Assembly (NCBI GenBank): GCA_028287135.1
Contig: JAQBQE010000019.1
Span: 62,001 to 126,000, forward strand
DNA: 64,000 bases
From: Myxococcales bacterium
Lineage (GTDB): Bacteria; Myxococcota_A; Polyangia; Haliangiales; Haliangiaceae
Direction: 5' to 3'
The position numbers and the translations under genes are program-made. The stretch's first letter is position 1. Each line of letters opens with the position of its first letter. The notes beneath the pieces were generated by a model. That model saw only the letters and a program-made list of their open reading frames with translations. It made no database searches and was not told the DNA's origin. Below are positions 1-64,000 of this stretch, piece after piece.

Positions 1-361
1 TCTCGCCGGTGCGGATCGCATCGCCGGGATACAGCTTGGTGTCGGCCTTCGCGGCTTCGAACGTGGTCTCGCCGAGGCGGCGGACCTCCACGGTGCCCTT
101 GGCGGCCGTGACAACGCCCGCCGGACCTTCCTGGTCGTCGTGCTTGATGCCACCGGCGGTCACGCCCGTGCTCGCGACAGGATCATCGGACGACGGCTTC
201 GCCGCGGTGTCCTTCGTGTCCTTGGTGTCCTTCGTGTCCTTGGCCGCGGTGCCGGGCTCGGCGGCCTTCGCGGACGCGGGCTCCTGCTTGCCCTCGTCCT
301 TCTTGCACGCAGTCACTCCGAGCATCCCGAGGATGATCGTCATCGCAATAGATCGACGCAT
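1..361 (-). CDS. FecR-like lipoprotein (3' part outside window)
   Basis: The 5' part of a secreted lipoprotein gene that runs off the left edge of the window. The ATG at 361 is preceded by a good GGGAG ribosome site. The first 20 residues form a lipoprotein signal ending in LGVTAC followed by two Lys. A low-complexity linker with KDT repeats (about residues 40-50) follows. After it the sequence GVVTAAKGTVEVRR and a downstream LYPGDAIRTGE look like the start of a FecR-type periplasmic domain. Inference: an envelope-anchored protein, possibly a FecR-like sensor or scaffold. The partner specificity cannot be judged because the C-terminus is missing. Confidence 0.7.
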   Translation of the reverse strand, partial: MRRSIAMTIILGMLGVTACKKDEGKQEPASAKAAEPGTAAKDTKDTKDTKDTAAKPSSDDPVASTGVTAGGIKHDDQEGPAGVVTAAKGTVEVRRLGETTFEAAKADTKLYPGDAIRTGE

Positions 362-507
362 GTTCTCTCCCTTTTCCATCGCGCGAGGAGACCTCGCACG
401 AGGACCGGGAGAATGCGCCCCGCGACCACCCCGGCGCCACGACCAAGTCGTGAGAGACCGGTGAGCGAGAACCGGGCGGATCCGCACACCCGCGCTACAC
501 TGTTGAT

Positions 508-675
508 ATGACGATGCTCGATCTCGGACCCGAGCGCCCCGGCGTGGCCTCGGATACACGCCAGATGAGCGACATGGATCGCGCGAGAGCACCGGCGCGG
601 GTCAGTGGCCGGTTCTTCTGGGTCGGGCTCGTCCTGATCGTCGCGGCCATCATCATCTTCGCGTTGTCGCGCTAA
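508..675 (+). CDS. small single-pass membrane protein
   Basis: A 55-residue open frame. The N-terminal half is hydrophilic and charged. Residues 34-53 form one hydrophobic helix (FFWVGLVLIVAAIIIFAL) and the protein ends Ser-Arg. An alternative start at the second ATG would remove two residues. It sits 9 bp upstream of the truncated-haemoglobin gene and may be co-transcribed with it. No family is recognised. The clear transmembrane segment and tight spacing support a real gene, but its small size keeps confidence moderate. Confidence 0.45.
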   Translation: MTMLDLGPERPGVASDTRQMSDMDRARAPARVSGRFFWVGLVLIVAAIIIFALSR

Positions 676-684
676 CCTCGCCTC

Positions 685-1095
685 GTGTCGGAACCCGGCG
701 GAACCCGCAAGACCCCATTCGAGCTGCTCGGCGGCGCGGACAAGATCCGCACGCTGGTCGAGAAGTTCTACGACGTGATGAGCGAGCGCGAGCCCGAGCT
801 CGCCCGCCTGCATCCTTGCGATCCCGACGGACGGGTCGCGCGCACGCCGCGTGATCGGTTCGCGCTGTTCCTGATCGGCTGGCTCGGCGGGCCGGAAGAC
901 TACGTCCAGCAGCACGGTCATCCTCGGCTGCGGATGCGCCACGGCCGGGTCGCGGTCAACATCGCGATGCGCGACGCGTGGATGCGGTGCATGCACGCGG
1001 CGATGGACGCCGAGAACATCAGCGACGACGTGCGCGTGTTCCTCGATGGTCGATTCGCCGAGGTCGCGGACTTTCTCCGCAACGCGCCGGACTGA
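685..1095 (+). CDS. glbO: group II truncated haemoglobin
   Basis: A 136-residue protein matching the trHbO (group II) family in length and in its 2-over-2 globin pattern: FELLGGADKIRTLVEKFYDVM at the N-terminus, the ELARLHP segment, the GGPEDYVQQHGHPRLRMRH stretch with the proximal-His region (HPRLRMRH), and the terminal WMRCMHAAMDA helix. Such globins bind oxygen or NO through haem in the cytoplasm and are linked to peroxide/NO detoxification or O2 handling. The start is GTG. Family assignment is confident. The physiological role in this organism is inference. Confidence 0.9.
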   Translation: MSEPGGTRKTPFELLGGADKIRTLVEKFYDVMSEREPELARLHPCDPDGRVARTPRDRFALFLIGWLGGPEDYVQQHGHPRLRMRHGRVAVNIAMRDAWMRCMHAAMDAENISDDVRVFLDGRFAEVADFLRNAPD

Positions 1096-1202
1096 AGGCT
1101 ACAGCTCGCGGTGGCAGCTCCTTGGCTCCGCGAGTAGCTCGCAGGGCGCGATCGGGTTCCGCCCCGGCCTCCATTCGTAACTCGGGTGTTGTAGAAGGGG
1201 GC

Positions 1203-2390
1203 GTGCATCGCTTCGAGGACTCCGCACCAGCGCCACGGACCGTGTGTGCGCGCTGCCGGCGGCCGACGGTGGTCTGTTACTGCGAGGCGCTGCCGCGGCT
1301 CGACACGCGCACGAAGATCGTGATCCTCCAGCACCCGCGCGAGCGCGACATGCCGATCGGCACCGCGCGGATGGCGTCGCTGTGCCTGCCGCAGGCCAAG
1401 CTCCACGTCGGTGCACGATGGTCCGAGAGCGCGCCGCTCGCGAAGGCGCTCGCCGATCCGGGGTATCCACCGATCCTGCTGTATCCCGGCCCCGGCGCGC
1501 GTGACATCCTGCGCGAGCCCCCGGTCGGTCCGGTGACGCTCGTCGTCGTCGACGGGACGTGGTCGCAGGCGAAGTCCGTCGTGCGCGACAACCCGGTGCT
1601 CCAGGCGCTACCGCGCTACGCGTTCGATGCGCCAGCGCCGTCGCAGTACCGGATCCGCCGCGAGCCGAAGGTCGAGTACGTCTCGACGATCGAGGCGTTG
1701 ATGCACGTGCTCGGTGCCCTCGAGGGACAGCCGGAGCGGTTCCGCGCACTACTCGATCCGTTGAACGCGATGGTCGATGCGCAGCTCGCGGCACAGGCCG
1801 CACACCCGCGGACCCGACCGCGTCATCCGAAACCGCCGAAGCCGACGCGCCATGCGCTTCCCGACCACGCGATGGAGCGGTTCGCCGATCTGGTGTGCGT
1901 CGTCAGCGAAGCGAATGCGTGGCCGTACGTCGCCGGCACCACGAGCCCACCCGACGAGGTCGTGCACGTCACCGCGCACCGGCCAGCGACCGGTGAGACG
2001 TTCGCGATGATCGCTGCGCCGGAGCGCGGGATCTCTCCGACGACGTCGTTCCACATCGGCCTCGCCGACGATCAGCTACGTGCAGGTGCGCCGCGCGCCG
2101 ACGTGCTCGCGCAGCTCGCGGCGTTCCTCCGCCCGACCGACATCATGTGCGCGTGGGGGCACTACAGCTCGTCGCTGGTCACCGATGCGGGCGGCACGCT
2201 GCCGGCCGAGCGGATCGATCTCCGCGCCGCCGCGCAGAAGTTCGCGAACGTGAAGATCGGCAGCCTGGACGATTACGCGAGGTCGCTCGGCCCCGTTCCG
2301 CCAGCGCTGACGATCGGTCGCGCCGGCCACCGGCTCGCGATGCTCGTGCACATCGTCAACGCGTGGCACGCTCAGCGCTCCACGCCGTAG
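1203..2390 (+). CDS. DTW-domain tRNA-uridine aminocarboxypropyltransferase fused to degenerate exonuclease-like domain
   Basis: Residues about 15-205 are a DTW domain: the zinc-like CARCRRPTVVCYC signature at the N-terminus, HPRERDMPIGTARM, and VDGTWSQAK containing the eponymous D-x-TW. DTW proteins (E. coli TapT) put acp3 groups on tRNA uridines using SAM. Residues about 220-395 form an unusual extension with a DnaQ/RNase-T-like layout (EVVHVTAHRPATGE, then ISPTTSFHIGLADDQL, then AWGHYSSS, then GHRLAML). All three acidic DEDD positions appear to be missing, so it is probably a non-catalytic RNA-binding or scaffolding module. GTG at 1203 is chosen because AAGGGGGC precedes it. The 3' end overlaps the convergent gene by 19 bp. 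Confidence 0.8.
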   Translation: MHRFEDSAPAPRTVCARCRRPTVVCYCEALPRLDTRTKIVILQHPRERDMPIGTARMASLCLPQAKLHVGARWSESAPLAKALADPGYPPILLYPGPGARDILREPPVGPVTLVVVDGTWSQAKSVVRDNPVLQALPRYAFDAPAPSQYRIRREPKVEYVSTIEALMHVLGALEGQPERFRALLDPLNAMVDAQLAAQAAHPRTRPRHPKPPKPTRHALPDHAMERFADLVCVVSEANAWPYVAGTTSPPDEVVHVTAHRPATGETFAMIAAPERGISPTTSFHIGLADDQLRAGAPRADVLAQLAAFLRPTDIMCAWGHYSSSLVTDAGGTLPAERIDLRAAAQKFANVKIGSLDDYARSLGPVPPALTIGRAGHRLAMLVHIVNAWHAQRSTP

Positions 2391-3304
2391 TAGCGCTCGA
2401 GCCGGCGCATCTGATCTTCGATCTGGCCGACGCGCTGGGACATCTTGCACGGCGGAGAGTCATCACGCGTCGACGTGCAGTCCGCATCCGAGCGCGTGTA
2501 CCTGAGGTTTGTGCGCGTCACCTCGAGATCGCGGCGTGCGGTCTCGAGCTGGGTCACCAGCGCCTGATACTCGCGGCTCTTCTCGAGCTGCTTGCACGCC
2601 TTGATCTGCGACTTGTGCTCCTTCACGACGAGGTCGGCCTCGGCGAGCAGGGCGCGGCCGGGGGCACTCTCGAGACCGTCGAGATCGATCCGCTCGTGGT
2701 TCTCGAGCGCGAGCTTGACCGCCGCGAGATCCTGCTCGAGCACGCACGCGGCCTTGGCGTCGGCGTCGGCGTGGATCCGTGCGACGGTCTTCTCGACCTC
2801 GCGCAACCGACGCGAGTCCGGATCGCCGGTCTTCGCGATCTGCGCGCGGATCTCCTTGATCTGCACCGCGAACGGCGTCGAGCGCGTGAGCTTGTCGGGA
2901 GTCACGCCGGTACGGAGCTGACCGACGAGCCGGTTCTCCCACGCGCGCATGCGCTCCTCGTCCTTCGACTGCGGCTGCTTCCACGCGAGCGGCGCCGGCT
3001 TGTAGCCGCACGCGACGTCGTAGTCGATCTTGCCGTCGCGATCGCTGACGTCGCACATGCAGGTGACCGCCGCGAGCAGGTGATCGGACTCGGTGCGCCA
3101 GTGCGAGGTCGAGATCCGCGTCATCCGTGCGTCGATGATCGACATCGGGCAATCCACGCCGATCTCCGATGCCTCGAGCCAGATCCGCACGTCGGGTGAG
3201 TACGGCGACGCGGTGTTGAGCGGCTCACCGCTGCGGTTCGCGGGAGACTTCGCGCCCTTGCTGACGCATCCAACAGCGAGTAGCGCGAGGAGCACGAAGC
3301 GCAT
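2372..3304 (-). CDS. coiled-coil lipoprotein of unknown function
   Basis: A 310-residue protein starting MRFVLLALLAVGC, a lipoprotein signal with lipobox LAVGC. The middle (about residues 130-290) is rich in heptad-like Leu/Ala/Lys/Glu patterns, such as RRLREVEKTVARIHADADAK and QLETARRDLEVTRTNLRYTR, and is probably a long coiled coil. A Cys pair (TCMCDV, residues about 77-82) lies in the N-terminal globular part. No known family is recognised. It is a single-gene unit, convergent with the DTW gene, and is likely an envelope lipoprotein. Confidence 0.75.
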   Translation of the reverse strand: MRFVLLALLAVGCVSKGAKSPANRSGEPLNTASPYSPDVRIWLEASEIGVDCPMSIIDARMTRISTSHWRTESDHLLAAVTCMCDVSDRDGKIDYDVACGYKPAPLAWKQPQSKDEERMRAWENRLVGQLRTGVTPDKLTRSTPFAVQIKEIRAQIAKTGDPDSRRLREVEKTVARIHADADAKAACVLEQDLAAVKLALENHERIDLDGLESAPGRALLAEADLVVKEHKSQIKACKQLEKSREYQALVTQLETARRDLEVTRTNLRYTRSDADCTSTRDDSPPCKMSQRVGQIEDQMRRLERYYGVER

Positions 3305-3411
3305 GGCGGTGCACAAGTACCCAACCGCGCCTGTTGAATCAACACCAATGTTCGAAGCCGTCCGCATCCCCGGTCCGGACGGATGCCGAGGACAGGAGTC
3401 GCATCCAGAGG

Positions 3412-4068
3412 TTACGTGCCTGTCACGGGATGGGTCGCCGACCGGGCCTTGGCCGCCCGCCGCCTGGAGAGCTCGACCCCGATCGCGTCGAGCCCGTGGG
3501 CGTTCGCGGCCGCCAGCGCGCTGCCCTGCCCGCAGAACGGGTCGACGAGGACCCGCGCCCCGGTCGTCGCGATGAACGCGACCGCGGTCTCGCAGGCGGC
3601 GGCCCCCATCGCCCGCGACCAGCTCATCGCGCCGAGGGCCGGCAGGACGTCGGGGGTCGACGCGCCGGGAGCGAGCCGGCGCTCGCGGCTCACGCACAGC
3701 AGGTGCGCGTAGGCCGGGCGACCGAACGTGGTCGTTCCCGGCGGGACCCGGCACACGATCTTGTGCCACAGCGCGTGACTGCCGGCGGCGTCGGCCCCGC
3801 TCAGCACGAGGTGGCCCTTGTCGATCCAGCGACCGTCGTGCTTGACGTCGGTCTGATAGAACACCGCGACCGCGTCATCGGTCACCGCGCGACACGCGAG
3901 CGCGACGGTGTCGACGAACCACGTGCGCCAGCCTTCGACACCGAGCTCGGGCAGCTCGCTGTGATCAGGCAACGAGGTGAAGATCGCGTGGTCCGCGGGC
4001 AAGCGATCGGCGAGGAACGCGATGCCATCACCTTGATGGACGATCCGGGTCGGTGGCGGCGTGGTCAC
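3412..4068 (-). CDS. SAM-dependent DNA/RNA methyltransferase-like protein
   Basis: A 218-residue protein with a class I methyltransferase layout circularly arranged like beta-class amino-methyltransferases. An N-terminal target-side motif TSLPDHSEL sits where SPPY/DPPY normally lies, and a C-terminal SAM-binding loop VDPFCGQGSALAAANAHGL is followed by IGVEL. The substrate is unknown, and the aromatic residue of the usual NPPY box is not conserved. The GTG start at 4068 overlaps the stop of the upstream metallo-beta-lactamase-fold gene (GTGA), so translation is probably coupled. Family is fairly sure. Whether DNA, RNA or protein is modified is open. Confidence 0.75.
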   Translation of the reverse strand: MTTPPPTRIVHQGDGIAFLADRLPADHAIFTSLPDHSELPELGVEGWRTWFVDTVALACRAVTDDAVAVFYQTDVKHDGRWIDKGHLVLSGADAAGSHALWHKIVCRVPPGTTTFGRPAYAHLLCVSRERRLAPGASTPDVLPALGAMSWSRAMGAAACETAVAFIATTGARVLVDPFCGQGSALAAANAHGLDAIGVELSRRRAAKARSATHPVTGT

Positions 4069-5039
4069 TGCGGATCGATGACGAAGTGATCGTAGGTCAC
4101 GGGCTGCGCGGGAGGCGTGGCGCCGAGCATGGTCACTGCGGCGTCGAGCTCGAGGACGTGCGCCGCGGTCAGCTGCAGGACGTGCTCGGCGGGTTGATAC
4201 GTGGTGCCGTACGGGTAGCTCTGCTTCGGGGTCGACGTCATCTCGACGTGTGCGCCGAGCACATGCGAGATCGGGTGACCAGCGACGAACTGCGCGAGCC
4301 GACCGATGCTGATCCGGTACATCGCCCAGTCGTTGATGAACAGCAGGCCGGGATACAGCGTGTCGCCGGTGAGGAGCAGGCCGGTCTGCCGGTCGTAGAT
4401 CGCGATGTGCGTCTGCTCGTGACCCGGGATCCCGAGGACGTCGAGCACGCGACCACCGAGATCGATCGTGCCCGTCGTCGTCGGCCACGTGGTGATCCCG
4501 AATGCGCTCTGCACGGCGGCCCGCGTCGGTGCGACCACGGTGGTCATCGGCTGGCCGGAGAACCGCGCGTCCGATGCGACGTGATCGCCGTGCGCGTGCG
4601 TATGGGCGACGGTCAGCGGCTTGCTGCCGATCAGCGAGCGCACCGTGTCGCGCAGGGTGACCGTGGTGAGTGCGCCGGTATCGAGGACGAGCGCGGCGGT
4701 CGTGCCCTGGAGGACGTAGATGAACGGCGCCTCGAACGTCCGGCACTTGTTCTGCCGGAGGATGTGCGTCGTCGCGTTGTACGCGTGGACCTGCACCTCG
4801 GGATCCGTGTTCTGGGTGCAGTTGGCAGAGCCGTGACGCCAGGTCACCTGGAGGGTGCCTGGCACCAGGCTGCCGCCCGGCGCATCCCGGCTACCCGGCG
4901 CATCGACCGGCCCGCCACCGGCGGGCGCATCGACCGGCCTGCCCCCACCGCCACCCGGGCTCTCGCCGACACAGCCCGCGAGAGCGAGGGCGACCACGGC
5001 GGTGCGAGCGAGGATCGTCACCTGGCGAGCATCATCCAT
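4065..5039 (-). CDS. metallo-beta-lactamase-fold lipoprotein
   Basis: A 324-residue secreted lipoprotein. An N-terminal signal ends in LALAGC, followed by a Gly/Pro/Asp-rich linker (about residues 25-60). The rest is an MBL-fold hydrolase with the metal motif HTHAHGDH (H-x-H-x-D-H), the second-site His in PGHEQTH and the bridging Asp in TGDTLYPG. The family hydrolyses esters, thioesters or lactams with two zinc ions. The substrate cannot be told. Because of the signal peptide it acts at the envelope. It is the first gene of a coupled pair with the methyltransferase. Confidence 0.85.
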   Translation of the reverse strand: MDDARQVTILARTAVVALALAGCVGESPGGGGGRPVDAPAGGGPVDAPGSRDAPGGSLVPGTLQVTWRHGSANCTQNTDPEVQVHAYNATTHILRQNKCRTFEAPFIYVLQGTTAALVLDTGALTTVTLRDTVRSLIGSKPLTVAHTHAHGDHVASDARFSGQPMTTVVAPTRAAVQSAFGITTWPTTTGTIDLGGRVLDVLGIPGHEQTHIAIYDRQTGLLLTGDTLYPGLLFINDWAMYRISIGRLAQFVAGHPISHVLGAHVEMTSTPKQSYPYGTTYQPAEHVLQLTAAHVLELDAAVTMLGATPPAQPVTYDHFVIDPQ

Positions 5040-5048
5040 CGCCTCGCG

Positions 5049-5452
5049 CTAGTCGAGCGACTTCGAGCTCGCGCAGGTCGCGCAGGAGGCGCCGTCGACC
5101 GAGGCGCTCGTGCTCTGGATCGTGCAGGTCGACGAGCAGCCATCGTCGTTGGCCATGTTGCCGTCGTCGCACGCCTCGCCGCTGTCGACGTGGTTGTCAC
5201 CACACACCGGGGTCGGCGGCTGGTTCGGCACCGGCGGCTTGATCTTGAAGTTGTCGGTCTTCGACTGGTTGTGCCGGAACCCGTGCTTGCTGCCCGGTGC
5301 ATTCAGGCCTACGAGCCGACCGGCGTCATCCACACCTTGTACTCGCCACCGTTGTTCGGCGTGTCGAGGTAGGGGAACAGCTGCACGGTGATCGCACCGA
5401 GCGATGCGTGGTCGGCTGCCATCTACGGTGGTGTGGTTCGGTAGCTGCGCAT
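5049..5452 (-). pseudogene. decayed Myxococcus cysteine-rich-repeat secreted protein
   Basis: The C-terminal frame reads GSKHGFRHNQSKTDNFKIK, a Pro-rich spacer, then VCGDNHVDSGEACDDGN..DDGCSSTC, the Myxococcus cysteine-rich repeat. The segment that normally precedes it (ITVQLFPYLDTPNNGGEYKVW) is present but in a different frame, ends at a TAG, and is itself preceded by an in-frame TAG at about 5423. An ATG at 5452 has a strong GAGGAG ribosome site, so the former gene start may lie there. One nonsense and at least one frameshift imply a pseudogene, or a low-quality stretch of assembly. Confidence 0.65.
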
Positions 5453-5665
5453 CACTGGTTCTCCTCGAGCCGTTGGGGCTGCACCCGCGACTACAGCAAG
5501 CGCCGTACCGGTAAGGCAGCCCCCGTCTTCGGGGGAAAACGTTCGCGACGCGCCATGATGTGCGCAAAACGCGCGCGGAGTGACGGCCCCGCGCGCGTTC
5601 AGGAGATCGAAACCTGCGGCGGAAATCCTGCGACCGAACGCCGCCGGACTCACACCGCGACCGGA

Positions 5666-5941
5666 CTACGCCATCGCGACCAGTCCGCGCTTGCGCAGCT
5701 TCTTCAGCTGCGACTTGAGCTCCTTGTCCTCGAGCTCCTCGCGCAGGCCGGGGTGACTCTCGAGACACGCTGCCCACGCGGCGGCCATGAACGTTTCGGT
5801 CGAGACGCCGTTCTGTGCGGCGAGCTCCGCTGCGTGTTGCAGCAACGTCCCGAGCTCCGCGGGGAACGACGCGTTGTCGTCCACGCTCGACGCGTCGGCG
5901 AACGACTCGTAGTTCGACAGTGCAGAGTTGGTTTGAGACAT
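5666..5941 (-). CDS. small conserved-type hypothetical protein
   Basis: A 91-residue acidic, helical protein (AELGTLLQHAAELAAQNGVSTETFMAAAWAACLESHPGLREELED) with a basic C-terminal tail (LKKLRKRGLVAMA). No signal peptide or membrane segment. The ATG at 5941 lacks a strong ribosome site, and GGTTCC is the only purine-poor candidate upstream. It is a stand-alone gene. Function unknown. Its composition (three predicted amphipathic helices) suggests a small cytoplasmic adaptor. Confidence 0.6.
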   Translation of the reverse strand: MSQTNSALSNYESFADASSVDDNASFPAELGTLLQHAAELAAQNGVSTETFMAAAWAACLESHPGLREELEDKELKSQLKKLRKRGLVAMA

Positions 5942-6015
5942 GGAACCAATAGAATCATCCCCAGACCCGCGCGGAACCCCCGATCGGGTAGGTACCTGGC
6001 TGGATGATCGGTCGG

Positions 6016-6510
6016 TTACACGATGGCCGCGATCACGAGCGCGCGGGTCTTATCGTGTAGCCGGCCCGGCAGCCGGACCTCGACCTCGTCGTCGATCCTC
6101 TTACCGAGCAGCGCGCGACCGAGCGGCGACGACGGCGTGACGACCTGGATGCCGCCTGCCAGCACGCTGCCACCGCCGTGCGGCACGACGAAGAACCGGT
6201 GCTCGGTGCCGTCCTCGTCGACGGTGACCACCGCGCTGATCGCGACCGGATCCCTGGCGGTGAACGTCCGCAGCTTCAGCGCCGTGAGCTCGGCCACCGC
6301 CGCCTCGAGCTCGGCGACCCGCTGGGCCTGCCCGCGCGCCAGGTACGACTGCTCGAGGCCGCGCGTGTCCTTGTCATTCTCGGGCTTCGCCTCGGCGTGC
6401 GTCGCGCCTTCGATCGCGGCGGCGTGGGCGGCCTGCGCGGTCGTCAGCTGCGCGCTGACGAGCGCGAGCAGCTCGGTGCGGAGCACCGCCTTGTCGATCG
6501 CGGCGCTCAC
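6016..6510 (-). CDS. GreA/GreB-family transcription elongation factor-like protein
   Basis: A 164-residue protein. The N-terminal 90 residues are an antiparallel coiled coil whose tip is THAEAKPENDKDTRGLEQSYL, acidic as in Gre factors that reach into the RNA polymerase secondary channel. The C-terminal half contains VVTPSSPLGRALLGKRIDDEVEVRLPG, the hallmark of the Gre C-terminal FKBP-like domain. It may stimulate transcript cleavage or modulate RNAP. GTG at 6510 overlaps the stop of the upstream cysteine-synthase-like gene (CAGTGA), indicating coupling. It is longer at the tip than classic GreA, so it is a Gre paralogue rather than certain GreA. Confidence 0.8.
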   Translation of the reverse strand: MSAAIDKAVLRTELLALVSAQLTTAQAAHAAAIEGATHAEAKPENDKDTRGLEQSYLARGQAQRVAELEAAVAELTALKLRTFTARDPVAISAVVTVDEDGTEHRFFVVPHGGGSVLAGGIQVVTPSSPLGRALLGKRIDDEVEVRLPGRLHDKTRALVIAAIV

Positions 6511-7442
6511 TGCGGGATGTCGTCGAACAGGTCGGTCGAGAAGTAACGCTCCATCCGGTCGCACAGCACCGTCGCGACGGTCTTCCCCGGGCCGAGCCGC
6601 TTCGCCATCACGCGCGCCGCGGCGAGGTTGAGCCCGCTCGACGGACCGACCGGCATGCCGCGCTTGCACAGCTCGCGACATGCGGCGATCGCGTCGCGCT
6701 CGTCGATCCTGATGTCCTCGTCGAGATTGACCTCCCTGGCGTCGAGCAGCGTCGAGAGCCCCTCGATCACGCCCGGGATGCCACCGCACACCTCGGGCTG
6801 GCCATCGAAGCACGCGGAGCCCTTCTCCGGAACCGCCCGCGCGATCCGCGTCGGATGCCCGGCTTCCTGCAACGCGCGCGCGATGCCCATCAGCGTGCCC
6901 GCGGTCCCGACGCCGGCGACGAAGCCGTGGATCGTGGTGCCTACCTGCTGGATCAGCTCGGGGCCGGTCTCGCGCTGATGCGCCTTGGCGTTGAGCGGGT
7001 TCTCGAACTGGCGGGTCAGAAAGATCTTCGGATCCGCCGCGGCCATCCGCCGGGTCTCCTCGATCGCGCCGAACACGCCGCCCTCCTTCGGGGTCAGCAC
7101 GGCCTCGCCGCCGTAGCGCTTGATGATCAGCAGGCGCTCGCGGCTGACGTTCTCGGGCATCACGGCGCGGAACTTCACGCCGATCACCGCGCACGCCATC
7201 GCGAGCGAGATCGAGGTCGAGCCGCTCGACGCCTCGCAGATGATCGTGTCCTCGGTGATCGCACCGGTCTCGACCCCATGGCCGAGGATGAAGGCGGCGA
7301 CCCGGTCCTTGGTCGACCCGGACGGCAGCATGTACTCGAGCTTGAGCCAGATCGTGCAACCGGACTCGGGATCGGGAAGGGGGATCGCGATGGTCCGGGC
7401 GGCCATGCGGATCAACGCGGCTTTGCGCTCGGCGAGGGACAT
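6507..7442 (-). CDS. PLP-dependent cysteine synthase-family protein
   Basis: A 311-residue fold-type II PLP enzyme. The Schiff-base lysine lies in LPSGSTKDR, the substrate loop is EASSGSTSISLA (a variant of the TSGNTG loop), the phosphate-binding glycine loop is GVGTAGTLMG, and GMPVGPSSGLN lies near the C-terminus. Related enzymes make cysteine from O-acetylserine or catalyse beta-replacement. The SSGSTS variant is typical of a side branch, so the natural substrate is uncertain. First gene of a pair with the GreAB-like gene, with 4-bp overlap. Confidence 0.85.
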   Translation of the reverse strand: MSLAERKAALIRMAARTIAIPLPDPESGCTIWLKLEYMLPSGSTKDRVAAFILGHGVETGAITEDTIICEASSGSTSISLAMACAVIGVKFRAVMPENVSRERLLIIKRYGGEAVLTPKEGGVFGAIEETRRMAAADPKIFLTRQFENPLNAKAHQRETGPELIQQVGTTIHGFVAGVGTAGTLMGIARALQEAGHPTRIARAVPEKGSACFDGQPEVCGGIPGVIEGLSTLLDAREVNLDEDIRIDERDAIAACRELCKRGMPVGPSSGLNLAAARVMAKRLGPGKTVATVLCDRMERYFSTDLFDDIPQ

Positions 7443-7535
7443 CGTCGCCGCACCCTACCACCCGGAACTCGGCTTTTTTACTTGAGTCGCCGCTCAGGCC
7501 TCGCTATTGAGGCCCCGTCAGGGGACGTGGAGACC

Positions 7536-8675
7536 ATGGTGAAACAGCTCGGGGTTCTGTGTGCCGTGCTCGCACTCGGTGCGTGCACGAAGACGGATGA
7601 CAGCTTCGAGCGCGAGGTGGCCGCGCACAAGGTCGTCGAGGCCCGCCACAGCGGTGCGACGACGCCGACCGCGGTGGCTCCGCCCGGAACGCTCGAGCGG
7701 CGCGTGCTCGATCTCGCGAGCTGCAGCCTCGAGGGCTACCAGATCGCCGCGACCTGTCCCGCGATGCGTGCCCTCACCACCGAGCTGTCCTCGCGCGGGG
7801 GATCCAAGGAGCTGAGCCTCGCGCTCGGAAGGACGCTGCTCGTGCATCGCTCACCCGCGGTGCGCGTCGAGGCGGCCAAGCTGATGGGCGGCGATGTCGC
7901 GAGCCGCCGTACGATCGTCGAGACCGCGCGCCGGGAGCTGCTCCCGGGGGCGCGCCAGGCGTTCATCGAGATCCTCGCGACCGACGGTGCGAGCGTGCCC
8001 GCGGTCGCTACCTTCCTCCTCGAATCGGCGAGCCATCCCGATCCCCAGGTCCGGCTGCAGGCGCTCGCCGCGCTCACCACCGGCGCCCATCGCTCGGTTC
8101 CAGGCGCCGCCGACACGCTGATCGCGCTCGTCGAGCGGGACCCCGACCCGACCGTTCGCCGCACCGCGTGTGCCCTCGGCGGCAAGCTCGGCAGCGACGC
8201 GCTGATCCCGCTGTACGAGAAGATGACCGCGCGCACCGACGACGCCGAGCTCTACACGGCGTGCATGGAGGGGGTGGTGGCGATGTTCCACAATGCCCCG
8301 AGCTTCGACACCGCCAGCGAGGCCGCGTATCGCCTGTTCCTCGCCCGGCTCTCGGCGCAGCCGCGTACCGAGCACACGCCGCCGTGGAGCGTGATGAGCA
8401 CGTTCTGCTACTACTCGCATGGCGCGGATCTCGACAAGCTCGCGGCCTGGAAGGCGCGGGCCCCGTGGTTCGATGCCGCCGCTGTCAAGGCCGTGATCAC
8501 CAGCGTGATCGCCGACCGCCAGGCGAGCTGGATGGCGCGCAGTGCCGCCGTCGAGTCCCTGGTGGGTCTCGGGGCGTCCAAGGACGAGCTTGCCGCACTC
8601 AAGCTCGGGTACAATCCAAAGGACGCTGGGGACCGGCCGCTGCTCGAGAAGATCGACAGCGCGCTCGGCCAGTAA
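7536..8675 (+). CDS. HEAT-repeat lipoprotein
   Basis: A 379-residue lipoprotein with signal MVKQLGVLCAVLALGAC. From about residue 80 it shows repeated helical hairpins of HEAT type, for example SPAVRVEAAKLMGG, HPDPQVRLQALAALTTGAH and DPDPTVRRTACALGGKLG. HEAT arrays bind proteins, so an envelope scaffold role is inferred. The ATG at 7536 begins the only plausible signal peptide in this frame. A T-rich stretch (TTTTTT, about 7473) lies just upstream in the divergent promoter region. Confidence 0.8.
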   Translation: MVKQLGVLCAVLALGACTKTDDSFEREVAAHKVVEARHSGATTPTAVAPPGTLERRVLDLASCSLEGYQIAATCPAMRALTTELSSRGGSKELSLALGRTLLVHRSPAVRVEAAKLMGGDVASRRTIVETARRELLPGARQAFIEILATDGASVPAVATFLLESASHPDPQVRLQALAALTTGAHRSVPGAADTLIALVERDPDPTVRRTACALGGKLGSDALIPLYEKMTARTDDAELYTACMEGVVAMFHNAPSFDTASEAAYRLFLARLSAQPRTEHTPPWSVMSTFCYYSHGADLDKLAAWKARAPWFDAAAVKAVITSVIADRQASWMARSAAVESLVGLGASKDELAALKLGYNPKDAGDRPLLEKIDSALGQ

Positions 8676-8689
8676 CCTCCGAGGAAAAG

Positions 8690-9508
8690 ATGTCGATCGT
8701 CGCGCGCACCCCCACCCTTCCCGCTCCCACGCATGCGATCCGTCGCGTCGTCGAGCAGCGCGAGCTCAAGGTGGTCTACCAGCCGATTGTCGACCTCCAG
8801 ACCCACCGGATCTTCGCCTACGAGGCACTCGCACGCTCGAAGGCGCCCGAGTTCACGAACCCGATGCAGCTGTTCGCTGCCGCGCTCGAGCATTCGCTCG
8901 TCGGTGAGCTCGGCCAGGTGCTGCGCCAGCTCACGATCGAGGGCTGCTCGGACTACCCGTTGTTCATCAACATCCACCCGGCCGAGCTCAACGAGCAGTG
9001 GATCATCCAGCCGAGCGACGCGCTGTATCAGCATGACCGCGACGTCTATCTGGAGATCACCGAGGGCGTGCCGCTGTCGCACTTCCATCTGTGCCAGACG
9101 ATCCTGTCCGAGGTTCGCGGCCGCGGCATCCACCTCGTCGTCGACGATCTCGGTGCCGGCTACTCGAACCTCAAGTACATCGCCGATCTCCACCCCAAGT
9201 TCGTCAAGCTGGACCGCGAGCTGGTCGCGGGGCTGACCACGGACTCGCGCCTGTTCAAGCTGGTCTCCGGCATCGTCGTGATGTGCACGCAGCTCGATGC
9301 CCTGGTGGTCGCCGAGGGCATCGAGACCGTGCAGGAGCTCGACGCCGTGATCGAGGCCGGCGCTCACTACGGCCAGGGCTACCTGCTCGCGCGCCCGAAC
9401 TTCCCGCCGCCCGAGGTGATCTGGCCCGAGGGCAGCAAGCACCAGATCGCCAAGCACGTCGTGCCGAAGCGCGCGGCGACCACGCCTCCGACCGGTACGC
9501 GCCGCTAG
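8690..9508 (+). CDS. EAL-domain c-di-GMP phosphodiesterase
   Basis: A 272-residue stand-alone EAL domain. The catalytic set appears complete: YEALARS (Glu of EAL), NIHPAEL (Asn), EITEG (Glu), VVDDLGAGYS (metal-binding Asp-Asp), FVKLDRELV (Lys), VAEGIETVQE (Glu) and GQGYLLARP (Gln). It should hydrolyse cyclic di-GMP to pGpG in the cytoplasm. No sensory domain is attached. A short Pro-rich N-terminus precedes the domain and a basic tail follows. GAGG lies upstream of ATG 8690, 14 bp after the HEAT gene, so the two may be co-transcribed. Confidence 0.9.
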   Translation: MSIVARTPTLPAPTHAIRRVVEQRELKVVYQPIVDLQTHRIFAYEALARSKAPEFTNPMQLFAAALEHSLVGELGQVLRQLTIEGCSDYPLFINIHPAELNEQWIIQPSDALYQHDRDVYLEITEGVPLSHFHLCQTILSEVRGRGIHLVVDDLGAGYSNLKYIADLHPKFVKLDRELVAGLTTDSRLFKLVSGIVVMCTQLDALVVAEGIETVQELDAVIEAGAHYGQGYLLARPNFPPPEVIWPEGSKHQIAKHVVPKRAATTPPTGTRR

Positions 9509-9509
9509 C

Positions 9510-9722
9510 AGGGACGCTTTCCACTCTCTCAATCCTCGATCTGCAACCTCGCGAGATCTGTAGGCGCCGAGGGGACGGTCTCCACTATCTCCTTCAAGGC
9601 GAGGTTCGCTGGTCACGCGCCCGCGCTCGCTGCGCGAGACGAGAGAGTGGAAACCGTCCCCGGAGCCAGCTCACATTCCGCTGGGTTACTCGGCGAGAGT
9701 TGAGAGAGTGGAAAGCGTCCCT
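9510..9722 (+). repeat. paired inverted repeat element with 61-bp box pitch
   Basis: A 23-bp sequence beginning AGGGACGCTTTCCACTCTCT at 9510-9532 is found as a perfect reverse complement at 9700-9722. Inside, GGGGACGGTCTCCACT (9571) and its inverted, slightly diverged partner (9641-9661) repeat the pattern. In each arm the outer box and the inner GGGGACGG box start exactly 61 bp apart. The same two-box element occurs at 42496 and 43095. It resembles REP/BIME-type units mobilised by RAYT transposases, but no transposase is nearby. Non-coding. Confidence 0.8.
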
Positions 9723-9727
9723 GGCTC

Positions 9728-10372
9728 TTAGAACTGGCTCATCACCGAGAACGACAGGTACGTGCCGCCGAGATCGAGGTGGCCGATGGAGGCCTGCATC
9801 GCGTCGAGCTCGATCTTCGTCGAGTCGCCGGCCTCGCGCGGTGACAGCGCGGTCGCCGTCGCGGCGACATGGCCGAGCTCGACCCGGAGCCCGAGCGAGA
9901 ACCGCGGATGGGCGATCGCGAGGAGGTCGAGGCCCGCGGCCGCCTTCAGCGTGCCGCCCCACGCGGAGTCCGAGACCATGTGGCCATTGCCGGTCAACGT
10001 CAGCTCGTTGCGCGCGGTGCCGAGATCGAGGCGACCGCTGACCGCGAGGTTGGCGTGCAGCGCGTAGCGAGCGCGTCCACCGACCGTGAGGCCGAGCGTG
10101 TCGACCTCGGTCGTCATCGTCTGGAACATCGTGCCTTCGGTGCCGCCCCAGTCGAGCCCTGCGGTCGCCCAGATCTCGAGATCTGGCATCAGGCCGAGGT
10201 GCAGGGCGCGACCGACCTGCAGCGAGCCGCCGGTCAGCGATTCGGTGGTGACGGCATTCGCGCTCGAGGAGCGCAGCGCGCGAACGTACGAGCCCATCGT
10301 CAGCTCGTTGTTGCCCGCATGCGCGAGAGGAGCTGCGCTGGCGAGCAGCAGGAGAGTGAGGAGTGCGCGCAT
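9728..10372 (-). CDS. small outer-membrane beta-barrel protein
   Basis: A 214-residue protein with a Sec signal (MRALLTLLLLASAAPLAHA, cleavage after AHA). It then has alternating hydrophobic/polar strands rich in Gly, Thr and Leu (TLGLTVGGRARYALHANLAVSGRLDLG, FSLGLRVELGHVAATA) and ends in Phe (SFSVMSQF), as outer-membrane barrels do. Probably an 8- to 10-strand barrel. It is the last gene of a three-gene unit, 2 bp after the preceding beta-propeller gene, which suggests a joint envelope complex. Confidence 0.75.
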   Translation of the reverse strand: MRALLTLLLLASAAPLAHAGNNELTMGSYVRALRSSSANAVTTESLTGGSLQVGRALHLGLMPDLEIWATAGLDWGGTEGTMFQTMTTEVDTLGLTVGGRARYALHANLAVSGRLDLGTARNELTLTGNGHMVSDSAWGGTLKAAAGLDLLAIAHPRFSLGLRVELGHVAATATALSPREAGDSTKIELDAMQASIGHLDLGGTYLSFSVMSQF

Positions 10373-10374
10373 GA

Positions 10375-11970
10375 TCAGGGCTCCGAATCGAGGAGGTTGA
10401 CGGTCAGGAAGCCGGTGAGGACGAGCGCCTGCTCGCGGCTCGCGGTCGGCGACGGGATGATCGTGGCGTGCCCGAGCGGGTCACCGTGGTCGACGAAGAT
10501 CTTCGCGTTGGCGGTCGACAGCACGCGGTGCGGCTCATCGTCGAGGCGGAAGTCGGTCGGGTGGAGGTTGTCGAGGGCGACGAACCCGACGCGCGAGACG
10601 TTCGGCGTGGCGCCGATCAGGTGTGAGCCATCGGGGGAGAAGTCATATGAATCGAGCCTGTCGATGCCGAGCAGGGGCGACGTCGACTCGGTCCCCATGT
10701 CGAGCAAGCCGAGCACGGTGCGGTTGTCGTCGTGGACCAGCATCGCGAGCTCGCGACCGGGCACCGGCACGACATCGCGGATCGGCTGGTCGAGGTTGAT
10801 CCGGCGCACGCTCGCCTGGGTCAGCGGGTCATTGATGTGCTCGAGATCGAGCACGTACACGCGCTTCATCTTGGCGCCGATCGAGGCGAACAGCGCCTTA
10901 TGTGGGGGGCTGGGTGGCACGTCGCCGCCGGCGGGGAACAGGATGATCTTGTCGATCGGATCGGAGACCGGCACCGAGCGGAACTGCGCGGTGTCTGCGT
11001 CGATCACGACGATCTCGCTCGTGTTCGGCGTCGCGGCGAGGATGTAGCGCTTGCCGGTCACGTCGTCGTAGACCGCGATGTCGGTCGGGCCACCACCGGC
11101 GCCGAGCTCGGCGAGCTGCGGGCGGTAGTCGTTGCCGTTGGCGATCGTCGGCTCGGCGCTCTGCAGCAGGACCTGGAGGACATCGCGCGCGTTATCGCTG
11201 CGCACGTACGCGCTCGCCGTGTTCGGTGCGAACACGACCTCCTTCGGGATCACCGGGGTGCCACCGAGATCGAGGCGGATCGAGATCTCGCGCCGGCTCG
11301 GGTTCGAGACGTCGAGCACGGTCAGGTTGTTCGACGACAGGATGAACGCGAACGTGCGCGGCGATGCCGTGCCGGGAACCGTCATCGGTGGCGACAGCGC
11401 GATGCCCTCCGGCACCGAGCCGAACGAGCGGATCGTCTTGAGCGTCGGATTGTCGTCGCCGGGCGGCCGGGTCAGATCGATCACGGCCAGCTCGTTCGGG
11501 TTGCGGAAGAAGCCCTCGGCATCCGGGCCCGCCGCCGAGAAGTACGCGATCGCGATCGTGTTGTCGGGCGACACCGCGATCCGGTCGAACGGCGACCCGA
11601 TCGTGTACGCGACCGGATCCGCGGATGCGTTCTCGGTGTCGAGTGACCACAGCATCGCCTCCTGATCGATCTGGCCGTGGTGAACGGCTTCTTCACCGCG
11701 CGTGATCACGAACAGGCGGTGGCGATCGTGACTGGGGACGGCGTGCATCGCGTTGCGGCCGATGTTCTTCGTCGTGATCCGCGGCGAATCAGCGGCGAGA
11801 TCGAGCAGCGTCACGCGGTCGAGAGCCGAGTCCACGTACGCGATCTGGGTCTTCAGCGAGATCGGGCCGAGCACGTTGCGCGTGCGTTCCCACACGATCG
11901 GACGGTCGTCCTCCCAGGCGCAGGCGGTGACGAGCAACGGGAGAGCACAGACAAGAGAGAGGAAGCGCAT
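10375..11970 (-). CDS. beta-propeller lipoprotein
   Basis: A 531-residue lipoprotein (signal MRFLSLVCALPLLVTAC). Repeating blade-like units carry the pattern AVSPDNTIAIAYF, NNLTVLDVSNPSRREI, PNTSEIVVIDADTAQ, KRVYVLDLEHI and DFSPDGSHLIGAT, typical of YVTN/NHL-like seven-bladed propellers. No catalytic signature is visible. Middle gene of the unit 13661 to 9728, with 8 bp to the upstream and 2 bp to the downstream gene. Likely a surface or periplasmic binding scaffold working with its paralogue and the barrel. Confidence 0.8.
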   Translation of the reverse strand: MRFLSLVCALPLLVTACAWEDDRPIVWERTRNVLGPISLKTQIAYVDSALDRVTLLDLAADSPRITTKNIGRNAMHAVPSHDRHRLFVITRGEEAVHHGQIDQEAMLWSLDTENASADPVAYTIGSPFDRIAVSPDNTIAIAYFSAAGPDAEGFFRNPNELAVIDLTRPPGDDNPTLKTIRSFGSVPEGIALSPPMTVPGTASPRTFAFILSSNNLTVLDVSNPSRREISIRLDLGGTPVIPKEVVFAPNTASAYVRSDNARDVLQVLLQSAEPTIANGNDYRPQLAELGAGGGPTDIAVYDDVTGKRYILAATPNTSEIVVIDADTAQFRSVPVSDPIDKIILFPAGGDVPPSPPHKALFASIGAKMKRVYVLDLEHINDPLTQASVRRINLDQPIRDVVPVPGRELAMLVHDDNRTVLGLLDMGTESTSPLLGIDRLDSYDFSPDGSHLIGATPNVSRVGFVALDNLHPTDFRLDDEPHRVLSTANAKIFVDHGDPLGHATIIPSPTASREQALVLTGFLTVNLLDSEP

Positions 11971-11978
11971 GGTGGTCC

Positions 11979-13661
11979 TCAGTTCACGATGTTGCTGTTG
12001 AGGTCGAAGCCCGTGATCGTGCGCACCGCGTCGGTCTGGAGATCGACGAAGGTCACGCGTCCGAGCGGATGGCGCTGTGCGGTGAACGCCTCGCCGGCGC
12101 CGGGCAGGATCCCGACCTCCGAGGGCGGGGAGCCCAGTGCCTTGGTGACGACGACGCCGGTCTGCGTGGTCACGACCTGCAGCGAGCGGGTCGCGGTCAC
12201 GCTATCGCCACCGTCGAGGGCGACGTACGCCTTGCTGCCGTCGGGCGCGTAGGTGAACGGTCCCGGATCGACCGGGGTGACCTGGAGCTTGCCAAACCCG
12301 GTCGCGAGATCGAGCAGCGTGTACGCGTAGCTGCGATCGATGTAGGCGTCGACGGTCGCCGCCGAGGCCGGGTCGCCCGCGGACTTGGAGTTGAGGATGA
12401 TCGCCGTGGTCCCGCTCGGCGAGATGCCGACGGCACGCACGCTCTTCTTGAGCGGCCAGGTCACGAACGGAAGCCCCGGCTGGTCGAGCCGGATCATCGT
12501 GATCCGCTCGTCGATCGAGGCGTTGGTGAACATCAGCGCCCGCTTGCCATCCTTGGACATCACGAACGAGCCGACCGCCGCCCCGGTCAGGTCGATCGAC
12601 TCGACCTCGCTCGGAGCGAACGCATCGCCGGGCACGTCGACGACCGCCAGCCGCTTCGCCTCGCGCTGCACCGCGTAGATCCGCGAGCCATCCGGCGCCA
12701 GATCGATATCGGTCGCCGGCGAGCCGAGCGCGATCGGCCACACCCGGCCGAGCTCGCTACCTCCGACGTCGACGATGCGCAGCGTCGGGTCTCCGACCAC
12801 GCGGACCGCGGCGTAGGTGCCGCTGGCGACGATGTTGACCTCGACGGACTCGGGCGAAAACGCCGGATCCGCGACCGGGATCGGAGGAACGATGCTCGGG
12901 CCATGCGTCGTCGCATAGCCGAGGTCGATCACGGAGACACCGTCCTGCGTGATCACGTAGGCGCGGGTGCCTGCTGCGTCGAACTGGACCTCGCGCGGAC
13001 GGAAGCCGACGGTCAGATCGACCGCGCGCTCGACGCCCGGCTGCAGGGCAACCACCGTGACGTCCTGGAAGCTACCGACGCCGCCGATGCCACCCTCCTG
13101 GAGCTGCTTGGTCAGGTCGAACCAGATCACGGCGTAGCGGCCACTCGGATCGACGTCGAGCCGGTTGAGGTTGCGCAGCGTGCCGAGCACCTTGATCGTG
13201 TCCGTCGCGCCGTTGGGCCGCACCACGGTCGCGGTGCCGTTGATCGAGTCGAGCACGACCGCACCGTCGCTGTGGGGGATCGCGGAGACCACACGCGGCG
13301 ACTTGCCGACGCCGGTCGACGTCACCGCGAGCGAGTGGCCGTCGATCCGAGCCAGCTCGTCCTGCGCGGTCATCGCGACGTAGATGTAGCGATCCGAGCT
13401 GATCGGCGCGCCGAACTCGTACTCGACCTCGGGCGGCGGTGGCGTGCCCGCATCCCCGGGTGCCGGCGGCGGCATCACGCACCGACCGAAGTCGTTGCAC
13501 GAGTAGCCACTCGGGCACTCGTTCGAGGACAGACACCCGAGCGTCCCCGCGTCGGTCGAGGAAGCCCCCGCATCGGGGGAGAAAGCTCCGCCGTAATCCA
13601 GGTCGCCGCCTCCACAGGCAGCCAGTGCCGCTGACAGAGCTATCACCAGGCGCGTTCTCAT
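11979..13661 (-). CDS. beta-propeller lipoprotein with Cys-rich N-terminus
   Basis: A 560-residue lipoprotein (signal MRTRLVIALSAALAAC, then GGG). A small disulfide-type module CLSSNECPSGYSCNDFGRC (residues about 43-61) and a Pro-rich linker precede a beta-propeller built of repeats such as YIYVAMTAQDELARIDG, TRAYVITQDGVSVIDLG, TLRIVDVGGSELG and GSKAYVALDGGDSV. First gene of the three-gene envelope unit and paralogous to the next gene. No enzymatic motif is seen. The role is inferred to be ligand or protein binding outside the cytoplasm. Confidence 0.8.
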   Translation of the reverse strand: MRTRLVIALSAALAACGGGDLDYGGAFSPDAGASSTDAGTLGCLSSNECPSGYSCNDFGRCVMPPPAPGDAGTPPPPEVEYEFGAPISSDRYIYVAMTAQDELARIDGHSLAVTSTGVGKSPRVVSAIPHSDGAVVLDSINGTATVVRPNGATDTIKVLGTLRNLNRLDVDPSGRYAVIWFDLTKQLQEGGIGGVGSFQDVTVVALQPGVERAVDLTVGFRPREVQFDAAGTRAYVITQDGVSVIDLGYATTHGPSIVPPIPVADPAFSPESVEVNIVASGTYAAVRVVGDPTLRIVDVGGSELGRVWPIALGSPATDIDLAPDGSRIYAVQREAKRLAVVDVPGDAFAPSEVESIDLTGAAVGSFVMSKDGKRALMFTNASIDERITMIRLDQPGLPFVTWPLKKSVRAVGISPSGTTAIILNSKSAGDPASAATVDAYIDRSYAYTLLDLATGFGKLQVTPVDPGPFTYAPDGSKAYVALDGGDSVTATRSLQVVTTQTGVVVTKALGSPPSEVGILPGAGEAFTAQRHPLGRVTFVDLQTDAVRTITGFDLNSNIVN

Positions 13662-13896
13662 TCGTAACCTCCGGTGCCCCTACAACAGCAACCGGTATGC
13701 CGCGCGCGGCGACTGCAATCCGTGAACGTTGCGCACCGCGCGTTGTGCATGGACCCGCGAACCCGCGACGTCGATGTCGCGGCCGCTGGCAATTCAGCGA
13801 TCGGTCAGCCGGGTCGCTGCTGCCTGCGGTTCGCGACGCCGCGATCCTGTGTGCAGCCCTCGTACTCTCGACGCGTCGCTGTTACAGATCGGTTCC

Positions 13897-15156
13897 ATGA
13901 GCCAGCCACGGCATCCACCTCCCTGGCTGTTCGCGCTGTCCGCGATGCCCTACGGCGTCGTCGGATCGTTCGCAGGCTCGGTGATGCCGTACCTGACCCG
14001 GAACGCAGGCGTCGAGGTCGAGTCGATCGGCTGGTACGGGACGCTGCTGTTCATTCCACCGATGCTGCAGTTCCTCTACGCGCCGATCGTGGACGTCGGC
14101 CCGAAGCGCAAGCACTGGCTCGTCATCGTGGCCGCCCTCGGCGCGGCGTTCCTGGTCGGCGCGTGCGTGATGCCGCTGCCCGAGCACATGACGGCGTTCC
14201 TGGCGTTCGCGGTCGCTGCACAGCTGATCTCCGGTCTGGTCGGGGCGTGCAACGGCGGCCTGCTCGCGGTGACGATGCCCGACGATCTGCGGGGCCGCGC
14301 GGGTGCCTGGTACAACGTCGGGAACCTGTCGGGCGGGGCACTGGCGGCCTGGGTCGCGATCTCGATGACCTCCGCCGAGCTCGATCCGCTGGTCATCGGA
14401 CTGACTCTGGCCGCGATGATGGTGCTGCCATCGCTCGTGATCCTGTGGGTCCACGAGCCCCCGCGCGACAACATCGCCACGGCGCGTGAGGTGTTCTCGA
14501 CCACGCTCCGCGACGTCAAGACGGTGCTGTTCAGCAAGACCGGGATCACCGGCGTCCTGCTGTGCCTGTCGCCGGTGGGCACGGCGTCGTTGATGAACTA
14601 CTTCACCGCGTTCGGCCCCGACTACGACGCTTCTCCCTTCTTGGTCGGCATCACGTCCGGCCCCGCGCAGGCCGTGCTCACCGCCACCGGTGCGCTGGCC
14701 GGCGGTTATCTGTGCGACCGCTACAACCGGCGGGCGATGTACCTCCTGGCGGGCACGCTGACCGCGCTCGTCGGGATCGCGATGATGCTGTCGCCCCGCA
14801 CCGAGGTCACGTTCGCGTGGGGAGTGATGACGTACATGCTCGTCACCGGCTTCTGCTACTCGGCGTTCACCGCGACCGTGCTCGAGACGATCGGCAAGGG
14901 CGGCAAGGCGGCCTCCACCCAGTACTCGCTGTTCGTCGCTGCCGGCAACGCCGCGATCGCGTACGTCGGCTTCATCGATACGCGTTTCCACAAGAAGCAC
15001 GGCGTCGAGGGCGTGATCGCCAGCGACGCCGCGCTCAACCTCGCAGGGGTCGTGGTCCTCGGACTCGTGTTCTGGCGGATGGGCGTGTTCGCGAAGCGCC
15101 GGCTCACGGGCGCGAACGACGAGGCCGATCGAGACGACTCCGCACAGTCACGCTGA
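13897..15156 (+). CDS. PAT-family (AmpG-like) MFS transporter
   Basis: A 419-residue polytopic membrane protein with about 12 hydrophobic segments. The loop between helices 2 and 3 has YAPIVDVGPKRKHWLV, as in AmpG/PAT transporters that carry muropeptides or acetyl-CoA. A later GGYLCDRYNRRAMYLLAG is the second-half equivalent of the MFS A-motif. The basic/acidic C-terminal tail is cytoplasmic. It is a single gene, divergent from the propeller operon across 235 bp. Substrate not determinable. Muropeptide or other cell-wall product uptake is a reasonable guess. Confidence 0.8.
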   Translation: MSQPRHPPPWLFALSAMPYGVVGSFAGSVMPYLTRNAGVEVESIGWYGTLLFIPPMLQFLYAPIVDVGPKRKHWLVIVAALGAAFLVGACVMPLPEHMTAFLAFAVAAQLISGLVGACNGGLLAVTMPDDLRGRAGAWYNVGNLSGGALAAWVAISMTSAELDPLVIGLTLAAMMVLPSLVILWVHEPPRDNIATAREVFSTTLRDVKTVLFSKTGITGVLLCLSPVGTASLMNYFTAFGPDYDASPFLVGITSGPAQAVLTATGALAGGYLCDRYNRRAMYLLAGTLTALVGIAMMLSPRTEVTFAWGVMTYMLVTGFCYSAFTATVLETIGKGGKAASTQYSLFVAAGNAAIAYVGFIDTRFHKKHGVEGVIASDAALNLAGVVVLGLVFWRMGVFAKRRLTGANDEADRDDSAQSR

Positions 15157-15180
15157 GCGCTGCGCTTCCGAGCACGAGGC

Positions 15181-16098
15181 TCAGGTGGCGGGGACGGCCG
15201 TGACGAGCAGGTAGTTGTCGCCGGTGACGAACACCTGACGATGGTGCTGCTGTAGGTACTTGCGGTAGAAGGCGACGTCCTTGATCAGGAGGCCGAGCTC
15301 GGGCTGCCGGAAGTTCTTCATCCGCGTGCCGTGCTCGATCTCGCCGTCGATGTAGCGGCAGTTGGGGAACCCGAGGATCACTGCGCCGGTCGGCGTGAGG
15401 TAGTCCTGGACGACGCGCCGCAACAGGTCGCGGTCGTCGATGCCGGGGCTCTGCAGCGTGCCGATCGAGAACACCAGATCGAACCGGCCGAGCCCGAGCG
15501 AGCTCAGGGTGTTGAGGTCGGCCTCGTGGAGCGTCACGCTGGCGCCGAACCGCGCCCGCGCGACCGCCAGGGCCGAAGCGCTGTGATCGATGCCGACGAA
15601 CGTCGCGTCGGCGAGCGCGGGGACCAGCGCCATCATCAGTGCGATCTCGTCACCGGTGTTGACGCCGAGGTCGAGGATGCGCGCTCCGGGTCGCAGCGCG
15701 ATTCGCTCCAGTGCCTCTGCGACATCGATCACGAAGCCCGGATCCTCGAGCTTGGAGATGCGCGCGAACTCCGAGGTCGCCCCATACTTCTCGGTCACAT
15801 CCGCTGCGCTGCCGCCGAGCCGGGCACCGGGATCGAGGCGCTCGAACCGGAGCCGGATCAGCGGCCCGGTCGCGGCCCGCGGCGTGAGCATGCGGAGCCC
15901 GAGCCGCTCGGCGAGGTCGACCCACACCCGGTACGGTCGATGGACGTAGGACAGGCCGGCGTGCTCGACGAGCTCACCGGGATAGCGGCCGCGGCCGCGA
16001 TCCGGGTCGAGGACCTCGAGCTCGATCGTCGGGTCCGACCCGCCCATACGTTCGCGTACGTAGGCGATGACCTCGAACAACGTGGCGCGGGCGAGCAC
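15181..16098 (-). CDS. class I SAM-dependent methyltransferase
   Basis: A 305-residue protein. The C-terminal two thirds are a Rossmann methyltransferase: motif I ILDLGVNTGDEIALMMA, a downstream FVGIDHSASALAVARARFG (acidic residue at the end of beta-2), LHEADLN and FDLVFSIGTLQSPG (motif IV). The N-terminal about 100 residues have a separate basic/aromatic segment. Substrate unknown. The loop FPNCRYIDGEIEHGTRMKNFRQPELGLLIKD is long and could form a lid. Single gene, convergent with the transporter. Confidence 0.8.
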   Translation of the reverse strand: MLARATLFEVIAYVRERMGGSDPTIELEVLDPDRGRGRYPGELVEHAGLSYVHRPYRVWVDLAERLGLRMLTPRAATGPLIRLRFERLDPGARLGGSAADVTEKYGATSEFARISKLEDPGFVIDVAEALERIALRPGARILDLGVNTGDEIALMMALVPALADATFVGIDHSASALAVARARFGASVTLHEADLNTLSSLGLGRFDLVFSIGTLQSPGIDDRDLLRRVVQDYLTPTGAVILGFPNCRYIDGEIEHGTRMKNFRQPELGLLIKDVAFYRKYLQQHHRQVFVTGDNYLLVTAVPAT

Positions 16099-16141
16099 GG
16101 TTGCGCCACGGTGCCACGCCGCGCGCGTGCGCGCACACCTC

Positions 16142-16603
16142 TCAGGCGGCGTTCGCGAGGACGTTCGAGGTGACGTCGAGGTAGTCGTGGATCTGTGCGC
16201 TGAGGTCGGCGAGCTGGGCGGCGGTCATCGCCTCGGCCGTGGTCTCGAACAGCTCGCGCTCCTGCCAGGTCGTGTGCCACGCGAGCAGGCTCGTCAGGGC
16301 GACCAGCTTTCGGGCGAAGCGGGTGTCCTCGGACTCGAGCCACAGCAGATCCGCCAGGACGCGTTTGATCTCCACATGCTCGGCCATCAGCTCGGTGTGA
16401 ACCTCATCGCTCAGTGCGCCAGCGACTGCCGGGTAGAAAAGTTCCTGCTCGAGCGCGAGGTGGAGCGTCAGCTTCTCGGCGAGCTCGCGGATCCCCTGGT
16501 CACGGACGCTGGGGCTGGACGAGGTCGAGATCTCGGCGACCAGCGAGTCGATCTCGGCGTGCTGGGTGGTGAGAAGCTCGAGGGCGTCGGCGATGCGGTT
16601 CAT
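16142..16603 (-). CDS. hemerythrin HHE-domain protein
   Basis: A 153-residue four-helix protein. The His/Glu ligand pattern of the HHE family is visible: TTQHAEID, LHLALEQELFYPAV, AEHVEIKRVL and LLAWHTTWQERELFE. Such proteins bind a di-iron centre and act in oxygen/NO sensing or iron-sulphur repair. The start at 16603 gives the expected length. It is divergent from the next gene with only 49 bp between starts, so both promoters must overlap. The TSSS stretch (about residues 30-34) is a flexible loop between helices 1 and 2. Confidence 0.85.
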   Translation of the reverse strand: MNRIADALELLTTQHAEIDSLVAEISTSSSPSVRDQGIRELAEKLTLHLALEQELFYPAVAGALSDEVHTELMAEHVEIKRVLADLLWLESEDTRFARKLVALTSLLAWHTTWQERELFETTAEAMTAAQLADLSAQIHDYLDVTSNVLANAA

Positions 16604-16652
16604 GATGTCGAACCGATGTGCAGCACGCATGCCAGCGGGTATCGTCCTCGCG

Positions 16653-17645
16653 ATGAGGCGCCCCCGCTTGCTCGCCATCGGCCTGTGCGTCCTCGCGATC
16701 GCATGGTGGCGGCGCGATGACGCACCACCGACATCGGTCGGTCCGCTCTACACGGCGGTGCTGCGCGACGGCTTCGCGATCATGGAAGCCGCTGGCGACC
16801 GCCACGTCCTCGAGCTCGATCGCGAGGGTGCACGCCGGCGCCGGTCGGCCATCCCGGTCATCACCGATGCCCGGGTCGTCGGCACGCGGACCGGCGCGGC
16901 GGTCGGCTTCCTCGACGAGGGGCGGGTCAAGCTCGGGCGCGTCACTGACGACGGCACGCTCGGCGGGATCACCGCGTGGGGTCACAAGGTCGACCGGCTC
17001 TGCGATGGCGCGGCGAGCAACGACCTGCGGTTCGCGATCGGCTGGCTCGAGCGCAACGGCAAGCTCTCGTACGTCCACGGGCCGGTGACCGCCGAGCTCG
17101 CGACGACCGAGGTCGCGACCACCGAGCACACCACGCGCGCCACGGGCTGGTGCGCGATCACCTCCGCAGGCGAGGACATCGCGGTGTTCTGGCGCGAGGG
17201 CACCCGGCTGTTCATGCAGACGTGCTCGACCAGAACGTGCTCGATGCTCGTGCGCATCCCGCTGAACCCGAAGCAGGCGCTCGTCGCGCAAGGCTGCTCG
17301 TCCGAGGGCTGCCTGCTCGCGTTTCGCAACGAGACCGGAAAGCCGCAGCTCGGGTGGATGACGCTCGCCGGCAAGCCGCTGTGGTCCAAGCCTTTGCCGC
17401 AGGCGACCTCGCGGACCGCCTTCTCGATCACCGCGATCGGGGCTCGAGCGATGGCCGTCGGGTTCGTGTCCAGCGAGGGAGCGACCGTGCTCCGCGTCTC
17501 GAACACCGGCGCGATGGAGCGTGCGTGGGCGGATCCGGCGTCGACCGAGCAGCCGAGCGTCGCGTGGGCGAGCGGACAGTTGCTGGTCGCCATCGCCGAC
17601 GGCGACACGATCCGCCACGACGTCGTCGCTGCACCCGCACCGTGA
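16653..17645 (+). CDS. membrane-anchored protein of unknown function
   Basis: A 330-residue protein. An N-terminal hydrophobic stretch (RLLAIGLCVLAIAWW) is followed by RRDD, so it is a signal anchor or uncleaved signal. The remainder is beta-rich with short repeated units (GTRTGAAVGFLDEGRVKLGRV, DLRFAIGWLERNGKLSYV, AVGFVSSEGATVLRVSNTG) suggesting a beta-propeller, and four Cys in SCTRTC/GCSSEGC-like pairs (about residues 190-225). No family recognised. Divergent from the hemerythrin gene. Confidence 0.7.
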   Translation: MRRPRLLAIGLCVLAIAWWRRDDAPPTSVGPLYTAVLRDGFAIMEAAGDRHVLELDREGARRRRSAIPVITDARVVGTRTGAAVGFLDEGRVKLGRVTDDGTLGGITAWGHKVDRLCDGAASNDLRFAIGWLERNGKLSYVHGPVTAELATTEVATTEHTTRATGWCAITSAGEDIAVFWREGTRLFMQTCSTRTCSMLVRIPLNPKQALVAQGCSSEGCLLAFRNETGKPQLGWMTLAGKPLWSKPLPQATSRTAFSITAIGARAMAVGFVSSEGATVLRVSNTGAMERAWADPASTEQPSVAWASGQLLVAIADGDTIRHDVVAAPAP

Positions 17646-17743
17646 GCTGCGGCGGCGGCGCGGCGGCGGTGGCCACTCGAGCTGCCACCTCGCTGGCCGA
17701 TTCTATGGAGCCGGAGCTGCGTCGCGTCACGGTACGACGGGTC

Positions 17744-19744
17744 ATGCGCGCCCCACACCTTGCGTTCGCCCTCGCCGCGATGCTCCCGCTGGCCGCGTGC
17801 ACCGACGACGCCGCGATCCCCGCTGACACCGTCGCGTTCGATCTCGAGGGGCCGCTCGCCGGCTCGATGTTCTGGAACCTGCCGTTTCCGTCGGACCTCC
17901 GGCTGACCGCCGACGGCCGTCCCGATCTCGCCGGCTTCCCGAACCGACGCGAGCTACCGGTGGTCACGGATCTGCTATCGGTCGCGCGCGAGCGTGCGGG
18001 CTTCCCGGTGATGCCGATCACCTGGTTCAAGTTCACGGCGACGCCGCCGCAGCGTTCGCTCGATCAGCTGATCGTGGCGGAGCCGAGCTCGGACGCGCTG
18101 CTGATCGATATCGATCCGGACTCCGACGAGCATGGCTCGCTGCATGCGGTGGTCGCGCAGACAATGGCCGATGACGAGTACACCGGCACCGGCCTGATCG
18201 CGATCGCACCGCGTCCCGGGATCGTGCTGCGCGGACATACGCGCTATGCGGTCGTGCTGCGCAAGAGCTTCTCGCCGACCACCGAGGTTCATCCGGCGTT
18301 CGCGGCGTTGCTCGATGGTTCGTCGTCGTCTCCGGCGGCGACCGCGCTGTACGCGCCGCTGTGGGACACGCTCGCGGAGCTCGGCATCGCACGCGACGAG
18401 CTGCTGGTCGCGACCGTGTTCACCACCGGTGACGAGACCGCGGTGCTTCGCGATCGTTCGGAAGCCGTGCGCACGAGCACGAACGCGGTGATCGCAGATC
18501 TCCATGTCGATCCCACCGACGGTGCCGCACACGCAGGCTTTTGCGAGGTGATCGGCACCGTGACGCTGCCGCAGTTCCAGACCGGCGTGTCGCCGTTCGG
18601 TGCCGGTGGCGGTCGGTTCGAGCTCGACGGCACGGGAACGCCGATCGCACAGGGCTCGATGACCGTGCCGCTGGCGATCACGCTCCCGACCGGGACGATG
18701 CCGGCGGCAGGCTGGCCGCTGTGGCAGTTCTTCCACGGCTCGGGCGGCGCGTCGTTCGATCTCGTCGATGACGGGCCCAACGCGACCGCCGATAGTGGTC
18801 CGCAGATCGGCGCGGGTCCGGGCGCGGTCGTCGCCCGGCGTGGGATCGCAGCGGCGGCGAGCGCACTGCCGATCAACCCCGAGCGGCTCGCCGGCGCGAG
18901 CAACTACGCCTATCTCAACCTCAACAACCTCGCCGCGTTCCCGTACACGTTCCAGCAGGGCGTGTTCGAGCAGCGGCTGCTCCTCGACGCGCTGCTCGCG
19001 CTGCAGATTCCGGCATCGACAGTCGCCGCGTGCGCGGGCGTCACGCTACCGACCGGGGCGACAGCGCACTCGTTCAACCCGAACCACCTCACCGCCGGCG
19101 GGCACTCGATGGGCGGCATGTACACGAACATGATCGGCGCCGTCGAGCCACGGTTCGGTGCGCTGACGCCGTTCGGTGCCGGCGGGTTCTGGCCGATGAT
19201 GATCCTCGATACGTCGATCGTCGCCGGCGCGCGCAACCTGCTCGGCGGTGTGCTCGGTGTCGATTCCGAGAACCTGTCGTTCGTGCACCCGTCGCTCAGC
19301 CTGCTCGGCCTCGGCTGGGAGATCGCAGAGCCCGGTGCCGCGATGTCCCGGCTCGCGCGACGCCCGCTCGCGGGCACGTCACCGCGCCACGTCTATCAAC
19401 CGATCGGGCTCGACGATCAGTTCTTCCCGAACCCGGTATTCGATGCCGCCGCCCTCGCCTACGGCAATCGCCAGGCCGGCGAGCTGGTGTGGCCCGGAAC
19501 GCAGGAAGCACTCCGCGCCGATCACCTCGACGGCATGCTGACCTATCCGGTGCGTGCGAACCGCGACGGAACGACGACCTCGGTCGTGGTGCAGTACACC
19601 GATGGCGGCATCGTCGATGCGCACCAGATCCATCGCCAGCTCGATGCGGTGAAGTACCAGTACGGCTGCTTCCTCGCGAGCTACCTGCGCGATGGCGTCC
19701 CGACCGTTCCGGCGCCTGCTGCGATCGATGCCGCTTGCCCGTAG
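17744..19744 (+). CDS. large alpha/beta-hydrolase-like lipoprotein
   Basis: A 666-residue lipoprotein (signal ending LPLAAC). An N-terminal beta-rich region (about 25-330), including LPFPSDLRL and a repeat of cadherin-like strands, precedes a hydrolase-like region. There PLWQFFHGSGG resembles the oxyanion region and AGGHSMGGMYTN is a GxSxG nucleophile elbow. The Asp/His partners may lie in LDDQFFPNPVF and VDAHQIHRQ. Likely an exported lipase or esterase of the type seen in bacterial lipoproteins. A second protein of the same kind is encoded at 47776-49716. Confidence 0.75.
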   Translation: MRAPHLAFALAAMLPLAACTDDAAIPADTVAFDLEGPLAGSMFWNLPFPSDLRLTADGRPDLAGFPNRRELPVVTDLLSVARERAGFPVMPITWFKFTATPPQRSLDQLIVAEPSSDALLIDIDPDSDEHGSLHAVVAQTMADDEYTGTGLIAIAPRPGIVLRGHTRYAVVLRKSFSPTTEVHPAFAALLDGSSSSPAATALYAPLWDTLAELGIARDELLVATVFTTGDETAVLRDRSEAVRTSTNAVIADLHVDPTDGAAHAGFCEVIGTVTLPQFQTGVSPFGAGGGRFELDGTGTPIAQGSMTVPLAITLPTGTMPAAGWPLWQFFHGSGGASFDLVDDGPNATADSGPQIGAGPGAVVARRGIAAAASALPINPERLAGASNYAYLNLNNLAAFPYTFQQGVFEQRLLLDALLALQIPASTVAACAGVTLPTGATAHSFNPNHLTAGGHSMGGMYTNMIGAVEPRFGALTPFGAGGFWPMMILDTSIVAGARNLLGGVLGVDSENLSFVHPSLSLLGLGWEIAEPGAAMSRLARRPLAGTSPRHVYQPIGLDDQFFPNPVFDAAALAYGNRQAGELVWPGTQEALRADHLDGMLTYPVRANRDGTTTSVVVQYTDGGIVDAHQIHRQLDAVKYQYGCFLASYLRDGVPTVPAPAAIDAACP

Positions 19745-19763
19745 CTCCAGTTGAGACGGTTCT

Positions 19764-20161
19764 GACGTGCCACGTGCCACGTGTCACGTGCACGTGCACC
19801 TCCACGATCCCAGGGAACGGAAAGGAAAAACGGCTCGGCGCGTCAGCGTGCCTGACACGGACGAAGCGCTGCTTGGTCCAAGGAAGCTCGAGGTTTCGCA
19901 CGAGGATCCGGCCCCATTGGGTCGAGCTGAGCAGCCCGTTGCGGATTCGTCGACGTGTACGTGCACCTCCACGTTCCCAGCGAACAGGGAGGACCCGGCA
20001 CCCTGCTCAGCGTGCTGTACACGAAGCTCGACGTTTCGCACGTCGATAGACGTCGAGCCTGTCGCGGTCGAGGATCCGGCACCCATTGGGTCGGGCTGAG
20101 CAGCCCGTTGCGGATCCATCGACGTGTACGTGCACGAGCACGTGACACGTGCACGTACACG
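19764..20161 (+). repeat. tandem 169-bp repeat bounded by CACGTG-rich palindromes
   Basis: The 500-bp gap between 19745 and 20243 holds no gene. Two diverged copies of a roughly 169-bp unit are visible: ATTGGGTCGAGCTGAGCAGC at 19916 recurs at 20085, and GTGCACCTCCACG at 19794 recurs at 19961. The left end is a run of CACGTG-type words. The right end is a perfect 13-bp hairpin (CGTGTACGTGCAC at 20123-20135, its complement at 20149-20161). Probably a non-autonomous mobile or structural repeat. Confidence 0.7.
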
Positions 20162-20194
20162 ACTGGCGTGCTTTTTGACGCAGCGACCGAAACG

Positions 20195-20228
20195 AAAAAA
20201 GGCCCACACCGAAGTGCAGGCCCCTTTC
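20195..20228 (-). terminator. rho-independent terminator of the cold-shock gene
   Basis: Read on the minus strand, AAAGGGGCCTGCAC, a TTCG tetraloop, GTGTGGGCC and then six T. The stem is continuous if G-U pairs are allowed. It lies 16 bp after the cold-shock stop. Confidence 0.8.
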
Positions 20229-20243
20229 CATTAGCTCACCTGA

Positions 20244-20441
20244 TTAGATCGGGCGAACGTTCTCTGCGCGCGGGCCCTTCGGACCACGGCCCTCGTTGAA
20301 GGACACCTTCTGTCCCTCGCGGAGCTCCTCAAAGCGGACGCCTTCGACGGCCGACATGTGGAAAAACAGATCGGTTCCCGACTCGTTCGAGATGAAACCG
20401 AAACCCTTATCAGTGAGACGCTTGATCGTACCTTCAGACAT
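20244..20441 (-). CDS. cold-shock domain protein
   Basis: A 65-residue single OB-fold protein, the full usual length of CspA-type proteins. RNP1 is KGFGFI and RNP2 is DLFFHMS. The start at 20441 (MSEGTIKRL) has AAAGAG upstream. It binds single-stranded RNA/DNA and acts as an RNA chaperone. The long 197-bp leader up to the next gene may carry a cold-responsive 5' untranslated region, but no specific structure was resolved. Followed by a clear terminator. Confidence 0.93.
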   Translation of the reverse strand: MSEGTIKRLTDKGFGFISNESGTDLFFHMSAVEGVRFEELREGQKVSFNEGRGPKGPRAENVRPI

Positions 20442-20638
20442 CGTGATCTCTTTCGTAGTGACCCCTGGACGGTATGTGGGGCAACACAGCGCTGCTCCGA
20501 GTAGATGCATACCGAACGTCGGCCAACCTCTTGTTGCCTTTGATTGGCGCCGATGTCGAGCAGGATCGTCACCTGCTTGCGCGGATTTCTCGATCAGACC
20601 GAAAATCCGGGCGCCCCGGCCACGCGAGCGGACGTCAG

Positions 20639-22009
20639 TCAGCGCTTCCGCGGCTTCCGCTTGACCTCGCCGGCGCCCGACGCGTTATCGGCGCTCACGG
20701 CGGTGACCGGTGTCCACCGCTCCGGCCAGAACCCGACGACCGCATTCGGGATCAGGGCCCACAGCCAGGCCGGCCAGATCGGCTGCTTGAGCACTCCCAC
20801 GAGGAGTAGCGCCGCGACCAGACCGAGCATGATCGTGCGGCCGCGAGCGTAGATCCTGCGCTTGTCGGGCGGCAGGAACAGCAGCAGTAGATCGAACGGC
20901 ATCAGGCAGAGCAGCGTCTCCTGCCACCGCACGTACGGTAGTGGACTGATGACCGCGAGCGCCCAGAAGATTAAGCCGAGGAACGCCGCGGGCACCACCG
21001 CCACCGCGAGACCCGTGCGCTCGAACCGGCCCCACTTCCGCGTCAGCCACGCAGGCGCGGTCAGCAGGATCACGAACAGACAGAACAGGACGCGACCGGT
21101 CGGGACGTTCTTGATCGCTTCGAGCTGGGCTTCGAGGTCGCGGCGTCGCTCGGGGGTCAACGTCGGATCCGCGAGCGCCTTCTCGAGCTCCTTGAGCGAC
21201 GGCGGTCCCTTGCGCTGGTACAGCACGACCGGCTTGACGCCCCACCGCGCCTCGACCGCCTCGCGCAGATAATCAGGCAGGAACATCCGCTCCCAGTACG
21301 TCGGGACGCGGTCGGTGACGCGGCCCATCGCGATGTCGGTGATCAGCAGCGGGATCCGCATCCCGAGGAAGCCCTCGCGAGCGAGGTCGCGATACGTGCG
21401 GTCGTCTGTGAGGTTGGTCATCGACGACAGCGCGCCCTTGGTCGCGTCATCGATGATGTCGCGCACGCGCGTCGTGCAGTTGTCCCAGAAGTGATCGTAG
21501 GAGTAGTGCTTGTTCTCCTCGAGGATGTCGAACTCGAGCTTCTTGATCACGAAGTCTTCCTGCTCCGGCGTCAGCGGCAGGTCCTGCACCCAGACCGTGC
21601 GGTCCGCGTACTGGTAGACCGCGATCATCTGTCGCGGATCCATCTTGCCGACCCAGAAGCTCTTCGCGGCTCGGAAGAACCCCGACGCCATCTCGAGCGG
21701 CTTGGCGAAATCGCCGATGCCGTAGTTGTAGCAAGCGTCGCGACGGCCACCGTCGCCGCACGTGCACAGCGCGATGTGGCCGTGCCGCTCCCAGATCAGC
21801 GAGCCGACGCCCATCGTGACGAGCTTGACCCCCGGCTTGCCCTCGCAGACGTCGACCAGCGGCCCGGTGGGTCGCTGGCGCGGTGCGTCCTTCTTGCAGG
21901 CGGAGCCCACCAGGAGCACGAGCACGAGCCACGCCAGCGTCGCAATTCGACGAGTCCTTGGTCCAGCTCCCACGTTGCCGAGTGTGTTGTGGACGCTGGG
22001 TTTGTGCAA
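20639..22009 (-). CDS. DUF4105-type membrane lipoprotein
   Basis: A 456-residue protein. N-terminal lipoprotein signal (LAWLVLVLLVGSAC, then KK). A soluble domain with VTMGVGSLIWERHGHIALC, YNYGIGDF and YSYDHFWDNCTTRVRDIID matches DUF4105, where the invariant Asn-Cys-Thr and His residues resemble a papain/NlpC-like catalytic arrangement. The C-terminal third (about 300-440) has four or five hydrophobic helices. Probably an envelope enzyme of unknown substrate. Divergent from the tgt fusion with only 16 bp between starts. Confidence 0.8.
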   Translation of the reverse strand: MHKPSVHNTLGNVGAGPRTRRIATLAWLVLVLLVGSACKKDAPRQRPTGPLVDVCEGKPGVKLVTMGVGSLIWERHGHIALCTCGDGGRRDACYNYGIGDFAKPLEMASGFFRAAKSFWVGKMDPRQMIAVYQYADRTVWVQDLPLTPEQEDFVIKKLEFDILEENKHYSYDHFWDNCTTRVRDIIDDATKGALSSMTNLTDDRTYRDLAREGFLGMRIPLLITDIAMGRVTDRVPTYWERMFLPDYLREAVEARWGVKPVVLYQRKGPPSLKELEKALADPTLTPERRRDLEAQLEAIKNVPTGRVLFCLFVILLTAPAWLTRKWGRFERTGLAVAVVPAAFLGLIFWALAVISPLPYVRWQETLLCLMPFDLLLLFLPPDKRRIYARGRTIMLGLVAALLLVGVLKQPIWPAWLWALIPNAVVGFWPERWTPVTAVSADNASGAGEVKRKPRKR

Positions 22010-22025
22010 GGGCTACAAACCCGGC

Positions 22026-24005
22026 GTGACTTTCGAGGTGTCAGCGACGGCAACCCACTCGCGCGCGCGCACGGCCACGCTGACCACCGCGCACGGGACG
22101 ATCAGCACGCCCGTGTTCATGCCGGTCGGGACGCGCGGGACGGTTCGCACGCAGACGCTTTCGCAGCTCGAGCGGCTCGGTCCGCCGATCCTGCTCGCGA
22201 ACACCTATCACCTGCTCGGTCGACCAGGTCCCGAGGTGCTCGAGCAGTTCGGCGGGCTGCATCGCTGGATGGGCTGGCGCGGCTCGATCCTGACCGACTC
22301 CGGTGGGTTCCAGATCTTCTCGCTCGCCGACGGTCGCGCGATGACCGAGGAAGGCGCCGATTTCCGTGAGCGCGGCACCGGCACCCGGATCCTGCTGACC
22401 CCCGAGCGCTCGATCGCGATGCAGCGCTCGATCGGCTCGGACATCATGATGGTCCTCGATCAGTGCATCGACTCGACGAGCCCGCATGCCCAGGCCAGGG
22501 CCGCGATGGAGCTCACCCATCGCTGGGCCCGCCGCTCCCTCGCCGCGCGCGGCACCTCGCCGCAGAAGCTGTTCGCGATCGTCCAGGGCGCGTGCTTCGA
22601 GGATCTCCGGCGCGAGAGTGCCGCGGCGCTGACCGCGATCGATGGCTTCGATGGCTATGCGATCGGCGGCCTGGCGGTCGGCGAATCGCGTGCCCAGCGC
22701 GAGGACATGACCGAGCTCACCACCCAGCTGCTGCCCGCGGATCGCCCGCGCTACCTCATGGGTGTCGGGATGCCGATCGATCTGCTCGAGGCCGTGCACC
22801 GCGGCGTCGACATGTTCGATTGCATCCTGCCGACCGCGCTCGCGCAGTACGGCAAGGTGTTCACGTCGACCGGGCGCATCGACCTCGCGCGCAGTGTGCA
22901 CAAGCGTTCGGAGCAGCCACTCGACCCGAGCTGCGATTGCGAGGCGTGCTCGCTGTACTCGCGCTCGTACCTCCATCACCTCGTGCGCTGCGAGGAGCCG
23001 CTCGGCTGGCACCTGCTCGCCTTCCACAACCTGAAGTTCTACCTGCAGCTGATGAAGGAGATCCGCGCGCACATCGCCGCGGACACGTTCGCCGCGTTCT
23101 ACGCGGAGCGGCGCGAGACCCTGGCCCTGATCGATCCGGAGAATCCGTCGACCCCACCGGCGCCCGCGCGCGAGCTCCGCGCCGCCACCCGTGGTGCGTT
23201 CAGCATCCAGCGCTCGACGCACGGGTTCGCGAGCATCGCCCACCTCCCGTCGGGCGAGATCATGCACTCGGTCAACCACCCCGATGCTGAGGCCGAGCGC
23301 GTGTACGTCGCGCAGTCGGCGCTGATCGCACGTGCGCTGAGCGGCGACCGTCCGCTCGTCGTGTGGGACGTCGGGCTCGGCGCCGCGCACAACGCGATGG
23401 CGCTGATCCGCGCGCTCGATGCCGCGCCCGCGCACGCCGAGATCGAGCTCGTCAGCTTCGAGCACGACCGCGATGCGTTCCGGCTCGCCCTCGCGAACAC
23501 CGGACCGTTCTCGCACCTTCGCCATGCGGCGCCCCACAAGCTCGAGCATCACGGCGCATACGTTCGCGATCGCCTGCGCTGGCGGATCGTCGACGGCGAC
23601 TTCCTCTCGACCTTCAGGACCGAGCCGCCTCCCGATGTGATGTTCTACGATCCGTTCTCGACCAAGGTCGACGCGCCGATGTGGTCGCTCGCCACGTTCC
23701 GCGCGCTGCGTGCGCACCTCACGCGACCGGCCGAGCTGTTCACGTACACCGCATCGACCGCGGTCCGCTCGTCGCTGCTCGCCGCAGGCTTCCACGTCGC
23801 GCGCGGCGTACCGTCAGGGCCCAAGGAAGAGACCACCATCGCGCTGCACGGTGAGGACCCAGCGTTCGCGGCGCACGCCCTGCTCGATCACACCTGGCTC
23901 GCGCGACGCTCTCGCTCCACCGCGCCGTTTGCCAAGGATGTCCCGGCCGACCAGCACGTCGCGCTCGATGCCGCGATCCGCGCGCACCCCCAGTTCACGC
24001 GCTAA
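22026..24005 (+). CDS. tgt: tRNA-guanine transglycosylase fused to MnmD-like methyltransferase
   Basis: A 659-residue fusion. Residues 1 to about 365 are bacterial Tgt, which exchanges G34 for preQ1. It has TPVFMPVGT, LTDSGGFQIFSL (Asp general acid), GGLAVGE, MFDCILPT (nucleophile Asp) and the zinc site CDCEAC with YLHHL. Residues about 385-659 resemble the MnmC/MnmD methyltransferase of mnm5U34: VVWDVGLGAAHNAMALI (SAM loop), DVMFYDPFSTKVDAPMWS and FTYTASTAVRSSLLAAGF. Both activities target tRNA position 34. The usual PTRxAR loop is PTALAQ here. GTG 22026 (VTFEV) is the start that fits Tgt length. A hairpin/T-run follows the stop. Confidence 0.85.
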   Translation: MTFEVSATATHSRARTATLTTAHGTISTPVFMPVGTRGTVRTQTLSQLERLGPPILLANTYHLLGRPGPEVLEQFGGLHRWMGWRGSILTDSGGFQIFSLADGRAMTEEGADFRERGTGTRILLTPERSIAMQRSIGSDIMMVLDQCIDSTSPHAQARAAMELTHRWARRSLAARGTSPQKLFAIVQGACFEDLRRESAAALTAIDGFDGYAIGGLAVGESRAQREDMTELTTQLLPADRPRYLMGVGMPIDLLEAVHRGVDMFDCILPTALAQYGKVFTSTGRIDLARSVHKRSEQPLDPSCDCEACSLYSRSYLHHLVRCEEPLGWHLLAFHNLKFYLQLMKEIRAHIAADTFAAFYAERRETLALIDPENPSTPPAPARELRAATRGAFSIQRSTHGFASIAHLPSGEIMHSVNHPDAEAERVYVAQSALIARALSGDRPLVVWDVGLGAAHNAMALIRALDAAPAHAEIELVSFEHDRDAFRLALANTGPFSHLRHAAPHKLEHHGAYVRDRLRWRIVDGDFLSTFRTEPPPDVMFYDPFSTKVDAPMWSLATFRALRAHLTRPAELFTYTASTAVRSSLLAAGFHVARGVPSGPKEETTIALHGEDPAFAAHALLDHTWLARRSRSTAPFAKDVPADQHVALDAAIRAHPQFTR

Positions 24006-24007
24006 AT

Positions 24008-24025
24008 GGGGTCTGACCCCTTTTT
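24008..24025 (+). terminator. hairpin plus T-run after tgt, also a REP-like word
   Basis: GGGGTCTGACCCC followed by TTTTT, 2 bp after the tgt stop. The palindrome can terminate transcription. A second, diverged copy of the same word (AATGGGGTCAGG..CC..TTTTT) begins at 24131 and forms the start of the next gene. Confidence 0.6.
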
Positions 24026-24122
24026 CGTAGCCACCTGGCAGCCGCTGTTGCCACCCGCTCTCGACGATCTCGCTGGAATTGCTCCGGCCCCACCTGGCCC
24101 CTGCCTTGCTCGTGCGAGGGAG

Positions 24123-24560
24123 ATGGCAAAAATGGGGTCAGGCCACCTTTTCGTCCTCGTCCTGGTCGCCGCATGCGGCGGTGGCGGCACGGGCGATGAC
24201 GAGCCCGGGGTGGACGCCGGCGGAGGCGGCGCGGATAGCGGAGGTGGCAGCGTCAGCTGCACCGCGACTGCGAGCATCACCGCGATGATGGCGGCGAAGA
24301 CCGTGACCGGCGTCGGCAAGGCCGAGTGCACCGGCCCGGCGTCGCTCGAGATCGAGACCTGCGTGCAGTGGAACCCGAGCGGCACGTTCGTCGACATCCA
24401 GTGCATGGAGACGACGAGGAGCGGGATGGCGATGCTGCAGGTCGACAACCTCGCGAGCTGCGGGATCAGCGCGGGCCGCCGGTTCCGCGCGCGCGTCAAC
24501 GTCAAGGTCAACGGGGTCGCGAAGCCCGAGGCGCTGTCTGCCGATATCGCGTGCTTCTGA
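24123..24560 (+). CDS. small secreted lipoprotein of unknown function
   Basis: A 145-residue lipoprotein: hydrophobic LFVLVLVAAC then GGGG and an Asp/Gly-rich linker, followed by a compact domain of about 100 residues with four Cys (CTATASI, AECTGP, IETCVQW, IQCMET and a terminal ACF). An alternative ATG at 24132 has the AGGGAG ribosome site at better spacing (9 nt), but loses the only Lys of the signal. The first codons are made of a REP-like GGGGTC repeat word (24131-24152), so the signal peptide may have been recruited from that repeat. Confidence 0.65.
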   Translation: MAKMGSGHLFVLVLVAACGGGGTGDDEPGVDAGGGGADSGGGSVSCTATASITAMMAAKTVTGVGKAECTGPASLEIETCVQWNPSGTFVDIQCMETTRSGMAMLQVDNLASCGISAGRRFRARVNVKVNGVAKPEALSADIACF

Positions 24561-25406
24561 CTAGCGGGCGAGCCACAGCGGCTCGGCATGTCCCCACCAC
24601 GCGTGCGCCTTCTTGATCGCGCGCGTGATCCCGTCGAGCCCGCCGAAGGCGAAGGTCTGCGACGCATAGCAGGCGATCGCGTCGAGCTGGCGCTGCTCGT
24701 GGCCGCGGACGTTCGTCGTGGTCAGCGTCCACCGCGCCTCGCGGAGCTCGGGGATCAAGAACGTCTCGACCTCGGGCCCACGCCGCGCGGCCGCGATCGC
24801 GGACAGGATCGCGGCGAGCCGGCGGGCCCGCAGCAGCGGCGCATCGCGGCGACGCCACAGCCGCTGGCGAGCGACGAAGTGGCGCCGGCGCATCGTGCCC
24901 GACAGCGCGTAGAAGTCCTCGTAGAACGCGACGCGACCGAGCCAGCCTCGTGCGTGCGCCCAGTCGGTGGCCGCGATCATCGCCTCGACATGATCGACGT
25001 GGTTACCGATGCCGAGCGGCACCAGGATCCGGGCCGGTGCGAGCGCGGCGAGCGGATCGAGCGCGCGGGTGACGGCCTCGAGCGTGGTGAACCCGCTGCG
25101 ATCGTCGGGCGTCGAGAAGAACGACCAGTTCGCGAGGTACGGGCGGCGGAACGCGCGTTCGACCTGATCGAGCCGGCGGACCTCGGCGCCGAGGGCCGCG
25201 CACGCCTGATCGTCCTCGGCGCGGCGCGTCTGGTAGTCGGCGAACCTGCGCATGCTCGGGGCGAGCTCGTCGAGCGGCGGCCCGGTCGTGTACAGGCTCG
25301 CGATCACGACGCGGTGCCCGCCGGCGATCCAGGCGGCGATCGATCCTCCGATCGACAACGCGGCGTCGTCGAGGTGAGGAGACACGACCAGGATCGTCTC
25401 GGCCAT
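24561..25406 (-). CDS. PIG-L (LmbE) family deacetylase
   Basis: A 281-residue protein with the PIG-L zinc motif SPHLDDAALSIGG (P-H-x-D-D) near the N-terminus and the distal His pair GIGNHVDH (residues about 145-152). The family removes N-acetyl groups from N-acetylglucosamine-type substrates (mycothiol, bacillithiol, GPI-like or glycopeptide precursors). The substrate is not fixed by sequence. The C-terminus has an additional helical region. Single gene, adjacent and convergent (0-bp gap) to the lipoprotein at 24123. Confidence 0.88.
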   Translation of the reverse strand: MAETILVVSPHLDDAALSIGGSIAAWIAGGHRVVIASLYTTGPPLDELAPSMRRFADYQTRRAEDDQACAALGAEVRRLDQVERAFRRPYLANWSFFSTPDDRSGFTTLEAVTRALDPLAALAPARILVPLGIGNHVDHVEAMIAATDWAHARGWLGRVAFYEDFYALSGTMRRRHFVARQRLWRRRDAPLLRARRLAAILSAIAAARRGPEVETFLIPELREARWTLTTTNVRGHEQRQLDAIACYASQTFAFGGLDGITRAIKKAHAWWGHAEPLWLAR

Positions 25407-25455
25407 CGGTCACAGGATAGCCGCCCCGCGGGGGTCCAGTGCTAGGGTCGGCGCC

Positions 25456-25821
25456 ATGCTGCGCAAGCTGTTTGCCGAGGACCGAATCCACCCCGCGATC
25501 CGCGACACCGTCGCGACCGCGCACCAGGACATCATCGACGAGGTCGAGGCTGCGACCGCGCAGCATGCCGTGGTGATCGTAGGGATGAAGCAGAACCCGA
25601 ACCCGCGGCGCGCGCGCAAGCTGCTGACGGAGAAGAACGTACCGTTCCACTATCTCGAGTACGGCAGCTACCTGAACACCTGGCGGCGGCGGCTCGCGCT
25701 CAAGATGTGGACCGGCTGGCCGACGTTTCCGATGGTGTTCGTCAAGGGTCAGCTGATCGGCGGTGCGGATGACCTCGAGAAGCTCGTCGAGAGTGGCGAG
25801 CTGGGGCGCCTGCTCGCGTGA
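25456..25821 (+). CDS. glutaredoxin-like protein without cysteine
   Basis: A 121-residue protein with a Grx/thioredoxin-fold layout: VVIVGMKQNPNPRRARKLL (where monothiol Grx has Pro-x-Cys-Gly-Phe-Ser), PFHYLEYGSY, WPTFPMVFVKGQLIGGADDLEKL (the cis-Pro and GG-D-D glutathione-binding features). There is no Cys anywhere in the protein, so it cannot be a thiol oxidoreductase. Inference: an evolved glutathione or Fe-S-ligand binding protein or pseudoenzyme. The stop overlaps the next start (TGATG), so the two genes are coupled. Confidence 0.8.
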   Translation: MLRKLFAEDRIHPAIRDTVATAHQDIIDEVEAATAQHAVVIVGMKQNPNPRRARKLLTEKNVPFHYLEYGSYLNTWRRRLALKMWTGWPTFPMVFVKGQLIGGADDLEKLVESGELGRLLA

Positions 25822-27065
25822 TGACCATGCGCACCCTCGTGGTGTCGACGCTCGCGGTGCTTGGCTGCGGCGGTGGTAGCTCGGCGCCGTCCGTGCCCGC
25901 GTCGTATCGCTTCCTCCCTCCGAGCCCCGAGCTGGTCGTCCGGCTCGATCTCGCACGCGCGCGGACGTGGCCGCAGTTCCCCAAGCTCGCGACCCAGGCG
26001 CTCGCCGGCGTCCAGCGCGTGCTCGACGATGCAAAGACGGCGTGCAACCTCGATCTGGTCGGCGAGGCGAAGACGGTCGTCCTTGCTCGCACGGGTCCGC
26101 TCGTCACCGGCGACACGACGTTGATCGTCGACGGAATCCCTCGCGCGAAGATCGCGTCCTGCCTGTCGACGATCAGCAAGCCCGGTGGCTCGTTGCAGAT
26201 CGTCGTCGACGGTGACGTGTTCCAGGCCGAGATCGGAGCTCGCGCGATCGCGTCGGGCGCCTGGCTGCCGAGCGGCGAGACCGTGCTCGTCATGCGCGCG
26301 GGTCAGGGCGTCGAACCCACCGCGTGGAAGACCGAGGTCACCAAGGGTGCGGTCGCGCTACCCGCGTGGGCGGGCGAGCTCGATGCCAGAGCTCCGATCG
26401 CAGTTCGTGTCGTCGATCCGAGCAAGCGGACGATCCGCGCGAGCGTGACGCTCGCCGATCCTCTCGTGATCAAGGGTGTCGTGGTCGACGCCGACGAGGT
26501 CTCGGCCAAGGATGATGCGACCAAGATGAAGGCGATCGCCGGCTACTTGAGCCAGGCGAATGCGGGGACCGGGCGCGTCGAACAGAAGGGCACGACGATC
26601 CACGCCGACTTCACCGCGGCCGGTCCGCAGATCGATGCATTCCTGACCACCGCCCTGCCCGCCGTGTTCAGCAACACGGCGCTCCCGATCGCAGCTCTCG
26701 CGGCGGGCGGCAGCGCTGCGAGCGATCCGGGTGCGCCGAGCGGAACGACCGACTGCACCGTGCTCGGCCCGGCGGTCGAGGCGTACATCAAGGAAGGTCT
26801 GGCCAAGGCGCCCGAAGCGCAACGCAAGGACATCGAGTCCGCGCTGCCCAAGCTCGTGCCGGCGCTGCAGAGTGCGTTCGTCGATACGTGCAAGGCCGAC
26901 AGCTGGTCGGCCGCGTCGATCGACTGTCACATCAAGAACGCGACCGCGCTGTCGTCGTTCGAGAAGTGCCGGCAGACGCTGACCACCGAGCAGCGCGAGC
27001 ACCTCGACAAGAAGCTCGCGGAGGCGCTCAGCGTCAGCACGCGCGTCGATACTCAGACCCCGTAG
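25821..27065 (+). CDS. lipoprotein of unknown function
   Basis: A 414-residue lipoprotein: MTMRTLVVSTLAVLGC then GGG. The body has SPELVVRLDLARARTWPQF near the N-terminus and repeated alpha/beta stretches. A Cys-rich C-terminus (DTCKADSWSAASIDCHIKNATALSSFEKC) follows. ATG 25821 is favoured since it overlaps the stop of the Cys-free glutaredoxin-like gene. An ATG at 25827 is the alternative. No known family recognised. Coupling suggests a shared task with the Grx-like protein, one in the cytoplasm and one exported. Confidence 0.75.
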   Translation: MTMRTLVVSTLAVLGCGGGSSAPSVPASYRFLPPSPELVVRLDLARARTWPQFPKLATQALAGVQRVLDDAKTACNLDLVGEAKTVVLARTGPLVTGDTTLIVDGIPRAKIASCLSTISKPGGSLQIVVDGDVFQAEIGARAIASGAWLPSGETVLVMRAGQGVEPTAWKTEVTKGAVALPAWAGELDARAPIAVRVVDPSKRTIRASVTLADPLVIKGVVVDADEVSAKDDATKMKAIAGYLSQANAGTGRVEQKGTTIHADFTAAGPQIDAFLTTALPAVFSNTALPIAALAAGGSAASDPGAPSGTTDCTVLGPAVEAYIKEGLAKAPEAQRKDIESALPKLVPALQSAFVDTCKADSWSAASIDCHIKNATALSSFEKCRQTLTTEQREHLDKKLAEALSVSTRVDTQTP

Positions 27066-27182
27066 CTCTGCAGGACCTGCAGGAGTGACGCACCCGCGCC
27101 ACACTCCTCACCGGTCACGACACGCACGAACGCGGACTTGCGCCACCGGCCGCAGGATCTCGGTTTGCACCGGAGTGCCGCG

Positions 27183-28076
27183 ATGCGTCTGGCGTTGATC
27201 CTCGCGGCGGTACTCGCGTTTACACCGGGCTGCGGTGTCGACTGCTTCGACGACGGTCCGCTCGAGCAGCGGTACAACGAGGGCCGCGCGAGCGCGACCA
27301 AGGCGAACGAGCTCGCGGTTTGCGAGGGCTACGCGCACGGCCTGGCGCTGACCCGCGCCGACGGCGAACGCGAGGGCACTGCGGACGGCTACGACGCCGG
27401 GTTCAACAGCGGCTACGACAGCGCGAACGGGTACGACGCCGGCTACTCCGCCGCGTACGCCGAGGGTTCCCGCGACGGCGCGAGCGACACCACCGCCTGC
27501 AGCGCCGGCGCCGCGGACGGCACGAGCGATGGCACCGCGGACGGAAGCCATGATGGCTATGACGTCGGCTACTCCGCGGGCTGGGGCGAAGGCCATGCCG
27601 ACGGCGTCGCCGAGGCGGAGGGCTGGTGCGAGGCGAACACCGTCGCGCTGACCACGAGCACTCCCGCTCCCGCGGACGAGGTGCCCGAGCCGGCCCCCGC
27701 GACCGACAGCGAGGAGCTGCGGGTCTGCTACGCGCGGGGCTACGAGGAGCTCGAGGATCCGACCGCGTATCCGCGCGGCCTGGCCGATGGCAAGCGCGAC
27801 AACCCCGACTACCAGGCCGGTTATCGTGCGACCTACTCGATCGCGTTCCGTCGTGGCGAGGAGGCCGGGATCACCGCCGGCTTCGAGGACGGCTGGGCCG
27901 CCGGCTACGCGACCGGTTATGGCATTGGTTACGCGGCGATCTACGACGATTGCTATCGCGACCCGTACGCCACCGCGTACGACGCCGGGTACGCCTCGAG
28001 CTGGGAGAGCGGCTGGGCCACGGGGTGGAGCGAGGGCTGGGGCGAGGGCTATGACTCGGTGGTCTGCACCGAGTGA
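27183..28076 (+). CDS. GY-repeat (Asp-Gly-Tyr-x-x-Gly) lipoprotein
   Basis: A 297-residue lipoprotein (MRLALILAAVLAFTPGC). The mature part is dominated by short repeats of the form D-G/A-Gly-Tyr-x-x-Gly/Ala (GYDAGFNSGYDS, GYDAGYSAAYAEG, GYDVGYSAGWGEGH, GYATGYGIGYAAIY, GYASSWESGWATGW), rich in Gly, Tyr, Asp and Trp. They occur in two blocks split by a Pro/Thr linker (about 150-170). Such Gly-Tyr zippers occur in some surface and stress proteins. Length and composition exclude a standard enzyme. GGAG at 27171 supports ATG 27183. Confidence 0.75.
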   Translation: MRLALILAAVLAFTPGCGVDCFDDGPLEQRYNEGRASATKANELAVCEGYAHGLALTRADGEREGTADGYDAGFNSGYDSANGYDAGYSAAYAEGSRDGASDTTACSAGAADGTSDGTADGSHDGYDVGYSAGWGEGHADGVAEAEGWCEANTVALTTSTPAPADEVPEPAPATDSEELRVCYARGYEELEDPTAYPRGLADGKRDNPDYQAGYRATYSIAFRRGEEAGITAGFEDGWAAGYATGYGIGYAAIYDDCYRDPYATAYDAGYASSWESGWATGWSEGWGEGYDSVVCTE

Positions 28077-28137
28077 ATTCGGGGAAGATCTGCGCGGGCT
28101 TGGCGTATTATCGGGGCGTCGTACCCAGGAGTATTTC

Positions 28138-28521
28138 ATGGCCGCCCGTCAGCCCCAGCAAGAGCACAAGCCCACCACGACCACGGCGACCGAGACGCCG
28201 TCCTCGACCTCGTCCTCGACGTCGACCCAGTTCTCCAGTCGGGGAGCGATTCCGCCGGTAGCGCAAGAGGCCGGCAGCCAGTTGCCGGGGTTCAGCGCTT
28301 CGCAGCAGGCGTTCGGTCAGCACGACATCTCTGCCGTGCAGGCCCAGGCCCACACGGGTGGACCCGCTGCCATCGGAGCACAGGCGTACGCGACCGGCAC
28401 CCCGATCCACCTCGGCGGCGAGCTCGAGGGTGGTGAGAGCGAGGGTGATGAGATGCTCGGCCACGAAGCCAGTCACGTGGTCCAGCAGAAGCAGGGCCGC
28501 GTCAAAGGTCCGCAGATCTGA
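28138..28521 (+). CDS. mini DUF4157 (eCIS core) protein
   Basis: A 127-residue protein. After a Thr/Ser/Gln-rich tail-like N-terminus (residues 1-40), the C-terminal 60 residues match the DUF4157/eCIS core domain: ATGTPIHLGG, DEMLGHEASHVVQQKQGRV, with the HExxH metal motif (HEASH). In contractile-injection loci this domain marks toxin-like cargo. Here it stands alone without a toxin domain, and no injection-system gene is visible in the window. ATG 28138 has AGGAG upstream. Inference: remnant or orphan effector leader, or a small metalloprotease-like protein. Confidence 0.75.
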   Translation: MAARQPQQEHKPTTTTATETPSSTSSSTSTQFSSRGAIPPVAQEAGSQLPGFSASQQAFGQHDISAVQAQAHTGGPAAIGAQAYATGTPIHLGGELEGGESEGDEMLGHEASHVVQQKQGRVKGPQI

Positions 28522-28533
28522 TACGACGGTGAC

Positions 28534-29988
28534 GTGGAGGCCGAGGAGCTCGAGGTTCCCGGCGCCGCGTTCGAGCGCACGAAGCGACGCGTTGGGCTGT
28601 TCGCCGGTCCTGTTGTCGCTGTAGCGCTCGCGCTCCTCGCTCGCGATGGAGCATCGCCCGCGCTCGTGGGACTGCTCGTGCTGTGCGTGGTGTGGTGGTT
28701 GACCGAAGCGTTGCCGATGGCCGTCGTCGCGCTGCTCGCGGCGGTGGGTGCGGTGCTCACCGGCATCGCGACGCCGAAGCAGGCGTTCGGCGCGTTCGGG
28801 ACGCCGCTCCTGTTCTTGTTCGTCGGCTCGTTCTTCATCGCCGAGGCGATGCGCAGGCACGGACTCGGCGTCCGGATCGGACGCGCGATGGTGCGGCGAG
28901 CCCGCGGCCGGCTGTCACTGCTGATCCTGATCGGGATGACCGCGTTCGTGCAGTCGATGTTCATGTCGAACGCGGCGACGACGGCGATCCTCCTGCCGAT
29001 CGCGATCTCGGTCGCGCCGGTCGATCACCTGCGGGACCGGTTCGGCGGTGCGCTCGTGCTCGCGGTCGCGTGGGGCGCGTCGGTCGGTGGGCTCGGCACC
29101 CCGGTCGGGACGCCGCCGAACCTGATCGGGATCGCGGAGCTCGAGAAGCGCGGGCTCGGGCTTGGCTTCGTCGAGTGGATGGCGATCGGTGTCCCGATGG
29201 GCACGCTGATGATGCTCGGGCTGTTCGTCGTGCTCGCGGTGTTCTTCAAGATCCGTCGCGGCCAGCCGCTCGCGCAACCGCTCGGCGAGGTCTCGGGTCC
29301 GTGGAACCGCGGCGAGCGCGCGGTCGTGATCGCGGCCGCGATCGCGCTGACCGGCTGGCTGACGCCGACGCTGCTGACCTTGGTCGCCCCCGGCAGCGCG
29401 GCAGAGCACTGGGCCGACGTTCACCTGACCGAGGAGATCGTCGCGCTGATCGCGGGGTGCTCCCTGTTCGTGATTCCCGGTGCGCGGGCCGGCGAGCCGC
29501 CGCGTCCCGCGCTGCTCTGGTCCGAGGCAACCCGGATCGAGTGGGGCGTGATCCTGCTGTTCGGCGGCGGCATCCTGCTCGGCGATCTCGCGCGCTCGAC
29601 CGGGCTCGCCGTCGAGTGGGGACATGCCTTCGTCGATGCGACCGGCGCATCGTCGACGTGGGCGATCGCCGCGCTCGTCACCGCGGTCGCGATCGTGCTC
29701 TCGGAGATGACCAGCAACACCGCGACCGCGACGCTGATGGCGCCGCTCGCCGGCAGCCTGGCCGAGGCCGCCGGCGCTGCACCGATCCCGGCGATCCTCG
29801 GAGCCACGATGGGCGCATCGTTCGGATTCATGATGCCGATCTCGACCGCGCCCAATGCGCTGGCGTTCTCGACCGGCCGGATCTCGATCACCGAGATGGT
29901 GCGCGCCGGCATCGTGTTCGATGTCATTGGCTTCGCTCTGATCCTTGCGGCACTGCGGATCATGTGCCCACTTCTCGGGTGGGCATGA
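28534..29988 (+). CDS. DASS (SLC13) family anion:sodium symporter
   Basis: A 484-residue membrane protein with about 12 hydrophobic segments. The two inverted-repeat signature loops are visible: SNAATTAILLP in the first half and SNTATATLMAP plus MPISTAPNA in the second. These bind Na+ and the carboxylate substrate in VcINDY-type transporters. It probably moves succinate, citrate or sulfate-like anions into the cell. GTG 28534 is the start. The last codons overlap the next gene (ATGA), so translation of the JmjC-like protein is coupled. Confidence 0.88.
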   Translation: MEAEELEVPGAAFERTKRRVGLFAGPVVAVALALLARDGASPALVGLLVLCVVWWLTEALPMAVVALLAAVGAVLTGIATPKQAFGAFGTPLLFLFVGSFFIAEAMRRHGLGVRIGRAMVRRARGRLSLLILIGMTAFVQSMFMSNAATTAILLPIAISVAPVDHLRDRFGGALVLAVAWGASVGGLGTPVGTPPNLIGIAELEKRGLGLGFVEWMAIGVPMGTLMMLGLFVVLAVFFKIRRGQPLAQPLGEVSGPWNRGERAVVIAAAIALTGWLTPTLLTLVAPGSAAEHWADVHLTEEIVALIAGCSLFVIPGARAGEPPRPALLWSEATRIEWGVILLFGGGILLGDLARSTGLAVEWGHAFVDATGASSTWAIAALVTAVAIVLSEMTSNTATATLMAPLAGSLAEAAGAAPIPAILGATMGASFGFMMPISTAPNALAFSTGRISITEMVRAGIVFDVIGFALILAALRIMCPLLGWA

Positions 29989-30863
29989 CACCTGGCCTCG
30001 ACGCCCTGCTCCACCCGCGCACGCGGGGAGAGCTCCTCGCGTGCTATCGCGCGAGCGAGCCGTTCGTCGTGCATGGCGCCACCGAGGCGCTCGCAGCGCT
30101 CGGCGAGATCCCGATCCTCGAGTCGCTGGACGCGCTGCTGCGCTCGTGGCCCTACCAGGTCCAGGTCCACCTGCCGGAGGTCGCCGATGAAGCGAGCGCG
30201 ATCTCGGCGACGCCCCAGGACGCGCGCAAGCTGTTCGCCACCGGCATGGGCCTGCTGTTCGACGAGGTCCACACGATCTCGCCGATCCTCGCGCACTGGC
30301 TCGAAGCGATCCGCAAGGATCTCGGACTGTCCGCGCTCACCCAGGGCCGCTGCCTCGTCTACGCGACGCCGGACGGCAAGGGCACCGCGGCTCACTTCGA
30401 CCAGAACGTGAACTTCGTCCTCCAGCTCCACGGCACCAAGACCTGGTGGCTCGCTACGAACACCCACGTCGAGAATCCGCTGACCCGGTACACGATCGGG
30501 CAGCCGATCGACCCCGAGCTGCGGAGCTACGCGGAACCGCTGCCCGCGGAGATGCCAGCCGACCGCCGCTCGATCGTCCTCACGCCCGGCTCGCTGCTGT
30601 TCGTGCCGCGCGGCTTCTGGCACTCGACCGAGGCCGCCGGTGATGCGCTGTCGCTCAACTTCACGTACAGCGCACCGGCATGGCTCGACCTCGTGACCGC
30701 CGCGTTGCGCGGTCGACTCGCACAGTCCGCCGCCTGGCGCGCGACGGCGCTGCCCGCAGCAAAGGACCAGCTCGAGGCGCTGCTCCGCGAGCTTGTCGAC
30801 GAGGTGCCGCACTGGGCGGCGTCTGACATCCTCGCGGTCACCGAGAGTCCCGACGAGGACTGA
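29985..30863 (+). CDS. JmjC/cupin 2-oxoglutarate-type oxygenase (RoxA-like)
   Basis: A 292-residue protein resembling ribosomal-oxygenase (YcfD) and JmjC-type enzymes. HFDQNVNFVLQLHGTKTWWLA carries the H-x-D iron ligands, and PRGFWHSTEA supplies the distal His. An N-terminal helical part (1-80) precedes the double-stranded beta-helix, and a C-terminal winged-like helix region follows. Expected to hydroxylate a protein side chain using Fe(II) and 2-oxoglutarate. The ATG is inside the stop of the DASS gene (ATGA). Confidence 0.78.
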   Translation: MTPGLDALLHPRTRGELLACYRASEPFVVHGATEALAALGEIPILESLDALLRSWPYQVQVHLPEVADEASAISATPQDARKLFATGMGLLFDEVHTISPILAHWLEAIRKDLGLSALTQGRCLVYATPDGKGTAAHFDQNVNFVLQLHGTKTWWLATNTHVENPLTRYTIGQPIDPELRSYAEPLPAEMPADRRSIVLTPGSLLFVPRGFWHSTEAAGDALSLNFTYSAPAWLDLVTAALRGRLAQSAAWRATALPAAKDQLEALLRELVDEVPHWAASDILAVTESPDED

Positions 30864-30872
30864 GCCCGGGGC

Positions 30873-32198
<1,326 letters not shown>

Positions 32199-32324
32199 CG
32201 ATACCTCCGGTACAGGAAGCGCAGACTACACGAGCGATCGCCGAAACACCCTCAGCGGGCCATGCTTCGCGCGTGAGCCATGCCGGTCGATGACGTCCGG
32301 GGCACACGCTCGAGGCGCAGCTCG

Positions 32325-32543
32325 TTAACGAGTGCGCGCGTTGGCCTTGGCGCGGCCGCGCTGGATCTTGGCCTTGGCCTTGCTGACGCCCGCCTTGACA
32401 CGAGAGGAGGTGCGCTCGCCGACACCCTGCGCCTCGCCCTTGGCCTGACCGGCCTTGCCCTGCGCGGTGCGCATCTTGTCGCCGGTGAGGCGGCCCTCGA
32501 CCTCCTTCGCCTTGCCCTTGATCTTCGTCATGATCGAACCCAT
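32325..32543 (-). CDS. CsbD-like stress protein
   Basis: A 72-residue basic protein beginning MGSIMTKIKGKAKEVEGRLTG, the CsbD family hallmark (IKGKAKEVEG), then repeated short Lys/Ala/Gly-rich helices (KAGQAKGEAQGVGERT). CsbD-like proteins are induced by general stress in many bacteria, and their mechanism is unknown. AAGGAG lies just upstream of ATG 32543. Length is normal for the family (60-75 residues). Confidence 0.88.
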   Translation of the reverse strand: MGSIMTKIKGKAKEVEGRLTGDKMRTAQGKAGQAKGEAQGVGERTSSRVKAGVSKAKAKIQRGRAKANARTR

Positions 32544-32839
32544 CGCGATCTCCTTATCCGCGCGTACGTGACGCGCTGTAGTTGTGTTCCCCCTCACTGC
32601 ATCGTGCGTGCCGAGCTCGACGCGGAGCGCCATGACGGACAGAGACTCGAGGTCGATCTCGACGACAGACCGCCGTTTTCCGACGAGGAATCTCCCGGCG
32701 CATCGTCGTTGCGCAGGAGCCACGTCCAGCAAGCGAGCTCTCGACGACGACGCGGTTTCGCGTGGCACGAGCGCTCAGCGCGAGAACGGCGTCCCGCGAA
32801 CGCACTACGTGTGCGACGCGCGTGTGACAAGATCAGGTC

Positions 32840-33844
32840 GTGTCGCAAATGGCTCGCGAAGCGGCGGAGGCTGCCGCCGGTGCACGGCGCCAGATCGACG
32901 TGTGTGGCGAGCGGTTCGAGCAGCTCGCACACCGTTTGCGCGCGTCGCCACCGACGGTGATCGTGACGTGTGCTCGCGGCAGCTCGGATCACGCGGCGAC
33001 CTACGGCAAGTACCTGCTCGAGACCACGGTCGGCCGTGTCGTCGCCTCGGTCGGACCGAGCATCGCCTCGACCTACCGGCGAATCCCCGTGCTCGAGGGA
33101 GCGCTGTTCATCGCCGTGTCGCAGAGCGGGCGCAGCCCGGACCTGCTCGCCCTGACCGCGGCTGCGCGCGCAGGAGGCGCGCTGGTGGTCGGCATGGTCA
33201 ACGACGACACATCACCGCTCGCGGCCCGGTGCGACCTCGTGCTGCCGCTGTGCGCCGGCGAGGAGCGAGCCGTCGCTGCGACGAAGTCGTTCCTGCTGAC
33301 CGGCATCGCGTTTCTCCAGCTCGCGGCCGCGTGGACGAACGATGCCGAGCTCCGTGCAGCCGTCGAGGCATCGCCCGCCGCGCTGGCCGCCGCCGCTGCG
33401 CTCGACTGGAGCTCCGCACTTTCCGGGCTCGCCACCGCCTCCAGCCTGTACGTGATCGGCCGCGGCGTCGGGCTCGGCGCGGCCTACGAGATCGCCCTCA
33501 AGCTCAAGGAGACCTGTCGGCTGCACGCCGAGGCGTTCAGCGCTGCGGAGGTCCTGCACGGCCCGGTCGCGCTCGTCGGGCCCGGCTTCCCGGTGCTCGC
33601 GCTCGCACAGGACGACGAGACCCTGGTCGGCACGCGCGACGCAATCGCGCAGCTCGCGCAGCTTGGCGCCACGGTGCGCTCGACGCTCGATGGCTCGTTG
33701 CCGACGGTCCCCGGGATTCCCGCGGTGCTCGCACCGCTGTGTCAGGTCCAGAGCTTCGACCTCGCTGTTCCCCAGCTCGCTGCCGCCCGCGGGCTCGACC
33801 CCGACGCCCCGCCTCACCTGCGCAAGGTCACCGAGACCGTGTGA
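32840..33844 (+). CDS. SIS-domain aldose-ketose isomerase (NagB-II type)
   Basis: A 334-residue protein with two SIS domains, like the isomerase half of GlmS without the glutamine-hydrolysing half: CARGSSDHAATYGKYLLE, AVSQSGRSPD, YVIGRGVGLGAAYEIALKLKETC, and the C-terminal DPDAPPHLRKVTETV. This layout is that of NagB-II glucosamine-6-phosphate deaminases or sugar-phosphate isomerases. GTG 32840 start. Probably works on GlcN6P in amino-sugar use. Confidence 0.83.
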   Translation: MSQMAREAAEAAAGARRQIDVCGERFEQLAHRLRASPPTVIVTCARGSSDHAATYGKYLLETTVGRVVASVGPSIASTYRRIPVLEGALFIAVSQSGRSPDLLALTAAARAGGALVVGMVNDDTSPLAARCDLVLPLCAGEERAVAATKSFLLTGIAFLQLAAAWTNDAELRAAVEASPAALAAAAALDWSSALSGLATASSLYVIGRGVGLGAAYEIALKLKETCRLHAEAFSAAEVLHGPVALVGPGFPVLALAQDDETLVGTRDAIAQLAQLGATVRSTLDGSLPTVPGIPAVLAPLCQVQSFDLAVPQLAAARGLDPDAPPHLRKVTETV

Positions 33845-34990
33845 CTACGGCGCCTGCTTCGCCTTGCGCATGATGATCAGGTGGCCGCGGAACTTCCGGT
33901 CGGGATACCCGAACCGGAACCCGAGCGGCCGCTTCGGTTGTTCGGCGTAGAGCGCTCGCCACTGCGGCGCGACCTCGGTGCCGGCCTTCATGTTGGGGCG
34001 CTCGAACTCGCCGTGGGTCTCGTACTCGAAGCCGGCGGCCGTGCCGGTCTTCGGGGGTAGCCCGGTGGTGTCGGAGACCATCCACACGACGTTCGCGACG
34101 ATGTACTTCCGCATCGACGAGAAGGTGTCGAACGACAGCAGGTAGCTCGCCGCCTTGGTCATCGCGGCGACCTTGCCCTTGCTGGCCAGGTGGGCGAGCA
34201 CGCCGGGGTCGCTGGCGATGTGCTTGTCGTCGAGGTTGGCCATGATGTGGCGATACGTCTGCTCGCGCGTCGAGCCCAGCTTGCGGAACGTGAGCTCGAT
34301 GTTCGCGAGCTCGCGATTGCGCTTGCCGGTGTCCTTGATCGCGTCGATCCGCGTCAGATCCGCGTCGGTCAGGTAGCGCAGGCTACCGTCGGTGGTGACC
34401 TGGAAGTAGCGCAGCCTGACGGGCTCGTAGCCGTGCATCGTCAACGCGGACAGTCCGAAGATGAGCTGGGTCGGCAGCTGGCCGCCTCGCATCGCGCTGA
34501 TCATGTTCATCGTCACCGAGAAGTTCGCGCGATACAGCGAGCTCAGCTCGGTGGCGACGGTCGCGAGCGAGGACTGGAGCTGCTTGCTCGATAGCCGCGA
34601 CCACGCGCGCGGATCGCCAGCAGGCTCGAGCGACAGCGTGGTGATCTCGTCGGCGTCGGGATACACGGCGAGCGCCGTCGATAGATCGCCGCCAGCGAAC
34701 GGGTAGACGACGCGCTTCGGGATCCCGGCGGGCACGTTGGCAGCAAAGAACGCGCGAGCGCGCGTCAGCCAGCTCTTCTTGTAGTCGTCCTGCGCTGCTC
34801 GCACCTTCTTGCAGTGCGCGGCGACGATCGAGGCCTTGAGCTGCGCCGGCACCGGACCCTCGGCGCACGCGCCGACGACGAGGAGCGCCTTCGCGTCTGC
34901 AATGAAGTCATGAGCGGGCGCGTCCGCATGCGCGCCGCGCACGAGCACGCAGAGGCCCACAGCGATCCCGATGAGGTGTAACCGGCGCAT
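33845..34990 (-). CDS. secreted protein of unknown function
   Basis: A 381-residue protein with a Sec signal (MRRLHLIGIAVGLCVLVRGAHA). The mature body has KKVVYP-like FAGGDLSTALAVYPDADEITTLSLEPAGD (a Rossmann-like stretch), an ELSSLYRANFSVTMNMISAM helix and a C-terminal FGYPDRKFRGHLIIM. The combination recalls an S-adenosylmethionine-like or nucleotide-binding half but no family is certain. It abuts the SIS gene end to end (1-bp gap) and is divergent from the lipoprotein at 35098. Confidence 0.7.
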   Translation of the reverse strand: MRRLHLIGIAVGLCVLVRGAHADAPAHDFIADAKALLVVGACAEGPVPAQLKASIVAAHCKKVRAAQDDYKKSWLTRARAFFAANVPAGIPKRVVYPFAGGDLSTALAVYPDADEITTLSLEPAGDPRAWSRLSSKQLQSSLATVATELSSLYRANFSVTMNMISAMRGGQLPTQLIFGLSALTMHGYEPVRLRYFQVTTDGSLRYLTDADLTRIDAIKDTGKRNRELANIELTFRKLGSTREQTYRHIMANLDDKHIASDPGVLAHLASKGKVAAMTKAASYLLSFDTFSSMRKYIVANVVWMVSDTTGLPPKTGTAAGFEYETHGEFERPNMKAGTEVAPQWRALYAEQPKRPLGFRFGYPDRKFRGHLIIMRKAKQAP

Positions 34991-35097
34991 CGGCAGAATC
35001 TGCCACACGCGGCTGCCGGCGTGCGGACCGGCGCATGTGCGTTTCGCCTCGGAGAGATACCGGCACGGACCTGGCACCTCCGGTCGAGCAGGCCTCG

Positions 35098-35817
35098 ATG
35101 CTCCTTCGATCTCGCACCAATGCCGCCACCGTCACGCTGATCGCGAGCGTTGTGGCTACAGCGTGCAGCGGGGCGGCAACCCGGGACCCGCACGGGCCGC
35201 GGTCGATCCCGATCACGGAGGTCGCGGCGTCCAGCGAGCGCTCGATCGCACGGACTCCCGCGGTGCTCCCCATGGAGAGGATCAGCGCCGCCCCCGCGAT
35301 CGCGGCGGAGCCGCTGCCCGGGCAACCGCTCCTGATGATCGGCCGCACGGCCGATCCGAACCGGGTGGCGCCGCGGGGCGCGACCGATCGCGTGCGCAGC
35401 ATCGCCGAGCGCACGCTCGAGCGAGCAGGCTTTCCGACCGAGCCGCTACCCACGTCGGACGAGGGATCGCAGCCCGCTCGCGCCGAGGCGGCGGCCGCAC
35501 CCGCCGCGACGGGCCAGCTGCTCCGCGCCTTCGTCGTGTCGTCGACGGTGCAGCAGCTCGACATCACCCGCCAGGGCCCCCAGACGACGATCGCGTGCAG
35601 CGTGACCCTGATGATCGCGCCGTGGTCGGCCGAGGATCAGCGCGAGCGCTGGGAGCCAGAGACCACCGCCGCGGCCACCGGGTCGGCACGCGCCACGGTC
35701 AGTGGATCTCGCGCGCAGCTCGAGATCGGCGTGAGCGACTGTCTGGAGGGTGCGGTCGAGGCAGCCGCGACGCGTGAGGTGATTCCGTTCCTTCGCCGCG
35801 TCGCGATCCGAGACTGA
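35098..35817 (+). CDS. lipoprotein of unknown function
   Basis: A 239-residue lipoprotein: MLLRSRTNAATVTLIASVVATAC then SG. The middle (residues 60-150) is Pro/Ala-rich and low complexity. The C-terminal 90 residues form a beta-rich globular domain (AFVVSSTVQQLDITRQG, TTIACSVTLMIAPW, LEIGVSDCLEGAVEAAATREV) with two Cys that may pair. No family recognised. Divergent from the secreted protein at 34990, with 107 bp between the starts. Confidence 0.65.
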   Translation: MLLRSRTNAATVTLIASVVATACSGAATRDPHGPRSIPITEVAASSERSIARTPAVLPMERISAAPAIAAEPLPGQPLLMIGRTADPNRVAPRGATDRVRSIAERTLERAGFPTEPLPTSDEGSQPARAEAAAAPAATGQLLRAFVVSSTVQQLDITRQGPQTTIACSVTLMIAPWSAEDQRERWEPETTAAATGSARATVSGSRAQLEIGVSDCLEGAVEAAATREVIPFLRRVAIRD

Positions 35818-36065
35818 TCCCTAGGACATTTCGGGTGTGCATCGCAGCCGTCGGGCGGGGATGCGGGAGACTGACGATCGGGTGCAGATCTTTTTTGAGT
35901 TAACTCTGGACTCAGATCTGTAATCTCGATTGCTGATCTCGCGTTTTGAATCCGCGTCTACCGACGAGGATTCGCTCTACGAAATGCTGGTACGAGATAA
36001 CCCGTTGACGAGGTGGGATAAAACCGACAATGACAGAACCGCGCAGGGGCCTTACATGAGCGCCC
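35818..36065. other. AT-richer intergenic region upstream of the CBM enzyme
   Basis: 248 bp without a gene. It is clearly AT-richer than its surroundings and holds CAGATCT at 35885, TTTTTT at 35890 and the palindrome CAGATCTG at 35913-35920, so it is the probable promoter and control region of the secreted enzyme that follows. No specific regulator site was identified. Confidence 0.4.
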
Positions 36066-38093
<2,028 letters not shown>

Positions 38094-38984
38094 TCACGGC
38101 AGCGAGCTCGGCGCGCGAACGCGGAATCGTAGCGCGAGCGCCACACCGAGCAGAAGCAGGCCAATCACGATCACGCCGAGGGTGCGCCCCGGCGTGGTCG
38201 CCGGTTCGGACCGCGACGCGGTGACCGCTGGGTTGCGGTCGAACAGCACGAGTGCTGCATCGGCCATCGCGCGGTCGCCATCACCCGCGGGCATCTCGCG
38301 CGTCGAGATCGTCTCGGGCAACCCGGTGACCGCGACCTCGCTCCCATCCGAACGGATCGCGATCAGCTCCAGATGACCACCGGCCGCGAGCTCCGCCGGA
38401 TCGACGGTCTCGCTCCCGCAGTTGATCTTTCCGAGCTCGAGCGAGGTCCGATCGTTCCAGGTTCGCCCGGCCTCGATCCACTCGCGGGTCTTTCCGTCAT
38501 GGGTCCAGCGCACGCGGAACGCCGCGGTCGGCTGATCGACCTGGAGCTTCAGCGAGTCGGTCGACGAGCACGTCCACGACGACACCTCGTGCCAGTACTG
38601 GATCACGCGCGGTGGCGTGGTCGGCGCAGTCCACCCCGGGTCGAAGGTGACGTGGGTCGGGCCCCACTCGTCGTTGCTGCTGGCGTAGAGCACCGCCGCG
38701 AACGTGTGCGGCGCGTCGTAGTCGATCCGGACCACGACGTCGGAGACCTTCTCGACGCGCACGATGCTCGCCGCTTCGCCGACCCACCGCACGCCGGGCT
38801 GCGGCAACGGATCGCTCGCGTCCGCATAGCGCAGGCTCTCGTGGTGCACGAAGACCGATCCGCGGACCGGCAGCGCGGTTTGCTCCGCCGTCCCGAGCCA
38901 CACCGGGATGCCGCAATCAGCTTCCACGGTCCGCGTGGTAACCACCGTCCCGATGACGACCAGCGCCCACACGAGCTGCTTCAT
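38094..38984 (-). CDS. secreted protein with C-terminal membrane anchor
   Basis: A 296-residue protein with a Sec signal (MKQLVWALVVIGTVVTT) and a C-terminal hydrophobic segment (TLGVIVIGLLLLGVALALRF) followed by basic residues. The middle is beta-rich with CGIPVWLGTAEQTALPVRG, VRIDYDAPHTFAAVLY and Cys in SWTCSSTD and KINCGSE. It is probably a surface-exposed binding domain tethered at its C-terminus. No known family is recognised. Convergent with the polysaccharide enzyme (0 bp gap) and divergent from the esterase at 39065. Confidence 0.7.
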   Translation of the reverse strand: MKQLVWALVVIGTVVTTRTVEADCGIPVWLGTAEQTALPVRGSVFVHHESLRYADASDPLPQPGVRWVGEAASIVRVEKVSDVVVRIDYDAPHTFAAVLYASSNDEWGPTHVTFDPGWTAPTTPPRVIQYWHEVSSWTCSSTDSLKLQVDQPTAAFRVRWTHDGKTREWIEAGRTWNDRTSLELGKINCGSETVDPAELAAGGHLELIAIRSDGSEVAVTGLPETISTREMPAGDGDRAMADAALVLFDRNPAVTASRSEPATTPGRTLGVIVIGLLLLGVALALRFRVRAPSSLP

Positions 38985-39064
38985 GCTGCCGAAGACACCC
39001 GCCGCGGCCGGGGGTTGCGCGGGATTCTCCGTCGAAGACCGGCGAGGTGATGTACCGTGCACGG

Positions 39065-39925
39065 ATGAAGCGGATCGGGCTGTTCGTGCTGGCTCTCGCG
39101 GCGTGTGACTCCGGCGGCAGCGCCAATCCCGACGCCCCGACTGGTCGCGACTCCACGCTGCCCGATGGGCCGCTGTCGATGGGCTGCGGCACCGCCGATC
39201 CGATCACCGGCGTCACGACCGAGACGATCATGGTCGCCGGGGTCGCGCGCAGCTACCTGCGAGTCGTGCCGGCGAGCTACGATCCGATGCGCCCGTATCC
39301 GCTGATCTTCGCGTGGCACGGCCGGACCGGGACCGCCGCGGGCGCTCGCTCCTACTTCGGGGTCACGGCCGCCGTCGCAGACAACGCGATCGTCGTCTAC
39401 CCGCAGGGACTCGCGGTCACGGCCGAGCCCTCGGATACCGGATGGGACCTGACCGCCGCCGGTCGCGACGTCGCGCTCTACGATGCGATCCACACCGCGG
39501 TCACCAGCACGTACTGCGTCGGCAGCACGTTCAGCATGGGTCACAGCTTCGGCGGCTACATGACGAATGCACTCGCCTGCTATCGCGGTGGCGCGACGGG
39601 CATCCGTGCGATCGCCTCGATCGCCGGCGGTGGACCGGGCCCGAGCTGCCCCGGCGATCCGGTGTCCGCGCTCGTGATCCACGGCATGGGCGATTCGGTC
39701 GTGCCGTTCTCGGAGGGCACGGGCTCGCGCGATCGCTACCGCACCGATGCTGCCTGCGGGACCATGACCCAGCCGATCACGCCATCACCGTGCGTCGCGT
39801 TTGATGGCTGCAGCGCAGCGCTCGCAGTCCGGTTCTGCGCGCACACCGAGACCGCGGGCTCGGGTCACGGCTGGCCCGCGTTCGCCGCGGGTGCGAGCTG
39901 GCAGCTGTTCCAGGACTCGCTGTAG
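39065..39925 (+). CDS. feruloyl-esterase/PHB-depolymerase-like lipoprotein
   Basis: A 286-residue lipoprotein (MKRIGLFVLALAAC). A hydrolase domain with the LpqC/CE1-like start YLRVVPASYDPMRPYPLIFAWHG, nucleophile FSMGHSFGGYM (Ser in GHSFG), acid HGMGDSVVPF (Asp) and base GSGHGWP (His). All three catalytic residues are in order and complete. Probably hydrolyses polyester or feruloyl-type ester bonds outside the cell. Divergent from the C-terminally anchored protein gene. Confidence 0.85.
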   Translation: MKRIGLFVLALAACDSGGSANPDAPTGRDSTLPDGPLSMGCGTADPITGVTTETIMVAGVARSYLRVVPASYDPMRPYPLIFAWHGRTGTAAGARSYFGVTAAVADNAIVVYPQGLAVTAEPSDTGWDLTAAGRDVALYDAIHTAVTSTYCVGSTFSMGHSFGGYMTNALACYRGGATGIRAIASIAGGGPGPSCPGDPVSALVIHGMGDSVVPFSEGTGSRDRYRTDAACGTMTQPITPSPCVAFDGCSAALAVRFCAHTETAGSGHGWPAFAAGASWQLFQDSL

Positions 39926-39932
39926 CGCTCTG

Positions 39933-40529
39933 CTAGAACGAGATCCGGAACGGCAGATCGAACGTCACGCTGACGCCCGAACAGCTGCACGTTCCCTTGG
40001 CCCACCGGCGGCCATCGCGCTCGATGATCGCGACCGTGCCGGTGGAGGTCGTCGGGCAGCTCGCACCTTCCGACGACCTGAACTTGCCGCACGGCTTGCT
40101 GGATCCGACCGTGTCGAAGTAGGGACTGATCACAATCTCGAAGTCGGTCGCGCAGTCGATCTGCATCAGCAGGTCGCCAGAATAGGACTTGGCCGCGAAG
40201 CTGCCCGTCGACGAGCTGGTGCAACCGCCCGTCACGGTGCCCGGCACCGCGTTGATCGTCTGCTTGAGCGGAGCGCAGCTCTGAACACACGCACCGCTCG
40301 AGACCTCGCCACACGTCTTGGTGTCGACACACTCGGCGCACTCGGCCGCTGCGCGGCTCGCGCTGTCGGGCGTCGCACCGTCGAGCTCCGCGATGCAGCG
40401 GTCGGTCTGTGCGGCAGTCAGCGCGCCGCACTCGGTCGCCGCCACGCAGATGCGCTCGATGTCTTCGGGAGCGCCACCGCCACACGCGATGACCGTGAAC
40501 AGGGACACGCAGAGGAGGAGATGTCGCAT
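39933..40529 (-). CDS. secreted Cys-rich lipoprotein
   Basis: A 198-residue lipoprotein (MRHLLLCVSLFTVIAC, then GGG). Mature part with a helix bundle with paired Cys (RICVAATECGAL, DRCIAEL, ECAECVDTKTCGE, ACVQSCAPL), then a C-terminal beta domain with TSSSTGSFAAKSYSGDL and a SCSCSGVSVTFD ending. The many Cys suggest a disulfide-rich surface module. No family recognised. Convergent with the esterase, 8 bp apart. Confidence 0.7.
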   Translation of the reverse strand: MRHLLLCVSLFTVIACGGGAPEDIERICVAATECGALTAAQTDRCIAELDGATPDSASRAAAECAECVDTKTCGEVSSGACVQSCAPLKQTINAVPGTVTGGCTSSSTGSFAAKSYSGDLLMQIDCATDFEIVISPYFDTVGSSKPCGKFRSSEGASCPTTSTGTVAIIERDGRRWAKGTCSCSGVSVTFDLPFRISF

Positions 40530-40593
40530 GGGGGCGGGCTGTACCATGCCGGCGGCGCGCACCGTGAGCTTCCTGGTGCGACCAGGTCAAGTT

Positions 40594-41070
40594 TCACCAG
40601 CGGTGATAGGCCGGATGGTCCGGCTTCACCGCGACGAACGTGCCGGTCCCGATCGCCGTGACCTTGTCACCCGCGGTCATCGTCGCCTCGATGGTCGCGC
40701 GATCGTCGGTCGACGACACGACGTGCGCATCGATATGGACCGGCCCCATCGGCGTCGGGCGCTTGAGCACGACCTTGAACTCCGCGGTGACGCAGCACGG
40801 TGCGTGATCGAGCCCCTTCGTCTTCATCAGGTGATGGATCGCCGTCCAGTTCATGTGGCAATCGAGGACGGTGCCGATGATGCCGCCGTTGAGCACGTTC
40901 TCGAACGCCTCGTGATGCGACTCGGGAACGAAGTCACACACCACGTGCGCATCGGCCGCATCCGCGACCGGCAGGCTGCGGATCCGCAGGCCCTTCGTGT
41001 TGGTCGGGCCGCACCCGAAGCAGCGCCCGTGCGGTGCGAAGGTCTCTTGCAGGGACGGCGTCGTGGACAT
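40594..41070 (-). CDS. PaaI-type hotdog thioesterase
   Basis: A 158-residue hotdog protein: CFGCGPTNTKGLRI near the N-terminus (the typical PaaI-like start), NVLNGGIIGTVLDCHMNWTA, and FKVVLKRPTPMGPVHIDAHV strands. PaaI-type thioesterases hydrolyse acyl-CoA. The catalytic Asp in GTVLDCH is present. Expected cytoplasmic. Divergent from the SMI1/KNR4 gene with 36 bp between starts. Confidence 0.85.
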   Translation of the reverse strand: MSTTPSLQETFAPHGRCFGCGPTNTKGLRIRSLPVADAADAHVVCDFVPESHHEAFENVLNGGIIGTVLDCHMNWTAIHHLMKTKGLDHAPCCVTAEFKVVLKRPTPMGPVHIDAHVVSSTDDRATIEATMTAGDKVTAIGTGTFVAVKPDHPAYHRW

Positions 41071-41106
41071 GCTCGAGTCGTACCGCGAGTCCGCGACCAG
41101 TGCCGT

Positions 41107-41730
41107 ATGATCGCCTTCGTGTTCCATCCGACGATCGCTCGAGCCCTCGTGGCGCGGCTTCGCGAATCCGATCCCGCGCACCTGGTGTTCGAGGCGCCCA
41201 TCCAGGAGCCCGACCTGATCGTCTGGGAACGTGCGCACGGGATCGAGCTCCCGGTTGACTACCGCACGTACCTGCTCGAGCTCGGCAACGGCGGCGCCGG
41301 CCCGTTCTACGGCATCTGGCCACTCGGTCTGTGGGACGGCGCCGGCGCCCGCGGATCGTTCGACGATGCGATCAGCGATCTGAGTGCACCGTTTCCTCAT
41401 CGCGAGGCGTGGAACCTGCCGGCGGACCGGCTGGATCCGCCTGACTTCGAGGACGACGACGAAGCAGACGCGTGGCAAGAGGCGCTCGATGCCGACCTCT
41501 ACGAGCCCTCGTTGATGAATGGCGCGTTCTGGATCTGCGACCAGGGATGCGCGCTTCGCACCATCCTCGTGGTGTCGGGTCCGGAGCGCGGCACCGTGTG
41601 GGCGGACCTTCGCGCCACGGGAGGCGGCATCGTCCCTCACACCGGCAGCGACGGTCACCACCTGACGTTCGGCGACTGGTACCTGACCTGGCTGGAGCAG
41701 GCGATGCGCGAGACATCGCAGACGCGCTAG
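41107..41730 (+). CDS. SMI1/KNR4 family protein
   Basis: A 207-residue protein with IVWERAHGIELPVDYRTYLLELGNGGAGPFYGIWPL (the SMI1/KNR4 core), followed by an acidic Asp-rich loop (PDFEDDDEADAW) and FGDWYLTWLEQAM near the C-terminus. In bacteria the family is often an immunity protein for polymorphic toxins, but no toxin gene is adjacent here. Either an orphan immunity or a housekeeping SUKH protein. The following GST gene starts 10 bp downstream, so they may be co-transcribed. Confidence 0.82.
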   Translation: MIAFVFHPTIARALVARLRESDPAHLVFEAPIQEPDLIVWERAHGIELPVDYRTYLLELGNGGAGPFYGIWPLGLWDGAGARGSFDDAISDLSAPFPHREAWNLPADRLDPPDFEDDDEADAWQEALDADLYEPSLMNGAFWICDQGCALRTILVVSGPERGTVWADLRATGGGIVPHTGSDGHHLTFGDWYLTWLEQAMRETSQTR

Positions 41731-41740
41731 TCTCGGACCG

Positions 41741-42454
41741 ATGATCAAGGTCCACAAGTACGGTCCCGCCTTCGGGCTCCCCGACTCCAGCCCGTTCGTG
41801 ACCAAGGTCGAGACGTACCTTCGTCTGATCGGCGAGCCGTACGAGACGCTCAGCGCCGACGTCCGCAAGGCGCCGCGCCGACAGTTGCCGTGTGCCGAGA
41901 TCGAGGGCGTGCTGGTTCCGGACTCGACCGCGATCATCGATCTGATCGAGAGCAAGCGGCCGACCAAGCTCGACGGCCACCTCGACGAGAAGCAGCGCGC
42001 GGTCGCGCATGCGTTCAAGGCGATGCTCGAGGAGCACCTCTACTTCGGCATGCTGCACCTGCGGTGGGGCACCGAGGGAGGCTGGTCGGTGTTCGAGCCC
42101 AATCTCCGCGAGATGCTCGGCAAGATGGGCGTCCCGACGTTCCTGCGCGGCATGATCGCGAAGAAGGCGCGCAAGCAGGTGGTCGGGCGCGGCGCGACGC
42201 AGGGGATCGGGCGCAAGCCGCACGCGGAGCTGGTCGCGACCTGCAACCAGATCATCGACTCGCTCGCGGTGCAGCTCGGTGATGGGCCGTACTTCCTCGG
42301 TGCGAAGCCGTCGACCTACGATGCGACCGTGTACGCGTTCGCCGCGGGCATGCTGTGCCCTGCGTTCACCAACGAGGTCCGTGCGCACGCGGAGACCAAG
42401 CCGAACCTCGTGAGCTACGCGCAGCGGATGAAGGCCGAGTACTGGAAGGACTGA
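41741..42454 (+). CDS. glutathione S-transferase-like protein (Tom37/metaxin type)
   Basis: A 237-residue protein with GLPDSSPFVTKVETYLRLIGEPYETLSAD (thioredoxin-fold N-terminal part), PRRQLPCAEIEG, DSTAIIDLIESK (Ser-linked glutathione site) and a helical C-terminal domain with LGAKPSTYDATVYAFAAG. The N-terminus lacks a Cys or Ser-Pro-Tyr catalytic motif, so activity is uncertain. Ends at 42454, where the repeat island begins. Confidence 0.8.
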   Translation: MIKVHKYGPAFGLPDSSPFVTKVETYLRLIGEPYETLSADVRKAPRRQLPCAEIEGVLVPDSTAIIDLIESKRPTKLDGHLDEKQRAVAHAFKAMLEEHLYFGMLHLRWGTEGGWSVFEPNLREMLGKMGVPTFLRGMIAKKARKQVVGRGATQGIGRKPHAELVATCNQIIDSLAVQLGDGPYFLGAKPSTYDATVYAFAAGMLCPAFTNEVRAHAETKPNLVSYAQRMKAEYWKD

Positions 42455-43960
42455 GTCCTCGCGAGAAGAGGCTCCGGATCGGTGGCCCCCGAGCCAGGGA
42501 CGCTTTCCACTCTCTCAACTCTCGCCGCCGAACTACGTGATCTCATTGCAGCGATAGGGGACGGTCTCCACGTTCTCCGGTGGACGGTCAATCTTCGCCC
42601 TCGTGCCGCAACACGATGGTGAGCTCCTCGGAAGGCGTCCTCGGGTGCGACGCGAGCGCTGCGCGCACGATCGGTGATGGGAGGGCTGCGTCTCGGATCG
42701 TTGTGCACACGTGTGCAGTTGTTCTCTGTTGTCACCGGATCGCAGCGACCACGCCGGTGGATGTGCGATCGACCTGACGTAGAACGCGAGCGAGAACAGG
42801 CTCTGGCCTCGGAGGTGGTCTGGGCCTCTGCACCGTGTGAGCGTCACGGTGGGTCACGCTGTCGCTGCACGCGCGGGCGACCTGACGTAGAACGCGAGCG
42901 CGAAGAGACTCCGGATCCGTGGAGCACGCGGGCCGCATGCACGTGTGGCCGCGAGGGCCGATGATCGTTGCTGCGCTACCGATCGAGCGGCCGCGTAGCA
43001 GTTCGATCGTGGAGGGTCGGTAGTCGTCGTTCGCGCCGATGTGCACACGTGTGGGTTACTCGGTCGACGGTCATCTTTCGCCCGCGTGCGAGCCAGGGAC
43101 GCTTTCCACTCTCTCAACTGTCGTCGCCGAACTAGCTGATCTCCCTGCGGCGCAGGGGGACGTTCTCCACGTTCACCAGTGGACCATCACTGTTCGCCCT
43201 CGTGCCGCAACGAGATCGTGGGCTCCTCGGCGGGCGTCCTCACGTGCGACGCGAGCGCTGCACGCGCGAGCGGCCTGACGCAGAACGCGAGCATGAAGAG
43301 GCTCCGGATCGGTGCATGGTGGCTCCGCCTCCCGGCCGCTGTGCACACGTGTGCAGCTGTTCTCAACAGTCACCGACTTCACTGCGACAGCGCAAAGAGG
43401 ATCCCGAGCGGTCGTGAGCCTGAGCATGTGCTTCCTGTTGCCAGCAAGGCACTGCTGCACGCGCGAGCGGCCTGACGTAGAACGCGAGCGTGAAGAGGCT
43501 CCGGATCGGTGGGGGCTGGGCCCTGTGCATCGTCGGAGTCACCATCGGTGAAGACGTCGCTGCACGCGGGTCGTGTGCACACGTGTGCAGTTGTTCTCAA
43601 CGATCGCCGACTTCGCTGCGACCGCGCAGGGAGGGCAAACTTAGCGCGAAGAGGATCCCGCTCGGTCGTGAGCCTGAGCACGTGCCATCCTTGCCAGCAG
43701 CGCTGAGAAAAGCACTGCTGCACGCGCGAGCGACCTGACGTCGAACGCGGGCGCGAAGAAGCTCCGACCGGAGGTGGTTCTGGGCCTGTGCATCGTCGCA
43801 GTCAGCCTCGGTGAAGGCGCGGCTGCACGCGGGGCATTGTGCACACGTGTGCAGTGGTCTCTGCGGTCAACGACGTCACCGCGACCGCGCTGCGGGATGC
43901 ACGACCCGTCTGACCTGGAGCGCGCGAGCAAGACGACGCTTTGCTCGGCGCTGATCGAGG
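42455..43960. repeat. 1.5-kb array of diverged non-coding repeats
   Basis: No gene is credible here. The array repeats several words: CCTGACGTAGAACGCGAGCG (42780, 42880, 43275, 43470, 43732, some diverged), GAAGAGGCTCCGGATCGGTG, the palindrome TGCACACGTGTGCA (42702, 43342, 43576, 43840, and a partial one at 43042), and the two-box element AGGGACGCTTTCCACTCTCT plus GGGGACG 61 bp later (42496/42557 and 43095/43156). Units are 230-340 bp apart and irregular. Best read as a cluster of non-autonomous repeat copies next to the HNH endonuclease gene at 44250. The gap 43961-44249 shows no gene. Confidence 0.75.
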
Positions 43961-44249
43961 CGCGTGCCAGCGATGACGAGCAGATCTCCACGCCGCCGTG
44001 AATGTTCTTTTTTGAGATTGCGCTTGACGGTTTCTCGACGCGACTCGCTTCGCGCTGCGCGCATTTCATCGCAGCGAGGGAGATTTTTTTGCGAAGAAGA
44101 ACGAGAACCAGCGCAGGCGCTATCTGATCGTTTCTCGTCGAGGATTCAGCGCGTGATCGTCATCTGCCTTCGCGATGGCCGAAATGTTGTGCGTGGTAGA
44201 CAGGTTGTGCGCGCAGCGAACATGGGTGGCGCGCGGTGAGGAGATCTCG

Positions 44250-45363
44250 ATGTTCGATCAAGAGTTTGATCCCGGGACGTACGAGGCAGTGGTCGACGCG
44301 ATGTGCAAGGCGGGCACGCCGACGTGGCACCGATTGGATACCGAGATGAAGGCGGCGACGTTGCGGCGTGGTGCGTGGGAGGCGCAGCACGCGAGGCATC
44401 TGCGCGAGGCGGAAGAGCTCCAGCTGTGGAGGCACTTCGGGTTGTACGTCGCTCGTGGACTATCTCGAACGCGAGCACGGCATCGCGGCAAGGACGGCGC
44501 TCGATCGGATCCGGGTGGCGCGCGAGCTACGAGACTTGATCGTCCTCGAGAGCGAGCTCGAGGAGGGAACGTTCCAGATCTGCCACGTTCGCGAGCTGGT
44601 GCGGGTCATGACGCCGGAGACCGAGGCGGCGTGGATCGAGGCAGCGCGAGGGAAGACGGTGAACCAGGTGCAGCAGATGATCGCGGGACACAGGAAGGGC
44701 GATGGACCGGACGATCCGACGGATCCGGATCTGCGTCGGAGGAGGATCGTCGCCGAGGTCCGGCCCACCACGCTGGGGATGTACCGGCAGGCCAGGATCA
44801 ACATCGAGGCAAAGCTCGGTCACAGCATCGAGGATGAAGATGATCTGTGGCAGATCTTCCTGCGGCCCCACGTCGAGCCCGAGGTGAGCACCGAGCCTGG
44901 CGAGAGCAGGCCCGCACAGATCTGGATCATCAAGTGCTTGGAGTGCAAGCGCGGGTGGCAGGACTGCGGCGATGTGCACGCCGAGCTGAGCGCCGAGGAG
45001 CTGGCGTGTGCCGAGTGCGATGGGGATCAGTGCGGCTCACTCGATGATGAGAAGCCCCGACGGAAGCGGAAGACGTTCTCGTCCAAGAAGCGGAAGAAGA
45101 TCATGGCTCGACACAACAACCGGTGTGCCGTGCCGGGATGCCGCGCCACACGGGACATCGATATCCATCACATCGTTCACCTGGAGGACGGCGGTACCGA
45201 CGACGACTGGAACTGTCTGCCCACGTGCCGACCGCACCACCGGATGCATCATCGAGGTGAGCTGCTGATCACGGGACGGGCTCCCGACCAGATCAAGTTC
45301 GAGGGGCGGACCGACAACGACCTTCGTGCACACGTGAGCACAGCGATGGCCGCTGGCGGCTGA
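44250..45363 (+). pseudogene. HNH endonuclease with a frameshift
   Basis: The coding frame runs from ATG 44250 (GTGAGGAG ribosome site) to about 44441, then continues in a second frame to 45363. Deleting one T at 44442-44443 restores HFGCTSLVDYLEREHG. The C-terminal region is a standard HNH domain: RHNNRCAVPGCRATRDIDIHHIVHLEDGGTDDDW, NCLPTCRPHHRMHH with the Cys-zinc pair. About 370 residues in total. Related HNH/DUF222-like genes are usually multi-copy in this phylum. One base error in a TT run could be sequencing or true inactivation. Confidence 0.75.
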
Positions 45364-45790
45364 GGTCGTGACCGTCGGCGCAGTCCGTGACAACTGAATA
45401 GATGAACGAAGCAGCACGACCGATGGACCGCTCCATTGTGCGGTGGAGATGCGGTGCTCACAGCGGCGATCTGCGGCTGGTGCGCGGTGCGCGAAACCCA
45501 CGTGGGTTGATGCATCACCGCGGTGAGCTGCTGATCACTGGGCGAGCTCCGGATCTGGTCACGTTCGAGTGGCGGACCGACGACGACCTTCGTGCACACG
45601 TGAGCACAGCGATGGCCGCTGGCGGCTGAGGTCGTGACCGTCGGCGCGGTCCGTGACAACTGAATAGATGAACGAAGCAACACGACCGATGGACCGGTCC
45701 ATCGTGCGGTTGAGATGCGGCGCTCACAGCAGCGATCTGCGGCTGGTGGCGGTGCGCGGTGCGCGGTGCGCGAAACCCACGTGGGTTGGG
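45247..45790 (+). repeat. 266-bp tandem duplication of the HNH 3' end
   Basis: The sequence at 45247-45512 (end of the HNH gene plus the following TGAGGTCGTGACCGTCGGCG) is repeated from 45513 with few changes. The word TGAGGTCGTGACC starts at 45361 and again at 45627, a period of 266 bp. The second copy encodes a stub of the HNH C-terminus (HHRGELLITGRAPD). Perfect palindromes AACCCACGTGGGTT lie at 45495-45508 and 45774-45787, with a partial one at 45903. The interval 45790-45938 holds nothing else recognised. Confidence 0.85.
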
Positions 45791-45938
45791 ACGAGGTCAT
45801 CGCCGCCCACCGGCACGCCGACGCACGAACGTTTGAGCTCGTGCAGGGCCGCGCGCGATGACCACATGAGCGAGCTCAGCGAGGTCCGTGAGCATCAGCG
45901 CAAACCCACGTGGGCGTGGGCGCGATTCGCAGCGGCGC

Positions 45939-47036
45939 TCAGCGAGCGCGGCGGCGGCGGAACATCAGCAGGCCGAGCAGAGCGAACGATGCCATCGAGC
46001 CGGCATCCGGCATCGAGCCCGTGCTGCAACCGCAGCCCGCCTGCATCTCGCCACCGTCGCCCGTCTCGTTGTTCGGCGGCTGGCAGCTACCCTCGGTGCA
46101 GACCTCGCCGGTCGGGCACGTCGCGCCGTCATCGACCTGACCATCGCAGTCGTTGTCGACGCCATCACACGTCTCCGACGACGGCTGCGGCAGCGAGCAG
46201 TTGCCCCACGTGCCGGCCGAGCAGCTCTCGGTACCGACCGCGCCGCATGCATTCGAGCAGCTACGCGTCAGGCCCTGGTCGACCTGGCCATCGCAATCGT
46301 TGTCGACGCCGTCGCAGGTCTCCGCGGAGACCGAGCCGGCGATCGCGGTGAGCGCAGCGACGAGCTCCGCCGCGTTGTCGACCTGGAAGTAGCACTGGTT
46401 CGGCGACGCCGGGTCGGTGTTCGCCGGGTCGCAGCCGGGGCGCGCGGTGTTCGCGGCGACGGCCATCTGGTTGAGCGCAGCGGAATCGACCTCGCCGCCG
46501 AAGCCGACGATCCAGGTGGTCACGCCCTTCTGGTTGAGGGACTCGACCGCCGGGGTGCCGTCGAACCGGGTCGCGGGATCGTAGGGCGAGCACCACTGCC
46601 AGCCGTCGGTGATCAGGACGACGTGGCGGGCGCCGGCGGCGCTCTGGAGCGTGGGCTCCTCGGCAGCGACCTCGAGCGTCTGAGCCATCGGGGTGTAGTT
46701 ACCGGCCGACGGCGGCGGCGTGCTGAGGGCGTCGAGAATCGGACCGCGGTTCGAGAGCGCGGGGGTGACGTCGAGACCGCCCGGCGAGCACTGGCCGGCG
46801 CGGGGGAACGTCATCAGGCCGAACTCGGCCTTGGTGTCGTAGGCGCCGAGCACCTGGCCGATGCCGTTGACCGCGATGTCCCACTTCGTGGCGCCGGCGA
46901 TCGAGCCGGTGACCATCGAGCTCGACTTGTCGAGCACGACCATGACGCGCGCGGAGGAGCACGAGTCGGCGGCGGCGGGCCGCGGAACGAGGAGAGCGGT
47001 CGAGGCGAGGGCGGCGGTGGCGAACAGGCGCTTCAT
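45939..47036 (-). CDS. VWA-domain protein with MopE repeats and MYXO-CTERM-like tail
   Basis: A 365-residue exported protein (signal to about PAAA). A VWA domain with MIDAS motif VVLDKSSSM (DxSxS) and FGLMTFPR, VVLITDG, then two MopE-like CDGVDNDCDGQVD repeats, and a CGCSTG...FALLGLLMFRRRRAR tail. The tail is a hydrophobic run preceded by Cys and followed by Arg, like MYXO-CTERM sorting signals. Probably a surface-anchored metal-ion-dependent adhesin. Near the end of the HNH repeat island but on the opposite strand. Confidence 0.85.
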   Translation of the reverse strand: MKRLFATAALASTALLVPRPAAADSCSSARVMVVLDKSSSMVTGSIAGATKWDIAVNGIGQVLGAYDTKAEFGLMTFPRAGQCSPGGLDVTPALSNRGPILDALSTPPPSAGNYTPMAQTLEVAAEEPTLQSAAGARHVVLITDGWQWCSPYDPATRFDGTPAVESLNQKGVTTWIVGFGGEVDSAALNQMAVAANTARPGCDPANTDPASPNQCYFQVDNAAELVAALTAIAGSVSAETCDGVDNDCDGQVDQGLTRSCSNACGAVGTESCSAGTWGNCSLPQPSSETCDGVDNDCDGQVDDGATCPTGEVCTEGSCQPPNNETGDGGEMQAGCGCSTGSMPDAGSMASFALLGLLMFRRRRAR

Positions 47037-47155
47037 AGTGCCTGGGCCCAGGAGCACATTGCGTGCCGGCCTTTTGCCGATGACAGCCGGCCGATCACGA
47101 GAGCTTGGACGACCGGTGGCTACCGAAGTGGCCACGGCCTCGAGACGCCACGCAA

Positions 47156-47668
47156 CTAGATCCGCCGCGTACGGTCGTGGGCACCGGTACAGGCGTGCAC
47201 AACTCGAGCACGTGATCGCACGCCGGGAACGGCGCCGAGCGACGACGAGCTGGTCGCTGCGGGCTTCGCCGGGCTGGTCACGATGATCACGGTTCGCGCC
47301 GAGTCGCCGGTGAAGCTCGCCTTCCAGGTCGCGGCGTTCTTCTTGAGGGTCAGCCGGACCGCGTTGCCCGACGGCGACGGCTCGTCCTTCGTGATCTCCC
47401 AGCCGCCGGTCTTCAGCGCCGCTCGGACCTCGGCGACCACGACCTCACGCCCGCGCGGGACGCGATACGTCGCGATCCTGCCGTCGCTGCCCTTGGTGGG
47501 CGCCGGAGCCTCGGCATCCGCAGGGAACGGGAACGCGTCGGGCGCGGCGGGGGCCCGGCGCGCGGGGCTCGGCGCGTCGATCTGATCGCGTTCGTACGGG
47601 GGCGCCGCTTCGACGACCGAAACTATCGACCCGACCACCAGCACCATCCCGAGCAGCTTGCGACGCAT
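47156..47668 (-). CDS. small secreted protein of unknown function
   Basis: A 170-residue protein with a Sec signal (MRRKLLGMVLVVGSIVSVVEA). A Pro/Ala/Asp-rich linker follows, then a compact domain of about 80 residues with REVVVAEVRAALKTGGWEITKDEPSPSGNAVRLTLKKNAATWKASFTG (alternating strands/helices) and an Arg/Lys-rich C-terminus. No family recognised. Single gene, divergent from the hydrolase-like lipoprotein. Confidence 0.6.
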   Translation of the reverse strand: MRRKLLGMVLVVGSIVSVVEAAPPYERDQIDAPSPARRAPAAPDAFPFPADAEAPAPTKGSDGRIATYRVPRGREVVVAEVRAALKTGGWEITKDEPSPSGNAVRLTLKKNAATWKASFTGDSARTVIIVTSPAKPAATSSSSLGAVPGVRSRARVVHACTGAHDRTRRI

Positions 47669-47775
47669 GTCAGCAGCTTAACCGTTCAGCCGGCTCGATG
47701 CTTCCCGGACCGACGCGGGTTCCCTCTTGCTCGCCGCTCCGGCGGATGGCTAGTGTCCGCTCCGAGGGAATTGCC

Positions 47776-49716
47776 ATGCGCACGCTACTCGTCACGACGC
47801 TTCTGCTCGCCGCTTGCGGGAGCGACGATCTGGATCTCGCCACGCCCGATCACTGCAATCCGGTCGGCGGCACCCGCTGCATGACGCCGTGGCCCTCGGC
47901 CGTGTTCGAGGTCGACGATTCGACGACCGCCACCGGCCGCAGGATCAACGTCCCTGCCGGCACGCTGCCGAAGAACATCGATGGCATCGAGTTCGACCCG
48001 GCGCCGTACAACCGGCACGACGGATTCTCGTCGTCGGCACCGCTGATCGCCGCGTTCGAGACCGGCATCGACGGCTCGAACCTCGTCCACTACACGAACT
48101 ACGCGGCGAGCATCACCGATGCGAGCCCGACCGTCCTGATCAACATGGAGACCGGCGAGCTGGTGCCGCACTTCGCGGAGCTCGATGCCCGCGTCGCCGA
48201 CGACCCCGCGCACCAGGCACTGTTCATCCGCTCGGCGAAGATGCTCGCAGGCGGCACGCGCTACGTCGCGGCGATCCGGAAGACGCTCAAGGCGCCGGGT
48301 GGCGGCGAGCTCCCGATCGCCGAGGGGTTCCAGGCGCTGATCGATGGCACGATCACGACGCATCCGCTGCTCGAGAAGGTCCGCCCCCGCTACCTCGAGA
48401 TCTTCGCCGCGCTCGAGGCGCACGGCATCGCGAAGACCGATCTCGTGGTCGCGTGGGACTTCACGACCGCGTCGCGCGCGTCGGTGCGCGCCGACCTGCT
48501 CGATGCACGGACCGCCACCCTCGCAATGACCGGCACCAACGGCAGCGCGCTCGACTTCACGTCGACCGACATGGCGCAGGGCGACACCCGGATCGCGCGC
48601 CGGATCGACGGCACGTTCGATGCGCCGCTGTTCCTCACGAATCAGACCGCGTCGCTGTCGACCAAGCTCGTGCGCGACGCCGACGGCAAGCCGATGGCCA
48701 CGGGGCTCTACCGGATCCCGTTCACCGCGATCATCCCGACCTGCGCGCTGTCGGCATCGGCGCCGGTGCCGATCATGATCTACGGCCACGGCCTGATGGG
48801 AACGGGACAGCAGGCCGCGAGTGGCGGAACCCGCGCGGCGTCCGCCGAGATCTGCGCCGTCGCGATCGGCACCGACATGCGCGGCATGAGCGAGATGGAC
48901 GTCCCGAACATCGTCACCGCGCTCAACGACGGCAACCAGGGTCACCTCGTGTTCGATGTCCTCGTGCAGGGGATGATGAATCACATCGCGCTCGTCCAGA
49001 TCGCGCGCGGCCCGATGGCGCAGCGGCTGTTCACGAACAACGGTGCATCGATCGTCGATCCCGAGAAGGTCTACTACTACGGCATCTCGCAGGGCGGGAT
49101 CATGGGCACGACGGTGTGCGCGATCGATCCGGTGATCAAGCGCTGCGTCGTCCAGGTCGGTGCGATCAACTACTCGCTGCTGCTCGAGCGATCGCGCGAT
49201 TGGCCGCGCTACCGGATCACGCTCAACGGCGCGTACCCCAATGGCCTCGACGTCTCGCTCATGTTGAACCTGATGCAGCAGGAGTGGGATCGCACGGAGC
49301 CGACGGCGGTCGCCGACGTGATCACCGGTGAAGGCTTCCCGAACACGCCGAAGAAGCAGGTGTTCATGCAGGTCGCGATCGGTGACGACGAGGTCTCGAA
49401 CGTCGCGAGCGAGTATCAGGCGCGGACGATGGACATCCCGCTCGTCACGCCGTCGCCTTACATCCCGTACGGCATGACGACGTCGGCAGGTCCGGTCCCG
49501 AGCGGCATGATCCTCTACGACTTCGGTGTCGGTGGAACGATCCCGCCGGCCAACGAGGCGCCGCCCGATAACGATGTCCACTCGAACATCCGCAACAAGA
49601 AGGCGACGACGGACATGATGAAGCGGTTCTACGAGAGCGGCGAGATCGTGAACCTGTGCACCGCGCCCAAGGGCTGCGACTGCACGGTCGCTGGCGCCTG
49701 CGGCGCTCCGATCTGA
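47776..49716 (+). CDS. large alpha/beta-hydrolase-like lipoprotein, second copy
   Basis: A 646-residue lipoprotein (MRTLLVTTLLLAAC). It has the same general build as the product of 17744-19744: beta-rich N-terminal half, then PIMIYGHGLMGTGQQ (oxyanion region) and YYGISQGGIMGTTVC with the nucleophile GISQG (GxSxG). A Cys-rich end (CTAPKGCDCTVAGACG) follows. Candidate esterase/lipase at the cell surface. The two are remote paralogues. N-terminal halves share only general layout. Confidence 0.78.
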   Translation: MRTLLVTTLLLAACGSDDLDLATPDHCNPVGGTRCMTPWPSAVFEVDDSTTATGRRINVPAGTLPKNIDGIEFDPAPYNRHDGFSSSAPLIAAFETGIDGSNLVHYTNYAASITDASPTVLINMETGELVPHFAELDARVADDPAHQALFIRSAKMLAGGTRYVAAIRKTLKAPGGGELPIAEGFQALIDGTITTHPLLEKVRPRYLEIFAALEAHGIAKTDLVVAWDFTTASRASVRADLLDARTATLAMTGTNGSALDFTSTDMAQGDTRIARRIDGTFDAPLFLTNQTASLSTKLVRDADGKPMATGLYRIPFTAIIPTCALSASAPVPIMIYGHGLMGTGQQAASGGTRAASAEICAVAIGTDMRGMSEMDVPNIVTALNDGNQGHLVFDVLVQGMMNHIALVQIARGPMAQRLFTNNGASIVDPEKVYYYGISQGGIMGTTVCAIDPVIKRCVVQVGAINYSLLLERSRDWPRYRITLNGAYPNGLDVSLMLNLMQQEWDRTEPTAVADVITGEGFPNTPKKQVFMQVAIGDDEVSNVASEYQARTMDIPLVTPSPYIPYGMTTSAGPVPSGMILYDFGVGGTIPPANEAPPDNDVHSNIRNKKATTDMMKRFYESGEIVNLCTAPKGCDCTVAGACGAPI

Positions 49717-49767
49717 GCGCGGCGCGGACGATCACCGCCAGGGCGCGTGGACGCCACCCTCGCCGCT

Positions 49768-50096
49768 GATCCGGTGCGGATCACTCCCCGGATGGATCCC
49801 CCGCCAAGGCGCCGCGGACGCCAACGGAGCAGAGCCGAGGATCCGGCGCCGCATGCGCCAGGTCGCGACGAGCGCTGATCCGGTGCGGATCACTCCTCGG
49901 ATGGATCAACCGCCAAGGCGCCGCGGACGCCAACGGAGCAGAGCCGAAGATCTGATTCAGCCCCGCTTCCTCTTCTGGCGTCCGCGGCGCCTTGGCGGTT
50001 AGATCTCCGCCTCCGCTCGATGAGCACCGGACGCAGGCGACGATCCCATCCGTTCTTCCTCTTCGGGCGTCCGCCGGCGCCCTGGCGGTCAGATCT
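49768..50096. repeat. CCGCCAAGGCGCCGCGGACG-type repeat, two direct and two inverted copies
   Basis: The 394-bp gap after the lipoprotein holds no gene. A 74-bp unit (GATCCGGTGCGGATCACTCC to GAGCCGAGGA) at 49768-49841 recurs at 49877-49950 (period 109). Its core CCGCCAAGGCGCCGCGGACG also occurs inverted at about 49976-50001 and 50064-50091, the latter less perfect. Runs of CGCCAAGG words of this type are common intergenic repeats in some myxobacterial genomes. Confidence 0.75.
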
Positions 50097-50111
50097 CTCG
50101 GACCGCTGCGC

Positions 50112-50663
50112 TCAGCGCTTCTTCGCAGCCGACTTCTTCGCCGGAGCAGCAGGCTTCTTGATCGCAGACTTCTTCGCGGCGGTCCTGGCGGTCGGCTTCT
50201 TGGCGGTCGGCTTCTTGGCGGCAGCCTTCTTGGCGGTCGACCTCGCGGCGGGTCTGGTCGCCACCGGGCGGGTCGCGGCGCCATTGCTCGGCGCGGTGAG
50301 CAGCTGCTTGAGCAGCGTCTTTGGCGCCTGCGCCCGATAGCTCTCGTCCATCCACTCCTTGAACATCTCGACCGGGATCTCCCGGCCTTCGGGCGGCTTC
50401 GCCGAAACCCAGCCGCTCTTCCCGAGGCCGTACTCCATCGGCTTTGTCCACGGCAGCATCAACGCCACCGTCGACGACTGCGGCAGCTTGCAGCCGATGC
50501 GGAACGGCTCGCCCTCGAGCGACATGTACGCGAACGTCTTGTCCTTGACCGCGAGGTCGTGATGCCCGGGCCACGGGCTCTTCACGGTGACGCCCGGGTA
50601 CGCGAGACCGAAAACCCGGAGCTCGAGAAGCGCGGCGTCAGAGGACGAGGATTTGCGTGCCAT
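50112..50663 (-). CDS. YjbR/MmcQ-family protein with histone H1-like tail
   Basis: A 183-residue protein. Residues 1-120 match the MmcQ/YjbR small DNA-binding-like domain (GLAYPGVTVKSPWPGHHDLAVKDKTFAYMSLEG, SGWVSAKPPEGREIPVEMFKEW). Residues 125-183 are a highly basic Ala/Lys/Pro tail (ARSTAKKAAAKKPTAKKPTAR) like the C-terminus of histone H1. This points to nucleoid or DNA binding. ATG 50663 with AGGATTCC upstream. Divergent from the carboxypeptidase. Confidence 0.85.
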   Translation of the reverse strand: MARKSSSSDAALLELRVFGLAYPGVTVKSPWPGHHDLAVKDKTFAYMSLEGEPFRIGCKLPQSSTVALMLPWTKPMEYGLGKSGWVSAKPPEGREIPVEMFKEWMDESYRAQAPKTLLKQLLTAPSNGAATRPVATRPAARSTAKKAAAKKPTAKKPTARTAAKKSAIKKPAAPAKKSAAKKR

Positions 50664-50703
50664 GCAGGAATCCTACACGTCCGTGACCTGGTAAGAGCTG
50701 GAC

Positions 50704-52212
50704 ATGCAGCCACTGACTCGCGCCGAAGCCACGTCGTACAAGGAGACCTCGCTGCACGCCGACGTGATGACGTTCCTCGCGGCGCTCGCGTCGCGCAACG
50801 ATCCGCGATTCCACCTGACGTCGTTCGGTACGAGCCCCGAGGGTCGCGAGCTTCCGCTGGTCGTGATGTCGGCGCACGGGATCAAGACGCCCGAGGAATC
50901 GCGCCGCCGCGGCCTGCCGGTCGTGATGATCATCAACGGCATCCACGCCGGTGAGGTCGAGGGCAAGGAGGGCAGCATGATGCTGATGCGCGACCTCCTC
51001 GACGGCACGCATGCCGAGCTGATCGCGAACCTGACGCTCGTGATCGTTCCGCTGTTCAACCCCGACGGCAACGATGCGATCGATCCGAAGAACCGCGAGC
51101 TCAACCTGCCCCGGCTCGAGGGTCAGATCGGCCCGGAGAAGGTCGGCACGCGCGTCAACAAGTCGGGGATCAACCTCAACCGCGATTACATGCGGCAGGC
51201 GTCGGGCGAGATGCGCGCGCTGCAGTCGCGCGTGGTCCAGGTCTGGGAGCCCGAGCTGACGATCGACACTCACGCGACCAACGGCTCGGTCCACCGGTAC
51301 GCGATGACCTACGACGTTCCGCACACGATCGCGAGCGGCCGCCCCGAGCCGATCGAGTACATGCGGACCAAGGTGATGCCGACCGTCACCGCAGCGCTCA
51401 AGAAGACGCATGCGCTGCTCGCCGGCTGGTACGGCAACTTCGTCGAGGACGAGCGCTCGATGGATGCGCGGCGCGACGCCGATCCGGCCGCGCCGGTCAG
51501 CGAGGGCTGGATGACCTATCCGCACAACCCGAGGTTCGGCAGCAACTACCGCGGGCTGTCGAACCGCCTCGATCTGCTGCTCGAGTGCTACTCGTACCTG
51601 TCGTTCGCGGATCGCGTGCGTACCACGTACGCGACGATCCTCGAGGCGCTGACCTACGTCGCCGCCCACAAGGATGACGTCATGCAGATCGTCGCCGCGA
51701 GCCGCGCGCCGCGCGATCAGATCGCGGTGCGCTACCGGCTCGATGCATTCGACCAGCCGATCGAGATCGCGACCCGCACGCCGCGCACCCTCGACGGCGC
51801 GCCGTCGACCGTGACGATCCGGCACTTCTCGAACTTCGTCGGCACCACCGTGATCGATCGCCCGGCCGCGTACGTCGTGCCCGCCAACGTCGCCGAGCAC
51901 CTCGAGCGTCACGGCCTGCGCACCGAGCCGATCACCGGATCGCGCGAGATCGAGGTGGCGACGGTGTCTGGATTCGGCACCGAGGGCGGTCGCAAGATCC
52001 TCGAGGCCTCGGAGGTCGGCGATCTGCAGGTCGACTGGCGCCGCGAGACCCGCGCAGTCCCGGCCGGCTCCCGCCTGGTCCGCACCGATACGCCGAGCGG
52101 CGCGGTCGCGGTCTACCTGTGCGAGCCCGAGAGCGACGATGGCGTGATCGAGAACGGCCTCGTCACCGCCCCCAAGGTCGGTGAGGAGTTCCCGATCTGG
52201 CGCACGGCCTGA
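50704..52212 (+). CDS. M14-family zinc carboxypeptidase
   Basis: A 502-residue protein. Zinc ligands: HAGEVEGKE in NGIHAGEVEGKEGS (His and Glu) and the second His in DTHATNGS. Catalytic Glu in LLECYSYLSF, substrate-binding Arg in NLNRDYM, and SFGTSPEGRELP near the N-terminus. No signal peptide. It is a cytoplasmic or unusually secreted metallocarboxypeptidase. C-terminal 120 residues form a beta-rich extension. Start ATG 50704. Confidence 0.88.
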   Translation: MQPLTRAEATSYKETSLHADVMTFLAALASRNDPRFHLTSFGTSPEGRELPLVVMSAHGIKTPEESRRRGLPVVMIINGIHAGEVEGKEGSMMLMRDLLDGTHAELIANLTLVIVPLFNPDGNDAIDPKNRELNLPRLEGQIGPEKVGTRVNKSGINLNRDYMRQASGEMRALQSRVVQVWEPELTIDTHATNGSVHRYAMTYDVPHTIASGRPEPIEYMRTKVMPTVTAALKKTHALLAGWYGNFVEDERSMDARRDADPAAPVSEGWMTYPHNPRFGSNYRGLSNRLDLLLECYSYLSFADRVRTTYATILEALTYVAAHKDDVMQIVAASRAPRDQIAVRYRLDAFDQPIEIATRTPRTLDGAPSTVTIRHFSNFVGTTVIDRPAAYVVPANVAEHLERHGLRTEPITGSREIEVATVSGFGTEGGRKILEASEVGDLQVDWRRETRAVPAGSRLVRTDTPSGAVAVYLCEPESDDGVIENGLVTAPKVGEEFPIWRTA

Positions 52213-52233
52213 GAAGGTCGTGAGACGCTGACC

Positions 52234-53535
52234 GTGGCGGCGCTGGTGAAGAAAGGACCGAGTGACCACGCGCGGCTCGTCCGCGCCTTCGACATCGCGC
52301 CGACCAAGCGCGGCCTCGCGCTCACGATCACGACCGGGTTCGGCGCGATCGGTGTGCTCGGCGCCGCGTTCGCATTCCTGCCCGCCGCGGCCGCGGCCGC
52401 CGGGCTCGGCGCGTTCGCGCTCGGCGATCGTCGTGCGATCGCGCGTGGGCTGCGCGAGCTCGATGTCTGGGGTTTTCCGATCGTCGGTTATCGCGCGTGG
52501 CTGCTCGCGGACGAGCCCACGTTCGACGTCGAGCTGCGCCGCGCGGTCGAGCTGCAGATCCTCGTGACCTCGGCCACCGCGATCGATCCTGCGATCGCGA
52601 TCCGCCGGATCAACGAGCGCTCGTTTCGCATCGTGACGCGCCGGATCGCGCTACCTGCCACCAAGGAGGGCGCGACCCCGACCTACCTCGGCGATCGCCG
52701 GCTCCTGCGCGAGCTCTACGATCGGATCCTCGGGCCCCTGCACGCCGACGTCGGCATCGTCACGATGCAGATGGGTGACCGCGCGACCTTGCCCGAGCTC
52801 GCGCCGAGCGCGCTGACCGATGGCAGCGAGCAGCCCGCCGTCCACGGGATGGGCGTGTTCCGTGATCAAGCGTTCGCCGCGCCGCCCGCGCTGCAGTCGC
52901 TCGTCCACAGCGGCACCACCTCGCTCGCGCTGACCCAGGATGCCGGACGGTTGCCGTCGCGATCGCTACGCGTGCTGTTCGCGAGTGGCCGTGCTCCCGC
53001 CGGAGCAGCCCTGGTCGGCGGCATCACGTTCGGTGGCGCGATCTTCGGCGCGCAGCTCGGCGTCGCGGGGATGGGCGTCGGTACGATCGGTGGATTCATC
53101 GGCGGCGTCGCCGCGGCGATCACGGCCAACCGGCGCAACGCGAAGGCGACCGCGAACCTGATCGGCTGGCATGGGTTCGAGATCGAGAACTACGACATCT
53201 GGCTGCTCAGCGGCCGGCCGATGTTCGACATCGAGATCGAGCGTCCCGCGGACCGCGACTGGTTGCTCGAGCGCCTGCAGGGCATCGTCGCGTACAGCGC
53301 GGAGGCCAAGCGCAATGTCGCCTGGGTCGAGGACGTGACCTGGCTCGAGGACCGCATCGTGCGGATCGAGACCCGACCGACGTTGATCCATCCATCGACC
53401 AGCAAGATCCCGCCGTTCTATGGAGGCAGCCACGTGCTGTTCCAGCACTTTCTCCATGTCGTCCTGATCCCGCTGCACGCCGCCTCGAAGATCTCGATCG
53501 TCCGCATGGGCGGTCACGTCGACCGCCGCGTCTGA
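52234..53535 (+). CDS. membrane protein with internal duplication, unknown function
   Basis: A 433-residue protein built of two similar halves. Half 1 (20-190) has a Gly/Ala-rich hydrophobic hairpin (FGAIGVLGAAFAFLPAAAAAAGLGAF), YRAWLLADEPTFDVEL and YLGDRRLLRELYDRILGPLHADVGIVTMQMG. Half 2 (250-430) has GGAIFGAQLGVAGMGVGTIGGFIGG, YDIWLLSGRPMFDIEI and FYGGSHVLFQHFLHVVLIPLHAASKISIVRMGG. The duplication is plain by eye. The hydrophobic hairpins probably insert in a membrane. No family recognised. Starts 21 bp after the carboxypeptidase. Confidence 0.75.
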   Translation: MAALVKKGPSDHARLVRAFDIAPTKRGLALTITTGFGAIGVLGAAFAFLPAAAAAAGLGAFALGDRRAIARGLRELDVWGFPIVGYRAWLLADEPTFDVELRRAVELQILVTSATAIDPAIAIRRINERSFRIVTRRIALPATKEGATPTYLGDRRLLRELYDRILGPLHADVGIVTMQMGDRATLPELAPSALTDGSEQPAVHGMGVFRDQAFAAPPALQSLVHSGTTSLALTQDAGRLPSRSLRVLFASGRAPAGAALVGGITFGGAIFGAQLGVAGMGVGTIGGFIGGVAAAITANRRNAKATANLIGWHGFEIENYDIWLLSGRPMFDIEIERPADRDWLLERLQGIVAYSAEAKRNVAWVEDVTWLEDRIVRIETRPTLIHPSTSKIPPFYGGSHVLFQHFLHVVLIPLHAASKISIVRMGGHVDRRV

Positions 53536-53544
53536 GCGCGAGAC

Positions 53545-53916
53545 CTACTGCTTCTCGGTCCAGCCGAGCGTCAGCACGAACACGCTGTCGCTCGACGCGA
53601 CGACGTCGTGCTTGATCCCGCGCTCGATCAACAGCAGCTCTCCCGCCGAGACCTCCTCGCGGCGCTCCGGAAGCTTGATCTGCACGCGCCCCGCGATCAC
53701 CTGGACCGATGCCGTCTCGTTGGCAGTGTGCGCAGCCATCATGCTGTCCGTCTTCATGACGATCAGCACCACGCGCAGATCCGCCTCGCGGGCGAGCGTC
53801 CGCGCGGTGTGCCCCTCGCGCAAGTAGGAGTCCTCCTGACGCATTTCTTGCGCGAGTGCCGTGAGATCGAAGGAGACCGCCCCTCGGAGGGGAACATCGG
53901 GGGTGTGCTTGGCCAT
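53545..53916 (-). CDS. small cupin-fold protein
   Basis: A 123-residue protein with the cupin shape VVLIVMKTDSMMAAHTANETASVQVIAGRVQIKLPERREEVSAGELLLIERGIKHDVVA. Metal ligands of a normal cupin (HxH...E, H) are only partly present: AHTANET has one His, and GIKHDVV the C-terminal His, so metal binding is possible with two His. No signal. Function unknown. Its 3' end is convergent with the preceding gene (8 bp). Confidence 0.78.
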   Translation of the reverse strand: MAKHTPDVPLRGAVSFDLTALAQEMRQEDSYLREGHTARTLAREADLRVVLIVMKTDSMMAAHTANETASVQVIAGRVQIKLPERREEVSAGELLLIERGIKHDVVASSDSVFVLTLGWTEKQ

Positions 53917-53952
53917 GCCCTCGATCGATGCAAGAACGAGGCGCCGGGCCGG

Positions 53953-55160
53953 TCACTTGCCGCGAGCGACCGGGCGGAACATGCCGACCAGCATGTCCTG
54001 GTAGTTCCCTCCCTCTGCCCACGCAGAGGCCTTGGCGATCAGCTCCATGCGGCCGTAGTTGTAGGCAATCACGAGCCCGCGCTCGAGATGGGAGATCACA
54101 GCGACGTCGCCGTGGACCGCGCTGATCGCCGTGGCCTTCGCGTTGCCGCGCGTGACGAGGATCGTTCCGGGTGCCGCATCCGCAGGTAGTCCGCCGACCT
54201 CCTCGAGCCCGAACGCCGCGGCGCGAGCGAGCGGATCGCATCGGCGAACTGATAGCCGCTCTCCTGATATCCCTCGAACCGCTCGTCGGTCTGGATGTCG
54301 AGGATGTCCCCGTAGCCCCCGATGTCGCGGATGTACATCTTGAGTGCGGCGAAGCAGCGTCCGTTCTCGCCTCCGCCCTTCGATCGCTGTAGCAGATCCG
54401 CCATCTGCTTCCCGGGATCGGACGGCCGCTTGGGCCGCTGGAGCTCGTGCAGATTCGAGACCGCCGTCCAGCCGAGGAGCGTCGAAGCACCACTGGCGTC
54501 CACTCGCTCGACCTTCGCAAGCTGCGCTCGCTTCCACGCGCGGGTCTCGAGCACCCGGACGTGCGCCTTGCGCGGAACGAGCTGTCGCGGCACGAGCTCC
54601 GCGCCGGTCTCGTCCCGCAGGATCGCTTCGTTGTCGCTGCACCAGCGCAGATCTCCGGCCACCGCCTCGCCGCCCCCTGCCCCGGGCGCACCGGTACTCG
54701 GGCTCGGTGCACCGATCGACATGCCCTCGTCGGGCGCCGGCGCCGGAGCAGGCGCGGGTGCGGGCAGCATGGACATCCCATCCTCGGGCTCGGTGCACTG
54801 CTCGCTCGTCGAGTCACTCGATGGCGTCTCGAGCGCGATCGTCGCGAGCGTGACCCAGGCCGTGCGGAACGCACCACGCATCGTGATCGTGTTCCCGACC
54901 GTGTGGGCGAACTGCGGAGGCGCCGACACGATCTCGAACGCGCCCTCGGCCGTGATGACGTACCCGAAGTTGCCGCGGTCCGTCACCTTCGCTCCGGCAC
55001 GCACTGCCACGCGACGAACGATGTCGGACTCCTCCGCGGCGGGTAGCTGCTCGGTCAGGGTTCGCTTGCCGGGCACGCTGGCGTCCGAGCTCGACGCGCT
55101 GCTCGCCCTACCCACCGATCGTCCCTGCTCTCGCTGCGACGCATATTGATAATCAGCCAT
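53953..55160 (-). pseudogene. SH3/cysteine-hydrolase candidate effector, frameshifted
   Basis: Starts at ATG 55160 (TGGAGGGT upstream). The first frame gives PGKRTLTEQLPAAE (residues 30-43, a short motif also seen at the start of eCIS/DUF4157-associated proteins), an Ala/Pro linker, an SH3-like domain (AILRDETGAELVPRQLVPRKAHVRVLE...GWTAVSNLHE), GRCFAALKMYIRDIGG, and QFADAIRSLA. The frame breaks at about 54225 in a GCTC repeat (minus strand), and the next frame continues ARAAAFGLEEVGG...GDVAVISHLERGLVIAYNYGRM...MLVGMFRPV to 53953. The Cys and His could be an NlpC/CHAP-type pair. About 400 residues if repaired. Confidence 0.7.
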
Positions 55161-55239
55161 ACCCTCCAGAGGAGGGGTCGACCGCGAAGGCGCATCGCCG
55201 CGCGTTTTCTCGGCGGTTCGCGGGGAACTACCCGATCGT

Positions 55240-55398
55240 TCAGGGCTTCGCGGCTTCGGCCTTCTCGGCCTCGTCGAGCTTGGTCTCGACCTCGGCGATG
55301 TGGGCCTTGTCGAGCTTGACCCGCATCTCGCGGAGCGCCTGGCGCCCCTCGTTGGCGGTCATCTTCGACTTCGCGATCTCGACGCAGATGAGGCACAT
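55240..55398 (-). CDS. small CxxC protein
   Basis: A 52-residue protein: MCLICVEIAKSKMTANEGRQALREM, then a highly charged helix (KLDKAHIAEVETKLDEAEKAEAAK). Cys-Leu-Ile-Cys at the N-terminus may bind zinc or iron. No strong ribosome site upstream. Short but its codon pattern fits the surrounding coding style and it fills an otherwise empty stretch. Function unknown. Confidence 0.5.
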   Translation of the reverse strand: MCLICVEIAKSKMTANEGRQALREMRVKLDKAHIAEVETKLDEAEKAEAAKP

Positions 55399-55460
55399 GC
55401 AAACAGTCTAGCCTGCACAGGCGACTTGGCAGCGGCGGGTGAGCGACGCATGATGTCTCC

Positions 55461-55946
55461 GTGAGCGAGCTCCCACCCTGCGGCATCTACCGGACCGTGA
55501 AGGCCTTCGGAACCGTCGAGGCCGGTCGCCTCGTGTACTTCCACAACCACGGGAACCCGGGCCCCGGCGTCTACTTCCCCGAGAAGTGGAACCACAACCG
55601 TGCTCAGTTCTCCGAGAACGGCACCACGGTCCCGACCGACTTCGATCCCAAGGTGCTGAGCCCGCTGCCCGCCGAGGGCTTCTACCGGGTGACCGCCTCG
55701 TTCTACTGCTGTGAGAAGCAGTGCGCGAAGTTCGAACCGGACGCGTTCGTCCAGCTCGGCTACAACGGCGCCGGCAAGGCCCTGGTGTTCGTGCCCGAGC
55801 TCGGACCGACCGGCATCACGATCCCCGAGCGAGGCTCGATGGTCGATGATAACCAGCTGAAGAATCTCTCCGCGCTGAAGATGCCGGAGCGCGACGGCGG
55901 TCAGAAGATGGATCTGTCGCTACCGCGCGGCATGATCGTTCACTAG
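55461..55946 (+). CDS. hypothetical protein
   Basis: A 161-residue protein with no signal peptide: CGIYRTVKAFGTVEAGRLVYFHNHGNPGPGVYFPEKWNHNRAQFSENG, then YRVTASFYCCEKQCAKF and a C-terminal half with LGPTGITIPERG and LSALKMPERDGGQKMDLSLP. His-Asn-His and Cys-Cys-x-x-x-Cys could bind metal, but no family is recognised. GTG 55461 start. Convergent 4-bp overlap with the aldo/keto reductase. Confidence 0.6.
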   Translation: MSELPPCGIYRTVKAFGTVEAGRLVYFHNHGNPGPGVYFPEKWNHNRAQFSENGTTVPTDFDPKVLSPLPAEGFYRVTASFYCCEKQCAKFEPDAFVQLGYNGAGKALVFVPELGPTGITIPERGSMVDDNQLKNLSALKMPERDGGQKMDLSLPRGMIVH

Positions 55947-56782
55947 CGACCGCCGCGATCGATCGTCGACAGCTCCTCGGCATCGAGCTCGAGACCGCCG
56001 AGGTCGAGATCCTGCTGCATGTGGACCGGATCGCTGGTTCCGGTGAGCGGCAGCATCCCGACCTGTTGCGCGAACCGGAACACGACCTGCGACGGCGTCT
56101 TGCCGTGACGCTCCGCGATCGCGATCACGCTCGGCTTCGCGAGAACGTGCTTGTTCGCGGTCAGCAGCGAGAAGCCCTGGTAGATGATGCCGTGCTCGTC
56201 GCACAGGGCGCGCACCGCGCGATCCCACTGGCGATCGGCGTAGCAGCGATTCTGGATGAACGCGATCGGCACGGTGCTCAGCGCGACCAGCTCGGTGACC
56301 TGCTGGGCGGTGACGTTGCTCGCGCCGAGCAGCTTGACCCGGCCGTCGTGGAGGATCCCTTCCATCGCCCGCCACGCCTCGTGGTCCTCGGCGCCAAGAC
56401 CATCGCGCTGCGAGGGTCCGTGGAGGATCAGGCTATCGAGAGTCGGAACGTCGAAGTGCTCGAGCGAGCTCGCAAACGACTGGCGGACCTGATCGCCGAT
56501 CGCCGCCGCCGGGTCGTACGGCAGCCGGTCGTCCTGACCGTCGCGGAACGTGAACTTGGTCTGCAGGAACAGGTCCTCGCGGCGGAGGAACCCCTCGCGC
56601 AGCTTGGCCTGGACCGCCCTCCCGACACTGGCCTCGTCGTAGTGCTTGCGCTGATTGGCGGTGTCGATCCCGCGAAACCCGGCGTCGAGGGCGTCATGGA
56701 CGAGACCCTCGGTCCGGGCCTCCTTCCAGGCCGTGCCGTACAGAAAGCTCGGGACCCGTACGCCCCTCACGTTCATGGTCAT
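55943..56782 (-). CDS. aldo/keto reductase
   Basis: A 279-residue AKR-superfamily barrel. The catalytic tetrad is visible: Asp in FRGIDTAN, Tyr in KHYDEASVG, Lys in LQTKFTF, and His in LILHGPS. The NADPH-binding end has GASNVTAQQV and FRFAQQVGMLPLTGTS. It reduces aldehydes or ketones. The specific substrate is unknown. ATG 56782 has TAGGATG upstream; ATG 56791 or 56776 are alternatives. Divergent from the CarD-like gene with 36 bp between starts. Confidence 0.88.
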   Translation of the reverse strand: MTMNVRGVRVPSFLYGTAWKEARTEGLVHDALDAGFRGIDTANQRKHYDEASVGRAVQAKLREGFLRREDLFLQTKFTFRDGQDDRLPYDPAAAIGDQVRQSFASSLEHFDVPTLDSLILHGPSQRDGLGAEDHEAWRAMEGILHDGRVKLLGASNVTAQQVTELVALSTVPIAFIQNRCYADRQWDRAVRALCDEHGIIYQGFSLLTANKHVLAKPSVIAIAERHGKTPSQVVFRFAQQVGMLPLTGTSDPVHMQQDLDLGGLELDAEELSTIDRGGR

Positions 56783-56818
56783 GCAGCGCATCCTACGCTC
56801 GTGTAGATTGCAGGCGTC

Positions 56819-57508
56819 GTGCTTACCGAACGCTTTGATCGACTCGCTGCCATCCGCGGCGACACGGTGAAGGGGCTCCCCGCTTCTGCGTGGGCCGCGA
56901 ACCTCGATGACCTGGACCGTGATCAGCTGCTCCGTGCGGCGATCGAAGCGACCCGCAAGCTGATCCTCCCGGAGTGGGAGAGCAAGCGCGCGACGGATCG
57001 TCGCCCGCAGATCGCGCTCGAGGCGACGGAAGCCTGGATCGCGACGCGCAGCCCCGAGGCGATCGCGCAGTGCAAGGAGGCGGCGAAGGAGTGCACCGCC
57101 GCCCGCAACGAGACGTTTGGCTACGACCACCGAGTCCCCGAGGCTGCCCGCGCCGTCGCGTGGTCGGTCGGCGCGAAGGACAACGCTCATATCTGGGACG
57201 CGCTCGGTGCGATCGAAGCGGAGCTGCTCGCGCGGATCCAGCTGGTCGCCGAGTACCACCGTGCTCCCGAGCAGCGACGCGCGTTGCTCGCGGTCCTGCG
57301 CAGCGTGCTCCAGCCCAAGACCGAGGCGAGCGCTGCTCCGGCGACCACGGGACCGGTGCCCTACTCTGCGAGTGGCAGCTTCACCGTCGGCCAGGAGCTG
57401 ACGCACGTGAAGTTCGGCAAGCTCGTGGTCACCGCGACCAGCGGCAACACGATCGACGTCACGCTCGAAGACGGCACGACCAAGCGGCTCGCCCACAAGC
57501 CCAAGTGA
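56819..57508 (+). CDS. protein with C-terminal CarD/Tudor-like domain
   Basis: A 229-residue protein. The first 150 residues are helical and charged. The last 45 residues, FTVGQELTHVKFGKLVVTATSGNTIDVTLEDGTTKRLAHK, match the small beta-barrel found in CarD-type or Tudor-like RNA polymerase-interacting modules (G-x-x-V-x-H-x-x-F-G). A Pro/Ala-rich linker (about 175-185) joins them. GTG 56819 start. Function unknown; possible transcription-related binding. Confidence 0.7.
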   Translation: MLTERFDRLAAIRGDTVKGLPASAWAANLDDLDRDQLLRAAIEATRKLILPEWESKRATDRRPQIALEATEAWIATRSPEAIAQCKEAAKECTAARNETFGYDHRVPEAARAVAWSVGAKDNAHIWDALGAIEAELLARIQLVAEYHRAPEQRRALLAVLRSVLQPKTEASAAPATTGPVPYSASGSFTVGQELTHVKFGKLVVTATSGNTIDVTLEDGTTKRLAHKPK

Positions 57509-57721
57509 TCACCACCAGCCGCTGGCGGTGTCGGTCGCGACTTTGATCTTCGGCTTCTGCAGCTGGTTCGACAGCACCTTGTCGCCGAACCGCTCGAAGT
57601 TCGCGAGCCACGCCGCTGCGTTCTTGATGTAGCGACCGGTGCCGGCGGTGTCCCACTTGTACGAGAGCCGCGTGAACCCGCCCTTGATCAGCAGGCCGCT
57701 TGCCGTGCCAGTTCCACGCAC
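57509..57721 (-). CDS. possible small protein or gene remnant
   Basis: A 70-residue open frame (GTG 57721) reading VRGTGTASGLLIKGGFTRLSYKW, RYIKNAAAWLANFERFGDKVLSNQL and a KPKIKVATDTASGWW tail. It abuts the CarD-like gene stop. Composition looks protein-like, but there is no strong ribosome site and the open frame continues upstream without a start, so it may be the C-terminal remnant of a larger gene. Low confidence. Confidence 0.35.
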   Translation of the reverse strand: MRGTGTASGLLIKGGFTRLSYKWDTAGTGRYIKNAAAWLANFERFGDKVLSNQLQKPKIKVATDTASGWW

Positions 57722-57780
57722 GAGCCCGGGAGAACCACAGGCCTCTACACATCCGTGGTGAGGGGCCGAATCTCTGGATC

Positions 57781-58086
57781 GTGAACGACATCGAATGTGG
57801 CTCGTGCCGCCGGATCAACGACCCCTGGCGGCGCCACTGCGGCGGATGCGGGAGTGGTCTGCCCGGCGGTTGCCCGGGCTGCGGCGTGGTCAATCGTGCC
57901 GACGACAAGTTCTGCGGCGGCTGCGCGCACGCCCTCCGGTTCTCGGTGTCCCCGTCGGAGGCGTCCCCGGCTACTCCGCCGCGGACGCCGCGCCGGCGGC
58001 CACCGTCGACCCAGCAGTCTACGATCCCGATCGATATCAGCGAGCTCCTCGCCGAGGGTCCGAAGCGCGGCGGTCAGGGGCACTGA
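57781..58086 (+). CDS. double zinc-ribbon protein
   Basis: A 101-residue protein starting at GTG 57781. Two zinc-ribbon halves: CGSCRRINDPWRRHCGGCG and CPGCGVVNRADDKFCGGC, each with CxxC...CxxC. A Pro/Ser/Thr-rich tail with PIDISELLAEGPKRGG follows. Probably a small regulator or RNA/protein adaptor. It overlaps the convergent broken propeller gene by 13 bp. Confidence 0.7.
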   Translation: MNDIECGSCRRINDPWRRHCGGCGSGLPGGCPGCGVVNRADDKFCGGCAHALRFSVSPSEASPATPPRTPRRRPPSTQQSTIPIDISELLAEGPKRGGQGH

Positions 58087-60434
58087 TCGTCGGCGGAGTC
58101 GACCTTGCCGTCGCAGTCGTTGTCGACCGCGTCGGTGCAGCTGTCCTCGTTCGGGCGACAGTGTAGCGGCCGCGTGCGCAGCAGGGTGCGAACCCGGAAG
58201 CGCTGCAGCAGCATGTCGATCCGGCCCGGCGAGACGAGCAGATCGACCATCGGCAAGTAGTCGAGCGTGTTGGGGACGAAGTCGATCGGCGGGCGCATCG
58301 CCGACCACTGCCGACCATCCCAGTGGAACAGCTCGCGCTCGCTCGCCGCGACCACATCGTCGATCGCGGACCCCGAAAGGAACTTCAGCTCCGCGGTGGC
58401 CTCGAGGAGATCATCGCGCCACGCCGTACCGTTCCAGCCATGGATGTGACCGTTGTTGGCCACGACGAACACGAGGTTCGGTGCGATCGCGAACACGTTG
58501 TTGAGCTTCGTGCTCGCCACGAGCGTCGTGACCGCGCTCCATGCCGTGCCGTCCCAGTGCCACAGTGCGTGGCCGGCGGTGTCGGGCGCGGTGACGACGT
58601 AGAGATCGTCGGGGCCGCTGCCGTGCGCGCCGTGGACGAGCGTGTTCGACAGCACGAAGCGCGTCCACGTCGTGCCGTTGTAGTGGAACGCTCCGCCGGT
58701 CCCGAACGCCCAGACGTCGGTCGGGCTGGTGCTCCAGATCTCCTGGATCGCGAGCCCAGGTGACAAGGCATGCGAGGTCCACGTCGTGCCACTGCGCTGG
58801 AGCACGCGACCGTCCTGGGCTGCCACCCAGACGTCGCTCGCCGAGGTGCCCCAGACGCCGTTCGCTGCGATGGTCAGGCCCGGATCGACCACCGTCGACA
58901 GCGTCCACGGCGCCGTGCCGTTGTAGTGGAAGATCTCGCCCTTGACCGTCGTCACCCACACGTTGTCCGCGCTGGTGCCCCACATCCCGCGATGGACCGA
59001 TGCGGCGAACGGATCGGGGAACGGCAGGTTCGGGAACCGTCCGAACGACTGGCCGCGATAGCGATACGCGAGGTTCAGCGTCGACACCGCGATGACCTCG
59101 TTCGCGTTGAACGCCATCAGCCCCGAGACCGCAGCGAGACCGCTCGGGCTCGCGCCGATGTTGTTGGTGCTGAGCCAGCCGACGCCGTCCCAGTGCCGCA
59201 TCGTGCCGTCGGCGCCCGCGACCCACGTATCGTTCGGCGCCGTCGACGCGATGTTGTTGTAGGTCTCCTGCGGCGTGCGCCACGTCGTCCACGTCGTGCC
59301 GTCGAAGTGACCGATCAGGCCGATTCCCGGCGACGCCGCATCGTTGCCGATCACCCAGACATCGTCCGCTGCGTTCGCATCGATGAACCGCACCTGTGCA
59401 TTGGTCAGCGTCGACGGCGCCCACGCGCTGCCGTTCCAGTGCATCAGTGGTCCGTTCTGGGTCGCGACTCAGATGTCGTTCGGCCCCGAGCCGCGGATCG
59501 CGATCGCCTCGCGGTTGAGCGCGCCGAGCTCGGACCAGCTGACGCCATTCCAGGTCTGGATGCCGCTGCCGCTGGTCGCGGCATAGACCGCGTCGGGACC
59601 TGCCGCCCAGATGTCGACGAAGTTTGCGGCCGGCGTGCCGGTGACCGTCGACCACTGCGTTCCGTTGAACCACAGCAGCACGGCCGGATTCGCCGAGCTC
59701 GTGCCCTCACCGACGACCCACACGTCATCGGGCGCGATGCCCCACACCGCGATCAGGTTGTTCGTGACGTGGGTCGGGACCGCGTTCCAGAACGCGCCTT
59801 CCCAGCGGGTCGCGCGACCGGAGAGACCGACGGCCCAGTGGTCGAGCGCCGACGCGCCGCCGACCGCGAGGGCCACGACACTGTTGAGCGCCTCGGGGTT
59901 CCACCCAAAGCGCGAGCAATCGCGGATCGTCAGGCCGCACGACTCGTCACAGCTGACGGATCCACCATCGAAACCGATCGAGAGGCACGTCTTGTTGGTC
60001 TGGCCGTCGCACAGCTCGGAACCGTTGACGATGTCATCGCCGCAGAACCCGCCGCCGCACGCCGACTCGTCGAACTTGCAGCTCGTATCGCAGGCGAGAC
60101 CGGCGTCCGCATAGAAGCCGCGATCACTGCACGTCTGACCGTCGAGGTTCACGCCGTCGCAGGCCTCGTTGTTGCGGACGAGTCCATCGCCGCAGAAGTA
60201 GAGCTCGCACGCACCGATCCGACACACGCCGAGCCGGCCATCGATCTCGCACTCCTCCTGCTCGTCCTTGCCTTCACAGGCGACGAGCTGTTCGGGGCGC
60301 AGACAGCGACCTTGATCGACGTCGCACTGCGATCCCGCGGGACAGGTCGTGCCGTCACCGCAGTCGGTCGCGTTCGAGGTGACGCAACTCGTCGCGACCG
60401 CGATCACCATCAGCAGCCAGCTCGCTCGGACCAT
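58074..60434 (-). pseudogene. Cys-rich beta-propeller lipoprotein gene with an in-frame TGA
   Basis: Signal MVRASWLLMVIAVATSC, then Myxococcus-type Cys-rich repeats (CGDGLVRNNEACDG, CGDDIVNGSELCDG), and many propeller-type blades with the pattern WNGTxWxxV and DDVWVVG/NDTWVAG. The protein of about 786 residues is cut at codon 322: GSGPNDI is followed by TGA (59469-59471) and then VATQNGPLMHWNG in the same frame. Other blades have Trp at this position, so TGG to TGA is likely. The downstream half could be a separate product only if restarted at ATG 59444. C-terminal MopE-like CTDAVDNDCDGKVD ends the protein. Confidence 0.75.
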
Positions 60435-60654
60435 TCATCTCCATGGTACTCCGAGGGACTTCGCCTGCTACGCTTGTCTGGGTTGCGATGGGTGTTCATG
60501 TGGCTGGTCGTGTGTGGGTGTCATCCCACCCACGCCACCGCCTATGTCCGTCGGTGCACACGGCGGCAAGCCCGCGCCGGTGGCCGCGGAGCGCATCGTG
60601 GTCAGGTCGACGTCGGGCGCAGAGCCGCTCGAGCCGATCGAGTAAGCTCGCCTG

Positions 60655-61641
60655 ATGCGCAGCATGGTGCTGGCGGTGACCGCGGCGGGATGCAGCGCCG
60701 TCACGTCGATCCAGGTCGCCGCGCCTGCCGCGGTGACCGCGACCGAGGTCGCTCCGCCGTTCGAGCTCGCCTCGCACCAGGGTGGGCGCGTCCGGCTCGC
60801 CGATGCGCTCGCCACCGGTGACGTCGTGCTCGTGTTCTATCGCGGTCACTGGTGACTGTGGTGCAAGCACCAGCTCGGTGAGCTGGCCCGTAACGTCGAA
60901 GCGTTCCGCGCGCGCGGTGTGACGCTGCTCGCGATCAGCGTCGACGAGCCCGCTGCCTCGCGCTCGTTCGCCGGCAGCTACGGGATCACGTATCCGCTGC
61001 TCAGCGATCTCGAGGGCACCGTGTCTCGCGCGTACGTCGGCGTCGACGGCTCCGACACCAGCATCCCCGGGATCGTGGTGATCCGTCGCGACGGTCAGAT
61101 CGTGTTTCGCCAGATCGCGAGCGGCAAGGACGACCGCCTGACCGCTGCACAGCTGCTCGCCGAGATCGACCGCACGCTCGGGGTCACCGCCGGTGCACCC
61201 GGCGCATCCGCCGGCTATCCCGTGCTCGAGCGCCTGCAGCTCCGCGTCGAGCTCGGTGGCGGGCAGGTCGAGCTCGATGACTGGCGCGCCACGGTCGTCG
61301 CCGCAGCGTCCGCACAGATCCCGATCGGTCGCCACCTGCTGGTCGGCCCGATGATCCGCTACGAGCCGCTGCTCGCGCCGCTGGATCTGGATCTCGCCGT
61401 CACGCTGCGCGCACCGATCCTCGCCGACGCTGCGGCCGTCCAGCTCACGCTGCTCGGCGGCTACACGGCGATCGCCGACGACCTCGCACCTACGACGTGG
61501 AACGCCGGCGTCCGCGGTGGGGTCTGGGTCGCGCTCGATCCGAGCTGGGCGCTCAGCCTCGATGCCGGGATCATGACGCACGACGGAACGCCCGATCTCG
61601 CGGTCATGTTCGGCGTCTCGCGGCTGATCGAGATCCGCTGA
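60655..61641 (+). CDS. probable selenoprotein: peroxiredoxin-like domain fused to beta-barrel-like domain
   Basis: 328 residues if the in-frame TGA at 60853-60855 (codon 67) is read as selenocysteine. The N-terminus looks like a lipoprotein signal (VTAAGC). Residues 35-175 are AhpC/TSA-like: PFELASHQGGRVRLADAL, VVLVFYRGHW-U-LWCKHQLGEL, LLAISVDEPAA, IPGIVVIRRDGQIVF. The U sits where the family has the catalytic Cys of GHWCxxC, making a U-L-W-C motif. Residues 190-328 are alternating strands (LRVELGGGQVEL, HLLVGPMIRYEPLL, LTLLGGYTAI) suggesting a membrane barrel. A bSECIS-like hairpin follows the TGA at 60870-60886. No selA/selB/tRNA-Sec in this window. Confidence 0.8.
60870..60886 (+). promoter_or_regulatory. 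bSECIS-like hairpin
   Basis: CCAGCT at 60870-60875 pairs with AGCTGG at 60881-60886 around the loop CGGTG, which contains the GGU expected of bacterial SECIS elements. The apical loop starts 20 nt after the TGA (60855), inside the usual 16-37 nt window. The hairpin is inside the coding sequence. Confidence 0.7.
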
Positions 61642-61658
61642 CACGTTACTCTCGTCAC

Positions 61659-62477
61659 GTGCTGTCTCTTCGCGTTGCGGTCCTGACGCTTGTCACGCTG
61701 GTGGGAACCGCGGTCGCCGATCCGAGCGAGCGCACCGACCGGAGCCGGCTCTATCAGATGATCCCGGTCGCCGCCGGCGGCACCGTCTATCTCGTGCTCG
61801 AGCTCGGGCTCAAGGACGCGATCACGCCTGATCATTGCCGGTGGTGCGAGTCCAACGCGTTCGACACGGCGGCTCGCAGCGCCCTGCTCTGGGACAACGT
61901 CCGGCTCGCGAATTCGCTGAGCAACTACACCGGCTACCTCGGCAACCCGCTGCTCGCGACCGGCCTCCTGATCGCCACGTCCGCCGGGGACGACGGCAGC
62001 GATACCACCCGTCGCATCTACGACGACCTCGCACCGGTGTTCCAGGCCGGCATCGTCACGGGCGTCCTCAATCAGACGATCAAGGTGATCGCGGGACGGC
62101 GCAGGCCGTTCGCCCAGTTCGGCGGCGTCGCGGTACGCGCCAAGAACGACGTCAACACCTCGTTCTTCTCGGGCCACACCGCACTGGCGTTCACGATGGC
62201 GACCTCCTCGGGCACCGTCGCCAGCCTGCGCGGCTATCGATCCGCGCCGGTGCTGTGGATCGGTGGCCTCACGCTGGCGACCGCCACCGGATATCTCCGG
62301 ATCGCGGGAGACGCGCACTATGCGACCGACGTGATCGCCGGTGCCGTGGTCGGCGCGGCCATCGGGATCCTGATCCCGCTCGTGTTCCACCACGACGTGC
62401 TCACCGACGAAGGGCCGGCACCTCGTCAGATCGCCGATCGCGAGCCGTTCATGTTCTCGTTCGGCACCGCGTTCTGA
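61659..62477 (+). CDS. PAP2-family phosphatase
   Basis: A 272-residue membrane protein. The three PAP2 motifs are visible: KVIAGRRRPF (K-x6-RP), FFSGHTALAF (SGH) and LRIAGDAHYATDVIAG (R-x5-H-x3-D). An N-terminal signal-like segment (VLSLRVAVLTLVTLVGTAVA) suggests export across the membrane. It probably dephosphorylates lipids such as undecaprenyl-pyrophosphate or phosphatidate. GTG 61659 start, 17 bp after the selenoprotein gene. Confidence 0.87.
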   Translation: MLSLRVAVLTLVTLVGTAVADPSERTDRSRLYQMIPVAAGGTVYLVLELGLKDAITPDHCRWCESNAFDTAARSALLWDNVRLANSLSNYTGYLGNPLLATGLLIATSAGDDGSDTTRRIYDDLAPVFQAGIVTGVLNQTIKVIAGRRRPFAQFGGVAVRAKNDVNTSFFSGHTALAFTMATSSGTVASLRGYRSAPVLWIGGLTLATATGYLRIAGDAHYATDVIAGAVVGAAIGILIPLVFHHDVLTDEGPAPRQIADREPFMFSFGTAF

Positions 62478-62527
62478 TCTGATCCGTCGATGTGTCCAGG
62501 ACGCTCCGTTCGTGGCAGGGTGCGCGC

Positions 62528-63169
62528 GTGACGGCGCCGATCCTGGGAACCACGCGCGTGAGCTGCCCGACCTGCGGGCGCGAGCAGCAGGCCTCGCTCG
62601 TCCAGAGCATCAACACGCACAAGAACCCGTCGGCCAAGGATCGGCTGCTCGCGGGCGAGCTCAACCTGCTGGTCTGTGACTGCGGCCGGCGCACCCAGCT
62701 CGCCGCGACCCTGCTGTTCTACGATCCCGACTCCGACTACTTCTGCCAGGTCTGCCCGGGCGGCCAGGCTGCGATGGATCAGGCGGCGCAGGCCTTCCTC
62801 AAGGCGGGCGCGGCCGGGACGCAGCGAATCGTCCCGTCGCTCAACGCCCTGGTCGAGAAGGTCAAGCTGCTCGACGAGGGGCTCGAGGACTGGGCGATCG
62901 AGATGGCCAAGGTGCTGCTGCTCGCGGCGACCGAGGAGCAGGATCTCGACCGCGTCCTGCTGTTCGACCGCGTCGACCGCACAACGCGCGTGATCCACTG
63001 GATGTTGTTCGATTCGCGAGGCAGCGAGGCGCAGCGCGTCGCGAGCCCGCTCGCCGCCTACGACAAGCTCGCGGCCCGAGCCCACGGGCGGCCGAGCCCG
63101 ACCGAGCTGCAGATCGACCGCGCGTGGGGCCTCCACGCCGTTCGCACGATGATCACCGGCGCGAACTGA
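62528..63169 (+). CDS. CpXC-domain protein
   Basis: A 213-residue protein. The N-terminal CPTCGREQ and SINTHKNPSAKDRLLAGELNLLVCDCGRR match the CpXC domain, a four-Cys zinc module (CPTC, CDCG). A helical C-terminal part (about 80-213) follows. CAGGG lies ahead of GTG 62528. Function unknown in the family. A tight downstream neighbour is the DsbA-type gene (53-bp gap). Confidence 0.8.
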   Translation: MTAPILGTTRVSCPTCGREQQASLVQSINTHKNPSAKDRLLAGELNLLVCDCGRRTQLAATLLFYDPDSDYFCQVCPGGQAAMDQAAQAFLKAGAAGTQRIVPSLNALVEKVKLLDEGLEDWAIEMAKVLLLAATEEQDLDRVLLFDRVDRTTRVIHWMLFDSRGSEAQRVASPLAAYDKLAARAHGRPSPTELQIDRAWGLHAVRTMITGAN

Positions 63170-63222
63170 CTGTTCCGCCTGCACGAACGGCCGCCCGCGG
63201 CACCGGGAGGTAGGGTCCTTCC

Positions 63223-63936
63223 GTGCCCGAGCTTCGCATCGACATCTGGTCCGACATCGCGTGCCCCTGGTGCTACGTCGGCAAGCGGCGCCTCGAGGCC
63301 GCGCTGAAGCAGTTCCCCCACGCCGCCGACGTGAAGATCGTGTGGCGCGCCTTCGAGCTCGATCCCGGCGCGCCGCCAGCCCAGCAGCCGGTGCCCGGCG
63401 GGTATGCCGAGCGGCTCGGCAAGAAGTACCGGATGAGCACCGCCAAGGCCGAGGGCATGCTGACCCAGATGACCGAGACCGCAGCCCGCGACGGCCTCGA
63501 GTTCCGGTTCGACCGGATCCAGCCCGGCAACACGTTCAACGCCCATCGCCTGATTCACTTCGCCCTGGACGAGGGCAAGCAGGACGCGCTCAAGGAGCGC
63601 CTGCTCCGCGCCTATATGACGGAGGGTAAGCTGATGGGCGACACCGAGACCCTGGTGACGCTTGCGGCCGACGCCGGCCTCGATCCGGCCGCGGTCCGCG
63701 AGGTCCTCAGCTCTGACCGCTACGCCAGCGACGTCCGCGAGGACGAGGCACTCGCGCGAGAGCTCGGGATCTCGGGCGTCCCGTTCTTCGTGCTCGGCGG
63801 CCGGCTCGGCGTCTCCGGCGCGCAACCGGCCGAGGTCCTGCTCGGTGCGCTCGAGCAGGCGTGGTCGGACCTGAAGCCCACCTCCGAGCCCGCGTTTGCC
63901 GACGGTGCGGTCTGCGGGCCCGACGGCTGCGATTGA
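63223..63936 (+). CDS. DsbA-family oxidoreductase (FrnE-like)
   Basis: A 237-residue thioredoxin-fold protein without a signal peptide. IWSDIACPWCYVGKRRLE carries the C-P-W-C redox site of FrnE-like DsbA proteins, with GNTFNAHRLIHFA and ISGVPFFVLGGRLGVSGAQ (cis-Pro loop). Expected to be a cytoplasmic disulfide isomerase or glutathione-linked oxidoreductase. The C-terminus is GPDGCD. GTG 63223 start. Ends 64 bp from the window edge, with nothing recognised after it. Confidence 0.9.
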   Translation: MPELRIDIWSDIACPWCYVGKRRLEAALKQFPHAADVKIVWRAFELDPGAPPAQQPVPGGYAERLGKKYRMSTAKAEGMLTQMTETAARDGLEFRFDRIQPGNTFNAHRLIHFALDEGKQDALKERLLRAYMTEGKLMGDTETLVTLAADAGLDPAAVREVLSSDRYASDVREDEALARELGISGVPFFVLGGRLGVSGAQPAEVLLGALEQAWSDLKPTSEPAFADGAVCGPDGCD

Positions 63937-64000
63937 TCGTGTGATCTCGATCCTGGGACCGGGGACGCCAGGTCCTAGCGACTCCCCACCCGTGGCTGAT

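Follow-up and report, generated by a model that had tools for sequence, protein, structure and literature searches.

The question raised by this locus is whether a TGA codon within a peroxiredoxin (Prx)-like gene of a Myxococcales bacterium is read as selenocysteine (Sec). The gene is found at 60655-61641 on the plus strand of the 64,000-nucleotide stretch of DNA that we analysed, hereafter the window. When the TGA was read through, the frame encoded 328 residues and finished with an ordinary TGA stop (61639-61641); its single internal TGA was codon 67 (60853-60855) and it was otherwise open. The original prediction stated that this TGA falls where AhpC/TSA-like proteins have the catalytic Cys and that the frame continues for 262 codons. 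Both statements held: there were 262 codons, counting the internal TGA, from this position to the terminal TGA, and the context read FYRGHW-U-LWC, so the TGA takes the place of the first Cys of WCxxC proteins. The order along the protein was a lipoprotein-type signal, the domain bearing the TGA and, last, a C-terminal part some 140 residues long. The putative signal peptide (60655-60693) ended in a lipobox-like AAGC, with Cys13 likely to be lipidated. Residues 31-151 (60745-61107) formed a thioredoxin-fold AhpC/TSA domain, according to the PF00578 match (94.1 bits, cut-off 26) and to Foldseek, which related the N-terminal part to AhpE, Bcp and ResA. The gene is peroxiredoxin-like in a looser sense; PxxxTxxC, the classical Prx active-site motif, was absent with either C or U at its end, and the site FYRGHWU is of the UxxC type (U67-L-W-C70). 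In the alignment of ten long forms, one of which (L021) loses its C-terminal end to a contig end, the W, U, W and C of WUxWC were invariant, and Cys70 (60862-60864) would be the likely resolving partner of the Sec.

The codons at this position elsewhere were collected by a search of 317 class genomes in which Cys stood in for Sec in the query protein; the best 110 matches, window included, were examined (30 loci at first and 80 fetched after). One of them (L090), lying at a contig end, covered only the C-terminal part and gave no alignment at codon 67. In the 109 alignable matches the codon was TGA in 82, TGC in 21 and TGT in 6, with neither Trp nor any other residue at the column, as the original prediction required. 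The 82 TGA stretches were all distinct over 48 nt; many of the genomes are close kin, and the counts are therefore not independent. A quick tree of the 109 domains, calculated with the Sec/Cys column masked, placed ten forms carrying the C-terminal barrel described below in one group with an SH-aLRT of 92, below the level of 95 starred by the tree program. On this tree the Sec/Cys states needed 10 changes, at least three of them forced by starred branches. Taken from the sequence comparison, the TGA at 60853-60855 is very probably a selenocysteine codon. Some class members had several TGA-bearing short-form Prx-like genes per genome, with four in G098 (L033, L063, L067 and L092) and likewise four in G099 (L056, L069, L077 and L100). 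A loose lipobox-like pattern was present somewhere 5' of the TGA in 69 of the 82 TGA homologues (a pattern match, represented in the window by the AAGC at Cys13). Our results suggest that the genomes of this class contain many envelope selenoproteins.

Immediately downstream of the TGA, the sequence CCAGCUC-GGU-GAGCUGG was found exactly at 60870-60886, giving a candidate bSECIS hairpin with a 7-bp stem, which begins 14 nt after the TGA, and a GGU loop at 60877-60879. A hairpin with a GGU-containing loop 20 nt downstream had been predicted; the GGU loop was confirmed, and it lay 21 nt past the TGA, so that the predicted distance was right as well. Allowing up to two mismatches, the 17-nt hairpin occurred twice in the window against 0.03 expected, the other occurrence being at 56287-56303 with two mismatches. 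The published rules for bSECIS elements ask for a loop of 3-9 nt, G in the first two loop positions, a stem of at least 4 bp, a spacing of 16-37 nt and an MFE of -7.5 or lower (PMC13188914). When nt 12-35 past the codon were folded locally, all of these rules held for the window and for 72/82 TGA homologues, as against 1/27 Cys homologues; the other 10 TGA homologues broke at least one of them. Stem pairing at seven positions was compared with random synonymous recoding of the homologues, for which the codon frequencies came from all TGA genes together, with the hairpin left in. The TGA homologues had 6.21 stem pairs per sequence against 5.01 (sd 0.11) after recoding, and none of 2000 shuffles was as high, in line with the bSECIS element originally proposed; in the 27 Cys homologues the values were 4.26 observed and 4.26 shuffled, with 1082 of 2000 shuffles as high. 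As the outermost stem pair, 37 of the 82 TGA homologues had G-C and 34 had C-G.

Folding was less telling. In the window, the 48 nt from the TGA onwards folded no better than their shuffles (z 0.18, 110 of 200 folding as well), and the energy was unremarkable in all four stretches that were folded (z 0.18 to 0.23). The hairpin appeared in the best fold of two of these, the window and L018; in L013, folded with six extra bases upstream, it was present only in the centroid, and in the selD gene of the window's genome it was in neither the best fold nor the centroid. The support for the hairpin therefore comes from the homologue comparison and not from folding energy. A DNA alignment of ten downstream stretches, in which one row was shifted by three bases, contributed to no count. 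No Rfam match was obtained over the window.

The machinery for Sec insertion, which the original prediction expected in the same genome, was recovered with the exception of SelB. The assembly (4.84 Mb, 71 contigs, 59.5% complete) contained a tRNA-Sec (73.6 bits, with ARAGORN in agreement), SelA (525 bits) and SelD (311 bits). SelD had its own in-frame TGA, within the active site GGGUAAK (L011, contig C66 of G000, 890-892, minus strand), and the GCTCGGTGAGC core recurs in the stretch after it, the best fold of which is a different one. SelB did not exceed the cut-off in this assembly at its 59.5% completeness (best score 82 bits, cut-off 242); among relatives, it was over the cut-off in 22 of 30 genomes of the family and in 8 of the 11 genomes bearing the barrel, the three where it was not found being the window's own genome (G000), G046 and G059, with completeness of 59.5, 86 and 86%. 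A strong tRNA-Sec, defined as E under 1e-11 by a threshold chosen post hoc, where the scores drop from 64 to 54 bits, was present in 52 of 59 genomes with TGA forms as compared with 7 of 17 in which only Cys forms were seen (Fisher p 0.0002); these 76 genomes were chosen and sorted by hand, G053 being counted as Cys-only although its long form, cut short, may bear the TGA. By Rfam's own cut-off, the tRNA-Sec was found in 8 of the 17 Cys-only genomes. Seven of the 59 TGA genomes had no strong tRNA-Sec, among them G068 at 94% completeness. No tRNA was located within the window. In G050, two equal-scoring tRNA-Sec matches were observed 7 kb apart (contig C163, 3030-3125 and 10027-10122), which may represent a duplication or an assembly artefact.

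The second part of the protein is its C-terminal domain, for which fusion to a beta-barrel had been predicted from the sequence. AlphaFold2, run on the alignment of the ten long forms, gave a mean pLDDT of 87 and eight long C-terminal strands; with the C-terminal part alone, eight strands were again obtained at a pLDDT of 93.1. In a Foldseek search with the barrel model, six PDB matches had an E of 0.001 or lower, namely NspA, OmpA (three), OmpW and a designed transmembrane barrel, all at 12-15% identity. Residues 194-325 (61234-61629) are thus predicted to adopt an 8-stranded transmembrane barrel fold of the OmpA/NspA type. Of 309 class genomes, 11 gave a strong match to a profile of this domain (E 3.5e-26 or lower), and these belonged without exception to one family. 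In 10 of these 11, the window's genome included, the barrel was fused to the TGA-bearing domain, so that the predicted fusion recurs across genomes; in the remaining one (G053) the contig ends first. Among 377 genomes drawn from the phylum, a sample overlapping that of the class, there was no strong barrel match outside the family. Four weak matches outside it had an E of 1.9e-5 to 8.7e-4 (G273, G159, G189 and G241), and for two of them (G273 and G159), as read, no Prx domain was seen in the same frame.

Several other explanations of the internal TGA were weighed. It could be a true stop, or the mark of a degraded gene, leaving a 66-residue remnant and a separate ORF of 240 residues from the GTG at 60919. 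Both ORFs exist mechanically, and a neighbouring gene of the window carries an in-frame TGA where its homologue has Trp, so that this DNA is not free of nonsense changes or errors; but the same TGA is common to 81 other homologues, the frame goes on past it in 10/10 long forms (in L021 until the contig end), and the segment from the TGA to GTG 60919 ranks among the best conserved, with C70 and QLGELA invariant in all ten. Coding constraint 3' of the TGA was also visible between the window and L013, with 21, 19 and 46 differences at codon positions 1, 2 and 3 of 122 Prx codons and 42, 26 and 71 in the 135 codons of the barrel. A true stop is thus very unlikely. That a TGC or TGG was misread as TGA would be conceivable in an assembly of 71 contigs and 59.5% completeness, but other genomes carry the same TGA plus hairpin, which speaks against a read error and makes it exceedingly improbable. 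Decoding of the TGA as another residue, such as Trp in a reassigned code, or its simple read-through, deserves next to no credence, given that the gene's own terminal codon is TGA, that the column in the aligned homologues holds Cys codons and never Trp, and that SelA, SelD and tRNA-Sec are present in the genome. It was mainly the conserved TGA/Cys column that led us to reject a stop codon, a pseudogene, an assembly error and a reassigned code alike, and Sec insertion at codon 67 is strongly supported by the comparative data. Any annotation that treats the TGA as a stop will split the gene into the 66-residue piece and a second ORF, and the same applies to the other TGA homologues.

A different possibility accepts the selenoprotein and concerns only where it resides: the C-terminal domain may be a soluble periplasmic beta-barrel and the enzyme an ordinary periplasmic lipoprotein. 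Soluble 8-stranded meanders also exist, and the last residue of the barrel was Arg, whereas outer-membrane barrels usually end in an aromatic residue. In addition, no Pfam barrel family exceeded its cut-off in the six of ten stretches scanned, where the window gave no match at all and PF13505 matched weakly in two of the six. Nevertheless, the best structural matches were outer-membrane barrels and hydrophobic and polar residues largely alternate along the strands, for which reason we consider a soluble domain unlikely, while leaving it some weight, and prefer the transmembrane barrel.

With a transmembrane barrel, the parts can be brought together in one explanation in which we have high confidence, comprising Sec insertion through tRNA-Sec, SelB and the bSECIS, lipoprotein export, an outer-membrane barrel and a Sec67-Cys70 cycle. 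With the bSECIS hairpin just 3' of it as the signal, tRNA-Sec and SelB would decode the UGA at codon 67 as selenocysteine. The product would be exported as a lipoprotein and its 8-stranded C-terminal barrel is predicted to insert in the outer membrane, and lipoprotein export and barrel insertion together would hold the Sec-bearing thioredoxin-fold domain at the periplasmic face of that membrane. Because of the UxxC motif and of what is generally known of such enzymes, we propose that Sec67 attacks a peroxide or a disulfide, forming a selenenyl-sulfide with Cys70 that may be reset by a periplasmic thiol donor. In our judgement, the enzyme is slightly more likely to reduce peroxides formed at the outer membrane than to be a protein thiol:disulfide oxidoreductase. 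A more specific proposal, which we regard as possible but slightly on the doubtful side, is that in one family of myxobacterium-type bacteria a Sec peroxidase with a lipid anchor has become joined to an 8-stranded transmembrane barrel of its own. The highly reactive redox residue would then sit on the inner side of the outer membrane and perhaps serve to repair oxidised lipids of that membrane.

We know of no assigned substrate for most members of the Prx-like family, and the fusion offers a handle on the working place of one such selenoprotein, maybe the outer membrane, and hence on its substrate. Prx-like thiol:disulfide oxidoreductase selenoproteins were named in 2006 (PMC1794560) and again in 2022 (PMC9312934), and a 2026 table lists them with PF00578 alone and a UxxC or UxxU motif, with WP_010940744.1 as an example predicted with high confidence (PMC13188914, Table 1). 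They were reported from the former Deltaproteobacteria among others, and the myxobacterium Anaeromyxobacter was credited with 11 selenoproteins, three of them peroxiredoxins (PMC1794560). As far as these accounts describe it, the group of UxxC Prx-like selenoproteins is an established family, mostly predicted, and the Sec site by itself is not new. The Sec domain of the window shares PF00578 and UxxC with this group and fits it in these two features; it differs in the added outer-membrane-type barrel, the table giving only PF00578 for the Prx-like entries (PMC13188914). The same table lists two outer-membrane selenoproteins, the GSU2204 family/MtrB-PioB type barrel (NF041027) and the FCYXU-type TonB-dependent receptor (NF049945), which resemble the window's protein in being selenoproteins with an outer-membrane barrel, but are other families, with no Prx-like domain named for them there. 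The joining of a Prx-like Sec enzyme to a predicted outer-membrane barrel appears to be a new arrangement, because no report of such a fusion was found in the open-licence papers covered, mostly through listings.

Among curated models, 8 of the 10 homologues scanned had the SelL-related redox protein NF040769 as their top NCBIfam hit; the window's protein scored 50.6 bits against the cut-off of 120 for this model, and none of the 10 homologues reached it. The domain has the fold of the ResA/TlpA oxidoreductases and of the AhpE/Bcp peroxiredoxins, and ResA is alike in its CxxC-type position, but the window's protein has Sec where these have Cys, and all its NCBIfam scores were below the curated cut-offs. 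Similarly, the predicted fold of the barrel is like that of NspA, OmpA and OmpW, from which it differs in being fused to a redox domain.

Finally, the surroundings of the gene were compared in nine other loci, where the flanks extended to 2.5 kb at most, were shorter near contig ends and were missing downstream in L135. A PAP2-superfamily phosphatase gene lay 17 nt downstream of the selenoprotein gene (61659-62477, plus strand, with a GTG chosen as the start), and was not found in these nine loci. A CpXC-domain gene followed (62492-63169, plus strand); this gene and the one upstream of the selenoprotein gene were found only in L128. The neighbours are not kept across loci, and the context therefore gives no function. 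Further downstream there was a gene for a DsbA-like protein (PF01323; 63223-63936, plus strand). On the minus strand, a gene with propeller-like repeats (58074-60434) contained a second in-frame TGA (59469-59471). The closest relative, L128, has Trp at the aligned position, and its own copy of the gene shifts frame not far away. With Trp and not Cys in the homologue, the Sec/Cys rule rejects selenocysteine for this codon, and a nonsense change or an error is likelier.
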